From assembly GCA_030041095.1 (NCBI GenBank), contig JASHON010000093.1, positions 1-51,220 on the forward strand: DNA of 51,220 bases, in the 5' to 3' direction. The translations under genes and the position numbers were made by a program. The stretch is from Terriglobia bacterium. GTDB taxonomy: Bacteria; Acidobacteriota; Terriglobia; UBA7540. Below, piece after piece: positions 1 to 51,220 of the stretch. Position 1 is the first letter of the stretch, and each line of letters begins with the position of its first letter. The notes beneath the pieces were generated by a model. It searched no databases, was not told the origin of the DNA, and saw nothing but the letters and a program-made list of their open reading frames with translations.

Positions 1-387
1 AACCTTTCCGGCTCGTTTTATTGTTGCCGCGAAGCAATACCCATCATGCGGCGGCGCGCCGGCGGCCACATCTTTAACATCTCAACCCTCCTGGCCGTCC
101 ATCCGATACCCAGCGGAGCGGCCTACAACGCCTCCAAATTCGGGCTGAACGGCTTCAGCGAGGCCATGATGCAAGACGTTCGCTATGACGGCATCCGTGT
201 CACGATGATTATGCCGGGAAGCGTGGCCACGGATTTCGCAGGCCCGCCCGGCAGCGGCCTCCATGAGCCCTGGAAGTTGTCCGGCGCGGACATTGCCCGC
301 GCGGTCATCGACCTTTACTGCTACCCCGGCCATGCTCTCGTCAGTCGGATCGAGATCCGGCCATCACAGCCTCCTCAAAAGAAATAG
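1..387 (+). CDS. Short-chain dehydrogenase/reductase, C-terminal part (5' truncated by window edge)
   Basis: The frame is open from base 1 and stops at 385-387, so the N-terminal NAD(P)-binding Rossmann half (TGxxxGxG) lies outside the window. What remains shows the classical SDR active site: the NIS segment with the catalytic Ser near residue 28 of the visible part, and YNASK with catalytic Tyr42 and Lys46, followed by the PGxVxT motif (PGSVATDF) of the cofactor-binding loop. The visible part fits the second half of a roughly 240-residue classical SDR. Substrate cannot be told. An ATG at 46 lies inside the conserved helix and is not a real start. Confidence 0.9.
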   Translation, partial: NLSGSFYCCREAIPIMRRRAGGHIFNISTLLAVHPIPSGAAYNASKFGLNGFSEAMMQDVRYDGIRVTMIMPGSVATDFAGPPGSGLHEPWKLSGADIARAVIDLYCYPGHALVSRIEIRPSQPPQKK

Positions 388-485
388 GAAAACAAATCCA
401 GGAGGCCTGGACAACTTCAGTATGTCCGTAACAATCAGGAATCCATCTCGAATTACGGCGAGCGCTACCGGCAGGGAGAGCAGAT

Positions 486-1265
486 TTAGATAGGCCCCTC
501 CTGGTTGCCGACGACACGAAATGTGAAGGAGGCGATCGTCTCGCTGCTTACGGGGCTTCCGTTGAGTTTGGCAGGCCGGAATGTCCACTTCCTGACCGTT
601 TGCTCCGCAGCTTCTGTCAGGGATGGTGTGCCCCGGATCACGGCAATGTCGTCAACGGAACCCGATCTGCCCACCGTGACCCGCAATATCACACATACGT
701 ACGGAGCGGCGCCAGCGGCCAGACTCGTGAAGGGGTAGGGAGCGCCCTCGGTAGAAAGAATTTGGATGGGGCTGAAGGATGACAGCTTCGTCGGCGGGAA
801 CCCCGCCGTCCAACGGCGCCCGGGAGTAAATGAGGTGCTGAATCCGAATGACACGATTATGGAGCTCTCTACCGCTCTATGATCGAGCCTTGCAGGTTTG
901 AATTTCCATTGCTTAACCGTTCGCTCCACTTCTGCGGTGAGCAACGGAATCGCGTGTACTGCCTTAACGTGGCCTACAGTTCCTGATTTGGTTACGACGA
1001 CCTTCAGGATTACAGTGCCAACAGCCACACTCCTCGGTGGCCAATGTGGTTCTGCAACATGAACAACTTCCACGGGATCGAAAGACACACCCTGCGCCTT
1101 CGCAAGCTGGGCAGCCCAACAAGCGCATGCCAACAACAGAAAGACTGCCTTCGTCCCGATCGATCCGCATATTCTTAGCGTCCTCTTGCAGTTTCTACGG
1201 CCCTGGGAAGACCGCCCCGAGGGGGCGGCTGCGGGCATCAACGGGTCTTTTGAGTATTCCCTCAT
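486..1265 (-). CDS. Secreted protein with two TonB C-terminal-like domains
   Basis: A 259-residue protein with a hydrophobic segment (about residues 39-55, ending AKAQG) that looks like a signal peptide, preceded by an unusually long basic N-terminus. Two related modules follow, each with a hydrophobic strand, a sequence like VTKSGTVGHVKAV or VGRSGSVDDIAVI, and then a KQWKFKPARLDH or RKWTFRPAKLNG signature. That is the TonB C-terminal fold that normally touches the TonB box of outer-membrane receptors. There is no clear N-terminal transmembrane anchor with a Pro-rich linker, so it is not a classic energy transducer. It may be a periplasmic TonB-like protein. The start at 1265 is uncertain; an in-frame ATG at 1238 is an alternative. 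Confidence 0.7.
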   Translation of the reverse strand: MREYSKDPLMPAAAPSGRSSQGRRNCKRTLRICGSIGTKAVFLLLACACWAAQLAKAQGVSFDPVEVVHVAEPHWPPRSVAVGTVILKVVVTKSGTVGHVKAVHAIPLLTAEVERTVKQWKFKPARLDHRAVESSIIVSFGFSTSFTPGRRWTAGFPPTKLSSFSPIQILSTEGAPYPFTSLAAGAAPYVCVILRVTVGRSGSVDDIAVIRGTPSLTEAAEQTVRKWTFRPAKLNGSPVSSETIASFTFRVVGNQEGPI

Positions 1266-1449
1266 AAACTCTATGGAACGCAGTGCAGGCCGTGCGCTTC
1301 ATGTCGCCGTATCACGGTTTAAGGGCGATCCCAACCGGGAGGCTTCCAACAGTGATTGTACCGATCACCGTATAATTTGCAGTGTTAATTACCTGCACCG
1401 CCGCATTGCTACTGGTCTTCCGCCAAGTCGTGCATCACGCGTTGGCGCT

Positions 1450-1908
1450 TTAACGATTTCGGTAACCTTCCCCGGCCATGCTCAAGACGTGGAGGCTTGG
1501 ACTTCGATGACGACCCGCACGCATGGCTTTTCTCAGAGGGGGAGGCGTCTTCCCGGCTTGGGCCAGAACCTCAGCCGCAAACAGGAACAACTGGTTCTCA
1601 TCCACGCGCTCCCGTCTCGGCACATAGCGCGCCCTCCGCCCGCCATCTAACACCAACTCGATCCCAGCGTCCCCGGCGGTGTCCTCGCTGACTAGGGCGA
1701 AGCTCGCGGTTCCCTCCCTTCCCCCCGACTTCGATATGGCCCGTTCCGGACGGGCCGTGCGAAGCCGATACCGCCGCCAGTAAAACTGACTCTTCTTCAG
1801 CCGCCGTCGCCGACAGAACTCGCGGATCCATAATCCGCTCCGCGCCGCCTCGCCCAACGTCTGCTGCCGATATCTCGCCTTTTTCGCGTCACCCTTGCCA
1901 ATGCTCAT
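1450..1908 (-). pseudogene. IS66-family accessory protein TnpA, orphan remnant
   Basis: The first ~115 residues match the layout of IS66 TnpA: a helix-turn-helix segment (SGLWIREFCRRRRLKKSQFY) followed by WRRYRLR and, later, the typical GIELVLDGGRRARY strand. After about residue 115 the sequence no longer resembles the family. The partner genes tnpB and tnpC are absent on either side, so the gene is a stranded piece of an IS66 element and probably not functional. The 180 bases downstream (1270-1449) hold nothing recognisable. Confidence 0.7.
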
Positions 1909-1932
1909 TCCGTACCTCCGGGTTCAATCTCC

Positions 1933-1951
1933 ACGTGCGCACTGCGCACGT
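1933..1951. repeat. Perfect 9-bp inverted repeat upstream of the IS66 remnant
   Basis: ACGTGCGCA (1933-1941) and TGCGCACGT (1943-1951) are exact reverse complements separated by one base. The site lies 25 bases upstream of the IS66 TnpA start. It could be an operator or debris of an element end; nothing in the sequence decides. The rest of 1909-2156 shows no gene. Confidence 0.5.
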
Positions 1952-2156
1952 CGTCTTGCAGACCAAATGTCGGGGGAATTATCGGACGGAAACCTCAACT
2001 GTGGAAGGTGGTTTCACCGGACGGATACGATCATCGCGGCCAGGCCGCTTTTCATATCCGACGACCCGCGCCCGAACAGACTTTGATTTTCAACGCACGG
2101 CTGAAATTGATCGCTGAGGGAAACCTTCCGCACGTTGAAGAATCCTGCGCGTCATT

Positions 2157-3290
2157 TCACTTCTGCCCGGCGAGGATGCCTGGAAACCAGTGAACAGCAT
2201 TTGCATGGTAGAGTTTTTCGAGTAGCGGCTCTGGCAGGTCGAGGCCATGGTATTCCTTGTCCAAATATTCCACCCAATCGCTCGTGGCGAGAAAGCGCCA
2301 ATCGCGCGCGTAATAATTTTGCCATCTCTTGATGGTCGCCGCTGAGCTCGCGCCCGGCATGTAGTCGAGATCGGTCCCGTAAATCAAACGATCCTGGTAC
2401 TTCGTGATGAAGGCTACGGCGAATTGGCGCGGAAGCATCATGACGTAGGGCATCCGCGCGGCCATATCCACGGCAAAATTGGGGTAACGGTCGAAGTGCT
2501 CGCCCAATTGGGTGAAGTTTGATTCCATGCTGCCCAAATGAGCACCGACCACGCGCAGCTTCGGATTCTCCTCGAGCAAATGATCTCGCGCGCGAAGAAT
2601 TTCAGCCTTCGACGGAGCGCCAGCTTTGCCGTACATATACCATTCGGGATTGTGCTTGTAATACCCATAGTCGGGAGAGGCCGGCGTGAGTGGCTTCCAA
2701 CAGGAGTCGGGCTCGGCGAGGTGCGCAATCAGAGTCTTGTGGTGCGCGGCGATATCGCGATAGATCGGCTCGAATACGGAATTATCCGGCATCAGATAGC
2801 GCCCCTTCGCGTCTTTGATTTCCATGCCGATGTTCTTCCATATTTTGACTGCGATCGCGCCCTGGCTGAAGTCGCGATTGATCCGGCGAATCGCCGCTTG
2901 CACGAAACCGGGCTTCGCGAACGGAAACGGATCGAAGCTCGTGCAAAATGACACACGCCCGCCGCTCGCCTTGACAAAATTCTCGACCCGGCGAATCTCG
3001 AGCGGCAGATTCGCGAGCGCGGGCGTGCGGTCGTCGTCGAGGCAAATGTCCACGAGGTGCACGTTGAGCTGCTTCAGCATTCCGATAAAGGCGGGATCGG
3101 TCACATAAACGTGCGAGTGGGCGTCAATCGGGTCGAGCGCCGTGAAGGCCGAAAGCTCCGCAGGCGTGAGGGGGCCCTTGACAGCCGCGGGCGATTTCCG
3201 AGCCACGGCTGCTTTCTGTCCGACGCTCGCCTGACGCTGGCAGGCCCCCATCAAGAGAACCAGTCCAACGAGAACCGTTCGCCTTTTCAT
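2157..3290 (-). CDS. Amidohydrolase-2 family lipoprotein
   Basis: A 377-residue metal-dependent hydrolase of the amidohydrolase-2 (TIM-barrel) family, probably exported: the N-terminus MKRRTVLVGLVLLMGAC reads as a lipoprotein signal with Cys17 as the lipidated residue, although the -3 position is Met rather than Leu. Family motifs in order are DAHSH near residue 56 (first metal ligands), HLAEP mid-protein (third His), VGAHLGS near residue 250, and IYGTDLDYMP near residue 325, whose Asp is the usual catalytic/metal residue. A GGAGGG ribosome site lies 8 bases before the ATG. The substrate is unknown. The gene stands alone between IS debris on both sides. Confidence 0.85.
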   Translation of the reverse strand: MKRRTVLVGLVLLMGACQRQASVGQKAAVARKSPAAVKGPLTPAELSAFTALDPIDAHSHVYVTDPAFIGMLKQLNVHLVDICLDDDRTPALANLPLEIRRVENFVKASGGRVSFCTSFDPFPFAKPGFVQAAIRRINRDFSQGAIAVKIWKNIGMEIKDAKGRYLMPDNSVFEPIYRDIAAHHKTLIAHLAEPDSCWKPLTPASPDYGYYKHNPEWYMYGKAGAPSKAEILRARDHLLEENPKLRVVGAHLGSMESNFTQLGEHFDRYPNFAVDMAARMPYVMMLPRQFAVAFITKYQDRLIYGTDLDYMPGASSAATIKRWQNYYARDWRFLATSDWVEYLDKEYHGLDLPEPLLEKLYHANAVHWFPGILAGQK

Positions 3291-3435
3291 CTCGACCCTC
3301 CTCGATTTCGAATTTCATTCAGCGCTTTGGGGATAGTATGTCGATAGAGCAAATCCATTTCTTTCTCTTTTACCCCTCACACGTGCCGCGAAGCCGTCCC
3401 TAAAACAGGCTACGTGTCAGCCTTACAGTACATTT

Positions 3436-3830
3436 GGGGTCATCGAACTGAAGCTGCGATAAACCGCCATAAGGCGGCCTGTCCGTCATGCCGCTTCTAA
3501 AAACGAAGGACGGCTGAGATCGAGGCCGAACCTCCCGTAGGGGTTGATGTGACTGTAGAACAGTGGCGTAATACCTCTGAAGTCCTCTGGTTTCGATTGA
3601 TTCCAGAGTTTCTGCCGCTCGACCGTGCGCTCCACCAGGATGGTGTTAATCGGCATCAGGCAATTTTGCAGCAGTTGCAGTGATGACACCGAAATCTCCC
3701 GTTCTTCCGAAACCAAGGAATCTGTTTCTGGATGGGAACTGCCAGAGCAGCATCAGCGAGCAATTCCGTTGCCGCCATCGAGCCCTTTCGGGCTTATGAC
3801 GGTTTATCGCAGCTTCAGTTCGATGACCCC
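3436..3830. mobile_element. Tn3-family miniature element (395 bp, 38-bp terminal inverted repeats)
   Basis: The ends at 3436-3473 and 3793-3830 are 38-bp inverted repeats differing at one position. Each starts GGGGTCATCGAACTGAAG and ends ATAAG going inward, which is the length and GGGG...TAAG form of Tn3-family ends. Between them lies only the C-terminal tail of a Tn3-type transposase. This is the structure of a deletion derivative mobilised in trans. No 5-bp target duplication is visible (CATTT on the left, GAAAC on the right), so the insertion is old or recombined. It sits 50 bases downstream of the TIM gene. Confidence 0.85.
3486..3716 (-). pseudogene. Tn3-family transposase, C-terminal fragment
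   Basis: About 76 residues resembling the very end of a Tn3 DDE transposase: a helix SLQLLQNCLMPINTILVER, then a segment ending in ITPLFYSHINPYGRF, which corresponds to the conserved LSPL..EHIN..G motif near the C-terminus of this family, and the end LSRPSFLEAA. The stop is 12 bases inside the 38-bp terminal repeat, the usual placement for tnpA in Tn3 elements. A complete transposase has about 1000 residues, so more than 90 percent has been lost. The apparent start is just the point where the open frame begins. Confidence 0.75.
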
Positions 3831-3880
3831 GAAACGGGTTACGTGAAATCCCGCGTCGCATTTCGTACCTCTGTTGGAAT

Positions 3881-4627
3881 TCAACCCACTTCGGAAGCGT
3901 TAAGGTTCTTCCGCTTGGCAAGGTGTGTTTTCTTCCAAGCCTCTTTCACTGCTATCACCATTTGTTCGAGCGTTTCAGCAGGATTAACGGAGCAGAGGAC
4001 CCCGCTGCTGCTGCCAGTGCCATCAGCGCCAGCCAGGATAACTGCCGCCGCATCGGCCGGCGTGTGGATGCCGGCGCTACCGAAGATCAAGATGGAGGGA
4101 TCAATCTTCCTGACGCTTTCAATAGCTTGAATGATGAAATCCGGGCTCGCGGCCGCGACTGACTCAGCCCCCCCAATCAACTCGGGGGGTTCCGCCAAAA
4201 TCATGTCCGGTTTCAAGCGCGCGACGACGGCGGCCTCTGCCGGGGAATTCGCACACACCATAGTAAGCAATCCCACTTCCTTTGCCCTTTGGACGGTAAG
4301 TGCCAAATCACGCCGAGTCATGGGCTTCTCAGAATGGTTCAAGAGGACACCGGCAGCACCTGCGGCTTTCACCGCTTCGGCCAAGATGCTGCCACTACCC
4401 TTCCCTTCCCGCACCGGATCCAAGTGCTGGGAAAATACGAAAAGACTCCTTGCTGCCTTCGCTATGGGTGAGACGTCCACACACTGTGGTGTGAAGACGA
4501 TGGTGACCTCGTAGCGCCGACTAATCCGATTGGCAGCTCGGGCCAGTTGGACGGCTTTGAGACCGTATAAGTATCCCTTTAATCCGAGTTCAAAGAGAGG
4601 TTTCCTGATAGCTGTTTTGCAGCGCAT
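3881..4627 (-). CDS. Triosephosphate isomerase of the short, archaeal-like type
   Basis: A 248-residue TIM-barrel protein. It carries the N-terminal active-site Lys context (FELGLKGYLYG), the catalytic-His segment GVLLNHSEKPM (about residues 94-104), the catalytic-Glu segment LAEPPELIGG (about 143-152) and the phosphate-binding tail FGSAGIHTP...GADGTGSSSGVL. This order and spacing match archaeal-type TIMs and their bacterial paralogues used in tetrose or pentose catabolism rather than the glycolytic bacterial enzyme. It starts 3 bases after the stop of yjbQ, with a GGGGGAG ribosome site inside yjbQ, so the two are translationally coupled. It may feed DHAP from the aldolase at 13915-14784 into glycolysis; that link is inference. 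Confidence 0.85.
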   Translation of the reverse strand: MRCKTAIRKPLFELGLKGYLYGLKAVQLARAANRISRRYEVTIVFTPQCVDVSPIAKAARSLFVFSQHLDPVREGKGSGSILAEAVKAAGAAGVLLNHSEKPMTRRDLALTVQRAKEVGLLTMVCANSPAEAAVVARLKPDMILAEPPELIGGAESVAAASPDFIIQAIESVRKIDPSILIFGSAGIHTPADAAAVILAGADGTGSSSGVLCSVNPAETLEQMVIAVKEAWKKTHLAKRKNLNASEVG

Positions 4628-4630
4628 CAG

Positions 4631-5176
4631 CTACTCCCCCACGATCTGGATGTGCACGATTCGCTTCCTTGCGCGCACCGTATCGAAGTCCACGAAGTAG
4701 ATCCGGCCAAATTGCCCCAACTCGAGTCTTCCGGAGATGACCGGAATAGTTACGGATCGACCTACCAGGCAGGACCGCAGGTGTGCATCGGTGTTCAAAC
4801 TCCATTCCGCCTCCTCTCCAAGGTTCCTGGTGGCATGCTTGATATGTTTGGGACCAGGGTGCAGATACTGACGCTCATGGAGGCATTTGGGAATAATTCG
4901 CTCAAGAACATCTACCAGGTCCTGGAGAATATATTTGGTGCCGTCATATGTAGTGTCGTGCGATTCCTCTTGCAAAATAACGCTACATGTCGTGTGCTGA
5001 GAATAAACAGTCGCTATTCCAGCTTTAGCCCTTGATTCTCTAACAGCCTGTTCCACCCCGGAGCTGACGTCGTGAAAGGTAACTGGCAGCTTACTGGTCA
5101 CAGTCATCTCTTTGTGATAAACAGTCAATTCGAGGCTCCTTGAACCGAACCCAAAGAATTCATTATCCTGACGCAA
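4631..5176 (-). CDS. yjbQ: YjbQ/UPF0047 family protein
   Basis: A 181-residue protein of the YjbQ (UPF0047) family, for which secondary thiamine-phosphate synthase activity has been reported. The family core is clear: HDVSSGVEQAVRES, VYSQHTTCSVILQEE with the conserved HTT, then HATRNLGEE, NTDAHLRSCLVG with the conserved N-x-x-AH-x-x-S/C, and the C-terminal LGQFGRIYFVDFD that corresponds to LG.WQ.I...E.D in the family. It is first gene of a two-gene unit with the TIM at 4627. The start is uncertain: 5176 is TTG, and the alignable domain begins only near residue 13-24. About 180 bases upstream lead into the IS200 element. Confidence 0.85.
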   Translation of the reverse strand: MRQDNEFFGFGSRSLELTVYHKEMTVTSKLPVTFHDVSSGVEQAVRESRAKAGIATVYSQHTTCSVILQEESHDTTYDGTKYILQDLVDVLERIIPKCLHERQYLHPGPKHIKHATRNLGEEAEWSLNTDAHLRSCLVGRSVTIPVISGRLELGQFGRIYFVDFDTVRARKRIVHIQIVGE

Positions 5177-5355
5177 TTGTATCCAGGCACTCGCGATTCA
5201 CTTGCTGGCTTTCCCTAAACGATAACCAACTTTTATGCCAGCCACCCCGGTCAACTCGGTAGCCTCCGTGGTGGAATCGAACTTAGTGTCCTCATCAGGG
5301 ATGGTGGAAACCCCTCGCCTTGCAGGTGAAGATCAGAGTCGTGTAATGTGGTCGC

Positions 5356-5820
5356 GTGAAACGGTACCAACTGGGCGCGCACACGAAGCACGATTTGAAA
5401 GTGCATCTGGTCTTGATTCCGAAGTATCGGAAGAAGGTACTGACGGGGCAGGTGGCGCTTTGTGTGGGCGACCTGATTCGGCAGATTGCGATGGAGCATG
5501 AGATCACGATCCTGTCGGGGAAAGCGGCAAGCGACCACATTCACGTGCTGGTTGCCTATAAGCCGCACGTGGATGTCAGCATGATCGTGCAATGGCTGAA
5601 AGGCGTCAGTTCGCGGATATTCCTTCAGGAGTTTGCGCATTTGAGGAAACAGTTTTGGGGTCGTCAACTGTGGGCGAGAGGATACCCTGCAGTCAGCACA
5701 GGAAATCTGACGGACGAGATGGTCCAAGCGTACATTGAGGAGCAAGAGGGAGAACCCGTTCATGACGACAGCCGATTTGTAATCGACAACTCCATAAAGC
5801 TACCCCCTCCCAGGCGGTAG
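5356..5820 (+). CDS. tnpA: IS200/IS605-family transposase TnpA (Y1 HUH)
   Basis: 154 residues, the usual length for the single-strand Y1 transposase that moves IS200-type elements. Visible motifs are VHLVLIPKYRKKVL at the N-terminus, the HUH metal motif in SDHIHVLV (about residues 57-64), LKGVSSRIFL, LRKQFWGRQLWARGYP, and the catalytic Tyr in AYIEEQEGEP (about residue 124). Start is GTG. No TnpB gene accompanies it, as in true IS200. The IS200 ends are subterminal hairpins without inverted repeats; candidate imperfect hairpins lie near 5239-5276 and 5794-5818, but I cannot fix the exact ends. The frame is intact and could be active. Confidence 0.9.
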   Translation: MKRYQLGAHTKHDLKVHLVLIPKYRKKVLTGQVALCVGDLIRQIAMEHEITILSGKAASDHIHVLVAYKPHVDVSMIVQWLKGVSSRIFLQEFAHLRKQFWGRQLWARGYPAVSTGNLTDEMVQAYIEEQEGEPVHDDSRFVIDNSIKLPPPRR

Positions 5821-6282
5821 TTGTTTACTCCGTTCGCGCCCGTTCGTAGCTACCGATTGTATCCGCGGCCTGCCAGGCACGCGCAATTTCAACTTGGTCT
5901 GTTTTGGTCTTTCCAGCCTGGGAATCTCCACTGTGGCGCTCACCCGCCTAGCTCCAGCATTGGATCGAATTCTATACGCCACGAGTCCAAGCCAGATCGG
6001 GGCCCTTTTACTGTTATTTCCTCACCCTCCCCCACGCAACTTCGTGGAGTTGCGTATGCAAGGTAAAGGCTGTTTGGAATACCAGTTGAATGATCGAGTG
6101 TCTCCTGTACAAGTGCGAGTCCCAACTTTAGGTATAAGGGTAACTCTATAAGTCCCGGCGACGACCTTACGTTCAAAACAGAAACCTCCGTCTGCCAAAC
6201 TTCGGTCAGCCCCCGGTTTGGAATGGTCTGGGGGTGATGGTCAAAAAGCAACTGGGGCGCGACCTGGGTCTCTCTCTCAAAT
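5821..6282. other. Intergenic stretch between two insertion sequences; no gene seen
   Basis: About 460 bases with only short chance open frames on either strand. The one structured item is a stem-loop at 6034-6055: ACGCAACT and AGTTGCGT pair exactly around the loop TCGTGG. No T-run follows it, so it is not a clear intrinsic terminator. Joining 6291 to 7315, the sequence as it stood before the IS1595 insertion, gives a short open frame ending at 7376 that I do not recognise. Confidence 0.5.
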
Positions 6283-6291
6283 TCTTCAAAT

Positions 6292-7305
6292 GGAAGTATC
6301 CACTTGACTCACCGAACCCCTATATGTTGTGTTTTCCCCGGGCTGTTTGGACAATTGATACGTAAGTTGCTGGTTCCACGGCCATCGCCTGCTGGGCGAG
6401 GCGCAAAAACAGCTTGCCCCGACTGCACGACCTTCGGCGGTTGAATCGAAATGTGAACTCGTCCAGGTAAGAATCCAGGTGTTCGGCACTGACGGACCCC
6501 TGGCGGGAGCCGAGCACCCATCGCTTCAACAGCGAGATAACCCGATGGACCCCTGGCAGCAAATCGGAGGGAGATTTCTTATGACCTCGAAGAAAGGTGA
6601 TCCGATGGCGGTAGCCTGTCCTCTCCAGAGGCTCGTAGCCCAGCCACGCATCCGTATGCACCACGCTGCTCGGTTCAGTGGAGTCTTGCAGAAATGGAAT
6701 CAGACTCACGGCCGAGGCATCGGCGACGCGTCGCATCCGTATACGGCCGATACCGCGGCCATCTTCCTGCGCTGCCACCACGATCAATGCCCTCTTTTCG
6801 GTCTGCCGACCACGCATACCCTTTTCCATGCCACCAAGATAGGTCTCGCCTACCTCCACCGTTCCGGCGAGTCGGTCCCGGCCCGGCCTCACCATCGCCC
6901 GGCGCAATTTATGCAGCCACGCCGAGGCGGTTTGACAACTTTCCAGGCCCAACACCTGCTTCAGCCGCAGAGCGCTGACGCCGTTCTTCTGGGTGGTCAC
7001 CCACCAGATCGCCCGCAACCACATTGTCAGTGGGGCGTGCGTGTCCTGCAAAGATCGTTCCTGCCGTCACCGAGACTTCGTGAACGCAACTCGCACGCCG
7101 CCACAGAATCGAACGCAGTGGCCAGGCCTTGGTGCCACCGCAGCGCGGACATCGGAATCCTTCCGGCCACCAAAGCGGGAACAGATACTCCCGACATGCC
7201 TGCTCGAAGCTGAAGCGAGCCTCGAGTTTCGCCAACGTCCGGGGATAGTCCTCCATGGGCTCGCATACTAGAGGTTGTGGTTAGGTGAGTCAAGTGGATA
7301 TCCCC
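6292..7305 (-). mobile_element. IS1595-family insertion sequence with 8-9 bp target duplication
   Basis: The element is 1014 bp. Its inner terminal repeats, 6297-6318 and 7279-7300, are 22 bp with one mismatch (TATCCACTTGACTCACC then AACC). The outermost bases at both ends are GG. It is flanked by a direct repeat TCTTCAAAT at 6283-6291 and 7306-7314, which fits the 8-bp target duplication of this family with one shared extra base. The single transposase gene inside is frameshifted. The intact duplication suggests a fairly recent insertion, while the broken gene suggests it can no longer move by itself. Confidence 0.85.
6320..7256 (-). pseudogene. IS1595-family transposase, frameshifted
   Basis: Two overlapping frames make up one transposase. 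The first (7256 to about 7045) holds the N-terminal zinc-ribbon part: GFRCPRCGGTKAW, then SVTAGTIF. The second (from about 7051 to 6320) continues directly with QDTHAPLTMWLRAIW and carries the DDE-like core: TVEVGETYLGG (first acidic residue), VVHTDAWLGYEPL (second) and the RFNRR segment near the end. The join needs a single-base shift around 7045-7051. The second zinc-ribbon pair is also damaged: the expected CxxC reads RASC. Inactivation is therefore more likely than programmed frameshifting. Confidence 0.85.
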
Positions 7306-7422
7306 TCTTCAAATTCTCAGTGTCACGATTTTCGAAAAAAGCTCGATTTCACAGGGTTTTTGCAATGTTGTAGATGAAGCCGATAACCCAAGGATTGCTA
7401 ATCAGCCGAATCTATTCGAGTT

Positions 7423-9477
7423 TTAACCGGACAGCACTGATCCAATTCTCAGAACGGTAATCGAGTGAGCCGGGAAACAGTATTTGAAACTGGTGCCTGC
7501 TACGAATGTCCCTGTTATTGGAAATACCTTGGTTGGCTTCGCAAGTGAATTTTCATCCCCAGGGGCCCCTGCTAGGGCAGTAGATTGACCTGCAGGATCA
7601 ACCTCGGCGGCACCTTTGAGAGTTATATTTACTGTTTCCGCTACACAATGATTATTGACTACTTTAAGGAGAACGTCATGTTTCCCGGATGCCGTGTCGA
7701 TAGATGCAGACCAGAAACAATAGGCCGTGGTTTGCGTGAAGGGCAAAAGACGCGTCCCCAGGTTATCGGAGAAGAGCATTTTTTCCATATAGTAGGAAGG
7801 TGCTGCAAAGTTAGAGACAGCGTCATTCCAAACCATACAAGGTCCAAATTGGGCATGACCAACGATGCCTCCATAATTACCGTAGCCCGTCCACCACATT
7901 TTCTCCGAGTTCCTTTCGCATCCCAGCATAAACACAGCGTCTCCAAGGGCATCTCCCAAATTGCCAATCACATTGCCTCCATTTCCATAAATTGAGGATG
8001 CGTACTCAGCCACACAAACTTTCTTCCAGGCCGGGTCGATCATGTCGAACCTGTGGTATAAGCCTGAAAGATCTCTCATATAAAAATGCTGATCGACGAA
8101 ATCAACAGGATCACGAAGAGAGGGCGGAAGGACCCACCTCTGCTGAAGGCCGTTGAACATGATCTTCAAATCAGGATAATGGGCTAATAAGGCCTGACGG
8201 ATCGTGACATATCGTAGGCCATATTCACGTGCTGTTTCGCCCCCATTTTCGTTGCCAATTTCAACATACCTGAGATGATAGGGCGCTGGATGACCGTTGG
8301 CCGCCCGCTTAGCTCCCCACGGGGTCGAAGTGGATCCCTTGCAGTATTGCAATAAATCCAGAATATCATCGATGATAGGTTGCATCTTATCCAGCGGACA
8401 AATGCCCCACCACTTTTTGTCCTGAGGAACTTCACTGATTCCAGCTGAGGTGACATAAACCGGTTCCGCGCCCAAATCCGCGCACAATTGAAGGTAGTCA
8501 TCCAAACCGAAATACAAGTCGTTCTTGTAACCCCATCGATTTCTTGTGGAACCCGCCCTCTGTTCGATCGGGCCGATGGAATTCTTCCAGTCCCAACAGG
8601 CCTTCACGCTGGCAGACTCCGCCGTGCAGCCCCCTGGAAACTGTATATATTTAAGCTTTAGGCCAACCAGCTTCTCCGCCAAGTCGGGCCGCAGGCCATT
8701 CGGTCGATTCTTCCAAGTAGGTGGCATGACTGTCACGACATCGAAATAAACATCTCCAGTTGTCGAGGCATATAATACAAAGCGATTGTTTCCGCTAACG
8801 CTTGATATACCTCTGGTGGTGAGTTCGCAATCGAAATGCTGCCAGCTCAAGGTTGGCCTAAACCCTTCCGATTCCGCGTAAGCAACACCGTCATTGCTTT
8901 CCAGCTTGGCCCTTAGCGTTCCAGCAAAATTCGAACCTCTCTTGGCCCAGAAAGATACCTTGTAGCGTGTGTCGTTTCTCAGCCCGATTCCCCAGTAGCC
9001 TCCGTTGGCCAACCCCACGCTTCCTGAATCCACCGAACTAACCGAAAGCTTAATACAATGTTCTTGACGACTATTGAGCATCGTAGTATCGGAAGAAGTT
9101 TGTGCGTACAAATTGCCTTTGGAAGATCCTGTTTTCACCAAATACCACTCCGCGATGGGGTTATTTAGCGCCTCAAACGAAGGATTGTTAATGAGCTGCG
9201 CATATAATCCCCCCTCGAACTCGTGATCGAATCCACCTTCAAGTTGCTGCCCTCTGCAAATATCGGCTACAGCCGCGCCCGGTTTTGAAACATCAACAAT
9301 GCAGGTACTTTTCCAACCGGCAGGCGGTCCCATTCGAGTTGGGGCCACGGTCCCATCCGCCGTGAAGAGACCGGGTGAAGACGCAACGGCCCTCATACCC
9401 TGGAGAGATATACCTCCGATCGCCGTCCGACCGAGAAAGTTGAGAAATTGCCGACGATCAGGCCGAATGCTATCCAT
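7423..9477 (-). CDS. GH51-like alpha-L-arabinofuranosidase, Tat-exported
   Basis: 684 residues. The N-terminus has a twin-arginine-like signal (DRRQFLNFLGRTAIGG). A carbohydrate-binding-like beta region follows (about 110-255), then the clan GH-A barrel: FPGGCTAES (about 289-297), the acid/base Glu in VEIGNENGGE (about 412), and a candidate nucleophile Glu in CVAEYASS (about 495). The C-terminal part is a beta-sandwich. These features match alpha-L-arabinofuranosidases that trim arabinose from plant polysaccharides. AAGGGAG lies 7 bases before the ATG. It is the last gene of a co-directional series with the receptor and the aldolase, consistent with glycan use. Assignment to GH51 is by motif only. 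Confidence 0.8.
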   Translation of the reverse strand: MDSIRPDRRQFLNFLGRTAIGGISLQGMRAVASSPGLFTADGTVAPTRMGPPAGWKSTCIVDVSKPGAAVADICRGQQLEGGFDHEFEGGLYAQLINNPSFEALNNPIAEWYLVKTGSSKGNLYAQTSSDTTMLNSRQEHCIKLSVSSVDSGSVGLANGGYWGIGLRNDTRYKVSFWAKRGSNFAGTLRAKLESNDGVAYAESEGFRPTLSWQHFDCELTTRGISSVSGNNRFVLYASTTGDVYFDVVTVMPPTWKNRPNGLRPDLAEKLVGLKLKYIQFPGGCTAESASVKACWDWKNSIGPIEQRAGSTRNRWGYKNDLYFGLDDYLQLCADLGAEPVYVTSAGISEVPQDKKWWGICPLDKMQPIIDDILDLLQYCKGSTSTPWGAKRAANGHPAPYHLRYVEIGNENGGETAREYGLRYVTIRQALLAHYPDLKIMFNGLQQRWVLPPSLRDPVDFVDQHFYMRDLSGLYHRFDMIDPAWKKVCVAEYASSIYGNGGNVIGNLGDALGDAVFMLGCERNSEKMWWTGYGNYGGIVGHAQFGPCMVWNDAVSNFAAPSYYMEKMLFSDNLGTRLLPFTQTTAYCFWSASIDTASGKHDVLLKVVNNHCVAETVNITLKGAAEVDPAGQSTALAGAPGDENSLAKPTKVFPITGTFVAGTSFKYCFPAHSITVLRIGSVLSG

Positions 9478-10179
9478 CTCACACTCCCTTAAAGCGCCTT
9501 TCGAGAAACCTCGCTCAGCCTGTCAGAACTGCACCCAGTTTGCGGAAAATTCTGCCGGCCGCACGTCCCCTCGGCGAAGCATAGAGCAATGTAGGCGCCG
9601 CTTATCGCTTTTCTAAGACTCTTTGCAATCCATTCCTGGCTTTCGCCCCAGATGAGAAGCAAGAAATACACAAAACCATCAGTCTGTACGTAACATGGGA
9701 AGTTCGCATAGCGGACCCCTTCGTTCGGAGGTGACCCGGCTCATGAGTGCACAAAACATTCACAAACCTGTGCACACCAAGATCTGAGGCCGCTAGCGGA
9801 AGCCTTTTGACAGAACCTCGAATAGGTTCCTCGGAAGCCGGCGAAAAAGAGGCTTCCTTTCGCACAATACGGCGACCACCCTGAATTCTTTTCAATCAAA
9901 CTTCAATGCCACGCCTTTCAGGGCACTACTCCCCAAAAGCCACACCGTGCAGATACGAACGGATTGCAAAAACACCGAATCGTGTTGTGAGTGCCTTGAC
10001 GAGCGGCGGAGCGTTCCGTGGGGCGGTTCGGTCGTGGAGACGCACCCTGCGGCGTGCCGTCACACAATCAAACTCGTTGGCCGCAGGTTTTTCCACTGCT
10101 GCCGCAGGCTGCCGCCCGCTTCGGGCCGGCTCATTATCTCCAGTGCGGCTGATCAAGGAAGGTCTTGCTTTCTGCAGAC
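9478..10179. other. 700-base gap between receptor and arabinofuranosidase genes
   Basis: No convincing gene on either strand; the open frames here are short and lack family features. On the minus strand, reading from the receptor toward the arabinofuranosidase, there is one small stem (GAACCT, loop ATTCG, AGGTTC) near 9813-9829. No T-run confirms it as a terminator. The gap is long enough for the arabinofuranosidase to have its own promoter, but I see no strong -35/-10 pair. Confidence 0.4.
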
Positions 10180-13100
10180 CTAAAAGATGAATTTCAGTCC
10201 CAATTGGATTTCTCTAGTAGGCCAATCGCTGGTCACCTCGCCGTTGCCCAGATTGTTTGCATTCCCGCTGCACGGTGTACCGGGCGGCGTCTCCCCACCA
10301 CACGAAGCATTAACTCCGTTCCATTGCGGATGATTGAATGTATTGAACGTCTCAAGGCGAAATTGCAAAGAAGACTTCTCCTCAGTGATCCATGGCAATC
10401 TAATATTCTTCAGCAGTGCCAGATCCCAATTGTTCCGACCGGGCCCAAGAAGCGAATCAGCCCCCATGTAACCGAACATTCCAGGCTCATTATTAGCGGC
10501 AAGCTGGCTTATCTGAATCTGTCCAAGTGTGGCAGGATTGAACCAGGTTGGCGTTGGGCCGAATTGCGGATCGTCGGTCACACCCTTATCAACCCCGAAG
10601 TGGCCGATGGAGTTGCACATCACGGGTCCTCCGACGCCACTGCTCATTCCAGCAATGCCGCAGCTAATAGATATCGGATTTCCCGAAAGGAAGCTGGTTA
10701 CTCCGCTGACTTCCCAGCCGCCAAGAAAATTGCGCGCAAAGGCGTTGGTCGAATGCAAGAAGAACGGCACGTCATAGATATAGTTCATGACTAGCATTTG
10801 AGGCTGGTCGACGCTTGAGTTCGCATACCATCGGCTCAGATCTTCTTCGTTCACGGCATTCGAACTAAGGTTGTCCAGTGTATGCGACCACGTGTACGCA
10901 ACCTCAAAGGTAAGGCCGTGACCGACCGGGTGCCGGAAATCTAGTTGCAGTGCGTTGTAGTTTGAGCTCCCCGACCATGCCCGATCGGTGATGGTTCCGT
11001 AGCCCCGGAAGGGCACAAAAAAGGTACTCGGCTCCAGGTTGTTCTCCAAGATATATTGAACATCGCAGCTCCCTTGGGCATTGCAACCCGGAGTTCCGGC
11101 CAAGGCAGGGACGGTTTCATAGCCCATCCCCACCGGCACTTGGTTCATGTTCCGGTCTAACTCGAGATCCCTACCCAGATCGCCGACGTAACTGACGCTG
11201 AGCAAGTTATTCCCTGGAAATTGATGCTCAATTCCGAGGCTGAATTGTTGCACGCTTGGCCACTTCTGATAGTAGGATTCGTTGTCCATGCTGGTCGGTG
11301 GTAGCGGGGCGACTGCGGAAGTGATGTTGCTATACCCGTTGACATAATAGACCGTAGGAGTCGCTACAACTGGAGGGTTATTCCCGAAGAAGCCTCCCGC
11401 TCCTTCATTACCGTTCGACACATCATAAGAAATCCCGTATCCACCTCTTAGCACCGTCTTTCCCGAACCTGTGGGATCCCATGCAAACCCAAAACGAGGC
11501 GCAATGCCACCACGGTAAGGGACCAAGCACCCCGAGTGAATTTGCCCTACGCCACATTCCAGGAGCCCGTTTCCATACTGGAGATAGGTATCACCGGTGC
11601 CGGCGATAAGATTGCCACTGCTATCAAGCTGGGCTTCGGCCGCTGGATTGTACAAACTCGGCATGAAGATTGAATCAAGATTTGGCTTACGCACGTCAGA
11701 ATATCCGGTTGGCATGTAATAGCGTACGCCGATATTTAGCGTCAGCCGACGGGTTGCCCGCCAATCGTCCTGAACGTACGGCTCAAAGTCCCACTCTCGC
11801 CAGTCGCCGTAAACAGATCCACCGAGGGGAACGCCGTTAATCACTTGGCCGAGTTCCTGGTAACTCGCGATGCGTCCCACATACATGTCGGCAAGTGCGT
11901 TTCCAGTGGAGTTCGGAGCAGAGTTACTAAACGAGAAAAAGCCCTGGGGTAGCTCGCCGGCCTCTGTGCTCTGGTTGAGGTGCATACGCATCACGAGCGC
12001 ACCCATCCTTAGGAGGTGGTTGCCCTTGGTCCATGCAAGGTTGTCTTTAAATTGCGTTACGGGCCCCCAGTACCCGTAGTTATAGCCCGTCGACTCGGTC
12101 GCACAGAACGGCAAGCCTCCGCAAACCGACACCCCTGGGAGAATACGAGTGCTCGCGTTGCTCGGGAGAATGTTTGGCACATTCCATGAGGCCGGTTTGT
12201 CGACAGAACCAGCGGGGGAAGCGAACCCAGTAGTATCATTAAGGGTGTTCACGTCCCCGGAAAAGCCGATCATGACCTCGTTCAATAAATTGGGCCGAAT
12301 GGTTCGAGCAAGGTTTAAGACGGCCGATTTTGAGGGGCTGGTCCACAGAGTCTCGACGGTGGGATACTCAGCAGACACCCAGAGCGTGGGAATAAAATTT
12401 TCGTCAAACGCATCATTAATGTAGCGGAAAAAGACAGACGTTTTATCACCGATGTGCTGGTCTACACGGATCATGTCTTCCCGAAAGTATGTTGGCAGGT
12501 TGGGGGCGGCGGTGTAGTTATCGATGCCATTGTTGGGAAGAGGGAAAAGACCGTTGAGTAACGCCTCGCCGGCCGGATCGATCGGCACTTGGTCACCCGC
12601 GAAAAGCTGGCCCGTGGCAGGGTTGGTCGGCAAAACGCAATTCGAGGCGACCACTGGGTTATAGCTACCTGACTTGGGGTCGCACTGCGAAAAATCTCCC
12701 TGTCTCTCCATCACCGATGGTACCCCCGCATTAATGACTGTCCCTTGACTCTCCTTCTTCCATTCTTCCGACCAGAAAAAATAGGTCTTGAATTTCCGTC
12801 CGTTGTAGATTTGGGGAATGTAAACCGGCCCTCCCACCGTGAACCCATAGTCATTCCACTTCAGTGGAACTGCGGGGGCATTGCCACCCGGAGGCGCGAT
12901 GGTTCGGTTCAAGAACCAATCGTTGGCGTCGAAGGCATTATTGCGAACGAATTCGAATAGGTCTCCGTGAAATTTATTCGTCCCCGACTTTGTGACGACC
13001 TCCATTGTTGCGCCGGCGCTATTGCCATATTCCGCGTCGTAAGCAGAAGTGGTGACGCGCATTTCTGCGATCGCGTCGATATCAGGATAGGTCATCTCTC

Positions 13101-13719
13101 CGCCACTGCCCTCGCCTTGGTCAAAGCTGCTTAGGCCGTCGATCTCAAAATTGTTGTACTCCGTTCGACTGCCATTGAATGAAATACCTGAAAACGCGAG
13201 AACACCGACGCTGAACGGATTGTAACCGTATCCCGGCGCCGCGCCCGGAACCAGAAGGGCTAGATTTGTAAAGTTCCGTCCGTTCAGGTTAAGCTGAGTA
13301 ATCTCTGCGCCCGTTACCAGCGTGGAGATGCTGCCCGTGTCCGTCTGAACCTGAACGGGCTGTTCCACTACCGTGACTTTTTGCGTTCCTGAACCGAGAG
13401 CCAAATGAAAATCGACTCGTCGTGTTTCCCCCACCGAAATCACCACGCCGCTTCGGATGGCTTGCGCGAATCCGCTTGCCTCGACACTAACGATATAGGT
13501 TCCTATGGGAATGGAGGGGACCGTGTAGGCGCCTGCGGAGTTGGTCTTCAGGTGCCGCACAAAACCGTTCTCCGCATTGGATACAGTAATGCGCGCGTTT
13601 GGAATCACAGCCCCAGAGGGGTCGGTCACGGTACCGACGATCGTTGCTAGATTCTGAGCCAGACCCGGTACGGAACTAAGGAACCACAGCACTGCTAGTC
13701 CAAAAAGTAACTGTCGCAT
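10180..13719 (-). CDS. Oar-type TonB-dependent receptor with N-terminal carboxypeptidase-regulatory-like domain
   Basis: About 1179 residues from the ATG at 13719, which follows GAGGAGG by 4 bases; an in-frame ATG at 13743 would place that ribosome site inside the gene and is rejected. A signal peptide (LLFGLAVLWFLSSVPGLAQ) is followed by a CarboxypepD_reg-like beta domain (IVGTVTDPSGAVIPNARITV...NSAGAYTVPSIPIGTYIVSVEASGF), a plug domain (LNGRNFTNLALLVPG, FEIDGL) and a long beta barrel ending in LGLKFIF with a terminal aromatic. Such receptors take up large substrates across the outer membrane with TonB energy. Position between aldolase and arabinofuranosidase suggests an oligosaccharide ligand. 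Confidence 0.9.
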   Translation of the reverse strand: MRQLLFGLAVLWFLSSVPGLAQNLATIVGTVTDPSGAVIPNARITVSNAENGFVRHLKTNSAGAYTVPSIPIGTYIVSVEASGFAQAIRSGVVISVGETRRVDFHLALGSGTQKVTVVEQPVQVQTDTGSISTLVTGAEITQLNLNGRNFTNLALLVPGAAPGYGYNPFSVGVLAFSGISFNGSRTEYNNFEIDGLSSFDQGEGSGGEMTYPDIDAIAEMRVTTSAYDAEYGNSAGATMEVVTKSGTNKFHGDLFEFVRNNAFDANDWFLNRTIAPPGGNAPAVPLKWNDYGFTVGGPVYIPQIYNGRKFKTYFFWSEEWKKESQGTVINAGVPSVMERQGDFSQCDPKSGSYNPVVASNCVLPTNPATGQLFAGDQVPIDPAGEALLNGLFPLPNNGIDNYTAAPNLPTYFREDMIRVDQHIGDKTSVFFRYINDAFDENFIPTLWVSAEYPTVETLWTSPSKSAVLNLARTIRPNLLNEVMIGFSGDVNTLNDTTGFASPAGSVDKPASWNVPNILPSNASTRILPGVSVCGGLPFCATESTGYNYGYWGPVTQFKDNLAWTKGNHLLRMGALVMRMHLNQSTEAGELPQGFFSFSNSAPNSTGNALADMYVGRIASYQELGQVINGVPLGGSVYGDWREWDFEPYVQDDWRATRRLTLNIGVRYYMPTGYSDVRKPNLDSIFMPSLYNPAAEAQLDSSGNLIAGTGDTYLQYGNGLLECGVGQIHSGCLVPYRGGIAPRFGFAWDPTGSGKTVLRGGYGISYDVSNGNEGAGGFFGNNPPVVATPTVYYVNGYSNITSAVAPLPPTSMDNESYYQKWPSVQQFSLGIEHQFPGNNLLSVSYVGDLGRDLELDRNMNQVPVGMGYETVPALAGTPGCNAQGSCDVQYILENNLEPSTFFVPFRGYGTITDRAWSGSSNYNALQLDFRHPVGHGLTFEVAYTWSHTLDNLSSNAVNEEDLSRWYANSSVDQPQMLVMNYIYDVPFFLHSTNAFARNFLGGWEVSGVTSFLSGNPISISCGIAGMSSGVGGPVMCNSIGHFGVDKGVTDDPQFGPTPTWFNPATLGQIQISQLAANNEPGMFGYMGADSLLGPGRNNWDLALLKNIRLPWITEEKSSLQFRLETFNTFNHPQWNGVNASCGGETPPGTPCSGNANNLGNGEVTSDWPTREIQLGLKFIF

Positions 13720-13914
13720 ATTGCCTCCTCGAAGCACTTTCACACGTTGCGAAGCTACAATTTATCGTGGCGCGAAATCGTAACACTCCGGACTGATAAT
13801 TCGAGCTCTGAGCTTCGTCATTTTGAGAAGTTCTCCCTCTCAGATTTTCACCTGGCAAGCTCCCCTTTACCGCAAGCGCATAGACGGAACCAGTTGGTTC
13901 ACCACGCAGCTTGA

Positions 13915-14784
13915 TCAGTTGGAACAAGGAATTGATCGAATGTCCTCCTCGGCAGACGTTAGGATCGACATTGCCTGCGACACGCTGCCCCCCTCATGAA
14001 TGATGGCGTTGCATGCCTGGATCATCTTTTCAGGATGCGGATGCTGGAAGATGTTCCGGCCATAGACAATTCCCGAAGCTCCTTGTTGCATAAGCGCGTA
14101 TGTCCGAGCAAGGACCTCTTCATCCGATACCCGCGCGCCGCCGCGAACCAGCACCGGCTTTGGGGACGCCACTTCGACAACCTTGTGGTATTCACTGAGG
14201 TTCTTGCAGGGGTCAGCCTTGACTACGTCTGCGCCCAATTCAACGGCCTGCCTTACCAAAGCAACAATCCCGCCGATGTCCAGGTCACACTTGTAACCGC
14301 CTCGCTCCTTGTCCAACATCATCGCGAGAGGCTCCACCATCAACGGCATGCCGTACCGCTCGCACTGCGGCTTCAGGCGGCAGACATTATCCAGACACTG
14401 ATCGTACAAATCCGGTTGGTCTGGCGCCCAAATCAAGTTAGCGACCACAGAGACCGCGTCCCAGGCCAACGCCTGGTCGACGGGTTCAGTGATTAACTGG
14501 CAAAACACATGATCAGGCGTGGGATTACCGTACAGGTTTGTGGGATCGGTCCTGAGGGCCAGGGCCGGTCTCTGCCTTGCTTTGACCTCCTGCAGAAGAT
14601 GCGCCTGTCCCACGGTCAGCAAGATGGCATCAGGACCGGCCGCAGCGATGGTACCGATCACCTGGGGCATATTCTCAATGCCTGAGAGGAAGCTGATCTC
14701 GTGGTGTACCCCGTGATCAATTGCCACCTCAAAGCACTTGCCGTCCGCTCCGAAAAGGCGGTTTAATCTCGCAATCACAGACAC
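13915..14784 (-). CDS. DhnA/FbaB-type class I aldolase (DeoC/LacD superfamily)
   Basis: 289 residues with the single-domain TIM-barrel layout of bacterial class I aldolases of the DhnA group, which also contains LsrF. Seen are AIDHGVHHE near the N-terminus, VVKADPCKN with the likely Schiff-base Lys (about residue 190), KPVLVRGGARVSDEEVL and the phosphate-binding ASGIVYGRNIFQHP. Enzymes of this group cleave ketose phosphates, commonly to DHAP plus an aldehyde; the exact substrate is not shown. Start is GTG at 14784 with GAGGGG 6 bases upstream. It lies 54 bases behind the aminotransferase and is probably co-transcribed with it. Confidence 0.85.
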   Translation of the reverse strand: MSVIARLNRLFGADGKCFEVAIDHGVHHEISFLSGIENMPQVIGTIAAAGPDAILLTVGQAHLLQEVKARQRPALALRTDPTNLYGNPTPDHVFCQLITEPVDQALAWDAVSVVANLIWAPDQPDLYDQCLDNVCRLKPQCERYGMPLMVEPLAMMLDKERGGYKCDLDIGGIVALVRQAVELGADVVKADPCKNLSEYHKVVEVASPKPVLVRGGARVSDEEVLARTYALMQQGASGIVYGRNIFQHPHPEKMIQACNAIIHEGGSVSQAMSILTSAEEDIRSIPCSN

Positions 14785-14838
14785 TCGCGTCCCCTCACTG
14801 GCATCGCTGTCCTTTCCCGGAAATCAGTTAAAATATCT

Positions 14839-16206
14839 TCAATACCCGAGCTCACCTTCCACTTCAGCAATGGACTCTTCGATTATGTCCATCCCCTTTG
14901 CGGCAATCTCCAGGTCCATGACGATAGGAGGAGACATGCGCAACATGTGCCCGGCAGGCACCCAGGCGACGCCTTTTTGGAAAGCACGCTGATAAACCAA
15001 CTTCCCCGCTTCGGCAAAGGGTTCTTTCGTGGCACGATCCTTGACGAGCTCAATGCCCAACAAGCAACCCATGCCTCGAACATCCCCGATGAGCGGATGG
15101 GATGTCTTCATGGCAACCATGCGTTCATTAAAATATGCGCCAAGATCCTGGGCATGCTCCAAAACGCCTTCTTCTTCGATAACTTCGATACTGGCCAGCG
15201 CGGCCGCGCACGCCATCGGATTTCCGCCGTAGCTAGTGGACGCGGAAATCTTATCGATGCTTTCCTTATATTTTTCTGAAACAAGCATTGCGGTGACCGG
15301 AAACCCATTGCCGAAGCCTTTGCCGACCGTCACAATATCGGGGCGCGTATTCCAATGTTCCATGCAGAAGTATTTGCCGGTGCGCCCCATTCCTGTTAGT
15401 ACCTCGTCGGCTACCAGGAGTATGCCGCTTTTGTCACAGAATTGACGCAGTTTAGGGAAAAAATCCGCGGGGGGAAAGATGGAGCCGGACCAGCCTTGCA
15501 CGGGCTCTAAAACGAACGCTGCGACGTTGCCAGTTGTGGCATGTTCAATGAAGTCGGAAAAAAATTGGATGTACGCATCTGTATCAATACTGCCGTCCGC
15601 CTTGGTAAACAGCGGCCGGTACGGGTCGGGACGGGGAACCATGTAGAACCCTTGACTCCGTCCCACACCGTAAGTGGGGTTCATGCGGCCGCAACTCACC
15701 GCATGCCCGGTCTTGCCGTGAAAGTCCATGTAACAAGAAATAAACTCGGCCTTTCCGGTTGCAGCCCGGCACACTCGCAATGCTGCTTCCACCGCTGTCG
15801 TGCCACTGTCGTAAAACTGAACTCCCGTGAGATCCCAGGGCTGTGTCTCTGCCAGCTTCTCGAGCAACGCCACCTTGACTGGCGTATTGAAATCGTGGCA
15901 ATTCATCAGGTTTTTGGCGTGGGAAGCGATGGCTTCGCTAACCTTAGGATGGCAGTGCCCAAGCGTCGTCACGCAAATCCCACTCGAGAAATCTATGTAG
16001 GTATTACCGTCAACATCCGTAAGTGTGACACCATGACCCTTCTCGAAAACAACCGGGCAGAGCGTAACTTGACTCGAGTAACCAACCATGTACCGCATGC
16101 CTCGGGCATTCAAAGCCTGAGATTTGGGTCCGGGAACTGTTTCAGTCACGATGCGCGGTGTGGCGGTCGGGTCTACATAAGCCCAAGACTGAACCCTGGT
16201 CGGCAT
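14839..16206 (-). CDS. Class III pyridoxal-phosphate aminotransferase
   Basis: 455 residues from ATG 16206. It is a fold-type I omega-aminotransferase of the ornithine/GABA class: YIDFSSGICVTTLGHCHPKV, the PLP-phosphate segment FYDSGTTAVEAALR, AFVLEPVQGWSGS, LLVADEVLTGMGRTG with the Asp contacting the PLP ring, and TVGKGFGNGFPV with the Schiff-base Lys. A longer frame begins at 16251, but its first 15 codons cover two half-sites of the presumed DeoR operator. I therefore prefer 16206, although its ribosome site is weak. It is first gene of the aminotransferase-aldolase unit, divergent from deoR. An aminotransferase among sugar enzymes hints at an amino-containing substrate or intermediate. 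Confidence 0.9.
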   Translation of the reverse strand: MPTRVQSWAYVDPTATPRIVTETVPGPKSQALNARGMRYMVGYSSQVTLCPVVFEKGHGVTLTDVDGNTYIDFSSGICVTTLGHCHPKVSEAIASHAKNLMNCHDFNTPVKVALLEKLAETQPWDLTGVQFYDSGTTAVEAALRVCRAATGKAEFISCYMDFHGKTGHAVSCGRMNPTYGVGRSQGFYMVPRPDPYRPLFTKADGSIDTDAYIQFFSDFIEHATTGNVAAFVLEPVQGWSGSIFPPADFFPKLRQFCDKSGILLVADEVLTGMGRTGKYFCMEHWNTRPDIVTVGKGFGNGFPVTAMLVSEKYKESIDKISASTSYGGNPMACAAALASIEVIEEEGVLEHAQDLGAYFNERMVAMKTSHPLIGDVRGMGCLLGIELVKDRATKEPFAEAGKLVYQRAFQKGVAWVPAGHMLRMSPPIVMDLEIAAKGMDIIEESIAEVEGELGY

Positions 16207-16227
16207 GACGGAACAACCCTTTTTCGA

Positions 16228-16264
16228 ATGTTCGTATATGTTCTGTTTCATAGATTAAATGTTC
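16228..16264. promoter_or_regulatory. Three ATGTTC half-sites (presumed DeoR operator) at the aminotransferase start
   Basis: ATGTTC occurs at 16228-16233, 16238-16243 and 16259-16264, all in the same orientation (GAACAT in the direction of the aminotransferase gene). Spacings of 10 and 21 bases put all three on one face of the helix. They lie just downstream of the -10 box at 16267-16272, where a bound repressor would block transcription. The same half-site makes up the palindrome in front of deoR. Confidence 0.65.
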
Positions 16265-16266
16265 AC

Positions 16267-16294
16267 TTTATACCATCAAATTTCAACTTGTCAA
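16267..16294 (-). promoter_or_regulatory. Sigma70-type promoter of the aminotransferase-aldolase unit
   Basis: On the minus strand, TTGACA (16289-16294) and TATAAA (16267-16272) are separated by 16 bases: a consensus -35 and a near-consensus -10. The start of transcription would fall near 16260, inside the first ATGTTC/GAACAT half-site. Confidence 0.7.
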
Positions 16295-16376
16295 GTGAGA
16301 GTTTTTCTCTTCTCGCACGGGGGTCGGATGAAATAGGTTCTGCCAATCTCACAGGTAGCCGGTTGGCTTCTTCAAG

Positions 16377-16405
16377 TTGACGGAAATGGAGGGGTAAGAT
16401 AAATT
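16377..16405 (+). promoter_or_regulatory. Sigma70-type promoter of deoR
   Basis: TTGACG (16377-16382) and TAAATT (16400-16405) are separated by 17 bases. The -10 box is directly followed by the palindromic operator at 16406-16426, which suggests autoregulation. Confidence 0.55.
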
Positions 16406-16426
16406 AGATGTTCAGTATGAACATCT
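16406..16426. promoter_or_regulatory. Palindromic operator in front of deoR
   Basis: AGATGTTCA (16406-16414) and TGAACATCT (16418-16426) are exact inverted repeats around GTA. The core ATGTTC/GAACAT is the half-site found three times at the aminotransferase promoter 150 bases away. A looped repression complex between both sites is possible. Confidence 0.75.
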
Positions 16427-16463
16427 CATAAGACTGGGTTTTTTGTTGGAACTTCGCAACCTT

Positions 16464-17246
16464 ATGATTATGAATGTGCGACAGTCGCAAATTGTCGATC
16501 TTCTCCGGCAAGAGGAACGACTCGACATCGGACAGTTGGCCGAACTTCACCACGTCTCGCCCATGACCATTCGCCGGGACTTAAGGACGCTCGAAAATCA
16601 AGGCCTCCTTGTTCGCACTCACGGAGGAGCGGTCCCGTCCGGCAAGATTCATTTCTTGCAACATGCATTCCCTCATCACACGGTCGGCCGTGAAAAGGCT
16701 GCCATCGGGAAGTTGGCTGCCGGTTTAGTGGGAGAGGGCCAAGTAGTTATGATTGATACTGGAAGCACTGCACTGGAGGTTGCACGGAACCTTTCGCCTG
16801 AAGATCGGAACATCACAGTAGCAACGACTTCGCTTTGTGTCGTACAGGAACTGTATGGATCACCCTTACAGGTACTGCTCTTTGGAGGGTACGTCCGCAA
16901 GGAGTTTCCGAGTCTGTATGGCCCCCTGACGGAAGCTATGTTGAAGAGCTTCCACGTTGATATTCTTTTCGTCGGTTGCGATGGCGCAGACAGCAGAGGC
17001 GGCTTCTACACTTCTGATCTTCGCATCTATGGCCTCGAGCTAGAAATGATCGACATCGCTGATCGGGTAGTTGTGGTCACGGAAAGCGTAAAATTCAATC
17101 GTAAGGCTTTCGTGTGTTATGCCACACCCGACAGGGTCCACACCTTGGTGACTGACAAGGGCTTGTCGGCCGTGGATCGAAGGAACCTTGAGGACCGAGG
17201 CGTCACCATACTGATCGCCGGCGACAACGGGAAAATCGAAATTTGA
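16464..17246 (+). CDS. DeoR/GlpR-family transcriptional repressor
   Basis: About 260 residues. The N-terminal winged helix reads RQSQIVDLLRQEERLDIGQLAELHHVSPMTIRRDLRTLENQGLLVRTHGGAV, the DeoR signature. The C-terminal DeoRC sensor domain has IDTGSTALEVARNL, VATTSLCVV, LFGGYVRKEF and FVGCDGAD, the fold that binds phosphorylated sugar inducers in this family. Start is ATG 16464 or 16470; a TTG at 16443 is less likely. It lies between the aminotransferase-aldolase unit and the isomerase-kinase unit. With its own palindromic operator and shared half-sites it is the obvious regulator of the locus, probably released by a sugar phosphate made by the kinase. Confidence 0.9.
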   Translation: MIMNVRQSQIVDLLRQEERLDIGQLAELHHVSPMTIRRDLRTLENQGLLVRTHGGAVPSGKIHFLQHAFPHHTVGREKAAIGKLAAGLVGEGQVVMIDTGSTALEVARNLSPEDRNITVATTSLCVVQELYGSPLQVLLFGGYVRKEFPSLYGPLTEAMLKSFHVDILFVGCDGADSRGGFYTSDLRIYGLELEMIDIADRVVVVTESVKFNRKAFVCYATPDRVHTLVTDKGLSAVDRRNLEDRGVTILIAGDNGKIEI

Positions 17247-17303
17247 TTTTGAGTGGTCAGAACCCTTGAGATTAAGCTCCCCAAGTGAATTGCATGCCGC
17301 AAA

Positions 17304-18863
17304 TCAGTGCGCTAACGACGTGCTCATCCTGGAAATTCCGACACTCTCAGGGTATAGGTGCTTTACGGATTCGTACAAAGACACATAAAGGTTATAAGCC
17401 CTGTCGTAGGCGTCGCGATTGGCGGGGTTGGGTTTTATCTCACTGCCTTCCGAAGCCATGGCTTGTACTGCCGACCGTATGTCAGCGTACAGACCAGCGC
17501 CAACCGCAGCGAGAATAGCTGCCCCAAGAACAGCGGCCTCTTGCTGGGCCGGAACAACCACGGGTAACCCGCATGTGTCAGCCTTAATCTGAGACCCGAT
17601 CAAACTCTTCGCGCCTCCTCCGAGCACCCGTAGTTCCCTCGCCACAATGCCCAACCGGTTTAACCCCTCCAAATCGCGCCGGATCATGAACGCGACGGCC
17701 TCCAACAACGCCCGGACGAAGTGAGCCCGTGTGTGGGTAAGAGAGAACCCAAAAAAAACGCCTCGCGCATTTGGATTGAATTCGGGAAACAAAGCTCCGT
17801 CGAGATGTGGTAGCATCACGATTCCACCGCTGCCCGGTGGCACCGTGGCGGCCTCCGCAGCCAGAACATCGTAGATGCTTGTGGCCTCCCTCTCAGTCGT
17901 TAGCGGAACGCTGTCTACGAAGCGATCTTTGAACCACTTGAATGCCAAACCACCTGTCTGGCTCCAGGGAAGCAGACAATATCTCTCCGGAACTACATGG
18001 ATGTGGCAAGGCACCGGCACTGTGCGGTCGAAGATGGGTTCACAGATTGTGGTAAGGAGCGCAAGCACCGATCCCGTGCTCACGCTAACAACACCAGGCT
18101 CGATGTTGCCTGCGGCAACGGCTGCACAGGCGTGATCCAGTCCCCCTGTGACCACAGCAGTCTTCGTGCTCAGGCCTGTCTGCGCAGCGCAGGCACTAGA
18201 GACTCGCCCAATGGGTGCCCCCGAGGAGAACAGGTCAGGCAACTGTTCGGCACGGATGCCCCCGAAAGCGAGCAACTCGCCCGACCACCTCCGGCGCGTG
18301 ATGTCGAGTACCAGGGATGAAGACCACATGCTTGGCTCCGCGGCAAATCGGCCGCTAAGCCGGTAGAGGAGGTAGTCTTCGGGAAGTAGGAACTTGGCAG
18401 TTCGTCGGGTCGTGTCAGGTTCATTCTTGCTCAACCAACGCAGCTTCGTTACTGGCCAGAGTGGAGTTATGTCTTGTTGCCCGCTAATTTCCAGGATCCG
18501 CTGGTGACCGAATTCCCGGCTCAATTCTTCGGCTTCGCATTGGGATCGGTTGTCCATCCAGACAAGCGCTGGCCTTACCGGTTTTCCGTCCCCAGTCAGG
18601 GGGATGACGGTCTCCGTGTGGCTTGACACCGATACGGCAGCGATATGCTCCGGATTCCCGCGCCAGTTTCCAAGGAGCCGACGGATTGACTGGGCTACCG
18701 GCCTCCAGTAATTCTCCGGGTCCACTTCCACCTTGTCCCCCTCGGGAATAATAAGGTACTCGTGGCTCGCCAGGCCGACCATTCTGCCTTCAAGAGTAAA
18801 TAGTGCTGCCTTGACAGTGGAGATCCCCAAATCCAAACCCAAAAGAAGAGCCTCGTTCTTCAT
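17304..18863 (-). CDS. FGGY-family carbohydrate kinase
   Basis: 519 residues with the two actin-like domains of FGGY kinases. The N-terminal phosphate loop is LGLDLGISTVKAALF (residues 8-22). The acceptor region has VSVSSHTETVIPL and PALVWMDNRS. The catalytic Asp lies in VTGGLDHACAAVAAG (about residues 243-257), VSVSTGSVLALL follows, and the ATP region is LRVLGGGAKSLIGSQIKAD (about 415-433). The overall sequence resembles xylulokinase/gluconokinase members; the sugar cannot be read from sequence alone. It follows the isomerase by 50 bases and is preceded by CGAGG. The pair would turn an aldose into a ketose phosphate. Confidence 0.9.
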   Translation of the reverse strand: MKNEALLLGLDLGISTVKAALFTLEGRMVGLASHEYLIIPEGDKVEVDPENYWRPVAQSIRRLLGNWRGNPEHIAAVSVSSHTETVIPLTGDGKPVRPALVWMDNRSQCEAEELSREFGHQRILEISGQQDITPLWPVTKLRWLSKNEPDTTRRTAKFLLPEDYLLYRLSGRFAAEPSMWSSSLVLDITRRRWSGELLAFGGIRAEQLPDLFSSGAPIGRVSSACAAQTGLSTKTAVVTGGLDHACAAVAAGNIEPGVVSVSTGSVLALLTTICEPIFDRTVPVPCHIHVVPERYCLLPWSQTGGLAFKWFKDRFVDSVPLTTEREATSIYDVLAAEAATVPPGSGGIVMLPHLDGALFPEFNPNARGVFFGFSLTHTRAHFVRALLEAVAFMIRRDLEGLNRLGIVARELRVLGGGAKSLIGSQIKADTCGLPVVVPAQQEAAVLGAAILAAVGAGLYADIRSAVQAMASEGSEIKPNPANRDAYDRAYNLYVSLYESVKHLYPESVGISRMSTSLAH

Positions 18864-18913
18864 AACCGCCTCGTGGAGCTTATTTCGTTTGATACCGAAC
18901 CCTACCGAACGGC

Positions 18914-20272
18914 TTATCTCACAACGTCGATCTTCAGCAATCGGCAGAATTCCGTTAATTCGTCGGTGTTGTTGCCGTACGACAGGATGTAATGCTGTCC
19001 AAAGACTCGTTGGGCGAATTCTTCCATGTCCCCGTGCAACCGGATACGTAGTCCCGGCAGTTGCGGCGCCGGCGCAGTCCAGCCAGCTTCCTCCCAGCGT
19101 TCGGGAACCGTCGCATCCCCGGTTGCGAGATGGAGGACATATTTCCCTCCGGAGCTGGCCAGACGACAGAGAGTAACTTTTCCCGCCTTCAAGCGAGAGG
19201 TGTTCAGGAGTCCGCCCGCGAATCCGCCAAAGCTAGTGGGAGTGACTCGGACTGGGCCATCAACGATCTCGGATGGCACGTAGTCAGGAACGCCCATCAG
19301 GACGCCGGCGGAAAAGAATTCGTAGAATTCCAGGTAGGCGCCGGCTTGGCCCGTCAGCCTGCGTATCATTAATTGGGTAACTGCCCCGAACACGTCGTTT
19401 TCTGGAATCGTACATATATTAAGCTCATCCGATAACAGCATGAAGATCATCGCGGGCGGAAATTGCAGCAGCTTCTTCATTCCGTCCACATCGATCAACG
19501 AAAGGCACTGATATTTCCGCTCTATGACCTTCTCCCGGAGGGCCAGGTAATATCTGATCCCTTTCTCGACTACCTCCGGGTTGGCGGCTCTTTCAAAAGT
19601 CCACTTCTGCTGGATGGTTTCAAGAATGGGGGCTATAGCCTCGGGCCTCATCCGCTCAGCGCGCTGAACCATTTCCAGCATTTCGAAGAACTCTACTTCA
19701 AGGCCGAATCGCCCACGCAAAGAGACGCCGTCGTACAATGTCGCGTACAGGTTCATGTCCCTGAAACCCATCATGCCAATTTTGGAATTCTGCAGTGCAT
19801 TCACTGCTGAGGCCGCGCGCGCAAACGTCACGATTTTATTGAGCGGTGGAGGAGCGTCCTGGAAGCTTGGGACGTACTTGACGTTGAACCCCAAGTCCTC
19901 CATAGTTTGACGCAACGCGGTGGTTCCAGCTTGGTCCGCTGTTGTGACAAGCCGTCCATCCTCCACTCTCCCTGACAAACCCCATAGCAAGATCGGGTGA
20001 TGCCGGAACTCAGTGGCGACGCTTACGACTGCATGACTGGGTATCCATCCGGCCACACAAGCTATCAACAAATCGAAATGGGCCTCCGACAACTCAGCGA
20101 TGGCGCGCCGGACATCATTTCCATCCGGATCGTCGCTCACCGGTGCTGTGCTGATCACCTCCAAATCCGAAGATCGTAGCCACTCAGCGGCCTGCTGGCA
20201 CTTCCTTTCAATGATTTCCCGAGGAGTATTGACTTCACCGAAGCCGACAAAACCAGCTTTGATTTTGGCCAT
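18914..20272 (-). CDS. L-fucose/L-arabinose isomerase-like protein
   Basis: 452 residues from the ATG at 20272, which has GGAG 8 bases upstream; the longer frame from 20299 would swallow that site. The protein shows the FucI/AraA-type layout: KIKAGFVGFGEVNTPRE at the start, an N-terminal Rossmann-like region with LLIACVAGWIPSHAVV and HPILLWGLSG, a middle domain with KIGMMGFRDMNLYATLYDG, and a late domain with CLSLIDVDGMKK and PENDVFGAVTQLMI, where Asp and Glu would be candidate metal ligands as in FucI. It is a diverged member of the group, so substrate may be an unusual pentose or deoxyhexose. It leads the isomerase-kinase unit. Confidence 0.75.
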   Translation of the reverse strand: MAKIKAGFVGFGEVNTPREIIERKCQQAAEWLRSSDLEVISTAPVSDDPDGNDVRRAIAELSEAHFDLLIACVAGWIPSHAVVSVATEFRHHPILLWGLSGRVEDGRLVTTADQAGTTALRQTMEDLGFNVKYVPSFQDAPPPLNKIVTFARAASAVNALQNSKIGMMGFRDMNLYATLYDGVSLRGRFGLEVEFFEMLEMVQRAERMRPEAIAPILETIQQKWTFERAANPEVVEKGIRYYLALREKVIERKYQCLSLIDVDGMKKLLQFPPAMIFMLLSDELNICTIPENDVFGAVTQLMIRRLTGQAGAYLEFYEFFSAGVLMGVPDYVPSEIVDGPVRVTPTSFGGFAGGLLNTSRLKAGKVTLCRLASSGGKYVLHLATGDATVPERWEEAGWTAPAPQLPGLRIRLHGDMEEFAQRVFGQHYILSYGNNTDELTEFCRLLKIDVVR

Positions 20273-20390
20273 TTTATTCTCCATATAATACGTTCGCACT
20301 ACGGGGCCTTTGGGTGTTCAAGTCTTCGAGACCACCTTTGATGACGCACCCTGCAGCCAGTCATTCGTCTGTCGAGCTAATAGATTCTCC

Positions 20391-20419
20391 TTGACAACTT
20401 GATCCGTCGTGCTCATTAT
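20391..20419 (+). promoter_or_regulatory. Promoter of the APC permease gene
   Basis: TTGACA (20391-20396) and CATTAT (20414-20419) are separated by 17 bases. TGAACA at 20419-20424, overlapping the last base of the -10, and TGTTCA at 20315-20320 resemble the half-sites of the deoR operator. They are weaker (GAACAC instead of GAACAT), so DeoR control of this divergent region is only suggested. Confidence 0.6.
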
Positions 20420-20522
20420 GAACACGCAACACTGAATTACGGACAAAAACGAACAGGCGATTCTGACATAGGACGAGCTCGAAAGGCAAGGGCTTCTTAC
20501 CCTAATTCGGATAGCATCAAAA

Positions 20523-21914
20523 ATGAGCAAATACGTGCCAGAGTCATCGTTATCTCTGCAATCGGCGTCCCCCGCGACAAATCAACAACTTCGTCGCGTC
20601 CTCACCCTATGGGATCTGGTCTTTTACGGCATAGTGCTGATTCAACCCATCGCAGCAATCCCGCTGTTCGGAGTCGCCGACAAGCTCTCCCAAGGACACG
20701 TCGTCACCACGGTCCTGATTGCCATGGTCGCCATGATGTTCACGGCATTGAGCTATGGCCGGATGGCGACTGTCTATCCGGCTGCAGGTTCCGCTTACAC
20801 CTATGTAGGTCGAGAGTTAAACCCTCACCTCGGATTCCTTACAGGTTGGGCGATGTTGCTTGACTACCTCGTCCTTCCGGTCATTAACACGATTTACGGA
20901 GCGCTGACGCTCGCCCGGTTATTCCCTGAGATTCCTTACATCATCTGGGCTGGCATTATTGCGGTCCTCATTACGTACCTGAACCTGCGAGGAATTCGGT
21001 CGACCGCCCGCAGCAATATCGTGTTACTCGTCGTGATGTGTGCGGTAATTGGTATCTTCATGATACTTGCCGTCCATTACCTAGCACGTGCGGATGGTGT
21101 GAAAGCACTGTTTTCTATCCAGCCCTTCTACAATTCCAAGACGACCAACTTCTCATCCATCGCCACGGCCACCTCGTTGGCGGCACTGACATACATCGGG
21201 TTCGACGGAGTGACAACCCTTTCGGAAGAAGTTCAAGACCCTAAGCGCAACGTTTTGCGCGCTACTGTCCTTGTGTGTTTCCTGACGGGAGTCTTCGCTG
21301 CCCTTCAAGTCTATCTGGGTCAACTCGTCTGGCCAAATTTCACGACTTTTCCGAATCTCGAGACTGCATTCATGGACGTATCAAGGCGAGTGGGGGGCCT
21401 GGGGCTTTTCGACGGTATGGCCTTTATATTGGTTGTTGCGAGCGTTGGTAGTGGCCTGAGTGGACAGGCGGGGGCTGCCAGGCTGCTTTTTGGCATGGGT
21501 CGCGACAATGCGCTGCCGCGGAGGATCTTCGGGCACCTCAACACAAAATCCCTTGTCCCGTCTTACAACATTTTGGTAATTGGGTTGATTGCTTTTCTAG
21601 GAGCGATGTTCCTCAGTTGGGAGCGGGCGGCTGAAGTCATCAATTTCGGCGCTTTTCTCGCATTTATGGGAGTAAATCTTTCTGTGATTAGGCGCTTCTA
21701 TTTTCGCCCCTCATTCAAAGGCAAACGACCCGTCATAAAGAACCTCCTATTACCGGCATCAGGCTTCTTCTTCTGCCTTTGGATCTGGTTGAGCCTTCCC
21801 CGCCCTGCGAAAATTGTGGGCGGAATGTGGTTTGTCGGAGGCTTTATTTACGACGCCATCATGACGCGCGGATTTCGCACGGAGCCTGTCATGATCGATT
21901 TCAGTGAAGGCTGA
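20523..21914 (+). CDS. APC-superfamily permease, PuuP-like
   Basis: 463 residues, almost entirely hydrophobic segments, consistent with about 12 membrane spans. The N-terminal stretch LTLWDLVFYGIVLIQPIAAIPLFGV, then GHVVTTVLIAMVAMMFTALSYGRMA and PAAGSAYTYVGRELNPHLGFLTGWAMLLDY, is the signature of the amino acid/polyamine transporter family, closest by eye to the putrescine importer PuuP. FDGVTTLSEEVQDPKRNV in the middle is the usual cytoplasmic loop motif. It is divergent from the isomerase-kinase unit. An amine or amino-acid type importer next to sugar enzymes and a class III aminotransferase is unusual and points to an amino-bearing substrate; this is inference. Confidence 0.9.
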   Translation: MSKYVPESSLSLQSASPATNQQLRRVLTLWDLVFYGIVLIQPIAAIPLFGVADKLSQGHVVTTVLIAMVAMMFTALSYGRMATVYPAAGSAYTYVGRELNPHLGFLTGWAMLLDYLVLPVINTIYGALTLARLFPEIPYIIWAGIIAVLITYLNLRGIRSTARSNIVLLVVMCAVIGIFMILAVHYLARADGVKALFSIQPFYNSKTTNFSSIATATSLAALTYIGFDGVTTLSEEVQDPKRNVLRATVLVCFLTGVFAALQVYLGQLVWPNFTTFPNLETAFMDVSRRVGGLGLFDGMAFILVVASVGSGLSGQAGAARLLFGMGRDNALPRRIFGHLNTKSLVPSYNILVIGLIAFLGAMFLSWERAAEVINFGAFLAFMGVNLSVIRRFYFRPSFKGKRPVIKNLLLPASGFFFCLWIWLSLPRPAKIVGGMWFVGGFIYDAIMTRGFRTEPVMIDFSEG

Positions 21915-22069
21915 GTTCACCCATGCCCCATGAGTATCGGTTCTTTATGCACTGCAGGAAAGTTTTTGGAGATAGATTCCGGGATCGGATCGAGAAAGAT
22001 GCATGTTCTTATTCTAATGCGCGTTCAAGTTGAGACTAACAATCCAGGGCCAAGCCGTGAGACTGGAAA

Positions 22070-22390
22070 GTCGCTCACGGTCAGCCGCCAGTCCAGTTCC
22101 CCCTCCACCAAGCTGACGGCGCCGTAGACGTAAAGAAATTCGCGCTCGTAGCCGTTGCCAACTGCCGGCCGCAGAGAAGCGGGCGCCCAACACCGCTTGG
22201 GCCGCACCATCCGCCCGAAGCGGGCGTCGTCCTGAAACTTCAGGCGCACCCACCACGTCGGGAGTCAGCAAGGCTGCCAGCGCCTCCGGGAGTTTTTTTC
22301 CACTCCGCCTGGGCCACCGGGTCGCTTTTGGGATCGCGTGTTTCGGGATTCACCTTTCGCCGCCCATGACACGCCGACAGACGATACGCC
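22070..22390 (-). pseudogene. IS630-family transposase remnant
   Basis: Pieces in different frames line up as one degraded IS630 transposase. First comes HGRRKVNPETRDPKSDPVAQ, then WKKLPEALAALLTP (reached by a shift in a run of seven A bases), then KFQDDARFGRMVRPKRCWAP, NGYEREFLYVYGAVS and EGELDWRLTV. The DARFG and YVYGAVS segments are the IS630 DDE core; the last acidic residue and the C-terminus are missing. At least two frameshifts rule out function. No terminal repeats found. Confidence 0.75.
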
Positions 22391-22559
22391 ACGGACGCAC
22401 GAACTTTCCATACGCCACCACCTCCTTAACGTGAGCTGAAGCACTGGCTCGATGAGTAGCCGGCGGTGAACGGGCAGGCGGACGGTTCGGCGCGCTACAC
22501 GACCGTCGGGACAGTCTCTTGCGAGTGCAAAGCCGGAGGCGGGGAGCTTTGAATCTGGC

Positions 22560-23056
22560 ACGCAGCCAACTGCCCCGTGTTCTCCTTGGCCGGTCGCTTT
22601 CCCTCCGTGCCCTCCGCCGGCGTGGAACTACAGCCTTTGTTCGGGCACTTTGCAGGTACTACGCAACCGTCCGACTCCCTACTCGCGTTCATGTCGAGAT
22701 TATGGCTCATCACCTTCCTCGACCGGCCCGCTCAACACGTCCTGTCGGGCACGGGTAGGGTCTCCCGGTTCTCACGCGCGGAGGTTCCATGCATGTCGGG
22801 GGTCTCTGACCTCGCAGGTCCAGTGGGTGCGCGCGGTAACGCGCCCGCCGGTGTTGCCTTCCCCATGAATAAACAAGGTCAGCATCCTGATTTCCAGGCA
22901 TTTCGCGGCTCAATATCCCGCCTGCATGTGCCCCTGTCAACGCTTCACCTCCAGCCTCACGACTGGCCGCGCATGACTCGGGGTCGGCGTGGCTCGCTAA
23001 GCCTTCACCGTACGGCTCTTCCATCCGCTCCTCCACGCCGGTTTATTCCGTCGCAC
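22560..23056 (-). mobile_element. Group II intron, 5' fragment (ribozyme part plus start of the reverse-transcriptase gene)
   Basis: Read on the minus strand, the element starts GTGCGACGG, fitting the GUGYG 5' end of bacterial group II introns, directly after the stop codon of the ADOP gene. The last nine exon bases, CACGAATAG, pair 8 of 9 (one G-U) with TTATTCATG at 22864-22872, about 190 bases into the intron, where an EBS1 loop is expected. About 340 bases in, an open frame begins (from 22713) whose sequence, with VVPAKCPNKG and AEGTEGKRPAKENTGQ, is the typical N-terminus of intron-encoded reverse transcriptases. It breaks off near 22560. The RT body and domains V-VI are absent. Confidence 0.75.
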
Positions 23057-25732
23057 CTATTCGTGCCGCAGTACGACCATAGGATCGACGTTCGCCGCCC
23101 GGCGCGCGGGGATGTAAGTCGCGAGAAGCGCAACGCTGCCGAGTACAAGTGAAACAAGCGCCAGGTTCACAGGGTCGGTGGGTTTGACTCCGTAGAGAAG
23201 GCTCCCCAGCAATTGCATTACGCCCATTGCCGCCAGTAATCCAATGGCCAGCCCAATTGCTGTCAGAAGAATCCCGCTACGTAGGACCAGACGGACCAGT
23301 TCCGAATGTGTGGCGCCTAATGCGGCCCGTATTCCAATCTCGTGAGAACGTTGCGATGCGGAATACGAGATTACCCCATAGATTCCGACAGCGGCCAGCA
23401 ACAACGCGACGCTGGCAAACGCGGTCAGCAATCCGGCCTGTAGCTGCATTTGGCTGAAAGAGTCTGAGACCTGCTGTTCAAGCGGCTCGACACTATCCAA
23501 AGCCTGATTTTTGTTCAGCCCCCAGATCGCCGCCTCAACCGGTTTGACCAAGCGACTCGAATCTATTGTGCCACGCACCGCCAGGCAGGTCACGGCAGTC
23601 GGACTCTGCTTGTACGATACGTACAAGGCCGGGTCTGATGATTGAGGATCCCCTTCTCGTTCATCCGCTACCACGCCTACGACCTGCCATGCGACCTTCG
23701 CCCCCGGCGGCTGACCCAAAACTGGAGCCACCGAACTGGACGGGTGGTCCATAACTTGGCGAATAAGAATACGCTGGCCGATGGGGTCCTGATCCTTGAA
23801 GAAATCGTTCGCCATTGTCGCGTTGATGACTGCCACCGGCAAGCCTTTCACAGTGTCGGCTTTCGCAATCCAGCGCCCCCTGAGCAGTCGCAGTCCAAGT
23901 GTGGCGAGATACGACGCACTCACACGCTTGAAACCACAGACAGGACGGTCGGAACTACTCACAGGCGGCCGGCCAGCTATTGCAAACGGCATGCTCGTGG
24001 CCCAGCCTTGCAATGGAAGGGCATCCGTGATGGCTGCATCCCTGACGCCCGGTACGGCCCGAACCCTCTCCAGCAACTGTTGCTGGTAATTTGTGATCTG
24101 CGAGCCTCCCGTCTTCTCCTCGGACGCAAACGGCAGGCTCATAGTCAAGACATTTTTCGGGTCAAAGCCCAGTTGAATTTGCTGTAGGTGATATAGGCTG
24201 CGGATCAGCAGCCCTGCACCGGATAGAAGCACGAACGCGAGAGCAACCTCGGCAATCACCAAAACATTTTTTGCTTGTCTCGAGTGCGTGCCGGACGTCG
24301 CTTTGCCCCCGCCTTTTTTGAGCCAGCCTGCGAGATTGCAGGGTGTATTGCGAAGCGCCGGCACAATTCCAAAAAGGACGCCACTTATGAGGATCAGGCT
24401 AGCGGCAAACAGCAGCACCTGACGGTCCAGTTGAACACGCGTTTCTATGGAAAATAGGGATTGGGGCATCCAGATCATAAGAATCTTCATCATCGCCCAG
24501 CCCAAAGCGAGACCTCCAACTCCGCCTACGCCCGCTAATACCACGCTTTCCGTGAGAAATTGACGTATTATCCGCCTGCGGCCGGCGCCCAGGGCCGTTC
24601 TGATCGCCAGTTCATGCTCGCGGTCCGCGCTGCGCGCAAGGAGGAGGTTGGCAATATTGACGCACCCAATCAGCAGCACGGCCCCGACTGCTGCCATAAG
24701 GATGTAAAGTGACTGCTCCAGGTTGTCGTCAACTCGTATATCCTCGTAGCGCTCAATCTTCACACTCCAACCCTTATTGGAATCGGGGTATTCGCGCGCA
24801 ATTCGTGCGGCGATCGTGTTCATCTGCTGGCGCGCCTGTTCCAGCGTTGCCCCTGGCTTTAACCGTGCCCACGGGAACAGCCAGCGATAATTCCGGGCCA
24901 GGTCGTGTGGAGCGAAGGCGAGCGGGATCCAAATGTCCGTCCGTTCACCATCACAAGGGTAGACGGGCATCACTCCGATCACGGTGTAGGGCACACCATT
25001 CAGGTGAATGCTGCGGCCGATGATTTTGGGATCTGCGCCGAACACCGCCTGCCAGGTGCTGTGCTTCAATATCACCACGTGTTGCTTGCCTTGTTGATCT
25101 TCGTCCGGCGCAAAGCTCCGGCCCAAGAAGGGCTTAATACCGAACACCTTGAAGTAGCCCGGCGTAACAGCGTCGTAACTGAGATCCTCCGGCACACGAG
25201 CATTGGTCAGTGTCTTCCGGCCCCAGTTCTCAACCGCCATTGCTGTAAATACCGTATTCTCGTGTTCCCAGCCGATGAAGTCGGGCGCCGAGATCTCCGA
25301 CCAGCCTTCACGACGCGACTGCTCCCGCACCAGAACGATGCGTTCCGGGTGTGGGTATGGCAACGGCTCTAAAATCACGGCATCCACATAGCTGAAAATG
25401 GCTGTGTTAGCGCCGATCCCGAGCGCCAGGGTGATGGCGACGACGGCCGTAAACCCAGGGTTCCGGCGCAGCCAGCGCAGGCCGAAGCGAATGTCCCGGG
25501 CGAAGTCCTCTACAAAGCGTCCAACGCGTACGGCGCGCACCTCCTCCTTCACTCGCTCGATTCCGCCGAGCTCGATGAGAGCCCCTCGGCGAGCGACCGG
25601 TTGCGAAAGTCCTTGCTTCATCTTCTCCTCCGTCAGGACTTCGAGCGATGAACGGAGTTCGTCATCGAGCGCCTGCTCGACTGCCCGTTTGCGGAAGAGG
25701 TTGCGGAACAAACTCAGAATTCGCTTAGGCAT
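23057..25732 (-). CDS. ADOP-type ABC transporter permease (MacB-like), first copy
   Basis: 891 residues of the acidobacterial duplicated permease type. A cytoplasmic N-terminus (FRNLFRKRAVEQALDDELRSSLEVLTEEKMKQGLS...REALIELGGIE-like) precedes a first membrane span (FTAVVAITLALGIGANTAIFSYVDAVIL), a large periplasmic MacB_PCD domain, three FtsX-type spans around residues 335-450 (ELAIRTALGAGRRRIIRQFL), a second periplasmic domain, and three more FtsX spans (HEIGIRAALGATHSELVRLVL) ending PMVVLRHE. AGGAGG lies 5 bases before the ATG. No ATPase gene is adjacent, as is common for this group. Such proteins are thought to export or extract unknown substrates at the envelope. Confidence 0.9.
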   Translation of the reverse strand: MPKRILSLFRNLFRKRAVEQALDDELRSSLEVLTEEKMKQGLSQPVARRGALIELGGIERVKEEVRAVRVGRFVEDFARDIRFGLRWLRRNPGFTAVVAITLALGIGANTAIFSYVDAVILEPLPYPHPERIVLVREQSRREGWSEISAPDFIGWEHENTVFTAMAVENWGRKTLTNARVPEDLSYDAVTPGYFKVFGIKPFLGRSFAPDEDQQGKQHVVILKHSTWQAVFGADPKIIGRSIHLNGVPYTVIGVMPVYPCDGERTDIWIPLAFAPHDLARNYRWLFPWARLKPGATLEQARQQMNTIAARIAREYPDSNKGWSVKIERYEDIRVDDNLEQSLYILMAAVGAVLLIGCVNIANLLLARSADREHELAIRTALGAGRRRIIRQFLTESVVLAGVGGVGGLALGWAMMKILMIWMPQSLFSIETRVQLDRQVLLFAASLILISGVLFGIVPALRNTPCNLAGWLKKGGGKATSGTHSRQAKNVLVIAEVALAFVLLSGAGLLIRSLYHLQQIQLGFDPKNVLTMSLPFASEEKTGGSQITNYQQQLLERVRAVPGVRDAAITDALPLQGWATSMPFAIAGRPPVSSSDRPVCGFKRVSASYLATLGLRLLRGRWIAKADTVKGLPVAVINATMANDFFKDQDPIGQRILIRQVMDHPSSSVAPVLGQPPGAKVAWQVVGVVADEREGDPQSSDPALYVSYKQSPTAVTCLAVRGTIDSSRLVKPVEAAIWGLNKNQALDSVEPLEQQVSDSFSQMQLQAGLLTAFASVALLLAAVGIYGVISYSASQRSHEIGIRAALGATHSELVRLVLRSGILLTAIGLAIGLLAAMGVMQLLGSLLYGVKPTDPVNLALVSLVLGSVALLATYIPARRAANVDPMVVLRHE

Positions 25733-25840
25733 GATGCCTCCTACCTGGATTCACGCAGATTGAACGGCCACCATGATTTTCACGACCTGGGTATCTTTGC
25801 CCAACTCCTCAAAACGTAAAACTCGCGGCCCCACTGGCCC

Positions 25841-28519
25841 CTACTCGTACCTCAAGGCCACGATGGGGTCCACTTTCGTCGCACGCCGAGCGGGAATGTA
25901 GCTTGCAAGCAACGCCACCCCGGTCAGAATCAACGACACGGCGATCAACGTGAGCGGGTCAGTCGCCTTGATGCCGTAAAGCAGGCTGGAAAGGAAACGT
26001 GTCAGCAGCAGCGCGCCAACGATTCCGATTCCGACGCCGGCAAGCGCCAATCTGATCCCTTGCCCCAGCACAAGCCGCAGCAGGTCGTGCTTCTGCGCCC
26101 CGAGCGCCATGCGGATGCCGAACTCGTGTGCACGCTGGGTGACACCATAGCTGATGACGCCATAGAGGCCGACGGAGGCAAGCACCAGGGCGATCGCGGC
26201 AAACACGCCCAGCAGCGTGAGCGAAAAGCGCTGTGGACCCATTGAGGCCCACACAAGCTGACTCATCGAGCGGAGATCATAGATTGGCTGCTCGGCGTCT
26301 ACGTCGCGCACGGCCCGGCCGATCGCACCCGCGAGCATCCAAGGATCACCTGCAGTTCTTGCGAGGAAGAAAACGACGGGCCTAGTCTTTTGGTAAATGG
26401 AATAGTAGACGACGCCGCTGTCCCCACTCTGCACGCCCTCCCACGACTGCTCTGTTCCCGCCAGTTGGCTGAACCGCACATCCGCGACAACTCCGATAAT
26501 GGTCGCCCAAGGCTGGCCGTCGCCTGGGCGAATCCTCTGACCGACGGGATCCAGGTTCGGCCAATAGCGGCGTGCGAGAGCTTCGTCAATCACCGCAACG
26601 CGTTGGGTGTCCATCCGGTCCTCATTGGAAAAAGTACGGCCGTGCAGCAGGCGGATACCCAGTGCCTTGAAAAACCCGGGTGTGACGAACCTCCTTCCTC
26701 CCCAGGAACCAGGATTTCCAGGCGCGACCGGGCGACCCTCAATCTCGAACGAGCCAGTCACATTGCTGCCGCTAAACGGCATGGGAAACCCAGCTCCCGC
26801 TTCGGTCACCCCTGGCGTGGCGGACAAACGATCGACGACACTGCGAAAGAAATTCACTCGCTTCTGCGGCGTGTTGTATTTGACCCGGGACAGGGCCACA
26901 GCCGCCGTAATGACGCCTTGTGGCTGAAAACCTGGATTCACACGGCTGAGCTTGGACAGGCTCCCGAGAAGGAGTCCTGTTCCCGTCAGCAGTATCAATC
27001 CCAGCGCAAGCTCTCCCACAACCAGCGCCGAGCGCAGCTTGCCGCGAGAGCGGCCACCCGATGCAGTTCGAGACCCCTCCTTCAACGCAGAGTAAGCATC
27101 CGCTTGTGCCGCGGCCCAGGCTGGAACGGTACCCGCAACGATCGCCGAGAGGATGACTGCGCCCAAGGCAAAGAGCAGAACGCGGCCATCCATCGGAAAG
27201 GCCGCCCCAGGCATCAGGTTCTCGGGTGCAACTGCGGCCAGAGTGTGAATACCCAGCTTTGTGAGAACAGCCCCGACCAGCCCCCCTGCAATCGCCATCA
27301 GCAAAGTTTCCGCGAGTGTCTGCTGAACCAAGCGCCACCTCGAAGCCCCAAGCGCCGCACGTACGGCAAGCTCGCGCGCCCGGCCCGCGGCCCTCGCCAG
27401 CAGCAACCCGGCGATATTGGCGCAGGCAATAAGCAGCACAAAACCGACAGCGCCGGCGAGAATTAACAGCGGCGTTTGGAGGTCGCCATACACGAACCGG
27501 GGTAAAGGCAAAATGAACATGCCCCAGCCGGAATCTCTCGCGTAGCTCGTCGCCGGATTGTTGATGACCCGCGTCTCGATCATCGCCACCGCCGCACTCG
27601 CCCGTGCGAAGGACACCTTGGGGGCGAGGCGGGTCACGGCCAAGTACTCCTCATTAAATGTGTTACCTATGGAGAACGCCGCAGGCGGAAGTCCGAGCGG
27701 CGTCCATAGGGCAACACGGCTGGGCCAGTCAAAACCTCGCTGCATCACCCCGATGACACGGTAATACTGCTCATTCAACCGGATCGAGCGACCCACAATG
27801 CCAGGGTCGCCGCCGAACCAGCGCTTCCACGCATGGTAGGCGAGCACCACTTCATGATTCGCTCCAGGTCGGTCCTCTTGCTTGGTAAACGTTCGGCCCA
27901 GCAAGGGTGTGGCGCGAAACACACGAAACCATTGCCAAGTCACCATCGCTCCCACGAGATGTTGCGGAAACTCCCCGGAACTATAGTTGAAGTCCGACGC
28001 GTAGGGATCCTCCAGAGCCGCTGAGGAGAACAGATCCTTGCGTTGCTGGATCAGAACGAAGTCAGGCGCTGAGACCACAAGGCTCCTGAGATTGAATTTG
28101 CCGTACTTCACGCGCTGCACGACGACCTGCGCCGCGTCAGGAACGCCCGCAGGATGCAGAAACAATCCGTTCTCTATAGTGAAGATGGCGGTGGTCGCGC
28201 CGATGCCGAGGGCGAGGGTGAGGACTGCGACCGTCGTGAAACCGGGTGATTTGGCCAGGGTGCGAAAGGCGAAACGGACATCTCGGGCGAAGTCCTCTAG
28301 AGCATGCCCAGCACGTACCGCGCGGACCTCTTCCTTCACTTGCTCGATTCCGCCGAGCTCGATAAGCGCCTCTCGCCGGGCCGCCGGTTGCGAAAGCCCT
28401 TGTTTCATCTTCTCCTGCGTCAGAATTTCCAGCGATGAGCTCAGTTCATCATCCAGCGACCGGTCGACCGCCTGCTTGCGAAACAGGTTCCGGAACAAAC
28501 TCAGGATCCGTTTTGTCAT
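25841..28519 (-). CDS. ADOP-type ABC transporter permease (MacB-like), second copy
   Basis: 892 residues from the ATG at 28519. Upstream in-frame sequence overlaps the end of the PadR gene and is not needed, since the conserved N-terminus MTKRILSLFRNLFRKQAVDR matches that of the neighbouring copy. Layout is the same: cytoplasmic N-terminus, span with VLTLALGIGATTAIFTIENGLFL, MacB_PCD domain, FtsX spans with ELAVRAALGASRWRLVQQTL, second periplasmic domain, FtsX spans with HEFGIRMALGAQKHDLLRLVL, end PIVALRYE. The N-terminal ~90 residues of both copies are nearly identical while the middle differs, which suggests duplication with gene conversion at the 5' end. It follows padR by 17 bases. Confidence 0.9.
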   Translation of the reverse strand: MTKRILSLFRNLFRKQAVDRSLDDELSSSLEILTQEKMKQGLSQPAARREALIELGGIEQVKEEVRAVRAGHALEDFARDVRFAFRTLAKSPGFTTVAVLTLALGIGATTAIFTIENGLFLHPAGVPDAAQVVVQRVKYGKFNLRSLVVSAPDFVLIQQRKDLFSSAALEDPYASDFNYSSGEFPQHLVGAMVTWQWFRVFRATPLLGRTFTKQEDRPGANHEVVLAYHAWKRWFGGDPGIVGRSIRLNEQYYRVIGVMQRGFDWPSRVALWTPLGLPPAAFSIGNTFNEEYLAVTRLAPKVSFARASAAVAMIETRVINNPATSYARDSGWGMFILPLPRFVYGDLQTPLLILAGAVGFVLLIACANIAGLLLARAAGRARELAVRAALGASRWRLVQQTLAETLLMAIAGGLVGAVLTKLGIHTLAAVAPENLMPGAAFPMDGRVLLFALGAVILSAIVAGTVPAWAAAQADAYSALKEGSRTASGGRSRGKLRSALVVGELALGLILLTGTGLLLGSLSKLSRVNPGFQPQGVITAAVALSRVKYNTPQKRVNFFRSVVDRLSATPGVTEAGAGFPMPFSGSNVTGSFEIEGRPVAPGNPGSWGGRRFVTPGFFKALGIRLLHGRTFSNEDRMDTQRVAVIDEALARRYWPNLDPVGQRIRPGDGQPWATIIGVVADVRFSQLAGTEQSWEGVQSGDSGVVYYSIYQKTRPVVFFLARTAGDPWMLAGAIGRAVRDVDAEQPIYDLRSMSQLVWASMGPQRFSLTLLGVFAAIALVLASVGLYGVISYGVTQRAHEFGIRMALGAQKHDLLRLVLGQGIRLALAGVGIGIVGALLLTRFLSSLLYGIKATDPLTLIAVSLILTGVALLASYIPARRATKVDPIVALRYE

Positions 28520-28536
28520 GGTGTCCCCATTTACAG

Positions 28537-28869
28537 CTACGTCGACTGAAGGGCTGCCGTCATAATTCTCACCACTTGGTTCCATTGCCGCTCTTCAGAC
28601 TTGAGTTGAGTACGCCCTGAGGAGGTCAGCCGGTAGTATTTGGCCCGGCGGTTGTTGTCGGAGGAGCGCTACTCGCCTTCGACCCAGCCCCTTTCCTCCA
28701 TGCGGTGTAATGACGGGAACAGTGAGCCGAAACTCACCTGAAAGGCTCCCTGGGTAATTTGGGTAATGCGTCGGGAGATAGCGACCCCGTGCAAAGGCTC
28801 CAGGGAAACTGCTTTCAACACCAGCAGGTCGAGAGTCCCACGGAGAAGATCAGTACGTTTTTGGCTCAT
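28537..28869 (-). pseudogene. PadR-family regulator interrupted by an in-frame amber codon
   Basis: From 28869 the frame reads DLLRGTLDLLVLKAVSLEPLHGVAISRRI and GSLFPSLHRMEERGWVEGE, the PadR winged helix that precedes ADOP genes. A TAG at 28669-28671 stops it at codon 67. Beyond it the same frame continues with RSSDNNRRAKYYRLTSSGRTQL and ends at a stop at 28537, giving the normal ~110-codon PadR length. Homologues have Trp (EW) at the interrupted place, so TGG to TAG is a one-base change. Truncation removes the wing and dimerisation helix. Either the gene is newly dead or the stop is suppressed; recent loss is the simpler view. Confidence 0.8.
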
Positions 28870-28995
28870 GCGTCATCTTATCGGAATACGATAAGAAGTG
28901 TCTCACAGCTCCAGAGAATTTGCAACTGCTTCAAACCGTGCGATGTGCCGGACGAGATTGGGTATCCCGAGCCGACGAAGGTCTACAGCTACACA

Positions 28996-29119
28996 GGCTG
29001 CGGAAAAACTCTTTCGGGAGTTGACGTAGCGCCGGCATCTTGCCGGCAACTCCCTTCCATTCAACGGAGGCCGGCAAGATGCCGGCGCTAGGTTCGCGGC
29101 GTCGAGTTTTTCCGCAGCC
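28996..29119. repeat. Nested palindromic repeat (two-tier stem-loop)
   Basis: An outer pair of 16 bases, GGCTGCGGAAAAACTC at 28996-29011 and its exact complement at 29104-29119, encloses an inner pair of 21 bases at 29027-29047 and 29070-29090 (beginning TAGCGCCGGCATCTTGCC), also exact. The loop is 22 bases. The whole 124-base block can form one long interrupted cruciform or RNA hairpin. It has the look of a REP/MITE-type dispersed repeat. It lies between padR and the GYD gene; the rest of 28870-29255 holds no gene. Confidence 0.85.
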
Positions 29120-29255
29120 CGCACAACCCGGATGGCGTTGTCCTGCGGCTTTGATCGGTAGTCCGCGACAAGAGCACGAAGGTTGACTCCGGCCAAACCA
29201 GGGCGATAGGATTGCAACAGCAACGAAATTCCAACCGAAGGAGCTACATACTCCG

Positions 29256-29600
29256 ATGCAACACTACCTGTTTCAGGGTTCGTATACGCCTGAAGCCTGG
29301 GAGGCCTTGGTGAAGAACCCCCAGAACCGCTTCGACGCCGTCCGGCCAGTGGTCGAAAAGCTGGGCGGGAAGATCGACCAAGGCTGGCTGGCGTTTGGCG
29401 AGCACGACATCGTCGCCGTCCTCCAGATGCCGGACAATGTGAGCGCCGCCGCCCTGGCTATCGCCTTCAACGCAGGAGGCGCCTTGCAGGCCAGCAAGAC
29501 CACGCCGCTCCTGAGCGCCGAGCAGGGAGTCGAGGCCATGAAGAAGGCCGCGACCTGCGGCTACCGTCCGGCAACGGCCGCCGGTGCACACCGCGCGTGA
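29256..29600 (+). CDS. GYD-domain protein
   Basis: 114 residues of the small GYD family (PF08734), ferredoxin-like alpha/beta proteins of unknown function. Seen are YLFQGSYTPEAWEALVKNPQNR at the N-terminus, the conserved Arg and EKLGGKI, the family's G-x-D motif region as FGEHDIVAVLQMPDN, and the conserved Thr near TTPLLSAEQGVEAMKKA. A GAAGGAG ribosome-binding site lies 13 bases before the ATG, rather far. The gene stands alone, with the nested palindrome upstream. Confidence 0.8.
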   Translation: MQHYLFQGSYTPEAWEALVKNPQNRFDAVRPVVEKLGGKIDQGWLAFGEHDIVAVLQMPDNVSAAALAIAFNAGGALQASKTTPLLSAEQGVEAMKKAATCGYRPATAAGAHRA

Positions 29601-30341
29601 ACAGCGTTGCCGCGCCGCAGAGCGCCCCAGCTTTCCTTTATCGGTATGCGCCGCGCGGCGGGGCATTACGAAAGACACGAAGAAGACCGGTGGGCCAGCT
29701 ATTCGCTGGCTCACTGGCATGTGGTTCCGGCGCCAGAGCGAGTTGGGACAGGAGTTTCGACAGAGCGTCGAAGCCTGCTGGGAGACCTGTGGCCGCCGGG
29801 CCGATCAGTTTCAGAAGCCGTCAACTGGTTGAAAAACAAGGAAGCCAGTTTTTAATCTAAGGCAAGCAGTGCGCCAGGGTAACTTTCCTCTGGGCTTCAA
29901 GTTGGCAAAAGTATGCTTGGCGCTTGTTGAAAACGGGCGGCGCTGTCATCCTGAGCGCCCACAGCTTGGGCTGCCAATCTGGGGCATGACACGCGGCGCC
30001 AGGGCACGATTCCGGCTCGCTGAATACAAGGGGCTTAGCGCCGTGTGTCATGCAGAGGAGCCCGGGCGACGAAGGATCACTGCATTTGCTTGATTCTTCA
30101 AATGCCGGGATGCTTCGCTATGCTCAGCATGACATGACCCGAAGTGCTTTTTGAGCCCCCTGTCAGAACAAATTTACCGTGGGCAGTGCGCTGATCTCCT
30201 TGCCGGTTTCTTCCAATGGTCGCGATTTCCCTCTCGTCCACAATTCCATAGCGTAGTTAGCACGCGGCGCGGGTTCGTCGGCTGGAGCGTACGAATTTCG
30301 GTCCGTAGCCACAGGAAACATCCCATGGTTCGCGCGCCGCC
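29601..30341. other. Intergenic stretch with a dispersed repeat; no gene seen
   Basis: Open frames here overlap each other in several phases and have no family features, so none is called. The part at 29944-30134 is a dispersed repeat listed separately. The rest shows nothing recognisable. Confidence 0.5.
29944..30134. repeat. Dispersed ~185-bp intergenic repeat, copy 1
   Basis: Begins TGTCATCCTGAGCG and ends GCTCAGCATGACA, so the ends are inverted. Inside are a block with GGCTGCCAATCTGGGGCATG and a second inverted pair, ATGACACGCGGCGC and GCGCCGTGTGTCAT (one mismatch). A second copy in the same orientation lies at 38221-38402 with roughly 80-85 percent identity judged by eye. It has no coding capacity that makes sense. 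It is a palindromic MITE/REP-like element. Confidence 0.85.
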
Positions 30342-31763
30342 TCATCCACGCCGCAACGACAACGCAATCTCTTCGAGCGTCCGGCCCTTCGTTTCCGGAA
30401 GCCGGAAGAGAATAAACATAAATCCAGCGGCGCACACGCCTGCGTAAGTCCAAAACGTGCCCGAAGCGCCCAGAGATCGATCGAGAAACGGAAACGTGTA
30501 CGTGAGGATGAAACTGGCCGTCCAGAGCGACACGACGGCGGTGGACATGGCCGTTCCGCGAACGCGATTGGGAAATATCTCCGAAATCACCACCCAGGTG
30601 ACCGGCGCCAGCGATGTGGCGTAACACGCGATGGCCGCGAGCACGAGAGCGAGCATCAAGCTGCCCTTGGCGCCCGCGTGATATCCCGCTCCGAGCACAA
30701 TGTAAATTACTGCCAAGCCTGCTGAGCCCGCCAGCATGAGCACGCGGCGTCCTGCGCGGTCCACCAATCCCATCGCCAGAAGCGTGAACACGAGATTCAC
30801 CAGACCGGTGACGAGAATATCGAAGAGAATACCGGAGACTTGGTAGCCTGCGGCCGAAAACACTTCCTGCGCATAGTTGAAGATCACGTTGATGCCGCAC
30901 CATTGCTGGAACACCGCCAGTCCCGCACCCAAGAGAAGAAGCTTGGCCATCCCCGGCGCCACGAGAGATCGGAGATTCACACGCCCGCTTTCACCCTCAA
31001 TACCCGTTTGGATTTCTTCGAGCGCTTGCGCGCTTCGGGCCGGTCCGCCAATTCTTTCCAGGACGCTCAAGGCGCGCGCGCGTCGGCCGGAGCTCGCCAG
31101 CCAGCGCGGACTTTCCGGAACGAAAAACATTCCCACAAGAAATATGGCTGCTGGAAGGGCTGTCACACCGAACATCCAGCGCCAGCCGGTTTGCCCGTTC
31201 CAGGAATGCAGGATGTATTGAGAAGTCGCGCCGGGCGGCACGGGCCTCGCAATCAGCCAATTCACGCATTGCGCCAACAGGATGCCAACGACAAGGGTGA
31301 GTTGATTCAGGGAAACCATCCGGCCGCGCACATGCGCTGGCGAGACTTCCGCAATGTACATGGGCGAAAGGGTGGAAGCAAGGCCGATGGCGACGCCGCC
31401 GCTGATTCGCCAGCGCACGAAACCGGCAAACGTTTCCGAAGACGCGGTGCCCAGCGAGGACACGGCAAAAAGAACCGCCGCGAGGATCAGCAATCGCTTA
31501 CGTCCGTAGCGGTCGCTGAGAGGCCCGGAGACCAGTGCGCCAACGAGGCAGCCCACGAGCGCGCAACTCATTGCCCATCCTTGCTGGGAAGGCTGAGTGA
31601 GTGCGAAAAATTTCTCGTAAAAGGGCTTGGCCCCGCCAATTACAACCCAGTCATAGCCAAACAGAAGACCGCCGAGCGCCGCCACGAACGAGATGGTCCA
31701 CGCATAAGCGGCGTTGTAGTTGACGCCGTCCCGGGCGGTACGTTTCGCGGCTGAAACGGTCAT
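30342..31763 (-). CDS. MFS sugar porter (XylE/GLUT-like)
   Basis: 473 residues with about 12 membrane spans and the sugar-porter signatures: GGLLFGYDWVVIGGA in span 1, GPLSDRYGRKRLL in the first loop, PMYIAEVSPAHVRGRMVSLNQ, the loop PESPRWLAS, FQQWCGINVIFNYA in span 7 (the Q..GIN sugar-binding motif), VDRAGRRVLML, and PETKGRTLEEI after the last span. These proteins import hexoses or pentoses by proton symport. It follows the GH3 glycosidase by 22 bases, so the pair probably cleaves a glycoside and takes up the released sugar. Confidence 0.92.
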   Translation of the reverse strand: MTVSAAKRTARDGVNYNAAYAWTISFVAALGGLLFGYDWVVIGGAKPFYEKFFALTQPSQQGWAMSCALVGCLVGALVSGPLSDRYGRKRLLILAAVLFAVSSLGTASSETFAGFVRWRISGGVAIGLASTLSPMYIAEVSPAHVRGRMVSLNQLTLVVGILLAQCVNWLIARPVPPGATSQYILHSWNGQTGWRWMFGVTALPAAIFLVGMFFVPESPRWLASSGRRARALSVLERIGGPARSAQALEEIQTGIEGESGRVNLRSLVAPGMAKLLLLGAGLAVFQQWCGINVIFNYAQEVFSAAGYQVSGILFDILVTGLVNLVFTLLAMGLVDRAGRRVLMLAGSAGLAVIYIVLGAGYHAGAKGSLMLALVLAAIACYATSLAPVTWVVISEIFPNRVRGTAMSTAVVSLWTASFILTYTFPFLDRSLGASGTFWTYAGVCAAGFMFILFRLPETKGRTLEEIALSLRRG

Positions 31764-31785
31764 TGATGCGCACCGGCCGCCGGTG

Positions 31786-34518
31786 TTACCTCGGCAGGCT
31801 CATCTCGCCGGCGATCTGGAAACTGCCTCTGACGTACGCCACGCCGCTCACCGGCTCGCCCCCTCCAACGGAAATCGAATAGGTCCCAGGCTCGACGCGA
31901 CGCTGGCCCTGTTCCGTGACCGTACTCAAATCTCTCGGTGTGAGATTGAATGTCACCCGGCGGGATTCGCCGGCCGCAAGGTGAATCCGGGTGAATCCTT
32001 TGAGCGCAAGGAGCGGCGCGCTGTGGGCAGGCGGGTATTTAAGGTAAAGCTCTGCCACTTCGTCGCCGGGAACGCGGGAGATGTTTTGGACTTCTGCGGT
32101 GACGACTAAAGGCGAGCCGGCGGCGACCGAGCTGGTGGAAAGATGAAGGTGGCTGAAGGAAAATCTTGAATAACTCAGGCCGTAACCAAAACGGTAGAGG
32201 GGCTGCCCGCGAAAATAACGGTAAGTGCGGTTCGCCATGGAATAGTCCTCAAACGGCGGAAGCTGGTTGACCGAAGTATAAAAGGTGAGCGGCAGACGGC
32301 CCGCAGGATTGCTTTTTCCCGCCAGAGTTTCGGCAATTGCCGTTCCACCCGCTTCGCCTGGATACCAGGCCTCGAGGATAGCGGCGGCATGCTGTTGCAC
32401 CCAATCGACGGCCAGCGCGCTGCCATTCATCAACACCACCACCAGCGGCTTGCCCGTGGCCGCCAACGCCGTGAGCAGCTCCTTCTGAACCGGCGGCAAA
32501 CTCAGCGTGGTTCGGTCGCCGCCCGCAAATCCGGGGATTTCGAGCGGCATCTCTTCGCCTTCGAGATGAGGCGAAAGGCCGACGAATGCGACTGCCACAT
32601 CCGCCATTTTCACCATCTTCACCGCCTGATCGCGCTCGATGGCAACCGGCGGCTTCCAATTGAGCGTAATCCCGGCGCCGAAGAGCGGCGACCGGTGAGA
32701 ATAATCCAGGCGAAGCTGATGCGGGCGAGAGCCCGCAAAATCTACCGTATACGTGGGAAGGGCCGCCTGGCGGTTAAAGCTGTGGCCTGAGAGAACACGT
32801 TTGCCGTCGATATAAAGCTCGAATGCTTCGTGATCTTCGCAGGGAAAGCAGTTCGGCTCTTCGATTCCGAAAATGTAGCGGCCCGGTCCAGGCGGTGTCA
32901 GCGTTCCCGTCCAGCGTACAGAAAATCCTTTCATCCCAATGCCGGGCACGGGCGATGAAGCATTCCAATCAAACTGAACTTGTGGGTCGACGCGGGTGAA
33001 CGCCGGCTTGCCCTGGAAATCCGGGTTCGAGAAATATTCCGCTTCGAGCCCAGCCAACTGACGCTTGCCTTGAAGATGAAACGCGGTGCGTGGGACAGGT
33101 ATGGGAAGCAGGGTGTCATAGGGAGAACCCTGTGCGTAAAGGACGCGAGCTTTCCCCATGAACTGCCGGATCATGCCTTCGACAGGCAGCACGGGATGCG
33201 ACGGGACACCGTGATAATTGCCTTCGATCGCGGGAAGCGATTCCGCGTTGGGACCAACGACGGCAATCGTTTTAATGCGCGTGGATAGCGGCAAGATGCC
33301 ATCCTCGTTCTTGAGCAGCACCATCGATTCACGCGCCACTTGAAGGGCGAGGGCGCGGTGCGCAGGCGAATCGACCTCCGCCATCGGAATGCGATCAAAC
33401 GGCACGTCTGCCGGAGGGTCAAACATCCCCAGCCGAAAGCGTGCCGTGAAAAGGCGAGTGACAGCCTGGTTGATCTTGCTCTCTCGAATAAGCCCGTCGT
33501 GGACGGCTTTCACCAGCGTGGCAAACTCATCCACGCCCGTGGCACAGGTCGTATCCGTTCCAGCGAGGACGGCGTCGACAGAAGCGTGTTCGAGGTCTTT
33601 GGCGTAGTGGTGGCCGAACGCGATATCGTCAACAGCGCCGCAGTCAGACGTGACATAGCCCCCAAAATGCCACACACCACGCAGAGTTTTTTGCAGCAGG
33701 AACGGATTGGCGCAGGAGGGAACGCCGTTCACAGCATTGTACGAGCACATCACGGAATCAGCGTGCCCTTCGGTAATCGCCAATCGGAAAGCCGGGAAAT
33801 ACGTGGCTTCAATATCATGCATGGAAGCGTTGGCGCTGAACTGATGGCGCAAAGGCTCAGGGCCGCTGTAAAGGGCAAAATGCTTCGGCGTCGCGACGAC
33901 TGCAAGATATTTCGGATTGTTGCCCTGCATTCCCGTGACGTAAGCGACGGCAAGATGGCCGGTAAGGAACGGATCCTCGCCGTAAGTTTCCTGGCTCCGG
34001 CCCCATCGCGGGTCGCGAACGATATTGATATTCGGCGCCCAAAACGTGAGTCCGTAATACATGCTGTGGTTATCTTCACGCTGTGCCTGATTGTACTTGG
34101 CCCTCGCTTCAGTTGAAATGACGCGAGCTTCGCGATGAATCAATGGCGCATCCCAAGTGGCCGCCATGCCGATGGCCTGCGGAAAAACTGTGGCAACGCC
34201 GGCCCTCGCCACGCCATGCAGCCCTTCACTCCACCAGTCGTAGGACGGAATGCCAAGACGCGGAATCGCCGGAGCGGTGTGCTGCATTTGCAGGACTTTT
34301 TCCCGAAGCGTCATTCGGGAAACCAAGTCTTGAACGCGCTGTGCGATAGGAGCGGACGGGTTCAGATACAACAGCCTCGGCTGCTGGGCAGCCTCGAGCC
34401 CGTTCCTAAAGGCTGCCTTAGGAGGGAGGTTGTTTCGCAGAAATATCCCACCCGCCAGGATCGACAGAAGGCACAGGATTAACACTCCGCGCCAGCGCGC
34501 ATGACCTTGTGCGCTCAT
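31786..34518 (-). CDS. GH3 beta-glycosidase with PA14 insertion
   Basis: 910 residues with an N-terminal hydrophobic segment (VLILCLLSILAGGIFL) that is a signal peptide or anchor. The GH3 N-terminal barrel has LREKVLQMQ, WWSEGLHGVAR, WAPNINIVRDPRWGRSQETYGEDP, KHFALYSG, and the nucleophile Asp in GYVTSDCGAVDD (about residue 300). The GH3 C-terminal domain (VAVVGPNAES...) is interrupted at about 500-640 by a PA14 domain (GLEAEYFSNPDFQG...FEIEEPN-like...YIDGKRVL), and a fibronectin-III-like domain closes the protein. The YGEDP and SDCGAV context resembles xylan beta-xylosidase/arabinosidase members. A GGAGGG site precedes the ATG. It forms an operon with the sugar porter. Confidence 0.92.
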   Translation of the reverse strand: MSAQGHARWRGVLILCLLSILAGGIFLRNNLPPKAAFRNGLEAAQQPRLLYLNPSAPIAQRVQDLVSRMTLREKVLQMQHTAPAIPRLGIPSYDWWSEGLHGVARAGVATVFPQAIGMAATWDAPLIHREARVISTEARAKYNQAQREDNHSMYYGLTFWAPNINIVRDPRWGRSQETYGEDPFLTGHLAVAYVTGMQGNNPKYLAVVATPKHFALYSGPEPLRHQFSANASMHDIEATYFPAFRLAITEGHADSVMCSYNAVNGVPSCANPFLLQKTLRGVWHFGGYVTSDCGAVDDIAFGHHYAKDLEHASVDAVLAGTDTTCATGVDEFATLVKAVHDGLIRESKINQAVTRLFTARFRLGMFDPPADVPFDRIPMAEVDSPAHRALALQVARESMVLLKNEDGILPLSTRIKTIAVVGPNAESLPAIEGNYHGVPSHPVLPVEGMIRQFMGKARVLYAQGSPYDTLLPIPVPRTAFHLQGKRQLAGLEAEYFSNPDFQGKPAFTRVDPQVQFDWNASSPVPGIGMKGFSVRWTGTLTPPGPGRYIFGIEEPNCFPCEDHEAFELYIDGKRVLSGHSFNRQAALPTYTVDFAGSRPHQLRLDYSHRSPLFGAGITLNWKPPVAIERDQAVKMVKMADVAVAFVGLSPHLEGEEMPLEIPGFAGGDRTTLSLPPVQKELLTALAATGKPLVVVLMNGSALAVDWVQQHAAAILEAWYPGEAGGTAIAETLAGKSNPAGRLPLTFYTSVNQLPPFEDYSMANRTYRYFRGQPLYRFGYGLSYSRFSFSHLHLSTSSVAAGSPLVVTAEVQNISRVPGDEVAELYLKYPPAHSAPLLALKGFTRIHLAAGESRRVTFNLTPRDLSTVTEQGQRRVEPGTYSISVGGGEPVSGVAYVRGSFQIAGEMSLPR

Positions 34519-34753
34519 CGTAACCCTCCTGCAAAGGCTAAAAGCTTATAAGGAAGGCTCAGGGATTGTCCAGGGAAAAGGCGGAGCGCGTTTTGACGTT
34601 TCCGGCCGCTCAGGATGAGTGCGACCAACGGCAAACAACTCCTGCAAATTGGCACGCTGATTTGAGCGAGTGAAACCGGATGGGGATCGCGTGAGCGCCA
34701 GTTTCCTGTCGCAACGCTGGATGAGATGGTGCAGTGACGCTGTGCGAGAATCC

Positions 34754-36664
<1,911 letters not shown>

Positions 36665-36734
36665 TTTACTGCCTCCAGCTTCGGGACACTCAAAAGTGAC
36701 CCAGCGGTCCTTTTATATTAGACGCCGCAAAACC

Positions 36735-38180
36735 TTATAAAGCTCCAAAGATTTCAGGCGAACCTCCAAGCCGCCGCTCCGCGATCCTCAGAAGGCGCGC
36801 GGACGCTGGCGATGCCGCAACCCTCTGGGCCGGAGGGAAACCATAAGCCCATATGATTTCATTGCCGGACAGAAGAACTGGCCACGATCGGCGGCGCCAG
36901 ATGGGGATCTTGCGAGTCAGAAATAGCTCCTTGAGCTTGACGGGCGATCGAATTCCGGCAGGCTGAATGAAATCTCCTGGCGCCCAACTCCTCAGGCAGA
37001 GCGCACCACTCAGCTTGCCCATATCGATACAATTCGCCGTGCTTTTAGTATACTCCGAATTCATTTCTCCGTTATGAAGATTTTCGACAACTGTAAACAC
37101 GAGCTTTAAGCTCAACTGCGGAATAGAGATTTCAGCAGGCGGATCAATGTGATGAAGATAGCCTGCCGGCTCCGGCGCCCGATGTCGGCAAGCGAGGACT
37201 AACCATTCAAATTCCCTCCGTGCCTCCAACGTTCCCGGCAGGTTCATGGACTTTCCGCTCTGGCTGGATGCCGCAAAATGGCGGAGAGCTTCGACGTGCA
37301 CGTGGCTCAGCGCCGACGTGCCGTCGCCGGCGGAGGCCGCCATCTGGCGCAACACCCGCCGGGCCAGCGCCGAGGGAAATTCAATCAGCGGGCGAATGGG
37401 AATTCGCTCTTCGTCGTTTTCGCGAATACGCCACGGACGCGCCCGCTCCGCCGCAGCCTGGTCCAGGAAGGCCTCTTCGTCCCGCGCTCGAGTGGCAAGA
37501 TCCGTCAGCAGGGCCACGGCAGCAGGGTTGTATTCCTCAAGCAGCAGCGGGAGCAGTTGGTGGCGGATCCTGTTCCTTGCAAAACGGAGGTCGCGGTTTG
37601 ACGGATCTTCACGAAATTCAAGTCCGCAGCTCCCGATTTCCCTGAGGATTTCAGCGCGCGTCACGGAGAGAAACGGACGGAAGATCTTACCGTCAAGAAC
37701 TGGAAAGATTCCCCCCAATCCTCGCGTGCCCGTTCCACGAAGCAGACGGAGCAGCACCGTTTCCGCCTGGTCGTTGGCCGTGTGCGCCGTCACCACTTTA
37801 TCCAGCCGGCCGCGCCGAATCTGAGAGAAAAAGAACCGGTAGCGCAACTCGCGCCCAAGCGCTTCCACGTTGCGGTGTTTGGCGCGAGCGATGCGGGTTA
37901 CGTCGGCTTCCGCTCGAACGAACTCCACATCCAGCGCTTTGGCGCGCTCGGCGACAAACCGCGCGTCGGCGTTGGATTCTGCGCCGCGCAAGTGATGATT
38001 GAAATGAAGAACGGCCAGCGAGAGCCCGCCCTCCACCGAAAACTGCTTCATGAAGTGGAGCAGGAGCATGGAATCCGCGCCGCCGGAGACAGCCACTCCC
38101 ACACGGTCTCCGGCGCGGAAAGCGTGGCTGCGCCGAACTTCCTGGAGCCAGCGGTTATAAAGTTTTGATCCGCGTGGCAT
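36735..38180 (-). CDS. tilS: tRNA(Ile)-lysidine synthase
   Basis: 481 residues. The PP-loop SGGADSM at residues 32-38 binds ATP, followed by VLHFNHHLRGAESNADARFV, the TilS signature region, and TAHTANDQAETVLLRLLRGTGTRGL. The C-terminal part (ELFLTRKIPIWRRRSWPVLLSGNEIIWAYGF) is the TilS C-terminal domain. The enzyme converts C34 of the CAU anticodon of tRNA-Ile to lysidine and so sets AUA decoding; it is essential in most bacteria. AAGG precedes the ATG. Confidence 0.95.
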   Translation of the reverse strand: MPRGSKLYNRWLQEVRRSHAFRAGDRVGVAVSGGADSMLLLHFMKQFSVEGGLSLAVLHFNHHLRGAESNADARFVAERAKALDVEFVRAEADVTRIARAKHRNVEALGRELRYRFFFSQIRRGRLDKVVTAHTANDQAETVLLRLLRGTGTRGLGGIFPVLDGKIFRPFLSVTRAEILREIGSCGLEFREDPSNRDLRFARNRIRHQLLPLLLEEYNPAAVALLTDLATRARDEEAFLDQAAAERARPWRIRENDEERIPIRPLIEFPSALARRVLRQMAASAGDGTSALSHVHVEALRHFAASSQSGKSMNLPGTLEARREFEWLVLACRHRAPEPAGYLHHIDPPAEISIPQLSLKLVFTVVENLHNGEMNSEYTKSTANCIDMGKLSGALCLRSWAPGDFIQPAGIRSPVKLKELFLTRKIPIWRRRSWPVLLSGNEIIWAYGFPPAQRVAASPASARLLRIAERRLGGSPEIFGAL

Positions 38181-38220
38181 GGGTTACCTTAACAGAATGC
38201 TGAAAAACGCTTTCAACGAA

Positions 38221-38402
38221 TGTCATTCTGAGCGTCCACAGCTTTGGCTGCCAATCTGGGGCATGACACGCGGCGCTGGGGTGCGATTCCGGCTCGCTGA
38301 ATACAAAGGACTTAGCGCCGTGTGTCATACAGAGCGCAGCGAAGAATCCCAGCATTTGTTTTCAAAGAAATGCAGAGATGCTTCGCTTCGCTCAGCATGA
38401 CA
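38221..38402. repeat. Dispersed ~185-bp intergenic repeat, copy 2
   Basis: Same family and orientation as the copy at 29944-30134: begins TGTCATTCTGAGCG, contains GGCTGCCAATCTGGGGCATG and the inner inverted pair around GACACGCGGCGC and GCGCCGTGTGTC, and ends CGCTCAGCATGACA. It lies 40 bases upstream of tilS in the space shared with the divergent foldase gene. The remaining bases up to 38512 show nothing else. Confidence 0.85.
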
Positions 38403-38512
38403 AGCTGGCCTTTCTCCGCAGCCTGTTAATGCGCTGCCCCAGCCGCCGCGCCTCTTTAACCAAGGCGGAGTCCATCGGCGGGTGAGAGGCGTTAACTCTG
38501 GTTCGCCCCACA

Positions 38513-38541
38513 TTGCCACAACCAGCGACTGGCCCTATAAT
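38513..38541 (+). promoter_or_regulatory. Sigma70 promoter of the foldase-selenoprotein unit
   Basis: TTGCCA (38513-38518) and TATAAT (38536-38541) are separated by 17 bases: one mismatch at -35 and a perfect -10. Transcription would start near 38548, which excludes the longer reading frame beginning at 38513 and supports the ATG at 38579. Confidence 0.8.
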
Positions 38542-38578
38542 CGATAGAAGGAATCCCGAACATTTAACGGGGAAATTC

Positions 38579-40507
38579 ATGTATCGCTTATTTAGCGGAA
38601 GACGTCGCAAGCTGTACAAAACTTTAATGATTGTTTTCCTTGGGCTTGTCTCGCTCGGCATGGTGCTGACGCTCGCCCCACTGCCCGGCGGCACGTCCCA
38701 AATGCAGCCCGACACACTCGCAACCATCAACGGAGCACGCATTAGCATCCAGGATCTGGAAAAAACGGTCGAAGCTCAAACACAGAACAACCCTGACAAC
38801 GACCCCAAGACCATGGCCAGCCTGGCCGCGACGGCCTTTGACAACATGATTATGCACCAGGCGCTAATCGATGAGGCCGGGAAAATGGGGCTCACCGTAT
38901 CCAATCCCGAATTGGTCTCAGCGCTTCGCTCCATGCCTTTCCTTTACCAGAATGGCAAATTCGTGGGGATGCAAGAGTATCAGGAATTCGTCGAAGCGCA
39001 AGGGCTCACGGTGTCTGCCTTTGAAGCCGAGATGCGCGACACGCTCCTCCTGCAGAAGCTGCGGGATACCGTCACAGACGCCATTCAGGTGACTCCGGCG
39101 GAGGTGCATGCATATTTTGAACGGCAGAATGAAAAAGCACGGGTCAATTACGTGGTCTTCCAGCCCAGCGATTTTTACAATGCGGTCAAGATATCGCCCG
39201 CGGCGCTGAATGACTATTTCATCAGCCATCAATCCAGCTACTCCGTTTCCGAGCAGCGGCAGGTGGAATACGTCCTCGTTCCGCCGGATGCCGTTCAATC
39301 GCAGGTGAACGTGACGGCTGCAGACATCAACGAGTACTATAACCAGCACATTACGGATTTCAGCGTGCCGGATCGGGTCAAAGTAGCGCAAATCCTCTTC
39401 AAAACCACCGGAGACACTCAGGCGCAGGCTGCGCAAACATTGGCGACTGCGCAATCGGTGCTGAAAAAGATCCGCGCCGGAGCCAGTTTTGCGGACATGG
39501 CGAAGCAATATTCCCAGGACCCGACCAGCGCGCCGAAAGGTGGCGAGATCGGATGGATTCAGCGCGGGCAAACGGTGAAGGCATTTGAGGACGCCGCCTT
39601 TTCCTTGAAGCCGGGCCAGGTGAGTGGGCTCATCAAGACCATTTATGGCTATCACATCATTAACGTCGAAGACCGCCAATACGCCCACGTTCAGTCACTC
39701 AAAGAAGCCACCCCGGTCATCCAGGCACAGCTTCAGAAGACTCAGCTCGCAGCGGCGCAGCAAGCCTTGGCCGCCAAAGTGAGCCAGGAGCTCGAAGCCA
39801 ATCCGAAAAACTTCGATGGCATTGCCAAACAAAACAGCCTGACCAGCGGCGAGACACCGCTCTTTACTTACGGCCAGCCCGTCCCGGACCTCGGAAGCAA
39901 CCAGGCTTTCGAGAATCTGGCGTTTCAGCTTTCTGTCGGCACGATTGGCCAGCCGATTGAAGTGCCCAAGGGAACCGCCATCATCGAAGTCACGAAAATC
40001 ATTCCGGAGCATCTGCCCAAGCTGGCGGAAGTTGAGAGCCGGGTGGAAGAAGACTATCGGTCCCAACAGTCAAAAGTGCTGATGGGCGCAAAGGCTGCGC
40101 AATTCGCGCTGCAATGCAAGAGTGGCGATTTCAGCCAACTGGCTAAAAAGGACGGCTACACGGTCCAGCAAAGCAAGGATTTTACGACGCAGGACGAATT
40201 GGACAATCTTATTCCGGGCTCGTCGCTTTCTTCCGCATTCACACTTCACCCGGGCCAGACGAGCCATGCCATCGGGGTGGGATCCACCTATGTGGTGTTC
40301 CAGGTGGTTGCGCAAACACCGGCGAATGAATCAGACTTTGCCTCGCAAGAGGCCACACTCTCCGATCAGCTTCTCGAGCAGAAGCGAGACCTGGCGTTCG
40401 AGATTTACCAGAGCAATCTGAGAGATCACCTGATGAGCACGGGAAAGCTCAAGATCAACGAATCCGCCCTGAAGACGTTTCTCTCAGGCTATCAACAGAC
40501 TTCCTGA
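38579..40507 (+). CDS. PpiD/SurA-like periplasmic peptidyl-prolyl isomerase
   Basis: 642 residues from ATG 38579, preceded by GGGGAAA. A basic start and one membrane span (TLMIVFLGLVSLGMVLTLAPL) anchor it in the inner membrane. The N-terminal SurA-like chaperone region (LATINGARISIQDLEKTV...) follows, then a parvulin domain at about 265-360: VKVAQILFKT, ASFADMAKQYSQDPTSAPKGGEIGWIQRGQ, FSLKPGQVSGLIKTIYGYHIINVED. A second parvulin-like region near the C-terminus is degenerate. This is the PpiD layout: a foldase helping exported proteins near the translocon. The next gene, an AhpD-like selenoprotein candidate, starts 5 bases after its stop. Confidence 0.9.
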   Translation: MYRLFSGRRRKLYKTLMIVFLGLVSLGMVLTLAPLPGGTSQMQPDTLATINGARISIQDLEKTVEAQTQNNPDNDPKTMASLAATAFDNMIMHQALIDEAGKMGLTVSNPELVSALRSMPFLYQNGKFVGMQEYQEFVEAQGLTVSAFEAEMRDTLLLQKLRDTVTDAIQVTPAEVHAYFERQNEKARVNYVVFQPSDFYNAVKISPAALNDYFISHQSSYSVSEQRQVEYVLVPPDAVQSQVNVTAADINEYYNQHITDFSVPDRVKVAQILFKTTGDTQAQAAQTLATAQSVLKKIRAGASFADMAKQYSQDPTSAPKGGEIGWIQRGQTVKAFEDAAFSLKPGQVSGLIKTIYGYHIINVEDRQYAHVQSLKEATPVIQAQLQKTQLAAAQQALAAKVSQELEANPKNFDGIAKQNSLTSGETPLFTYGQPVPDLGSNQAFENLAFQLSVGTIGQPIEVPKGTAIIEVTKIIPEHLPKLAEVESRVEEDYRSQQSKVLMGAKAAQFALQCKSGDFSQLAKKDGYTVQQSKDFTTQDELDNLIPGSSLSSAFTLHPGQTSHAIGVGSTYVVFQVVAQTPANESDFASQEATLSDQLLEQKRDLAFEIYQSNLRDHLMSTGKLKINESALKTFLSGYQQTS

Positions 40508-40512
40508 ACGCG

Positions 40513-41037
40513 ATGCCTCGCTTATCCAAGATCGCTCCGAACGACGAAAGCCCCGAAACTCGTGAGACATTCTCTCATTTCCTCAAGGAGCGCGGAAACG
40601 TGCCCAATATGTTCCGCACTCTCGCGCATCGCCCTGAAATCATGAAGACGCTGGCGGACCATTTTCGTACGGTCACCAATTCGGGAACGGTTCCGAAGAA
40701 GCTGAAGGAAATGATCGCCGTGCGCGTTTCTTACATCAACGCATGCGACTACTGACTGAGCTCGCACACCGCCTTGGCAAGGCGGCTGGGAGTGACGGAA
40801 GAACAATGTGCGGCGCTCGAGCGGGGCGATTATACAGGGTTTGACGCTGGAGAACGCCTGGCTTTGCAGTTTGCCGAAAAACTCACCCTTGATTCCAACC
40901 ACATCGGCGACAGCCTGTTCCGCGAATTGCGCGAACATTTCGATGAAGGCCAGCTTGTGGAAATTGCCTGCATGGCCGGCCTGTTCAACTATTTCAACCG
41001 CTTTAATAACGCTCTCCAGATGGAACCCACGCGGTAG
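40513..41037 (+). CDS. AhpD-like (CMD family) protein, probable selenoprotein with CxxU motif
   Basis: The frame from ATG 40513 meets TGA at 40753-40755 (codon 81) and, if read through, continues without further stops to 41037, giving 174 residues. The sequence around the TGA is C78-D-Y-[TGA]-L-S-S-H85, which is exactly the AhpD active-site motif CxxCxxxH with the second Cys replaced by the stop codon. Both sides belong to one domain: MIAVRVSYINACDY before, and HTALARRLGVTEEQ and the helix LALQFAEKLT after. A hairpin that fits a bacterial SECIS follows. I read codon 81 as selenocysteine. Proteins of this type are thiol peroxidases or oxidoreductases. The gene is 5 bases downstream of the foldase and probably translationally coupled. 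Sequencing error or a nonsense mutation TGC to TGA is the alternative. Confidence 0.8.
40761..40792 (+). promoter_or_regulatory. SECIS-like hairpin downstream of the TGA codon
   Basis: CCGCCTT (40769-40775) and AAGGCGG (40779-40785) pair perfectly around the 3-base loop GGC; if the last pair opens the loop is TGGCA. The GG of the loop begins 20 bases after the TGA. Bacterial SECIS elements usually have 16-37 bases between UGA and apical loop and a G within its first two loop bases, so this fits. A weak lower stem can form between CTC (40761-40763) and GAG (40790-40792). It lies within the coding sequence, as expected in bacteria. Confidence 0.7.
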
Positions 41038-41042
41038 ACGGT

Positions 41043-43340
41043 TTACCCACCCTTGGTTGGGGTTGTCACTCGAGAAACAGCCGGCATGATGGCGATGGGG
41101 ATCCGGGAGAAGGCCACCTGGTCCTGCGCCGGATCGAGCACGTTGACCTGCATCACGTAACGTCCGGGAGGAAATTTCTGGAGCGGGATGCGAGTGAAAT
41201 AAATGGCGTTGGCGCTTCCGGATTTTTCAATGCTGGCGGAGTAAGGGCCAGCCTCGGAGATCTGGACGCCATTGCGGAAAAAGAGCAAGGCAAAGGTGGG
41301 AGAATTCCCGGAAGCAGCGCCGTTTCCGGGGCCTGGCTTCTTATTTTCAACCTGGGCGATTTTGGCGCCATAAGACTTGAGGTAAACGTAGAGATTCTGA
41401 TTGGTGCGAAACACTCGCGTGACGCTGGGAAGTATGCTGCGGGCGCCCACGGCCAGTTCTTTGGCCGCTTCCTCACCTCTCTGCCGCCTGTTTCCGTTCG
41501 TGCTCCCGTTTTGTCCCAGCTCGTTTGAAACCACCACCGAGCTCAGCTCAAGCTTGCCGTTTTCTGCGGCCGGGAGCACGACCGGCTCCTCGAATGTGCC
41601 GATCTTACCCGTCTGATCTTCCCGAGCCACAACTTTCAGCTTGTATTCGCCCGGAGGCAGCATCAATCCGCCTTCATAAAGCACATTACTCTTCAGCAGC
41701 CCCTGATAAGTCTTTTCGTCGAGCTTCACGGGCAGCGTGTCATCCAGCGCCGCGACCACGTGGCCCTTCGAATCCGTTGCGCGCCAGGCAAAGTCGAATT
41801 CGGTCCGGTGAATATCGGACTTGGCCCGGAACGGGATTTCAGCGCCAGGAATCTTGGCCGCTACAACCACGTAGTAGTCGTGGTCCGGCTGAAGAAAGTA
41901 CGCGGTTTGGATGGCAAGCGGAAGCTCGAGAAACGGCTGCGGCGAGTTCATCGCATCGACGAGCTGCTGTTCTTTGTCTGCCTTGCTGAATTGGCCGAAA
42001 TTCCTGGGAGCGTAGTAACCCGGGCGCGCTTCCAGTCGCAAGCCTCGCTGATTCAGCGTCACCTTGATCCGGCGCCATTTGCCATTCGAGCGCGTGTCTG
42101 TGGGTGAGTAGCCGAGCAGGTAATAGGCGGAATTCTCCTTTTGCACGGTAGTGAAAGCGGGAGCGAAATTGTTAAGGTCGGTAAACATGCGCCCGCCCGT
42201 ATCCGCGGCGAGCGCGAAGAGCGTATCGCGGCTCGAATGGAGGCTGGAAGTCTGGGAGCTGACGGCGTCCGCCGAGTAAATGGCCGTGCCAGAGGGGCTG
42301 GCGCTCGACGCATCGCCGCCGGGCGGCATCGCCACCAGGCCCCGCGCATCCAGCGTATAAAAGGAAACGTCTGCACGGTCAGCAGAATCGATTGTTTCCT
42401 CTAACTGCAGCTCGTTATCGACTCCGGTTTGCTCGATGCCGCTCGAAAAAGCAATGACGGATTTGCGGCCGGGCACGTTTTGGAGCATTTCGGCAAGCGA
42501 CTGCATCGCAGCGAGCTTTTCATCCGTATTGAAGATGTTGAATTCCGTTTCATCCGGCGTGAATGAATCGCCCGTGTCCTGGGTGACCACGGTATTGCCA
42601 AACGAGTCGGTGCCGCCCGCATTCCCCACCGTGCCGCTCGATGCCAGCGTTGACGATGGACCCACGAGAATGCTCTTGACCGCCTTGCTGAGCGCGTCCT
42701 TATCGTTCGTGAAATCCTGAACCACGCTCAGATCGCTCGAGTAGGTGACGACGGCCACCAGGTCCGCAGGCGTCATCTGATGCTCGATGAAATTCTGCGC
42801 GGATTTTAACGATCGCATCAGGTCGTCAATCTGCAGGGACGAGAGATCGAAGAAAAGCACGGTCAGGCGATGGTTCTGTACCATTTGCTTCAGCGTGGAT
42901 TGAGGCGTGGTGCGAGGCAGTTTGGCGAGATTGATGATCGGAACCTTGCCGTTCCTCTCGGCCGCCTGCAGCAGCTCCTGGACGTTTTCCAGATTGAATG
43001 AATTGATTTTCTGGAGCGTGCCGTCCTCGTAAACCTGAAAGTCGCTCTGCTTGAGGTCCGTGACCGGATTTCCCTTCTTATCGTAAACGCGAACGTCAAC
43101 GAGCACTTCGTTCCGCTGCACTTTGATGGTGAAACTGGACTGCCTGGCAAGATTCTGATAACCGGTTTGAGGAGTCTGCGTGGCATGGCGGGAAGATGAC
43201 CCTGCGCCCGTCTGCGCCGCTGCAGGTGACACTGAGCCAGGCAAGCTGGCAAGGGCCAGCGCGACCGCGCACCAGAGCTCCACCACGCGGACGCGCGACG
43301 TGCTTTCAAGACGATGATGTTGAGTTAGCTGCTTCGCCAT
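41043..43340 (-). CDS. VWFA-related protein (acidobacterial TIGR03436 type)
   Basis: 765 residues with a signal peptide (VVELWCAVALALASLPGSVSPAAAQ). The start of the mature protein carries the marker VQRNEVLVDVRVYDKKGNPVTDLKQSDFQVYEDG, found in the VWFA-related proteins widespread in Acidobacteriota. A von Willebrand A-like domain follows (TVLFFDLSSLQIDD...), with a degenerate MIDAS: FFDLSS in place of DxSxS. Then ARPGYYAPR and two beta-rich modules complete it. The function is unknown; extracellular or surface binding is likely. It follows the receptor gene by 45 bases and is probably co-transcribed. Its stop is 5 bases from that of the convergent selenoprotein gene. Confidence 0.88.
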   Translation of the reverse strand: MAKQLTQHHRLESTSRVRVVELWCAVALALASLPGSVSPAAAQTGAGSSSRHATQTPQTGYQNLARQSSFTIKVQRNEVLVDVRVYDKKGNPVTDLKQSDFQVYEDGTLQKINSFNLENVQELLQAAERNGKVPIINLAKLPRTTPQSTLKQMVQNHRLTVLFFDLSSLQIDDLMRSLKSAQNFIEHQMTPADLVAVVTYSSDLSVVQDFTNDKDALSKAVKSILVGPSSTLASSGTVGNAGGTDSFGNTVVTQDTGDSFTPDETEFNIFNTDEKLAAMQSLAEMLQNVPGRKSVIAFSSGIEQTGVDNELQLEETIDSADRADVSFYTLDARGLVAMPPGGDASSASPSGTAIYSADAVSSQTSSLHSSRDTLFALAADTGGRMFTDLNNFAPAFTTVQKENSAYYLLGYSPTDTRSNGKWRRIKVTLNQRGLRLEARPGYYAPRNFGQFSKADKEQQLVDAMNSPQPFLELPLAIQTAYFLQPDHDYYVVVAAKIPGAEIPFRAKSDIHRTEFDFAWRATDSKGHVVAALDDTLPVKLDEKTYQGLLKSNVLYEGGLMLPPGEYKLKVVAREDQTGKIGTFEEPVVLPAAENGKLELSSVVVSNELGQNGSTNGNRRQRGEEAAKELAVGARSILPSVTRVFRTNQNLYVYLKSYGAKIAQVENKKPGPGNGAASGNSPTFALLFFRNGVQISEAGPYSASIEKSGSANAIYFTRIPLQKFPPGRYVMQVNVLDPAQDQVAFSRIPIAIMPAVSRVTTPTKGG

Positions 43341-43385
43341 ACTGGAGTCCTCGCCTGCTTTTCATCACTGGCTCGCATCGAGTCG

Positions 43386-46300
43386 TTAAAACCTCAGCCG
43401 CACCGAGAGCGTAACGCTGCGCATCGAACCCACGCCAAGCACCCGTCCAAACGTCTCGGAATTGACCACCGTAGAGAGGTCGTTGAAGTTCACAATGTTG
43501 AACGTGTTCGTCGTGGCAAGCCGGAAATCGGCGCTCAGGCCGCGCTCGCGCGAGAAAATAATGTTGCGATCGATCGCAAGATTGAAATTCAGCGACGGCG
43601 GACCGGGAATCGTATCCCTTCCGGCGTTGCCGTAAACGCCATCCGGCGGCAGCGCAAACGCCGCCGTATTGAAATACCTGAGCGTCGTCCGGTCGAATCC
43701 CGCAGGAAGCGGCTCGCCCACCGCATCCGGACGAAGATTGTTGAAGGGCGCCGAGCCTGAAACGTTGTTGCTGAGGTTGCCTTCGAGCATGGCGGTCACC
43801 GGCGTTCCTGAGCTGTAAGCCGTGTTATCGCTCAACGCCCAGTTGCCGAAGATTCGCGCCAGCTTTCCGCCCTGGCTCAGGAAATGCTGCTGATCTCCGA
43901 AAGGAAGCGGGTAGCGCGTGAAGAAGCGCAAGCTCTGCGTGGGATTGAACGATGACAAGGCCCACTCGGCAAATACATTGTTCGGATTTTGAACCACCGA
44001 ATTTCCGCTGCCGCCCACGCTGGCCGCATCGTCTTCCGCTTTCGAATACGTGTAATCGACGAAGAACATGAAACCATGGCGTTGAAAATGGCGCAGGCCG
44101 ATCCGCAAACCGTTATAAAGCGACTCGCCGCCGTAGGTATCGTATTCGAACGGCTGCACCTCGGAACTCAGCGTCGTGCCCTCCGGACCCGTAAGAGGAG
44201 CGAGCAGCAAATTCAGGAAACTGCCCCGCGTGCCAATATAGGTGGTGGAAAGCACGAAGCTACGGCCCAGGTTTTGCTCGAGCGCCAGGTCCCAGGTTTG
44301 CGCGTACGGCGTCTTGAAGTTTGGATCGACGGCGTATGTATTGTGCAGCACGTTCGGGCCGGAAACCGGAAAGCCATCCTGGAGCGTGAGCGCTTGCGAT
44401 GGGCTGGTCACCAGCGTGTTGGCAATGGAAAACGGCGGCTCGTTGATCATGTTGTCCACGATCTGGCGATAGATGGACTCATCGTAAAATATGCCGTAGC
44501 CCGCGCGGACCACGAGGCTGTGAGAAATCCAGGGCCGATAAGCGAGGCCGAAGCGAGGCGCAACATTATCCGCGTGGCCGCGCACGAGCGAGGGCGGCAG
44601 GCCGTCCGGATTTTGCCCCGTCACCACGCTGACCGACGAGTAGCCCGGAGCCACCGAGAGGTCCGACAGATGGCCGTACTTCTCCGTGAACGGCGCGTCG
44701 TATTCCCAGCGCCCGCCCAAGTCCAGCGTCAGATGGTTCAGAATCCGCCAGTCGTCGTTGGCAAAAAGGTCGTAGGTAGAAGCCCGCAAGTAATTCGCGC
44801 TCACTCCGTACCGGTCTGATGTGGTTTGCGGAAGACCGAGCAGAAAGTCAGCAAAATCGTATCCGGTGCCCGCCACCGGTGTTCCCTCCGCCGTAAAGTT
44901 ACTGGTGGCGTAACCGGTGAAGTCGAACGTTCCTTCGGCATTCTCATCGGTGAGCGAATTCAGTTGCAGCCGCGCGAAATCGCCGCCGAGATGGAAGAAA
45001 TGCTTCCCGCGGTTGACGATGACGTAATCCGAGAGATGAACCGTCTGACCGCGCGTGAGCGAAGGAGTGGCGTCAGCGAGGCCGGTGAAATTCGTAAAGT
45101 CGATGCTCGGCAAGCCCCAATCCATCGGCGCGGTGGAAACACCCGTAATCCCAAGCTCGCCTGCAATATCCTGGCTGAAGGCGAACGGATTCACCAGGTA
45201 AGTGCGGCTCCGGTTGAAATTCGCGGAGAGCATGTTCACCGTCTTTGGGCTGAACGTATGCGTTTCTACCGCGTTCACATTTTGATTGCGGCTGGTGCTC
45301 GTTTGCGTGATTCCCGGGAAGCCGGCGTTGCCGGCGCTTTGCGATCCTCCGCCGCCCATCATGCCCCCCCCGGGTCCAGAGCCTCCTGACGAGCATGCGC
45401 CGGTGATGCACTCGGTGCTCGACGAATTGTAGAAATAAAAGACGGCCAGGTTGTCCTTGGCGGAAATCTCGCGCCCCACCCGCCCCATCACCATTTCGCT
45501 GCGCGTTGGAAATTGTCCCTGAAGCTGAAGGTTTTGCGACTCGCCGGCCAAATTGGGCAACGGAATATAAGAGAGCAGCGCCTTTGAGGCCGGAGTGATC
45601 ATGTTGGAGGGAATTTGATTCCCGGGAAACGGCGTTCTGGGACCCAGCGCGCCGGCCGCGGGCTCATAAATGGCCGGAACGGCGCCGGAGGAAAGCGTCG
45701 TGTCCGCGAAATCGCCATTGCGCTCCGCCAGAGTAGGCACGGAATCGAAAATACTGTAAGGGCTGCGGGCAAAGGTGGTGTTGTAATGCACAAAGAAGCT
45801 GGTTTTGGCTCCGCCGTTATAAATCTTCGGAATGGTCAGCGGTCCGCCCAAAGTTATTCCCAACTGCTGGTTGTAATAAGGAATTTGCGGGAGGGACTGC
45901 GCATTCAGCGGATAGGGGCGAGCGTCAAAAGCGGAATTCGAATAGTTCTCAAACATGGCGCCATGAATTTGGTTGACGCGCGGGCGATGCATGCCACCGA
46001 AGAAGAACATCATGCCCTGGTATCGCTCGCTTGAGCCGAAGCCTGGAGCGCCGGGCGCCGGCCCGCCCCCACCACCCATAAACCGTCTCGTGAAGAAGAA
46101 TCCGGGACGGCCCCGCTGCAGTGGCGCGGTTGCATTCACCGTATTGCCCGTGAGCACAAACGAATTAGACGCGCTCGCCGATGCCTCAAGCCCTGACGTT
46201 CCGCCCGTTTGCCCAGCTCCATTCGCCGTGCCGTTCGTGCCTTCTTCCCCTTCCCCTTCCGTCGAAAAGCGAAGCCCGGATGTGCCCGTGGCGCCGGTTT

Positions 46301-46823
46301 CATTGAGCATATTCTCCAGGTCGTTTGCGCCTTCACCTCCGCCCTGTTCCGGGACGTTCGCACCGGCGCCGCGCCGGGCGGCCGGTTGCTGCCCGGAACC
46401 AGCGGCGCCAAACCGGCCCCTGCCGCCCATCGGTCCGCTTTCTCCAGGCTTACGCAAGGCAAGAACGGCATTTTCAACCGAAGCGCTTCCTGCCTTGACG
46501 CTCACCAGCCCGGCCATGGTCGGCCGGAAGCCAACGAGGATAAAAAAGAGCCGATAGGAGCCAGGAGAAACGTTGATAAATTCATAGTTGCCAGCCGCGT
46601 CCGTCCAGGTTTCTTTTCGTTCGCGGGTAGCAGGATTGATGAGAAAGACGCGGGCGCCCGGCACAGCGACTCCGCCCGGCCCCGTTACGCGTCCCCTCAG
46701 AACCGCTCCGCCGCCGGCTTGGCCAAAGGCTGCGGAACCCGCGAGCGCAAGGAACAAGAGCGCGCACAGCACGGGCGGTACTTTCGCGTTTTCAGGAACG
46801 CGGGGCTGCCAATGGGCAATCAT
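43386..46823 (-). CDS. Oar-type TonB-dependent receptor, second copy
   Basis: About 1145 residues from ATG 46823, which follows GGAAG by 5 bases and is directly in front of the signal peptide (VPPVLCALLFLALAGSAAFGQ); the longer frame to 46955 is rejected. A CarboxypepD_reg-like domain (VLRGRVTGPGGVAVPGARVFLINPATRE...GNYEFINVSPGSYRLFF) is followed by a Gly/Ala/Gln-rich low-complexity stretch of about 110 residues before the plug-like part (EASASASNSFVLTGNTVN), then a long beta barrel ending in SVTLSVRLRF. This linker is longer than in the copy at 10180-13719. It is upstream partner of the VWFA protein, suggesting a joint surface task. Confidence 0.88.
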   Translation of the reverse strand: MIAHWQPRVPENAKVPPVLCALLFLALAGSAAFGQAGGGAVLRGRVTGPGGVAVPGARVFLINPATRERKETWTDAAGNYEFINVSPGSYRLFFILVGFRPTMAGLVSVKAGSASVENAVLALRKPGESGPMGGRGRFGAAGSGQQPAARRGAGANVPEQGGGEGANDLENMLNETGATGTSGLRFSTEGEGEEGTNGTANGAGQTGGTSGLEASASASNSFVLTGNTVNATAPLQRGRPGFFFTRRFMGGGGGPAPGAPGFGSSERYQGMMFFFGGMHRPRVNQIHGAMFENYSNSAFDARPYPLNAQSLPQIPYYNQQLGITLGGPLTIPKIYNGGAKTSFFVHYNTTFARSPYSIFDSVPTLAERNGDFADTTLSSGAVPAIYEPAAGALGPRTPFPGNQIPSNMITPASKALLSYIPLPNLAGESQNLQLQGQFPTRSEMVMGRVGREISAKDNLAVFYFYNSSSTECITGACSSGGSGPGGGMMGGGGSQSAGNAGFPGITQTSTSRNQNVNAVETHTFSPKTVNMLSANFNRSRTYLVNPFAFSQDIAGELGITGVSTAPMDWGLPSIDFTNFTGLADATPSLTRGQTVHLSDYVIVNRGKHFFHLGGDFARLQLNSLTDENAEGTFDFTGYATSNFTAEGTPVAGTGYDFADFLLGLPQTTSDRYGVSANYLRASTYDLFANDDWRILNHLTLDLGGRWEYDAPFTEKYGHLSDLSVAPGYSSVSVVTGQNPDGLPPSLVRGHADNVAPRFGLAYRPWISHSLVVRAGYGIFYDESIYRQIVDNMINEPPFSIANTLVTSPSQALTLQDGFPVSGPNVLHNTYAVDPNFKTPYAQTWDLALEQNLGRSFVLSTTYIGTRGSFLNLLLAPLTGPEGTTLSSEVQPFEYDTYGGESLYNGLRIGLRHFQRHGFMFFVDYTYSKAEDDAASVGGSGNSVVQNPNNVFAEWALSSFNPTQSLRFFTRYPLPFGDQQHFLSQGGKLARIFGNWALSDNTAYSSGTPVTAMLEGNLSNNVSGSAPFNNLRPDAVGEPLPAGFDRTTLRYFNTAAFALPPDGVYGNAGRDTIPGPPSLNFNLAIDRNIIFSRERGLSADFRLATTNTFNIVNFNDLSTVVNSETFGRVLGVGSMRSVTLSVRLRF

Positions 46824-46958
46824 GGAATCTTCCGTCTCTCGAACGTCACGCTCATTATTCGCTGACGTAACGGATTTGCAAACGGTTACAGCCCTACCCT
46901 GCCGGGCGGCCGCTTCACCGCAAATCAGGCCAAATGATCGACACCCTCTTATCATTTA

Positions 46959-46983
46959 ACCTCATGCGCTTGGCGCATGAGGT
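46959..46983. promoter_or_regulatory. Perfect 11-bp inverted repeat upstream of lipB
   Basis: ACCTCATGCGC (46959-46969) and GCGCATGAGGT (46973-46983) pair exactly around TTG; after one A-A mismatch, TTT and AAA extend the symmetry. The site lies in the gap between the divergent receptor gene and lipB, 33 bases before the lipB ATG. It could be an operator or an mRNA hairpin. Neither strand has a T-run suited to a terminator. Confidence 0.6.
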
Positions 46984-47016
46984 AAAATGTTGGCAAAATT
47001 GGTTTGATGCGCGCTC

Positions 47017-47727
47017 ATGCGATGTCAGGTCGAGCAACTCGGAACGGTGGATTACGCGCGCGGGCTGGAGATTCAGCGCGAGAGGGTGCTCGAGCGCAAA
47101 GCGAAAACCATACCGGATACGCTGCTCCTGCTCGAACATCCGCACGTGTATACGCTCGGCCGCAACGCCCGGCGGGAGCACCTGCTGATTTCTGCCAATC
47201 GCCTCCAGGCGCTGGGCGCAAGCCTGTTTGAAACCGACCGCGGCGGAGATATCACCTACCACGGTCCGGGTCAACTTGTAGGCTATCCCATCTTCGATCT
47301 CACCCAGCATCGCCGGGATGTGGCGTGGTACATGCGGTCGCTTGAAGAAGTGTTCCTCGGCGTGGCCTCGGATTTCGGAATCGAAGCGCGCCGGATTCCT
47401 TCCTTGACCGGCGTCTGGGTGGGAGAAGCAAAACTGGTGGCCATGGGCGTTCACATTTCTCGCTGGGTCACTTCGCATGGATTCGCGTTTAACGTGAATA
47501 CAGACTTGAGCTACTTTCAATCCATCGTGCCCTGTGGCATTACAAACAAAGGCGTGACATCGCTCGAAAAGCTGCTGGGCCACACCGTCACCTTGCAGGA
47601 AGCTGCGGCGCGCACGGTTACGCATTTTGGCCGCGTGTTCGGCATGGAAATGCGCATCCCAGCCGCAGAAGCTCTCGCCCTGGGCGGAACGTCCAAAGAA
47701 GATGCTTCCGCATCTCCTTGCCGGTAA
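47017..47727 (+). CDS. lipB: Octanoyltransferase LipB
   Basis: 236 residues. Transfers octanoyl from ACP to apo-lipoyl domains, the first step of lipoate synthesis in the cytoplasm. Family motifs are LLLLEHPHVYTLGRNA, RGGDITYHGPGQLVGYPIFDL (about 73-93), the catalytic Lys region GEAKLVAMGVHISRWVTSHGFAFNV, and the catalytic Cys in IVPCGITNKGVTSLEKL (about residue 172). The ribosome site is weak, and the perfect hairpin at 46959-46983 lies just upstream. No lipA is adjacent. Confidence 0.95.
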   Translation: MRCQVEQLGTVDYARGLEIQRERVLERKAKTIPDTLLLLEHPHVYTLGRNARREHLLISANRLQALGASLFETDRGGDITYHGPGQLVGYPIFDLTQHRRDVAWYMRSLEEVFLGVASDFGIEARRIPSLTGVWVGEAKLVAMGVHISRWVTSHGFAFNVNTDLSYFQSIVPCGITNKGVTSLEKLLGHTVTLQEAAARTVTHFGRVFGMEMRIPAAEALALGGTSKEDASASPCR

Positions 47728-47729
47728 AC

Positions 47730-48281
47730 AAGCGAGGGGAGCCGTTGGCCAACAGGCAAACAGCCTCACCCAAAGCCGCGAGGGCGCCAAGCCTCGCAAA
47801 GAAAGCGGAGGAGTCCGGGATTGCGCTCTTTCGCGTCTTGGCGGCTTTGCGAGAAACTGTTGACGTTTCGCAGCTTCAACAGCCTACGCGGAGTTGCCAC
47901 GGTCCCCGGGCTGGAAGAATGTCGAGCCTCCAGCCCCAAGCGAGGGGAGCCCTTGGCCAACAGGCAAACACCCTCACGTAAAGCCGCGAAGGCGCCAAGC
48001 CTCGCAAAGAAAGCAAAGGAGCCTGGGATTGCGCTCTTTCGCGTCTTGGCGGCTTTGCGAGAAACTGTTGACGTTTCGCAGCTTCAACGGCCTACGCGGA
48101 GTTGCCACGTCCCCGGGCTGGAAGAATGTCGAGCCTCCAGCCCCAAGCGAGCGGAGCCGTTGGCCAACAGGCAAACAGCCTCACGCTAAGCCGCGAGGGC
48201 GCCAAGCCTCGCAAAGAAAGCGGAGGAGTCCGGGATTGCGCTCTTTCGCGTCTTGGCGGCTTTGCGAGAAACTGTTGACGT
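47730..48281. repeat. Three tandem ~208-bp repeats between lipB and rtcB
   Basis: Unit 1 starts at 47730, unit 2 at 47938, unit 3 at 48145 (truncated at about 48281). Each starts AAGCGAG and contains GGCCAACAGGCAAAC, then an arm with CGCCAAGCCTCGCAAAGAAAG, then the arm TTTCGCGTCTTGGCGGCTTT, and ends with GGGCTGGAAGAATGTCGAGC. The two arms are partly complementary, so each unit can fold. Units differ by few substitutions, suggesting recent duplication. Short open frames in both strands repeat with the units and are not genes. Confidence 0.9.
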
Positions 48282-48314
48282 AGAGCCGCGCTCATCCGGT
48301 GTAATAATGGACCT

Positions 48315-49760
48315 GTGTTCTCCCTCGACCAAATAGAAAAAATTGACGATTATCGCTGGCTGATTCCGGAAGGGACGAAACCTGGAATGCTGACGGGCGC
48401 GCTGATTTATACGGACGAAAAAATGCTGCGCGATATCGTCAAGGACGAGTCCCTGGAACAGGCGGCGAATGTAGCAATGCTGCCAGGAATTGTGGGACGG
48501 TCGCTGGCAATGCCCGATATCCACCAGGGCTATGGATTTCCTATCGGCGGCGTTGCAGCCACAGATCCAGCCGAAGGCGGAGTGATTTCTCCGGGCGGCG
48601 TTGGGTTTGACATTAATTGCGGTGTCCGTCTGCTCGCCAGCTCGCTCACGCTTGACGCCGTTCGCCCGCGCCTTCGAGACTTGGTGAACCAATTGTTTCG
48701 CGACGTGCCAACCGGCGCAGGCAGCAAGGGCGAAATCCGATTATCGTTCCGCGATCTTGACCGCGTGCTCGCGGAAGGCGCTGCATGGATGGTTGAAAAA
48801 GGATACGGAACGGCCGATGACCTTGTCCGCTGCGAAGAAGGAGGCGCCATCGATGGCGCCGACCCGGACCGAGTGAGTGACCGGGCAAAAGAGCGCGGAT
48901 TGCCGCAGCTCGGAACGTTGGGCTCGGGAAATCACTTTCTCGAAGTCCAGTTTGTGGAGGAGATCAGCGATCCTGGCGCGGCGGAAACCATGGGCCTTCA
49001 TCGGAATCAGGTGGTGGTGCTCATTCATTGCGGTTCGCGCGGCCTCGGGCACCAGGTTTGCACGGACTATCTGCGCGAAATGGATGAAACGAGAGACCGC
49101 TATCCATTCAACTTACCGGATCGCCAGCTTGCCTCCGTTCCGGTGCATTCCGAGCCCGGGCAGCATTATCTCGCGGCGATGCGCGCCTCGGCGAATTTTG
49201 CCTGGGCCAACCGTCAGGGCATCACTCACTTCACGCGCCAGGCCTTCCGCCGCATTTTCGACAAGGACACGGAGCTGCGCGCCGTCTACGACGTGTGCCA
49301 TAACATCGCCAAAATCGAGCGGTACACCGTAAAAGGCCAGGCAAAGGCGCTCATGGTGCACCGCAAGGGCGCCACGCGGGCCTTCCCGGCCCATGCGCCG
49401 GAGGTTCCTGAGCCTTATCAATCCATCGGGCAGCCGGTGCTGATTCCCGGCTCGATGGGAACAGCATCCTACGTACTGCTGGGCACGCAGCGGGCGATGG
49501 AGGAAACTTTCGGCGCTACGTGCCACGGCGCCGGCCGCATGATGAGCCGCACCGCAGCGAAGAAATCCGCCTGGGCTCAAAACGCACAGCAGCGGCTGGA
49601 AGAGCGGGGCATCATCGTCCGCGCTCAGAGCCGTGACGGCATTCTGGAAGAGATTCCGGAAGCATACAAAGACGTGGACGCGGTGGTAAATGTGGTGCAC
49701 CAAGCCGGCATTTCCACGCGGGTGGCGCGGTTGAAGCCCGTCGGTGTCATCAAAGGCTGA
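48315..49760 (+). CDS. rtcB: RNA-splicing ligase RtcB
   Basis: 481 residues, the usual length. Joins 2',3'-cyclic-phosphate or 3'-phosphate RNA ends to 5'-OH ends using GTP and Mn. Motifs include MPDIHQGYGFPIGGVAA, GGVGFDINCGVRLL with the Asp and Cys metal ligands, LGSGNHFLEVQFV, LIHCGSRGLGHQVC, and the guanylylated His in ATCHGAGRMMSRTAAKK (about residue 400). The start is GTG at 48315; an ATG at 48307 is out of frame, and the ribosome site is weak. The gene lies 34 bases behind the tandem repeats. No archease or RtcA gene is adjacent. Confidence 0.95.
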   Translation: MFSLDQIEKIDDYRWLIPEGTKPGMLTGALIYTDEKMLRDIVKDESLEQAANVAMLPGIVGRSLAMPDIHQGYGFPIGGVAATDPAEGGVISPGGVGFDINCGVRLLASSLTLDAVRPRLRDLVNQLFRDVPTGAGSKGEIRLSFRDLDRVLAEGAAWMVEKGYGTADDLVRCEEGGAIDGADPDRVSDRAKERGLPQLGTLGSGNHFLEVQFVEEISDPGAAETMGLHRNQVVVLIHCGSRGLGHQVCTDYLREMDETRDRYPFNLPDRQLASVPVHSEPGQHYLAAMRASANFAWANRQGITHFTRQAFRRIFDKDTELRAVYDVCHNIAKIERYTVKGQAKALMVHRKGATRAFPAHAPEVPEPYQSIGQPVLIPGSMGTASYVLLGTQRAMEETFGATCHGAGRMMSRTAAKKSAWAQNAQQRLEERGIIVRAQSRDGILEEIPEAYKDVDAVVNVVHQAGISTRVARLKPVGVIKG

Positions 49761-49838
49761 AAATCCGGGAGCGGGAGTTAAGGTGGGGACTGGGCAAACG
49801 GTGGCAAGAGGCAAATCATGAGGATATTCTGGTAAGGA

Positions 49839-51220
49839 ATGGAATTTCTAAAAGACAGCATCCTGGAACTCATCGTTCAAACGTCCACGAATCTTCCTCC
49901 CGACGTTCGCCAGGCAATGGCTTCCGCGCTGAAGCGCGAAGATGCTTCCTCCAAAGCCGGCCTGGCTCTCAACATCATCGGTGAGAACATCGATCTGGCT
50001 GCAGAGCAGGAAGGCGCCATCTGTCAGGACACAGGATTCATCACGTTCGAGATTAAGACGCCCGTGGGCGTGAACCAGATTGAGATGAAGCAGCGCATGC
50101 GCGAAGCCGTCGTGGAGGCGACGCGGCGCGGAAAACTGCGGCCTAATTCCGTCGATTCTCTCACCGGCAAAAACAGCGGAGACAATCTGGGCACGGAAAC
50201 GCCCGTTTTTCATTTCGAGCAATGGGAGCGTAATGACGTTGAAGCGCGGCTGATCCTGAAGGGCGGTGGATGCGAAAACATGAACGTCCAGTATTCCCTG
50301 CCCTGCGCGCTTGACCACCTGGGCCGCGCAGACCGGAATCTGGAAGGCGTCCGCAAATGCATCCTTCACTCCGTCTGGCACGCTCAGGGACTGGGATGCG
50401 CTCCGGGGGCTCTCGGCGTCTGCATTGGCAGCGACCGAGCGCATGGGTATGCGCTTGCCAAGCAACAGCTCTTTCGGACACTCGATGACGTGAACCCCGA
50501 TCCCACGCTTGCCAGGCTCGAAGCAGAAATCATGGAGCAAGCCAACCATCTGGGCGTGGGTACGATGGGCTTTGGAGGACAGGCGTCGTTGATTGGCTGC
50601 AAGATCACGGTTGCCAATCGGCTTCCAGCCTGCTTTTTCGTTTCTGTGGCCTACGATTGCTGGGCCTTCCGGAGACTCGGTATTCGGCTGGACGCTCGAA
50701 GCGGTGCTATTCTCGAATGGCTTTATCGCGATCCCGCGCGGCCCGTGGAGTGCCTGATGGCCGCGGCTCCAGGCTTCAAACGGACTGGCCGAGAAGTGCA
50801 CCTCCAGGCACCGCTCACTGAGGAGGTTGTCCGCGCGCTTCGCGTCGGCGATTTCGTGCTCATCAACGGCCCCATGGTAACCGGCCGCGATGCGCTGCAC
50901 CAATACTTGCTGCATCACGAATCGCCTTGTGACTTGCACGGCGCCATTCTCTACCATTGCGGGCCGGTGATGATGAAGGAAGGAACGCCGCCTGGCGTAA
51001 GCTGGCGCGTGCTGGCGGCCGGACCCACCACAAGCATCCGCGAAGAGCCCTACGAAGCTGAGATTATCGCGCGGTACGGCTTACGTGCGGTTATGGGCAA
51101 AGGAGGTATGGGCAAGAATACGCTGGAGGCGCTCCAGAAATTCGGTGCAGTGTATTTGCATGCCATCGGAGGCGCGGCCCAATTTTACGCCCGATGCCTG
51201 CCGCGAGTGACCGGGGTCTA
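49839..51220 (+). CDS. Class I fumarate hydratase, two-domain type (3' end beyond window)
   Basis: The frame from ATG 49839 stays open to the window edge (460 codons), so the C-terminus is missing. It is an iron-sulfur class I fumarase with alpha and beta parts fused. In the alpha part, Cys in AICQDTGF, LKGGGCENMN, and LGCAPGALGVCIGSD are visible, with TMGFGGQASLIGCKITVANR, which holds the likely third cluster Cys. The beta part has LINGPMVTGRDALH, AILYHCGPVM, AAGPTTSIREEPYE and KGGMGKNTLEALQKFGAVYLH split over its end. It hydrates fumarate to malate in the TCA cycle. A GAGGA lies 15 bases upstream. Confidence 0.92.
   Translation, partial: MEFLKDSILELIVQTSTNLPPDVRQAMASALKREDASSKAGLALNIIGENIDLAAEQEGAICQDTGFITFEIKTPVGVNQIEMKQRMREAVVEATRRGKLRPNSVDSLTGKNSGDNLGTETPVFHFEQWERNDVEARLILKGGGCENMNVQYSLPCALDHLGRADRNLEGVRKCILHSVWHAQGLGCAPGALGVCIGSDRAHGYALAKQQLFRTLDDVNPDPTLARLEAEIMEQANHLGVGTMGFGGQASLIGCKITVANRLPACFFVSVAYDCWAFRRLGIRLDARSGAILEWLYRDPARPVECLMAAAPGFKRTGREVHLQAPLTEEVVRALRVGDFVLINGPMVTGRDALHQYLLHHESPCDLHGAILYHCGPVMMKEGTPPGVSWRVLAAGPTTSIREEPYEAEIIARYGLRAVMGKGGMGKNTLEALQKFGAVYLHAIGGAAQFYARCLPRVTGV

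Follow-up and report, generated by a model that had tools for sequence, protein, structure and literature searches.

AhpD-like proteins in which selenocysteine (Sec) takes the second position of a CxxU motif have been reported from the Sargasso Sea (PMC1088965) and from the GOS survey (PMC2398784), where they are assigned to COG2128 or pfam02627, and a CxxU form of TIGR01926 is listed in a 2026 review (PMC13188914). AhpD-like proteins are also listed in PMC1794560, which separately lists Acidobacteria with three families, and the deep-Sep study (PMC12013277) tested an acidobacterium in which three selenoprotein genes are known. The statement in the initial annotation that AhpD-like selenoproteins had already been reported is borne out by the Sargasso Sea, GOS, and review texts. 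In the passages of these sources that deal with them, the reported proteins resemble the gene described here in belonging to TIGR01926, in placing Sec second, and in having a downstream hairpin with a G in the loop. This likeness is one of description rather than alignment, and the nearest named relatives of the gene, among the best 80 of 181, are from Acidobacteriota metagenome-assembled genomes (MAGs), the best at 70%. Among the titles listed in a literature search, none dealt with AhpD-like selenoproteins from this group of acidobacteria. The type of selenoprotein is already known, and the acidobacterial gene is new as a member of it.

The window analyzed here, a 51,220-nucleotide stretch of contig from a Terriglobia bacterium, contains an AhpD-like reading frame that opens with ATG at 40513 and closes with TAG at 41035 to 41037, with one in-frame TGA between them (Table 1). 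When the TGA is translated as Sec, the active-site motif reads C78-D-Y-U81-L-S-S-H85. The TGA was proposed to fall on the second Cys of the AhpD CxxCxxxH motif, and it does so at codon 81, where 40 of 80 related loci have a Cys codon. In an alignment of 30 rows, positions 66, 80, 81 (Sec or Cys), and 85 are invariant, and position 78 is nearly so. Gene calling with table 11 yields two pieces, 40513 to 40755 and a second from TTG at 40774 to 41037, which is the split that had been predicted for conventional calling.

Table 1. Coordinates of the AhpD-like gene, its active-site codons, and neighboring features in the window
Feature	Position	Strand	Remarks
PpiD/SurA-like PPIase	38513..40507	+	Upstream neighbor, context only
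AhpD-like (TIGR01926/CMD) predicted selenoprotein gene	40513..41037	+	174 residues with UGA read as Sec
Glu66 codon	40708..40710	+	By spacing equivalent to Glu36 of PA0269
Cys78 codon	40744..40746	+	Predicted partner of Sec81
UGA codon for predicted Sec81	40753..40755	+	Second CxxU position; Sec/Cys in 30/30 aligned rows
His85 codon	40765..40767	+	His of CxxCxxxH
SECIS-like hairpin core	40769..40785	+	7-bp stem, GGC loop, loop 20 nt past UGA

The full-length read-through product passes the cut-offs of TIGR01926 (peroxidase-related/AhpD-like; 88.1 bits versus 81.8) and CMD (63.5 bits versus 23), which supports its AhpD-like identity. The score for TIGR00777, AhpD sensu stricto, is below the cut-off (23.6 versus 191.95 bits). 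Two profile-related models, both named (seleno)proteins by NCBI, are also far from being reached: NF053654, YciW related (86.8 versus 310 bits), and NF041238, AhpD related (48.7 versus 175 bits). The predicted structure has a mean pLDDT of 94.0, and the best solved fold match is 2pfx (TM score of 0.90 by query), with 6k40, 3c1l, 2prr, and 2oyo as others; a sequence search of solved structures agrees with the fold matches. These peroxidase-related proteins share the fold over nearly the whole length but differ in sequence (25 to 30% identity), and several are titled uncharacterized. In sequence alignments, 2pfx and 2prr have Cys at the Sec81 position. Bmp8 (6ohi and 6ohj), a named debrominase, is among both the sequence and the fold matches, and a literature search found no paper on it.

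A further comparison is with PA0269 of Pseudomonas aeruginosa (2o4d), an AhpD-like protein whose relay residues are given as Glu36, Cys48, Tyr50, Cys51, and His55 (PMC3141380). The same relay is present with the same spacing in the window protein as Glu66, Cys78, Tyr80, Sec81, and His85. The two proteins share a fold (TM score of 0.71 by query and 0.85 by target) but differ by Cys for Sec, with 30% identity in a fold alignment of only 139 columns. AhpD of Mycobacterium tuberculosis (1gu9 and 1knc) shares the catalytic helical hairpin and the CxxC logic but has that hairpin elsewhere in its chain (PMC3141380); it is a weak fold match to the window protein, with 12% identity.

The bacterial SECIS (bSECIS) model, as set out in PMC13188914, calls for a loop of 3 to 9 nt, a stem of 4 to 16 bp, a minimum free energy (MFE) of −7.5 or lower, a G within the first two loop positions, and a UGA-to-loop distance of 16 to 37 nt. 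Downstream of the TGA, stem arms CCGCCTT (40769 to 40775) and AAGGCGG (40779 to 40785) enclose a GGC loop (40776 to 40778), with the stem starting 13 nt after the TGA. The initial annotation described a perfect 7-bp stem and GGC loop fitting the bacterial rules, and all of the listed values agree (GGC loop, stem of 7, spacing of 20, and MFE of −17.8 for 40 nt) when the rules are applied as published criteria rather than through bSECISearch. Folding energy by itself is unremarkable (z of −1.75, with 14 of 200 shuffles folding equally well) and was rejected as evidence, being too weak alone, so weight is placed on covariation and on the contrast between Sec and Cys relatives. A stem of at least 7 appeared in 57 of 5,000 synonymous recodings of the gene. 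Among 3,819 codon positions in six window open reading frames (ORFs), a hairpin of the same kind was unique to the UGA site, the six scan hits being one hairpin seen from codons 78 to 83 of the AhpD-like gene.

Covariation was assessed in 18 aligned rows, the window plus 17 relatives with TGA; six Cys rows and locus L049 of genome G029, whose downstream region is deleted, were left out. Every cell of the 7-bp core (126 of 126) is paired, five of its seven pairs show both-sided changes, and the remaining two pairs are invariant. For the 8-pair structure, none of 500 shuffles matched the observed value for cells paired, both-sided pair changes, or covariation score, while for further pair types 178 of 500 shuffles did as well, and the eighth pair, at the foot of the stem, does not form in 9 of the 18 rows. 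TGA relatives without a conserved hairpin had been named as grounds for doubt; the stem is kept in all 18 aligned rows.

A search of 101 genomes (the source and 100 others) gave some match in 89, many of them paralogs, and many of the paralogs lower in the match list also have TGA. Among the 15 next-best matches from related genomes, 13 have one internal TGA, and the G033 copy and a partial G001 copy have a Cys codon. When 25 rows, window included, were read base by base, the same codon was TGA in 19 and a Cys codon in 6. A scan of species genomes found 181 relatives, and the best 80, which were retained, comprised 40 TGA and 40 Cys loci; 12 loci (L060 to L070 and L100) are common to this set and the set with G handles, so the sets overlap. 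A check proposed beforehand was to look for close relatives with TGC or TGA at the codon and a conserved hairpin; within these best 80 of 181 the stem is intact at its fixed place in 37 of 40 TGA loci versus 1 of 40 Cys loci. The TGA loci lacking it there are L103 and L111, where other hairpins fold, and L100, which has an in-frame deletion. The sole Cys copy with the stem, L064, has a TGT codon, and tRNA-Sec was not found in its draft genome.

The presence of tRNA-Sec follows the same division, being found in 36 of 40 TGA genomes versus 7 of 38 Cys genomes, with Fisher values that ignore kinship. L064 was placed among the Cys genomes in this count, and L122 and L137 were left out because their record prefix is the same as that of L121. 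The four TGA genomes of the 40 searched in which no tRNA-Sec was found (L068, L071, L074, and L095) are all MAGs by title. Homology was said to continue in frame on both sides of the TGA, and it does. Uncorrected pN/pS is 0.265 before the TGA and 0.295 after it (78 pairs from 13 genes), with third positions differing most, so selection appears much alike on the two sides.

The source assembly (4.88 Mb in 207 contigs, 95.54% complete) encodes selA (472.5 bits), selB (348.3 bits over its frame; cut-off, 242.25), selD (360.4 bits), and tRNA-Sec, the selC product (Rfam, 73.2 bits; called tRNA-SeC with anticodon tca by ARAGORN). All four genes proposed as a check on the reading therefore occur in the same genome, and the absence of selB or selC, named beforehand as an argument against Sec, is not seen. 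Three further Rfam matches, two of them above Rfam's cut-off, are tRNA-Cys and tRNA-Ser according to ARAGORN. The selD frame itself has one in-frame TGA at AAG-TGA-AAK (L140, G000:C146:3391-4329), so selD of the source genome is probably a selenoprotein as well.

Together, the machinery genes, the covarying hairpin, the Sec/Cys contrast, and selection on both sides of the TGA make Sec very likely. The comparative evidence identifies the locus as very likely a real selenoprotein gene, with Sec in all probability inserted at UGA 40753. A pseudogene or sequencing error, in which a Cys codon became TGA and the gene is dying, has some precedent in damaged copies within the family, one cut after about codon 106 (G001) and one with an in-frame deletion (G029). 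This explanation is highly improbable given that 19 of 25 rows and 40 of the best 80 of 181 loci share the TGA at this codon, that selection past the TGA resembles that before it, and that the hairpin covaries. A changed code or general readthrough, in which Trp or some other residue is inserted at TGA, found no support in this analysis and is more improbable still: every row lacking TGA has Cys at the site (6 of 6 among the 25 rows and 40 of 40 among the best 80 of 181), and the PpiD ORF upstream has TGA as its own stop codon, as do 4 of its counterparts in 11 relatives, the other 7 ending at TAA or TAG. Two separate short proteins, the second beginning at TTG 40774, are mechanically open in the table 11 pieces, but LSSHTALARRLG past the TGA is kept as protein, His85 is invariant, and a Cys codon occupies the place of the TGA in 40 of the best 80 of 181 loci, leaving this the least credible of the readings.

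If Sec is inserted as proposed, SelB would deliver Sec-tRNA to UGA 40753, aided by the hairpin just downstream. Sec81 and Cys78 could then act as the redox pair of the CxxU site, with Glu66, Tyr80, and His85 as helpers. The selenol of Sec81 would reduce a hydroperoxide or, alternatively, a partner disulfide and then form a selenenylsulfide with Cys78, after which a cell thiol system would restore the enzyme. We infer the actual insertion of Sec, the order of steps, the substrate, and the reductant from these comparisons. The protein is likely to be a selenol/thiol peroxidase or an AhpD-type reductase, and peroxide is favored by a modest degree as the main substrate.

It may not be the true substrate, because PA0269 is described as only a weak peroxidase, poorly active on H2O2 (PMC3141380). 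An enzyme that contains Sec but acts on another substrate, as the name of the debrominase Bmp8 implies for that protein, or serves as a disulfide reductase partner, is possible but rather unlikely. Consistent with such a role are the fold shared with Bmp8 and the FadB-like genes found downstream in 7 of 12 contigs (L061, L062, L066 to L069, and L100) of the window gene's family, f1; no FadB-like gene was found in the window. Against it, the proton-relay positions are retained and the nearest structures are named peroxidase related, though names are not tests.

The initial annotation also suggested that the PpiD-like neighbor ties the protein to envelope folding in a thiol/selenol redox role. 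This ORF is genuine and lies 5 nt upstream of the AhpD-like gene, with a score below the curated cut-off of the best NCBIfam peptidylprolyl isomerase model (171.4 versus 493). A PpiD gene precedes the AhpD-like gene in all 15 f1 orthologs with enough flank to tell, window included (L036 lacked flank), but in none of 68 loci outside f1 (E of 1e-5, with some flanks short) and not in f1 paralog L053. The gap between the two genes in 11 relatives is 33 to 184 nt in 10 and 8 nt in one. With the neighbor conserved only in f1 and mostly at such distances, the suggested role was not supported, and PpiD coupling was rejected as a functional clue. By eye, a hydrophobic stretch is present in the PpiD N terminus and none in the AhpD-like protein, so the two products may occupy different compartments. 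In 4 of 7 Bacillota loci (L085, L086, L094, and L098), a PPIase-like match lies about 2 kb downstream; in L085, two ORFs, one a nitroreductase, separate it from the AhpD-like gene. This link was judged a coincidence.

A second AhpD-like gene of the source genome (L006:1336-1902; G000:C35:11792-12358) also has an in-frame TGA, within CVYU..SH. This gene or its sister group was matched in 28 of 61 genomes (E of 1e-20), with one TGA in 27 of the 28 and the motif detected by script in 26 of the 28 loci. Most of these loci have a stem and a 3-nt loop at the same place, while L170 and L171 fold otherwise.

Two copies of the family appear damaged. In G001, the only same-genus genome, the codon is TGC and the hairpin is lost; the sequence departs from that of the family after about codon 106, with the remainder on another contig (L045:1-200 and L143:1-200). 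Matching inverted ends seen by eye at the junctions suggest that an insertion element interrupts this copy. With its TGC codon, lost hairpin, and foreign sequence, the AhpD-like gene seems dispensable in G001, and the copy was rejected as proof of a working Cys form because it is interrupted. The G029 copy (L049/L144/L100) retains its TGA but has lost the hairpin to an in-frame deletion, which makes this copy either a dead gene or an assembly fault.

A tree was built from the window, L031, and 79 of the 80 loci (81 rows in all, with L100 and the partial G001 copy left out). Sec and Cys must interchange three times on it, and starred branches force each of these changes. Cys rows are nested inside Sec rows under a midpoint root drawn for display only, and the Sec-to-Cys direction rests on that root. 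Of the 40 Cys loci in the set of the best 80 of 181, 25, all within L104 to L139, have Thr instead of the first Cys (TxYC), and these are all 25 rows of one all-Cys clade in the 81-row tree. It is about an even bet that Sec is older in the sampled Terriglobia and gave way to Cys on at least three occasions with SECIS decay, and that one whole clade also lost the partner Cys after one such swap. L064 would be one of the three replacements, with its hairpin still there. If the TxYC clade did lose it, the residue at the Sec position would work without that neighbor there.

Reading the UGA as Sec recovers a gene that standard annotation would break in two, and it draws attention to several groups of AhpD-like genes with UGA in Acidobacteriota. 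If the proposed history is true, the family would form a natural series running from selenol-thiol through thiol-thiol to single-thiol enzymes. A comparison of its closely related Sec and Cys forms, both those that have the partner Cys and those that lack it, could show directly what the enzyme gains from selenium.
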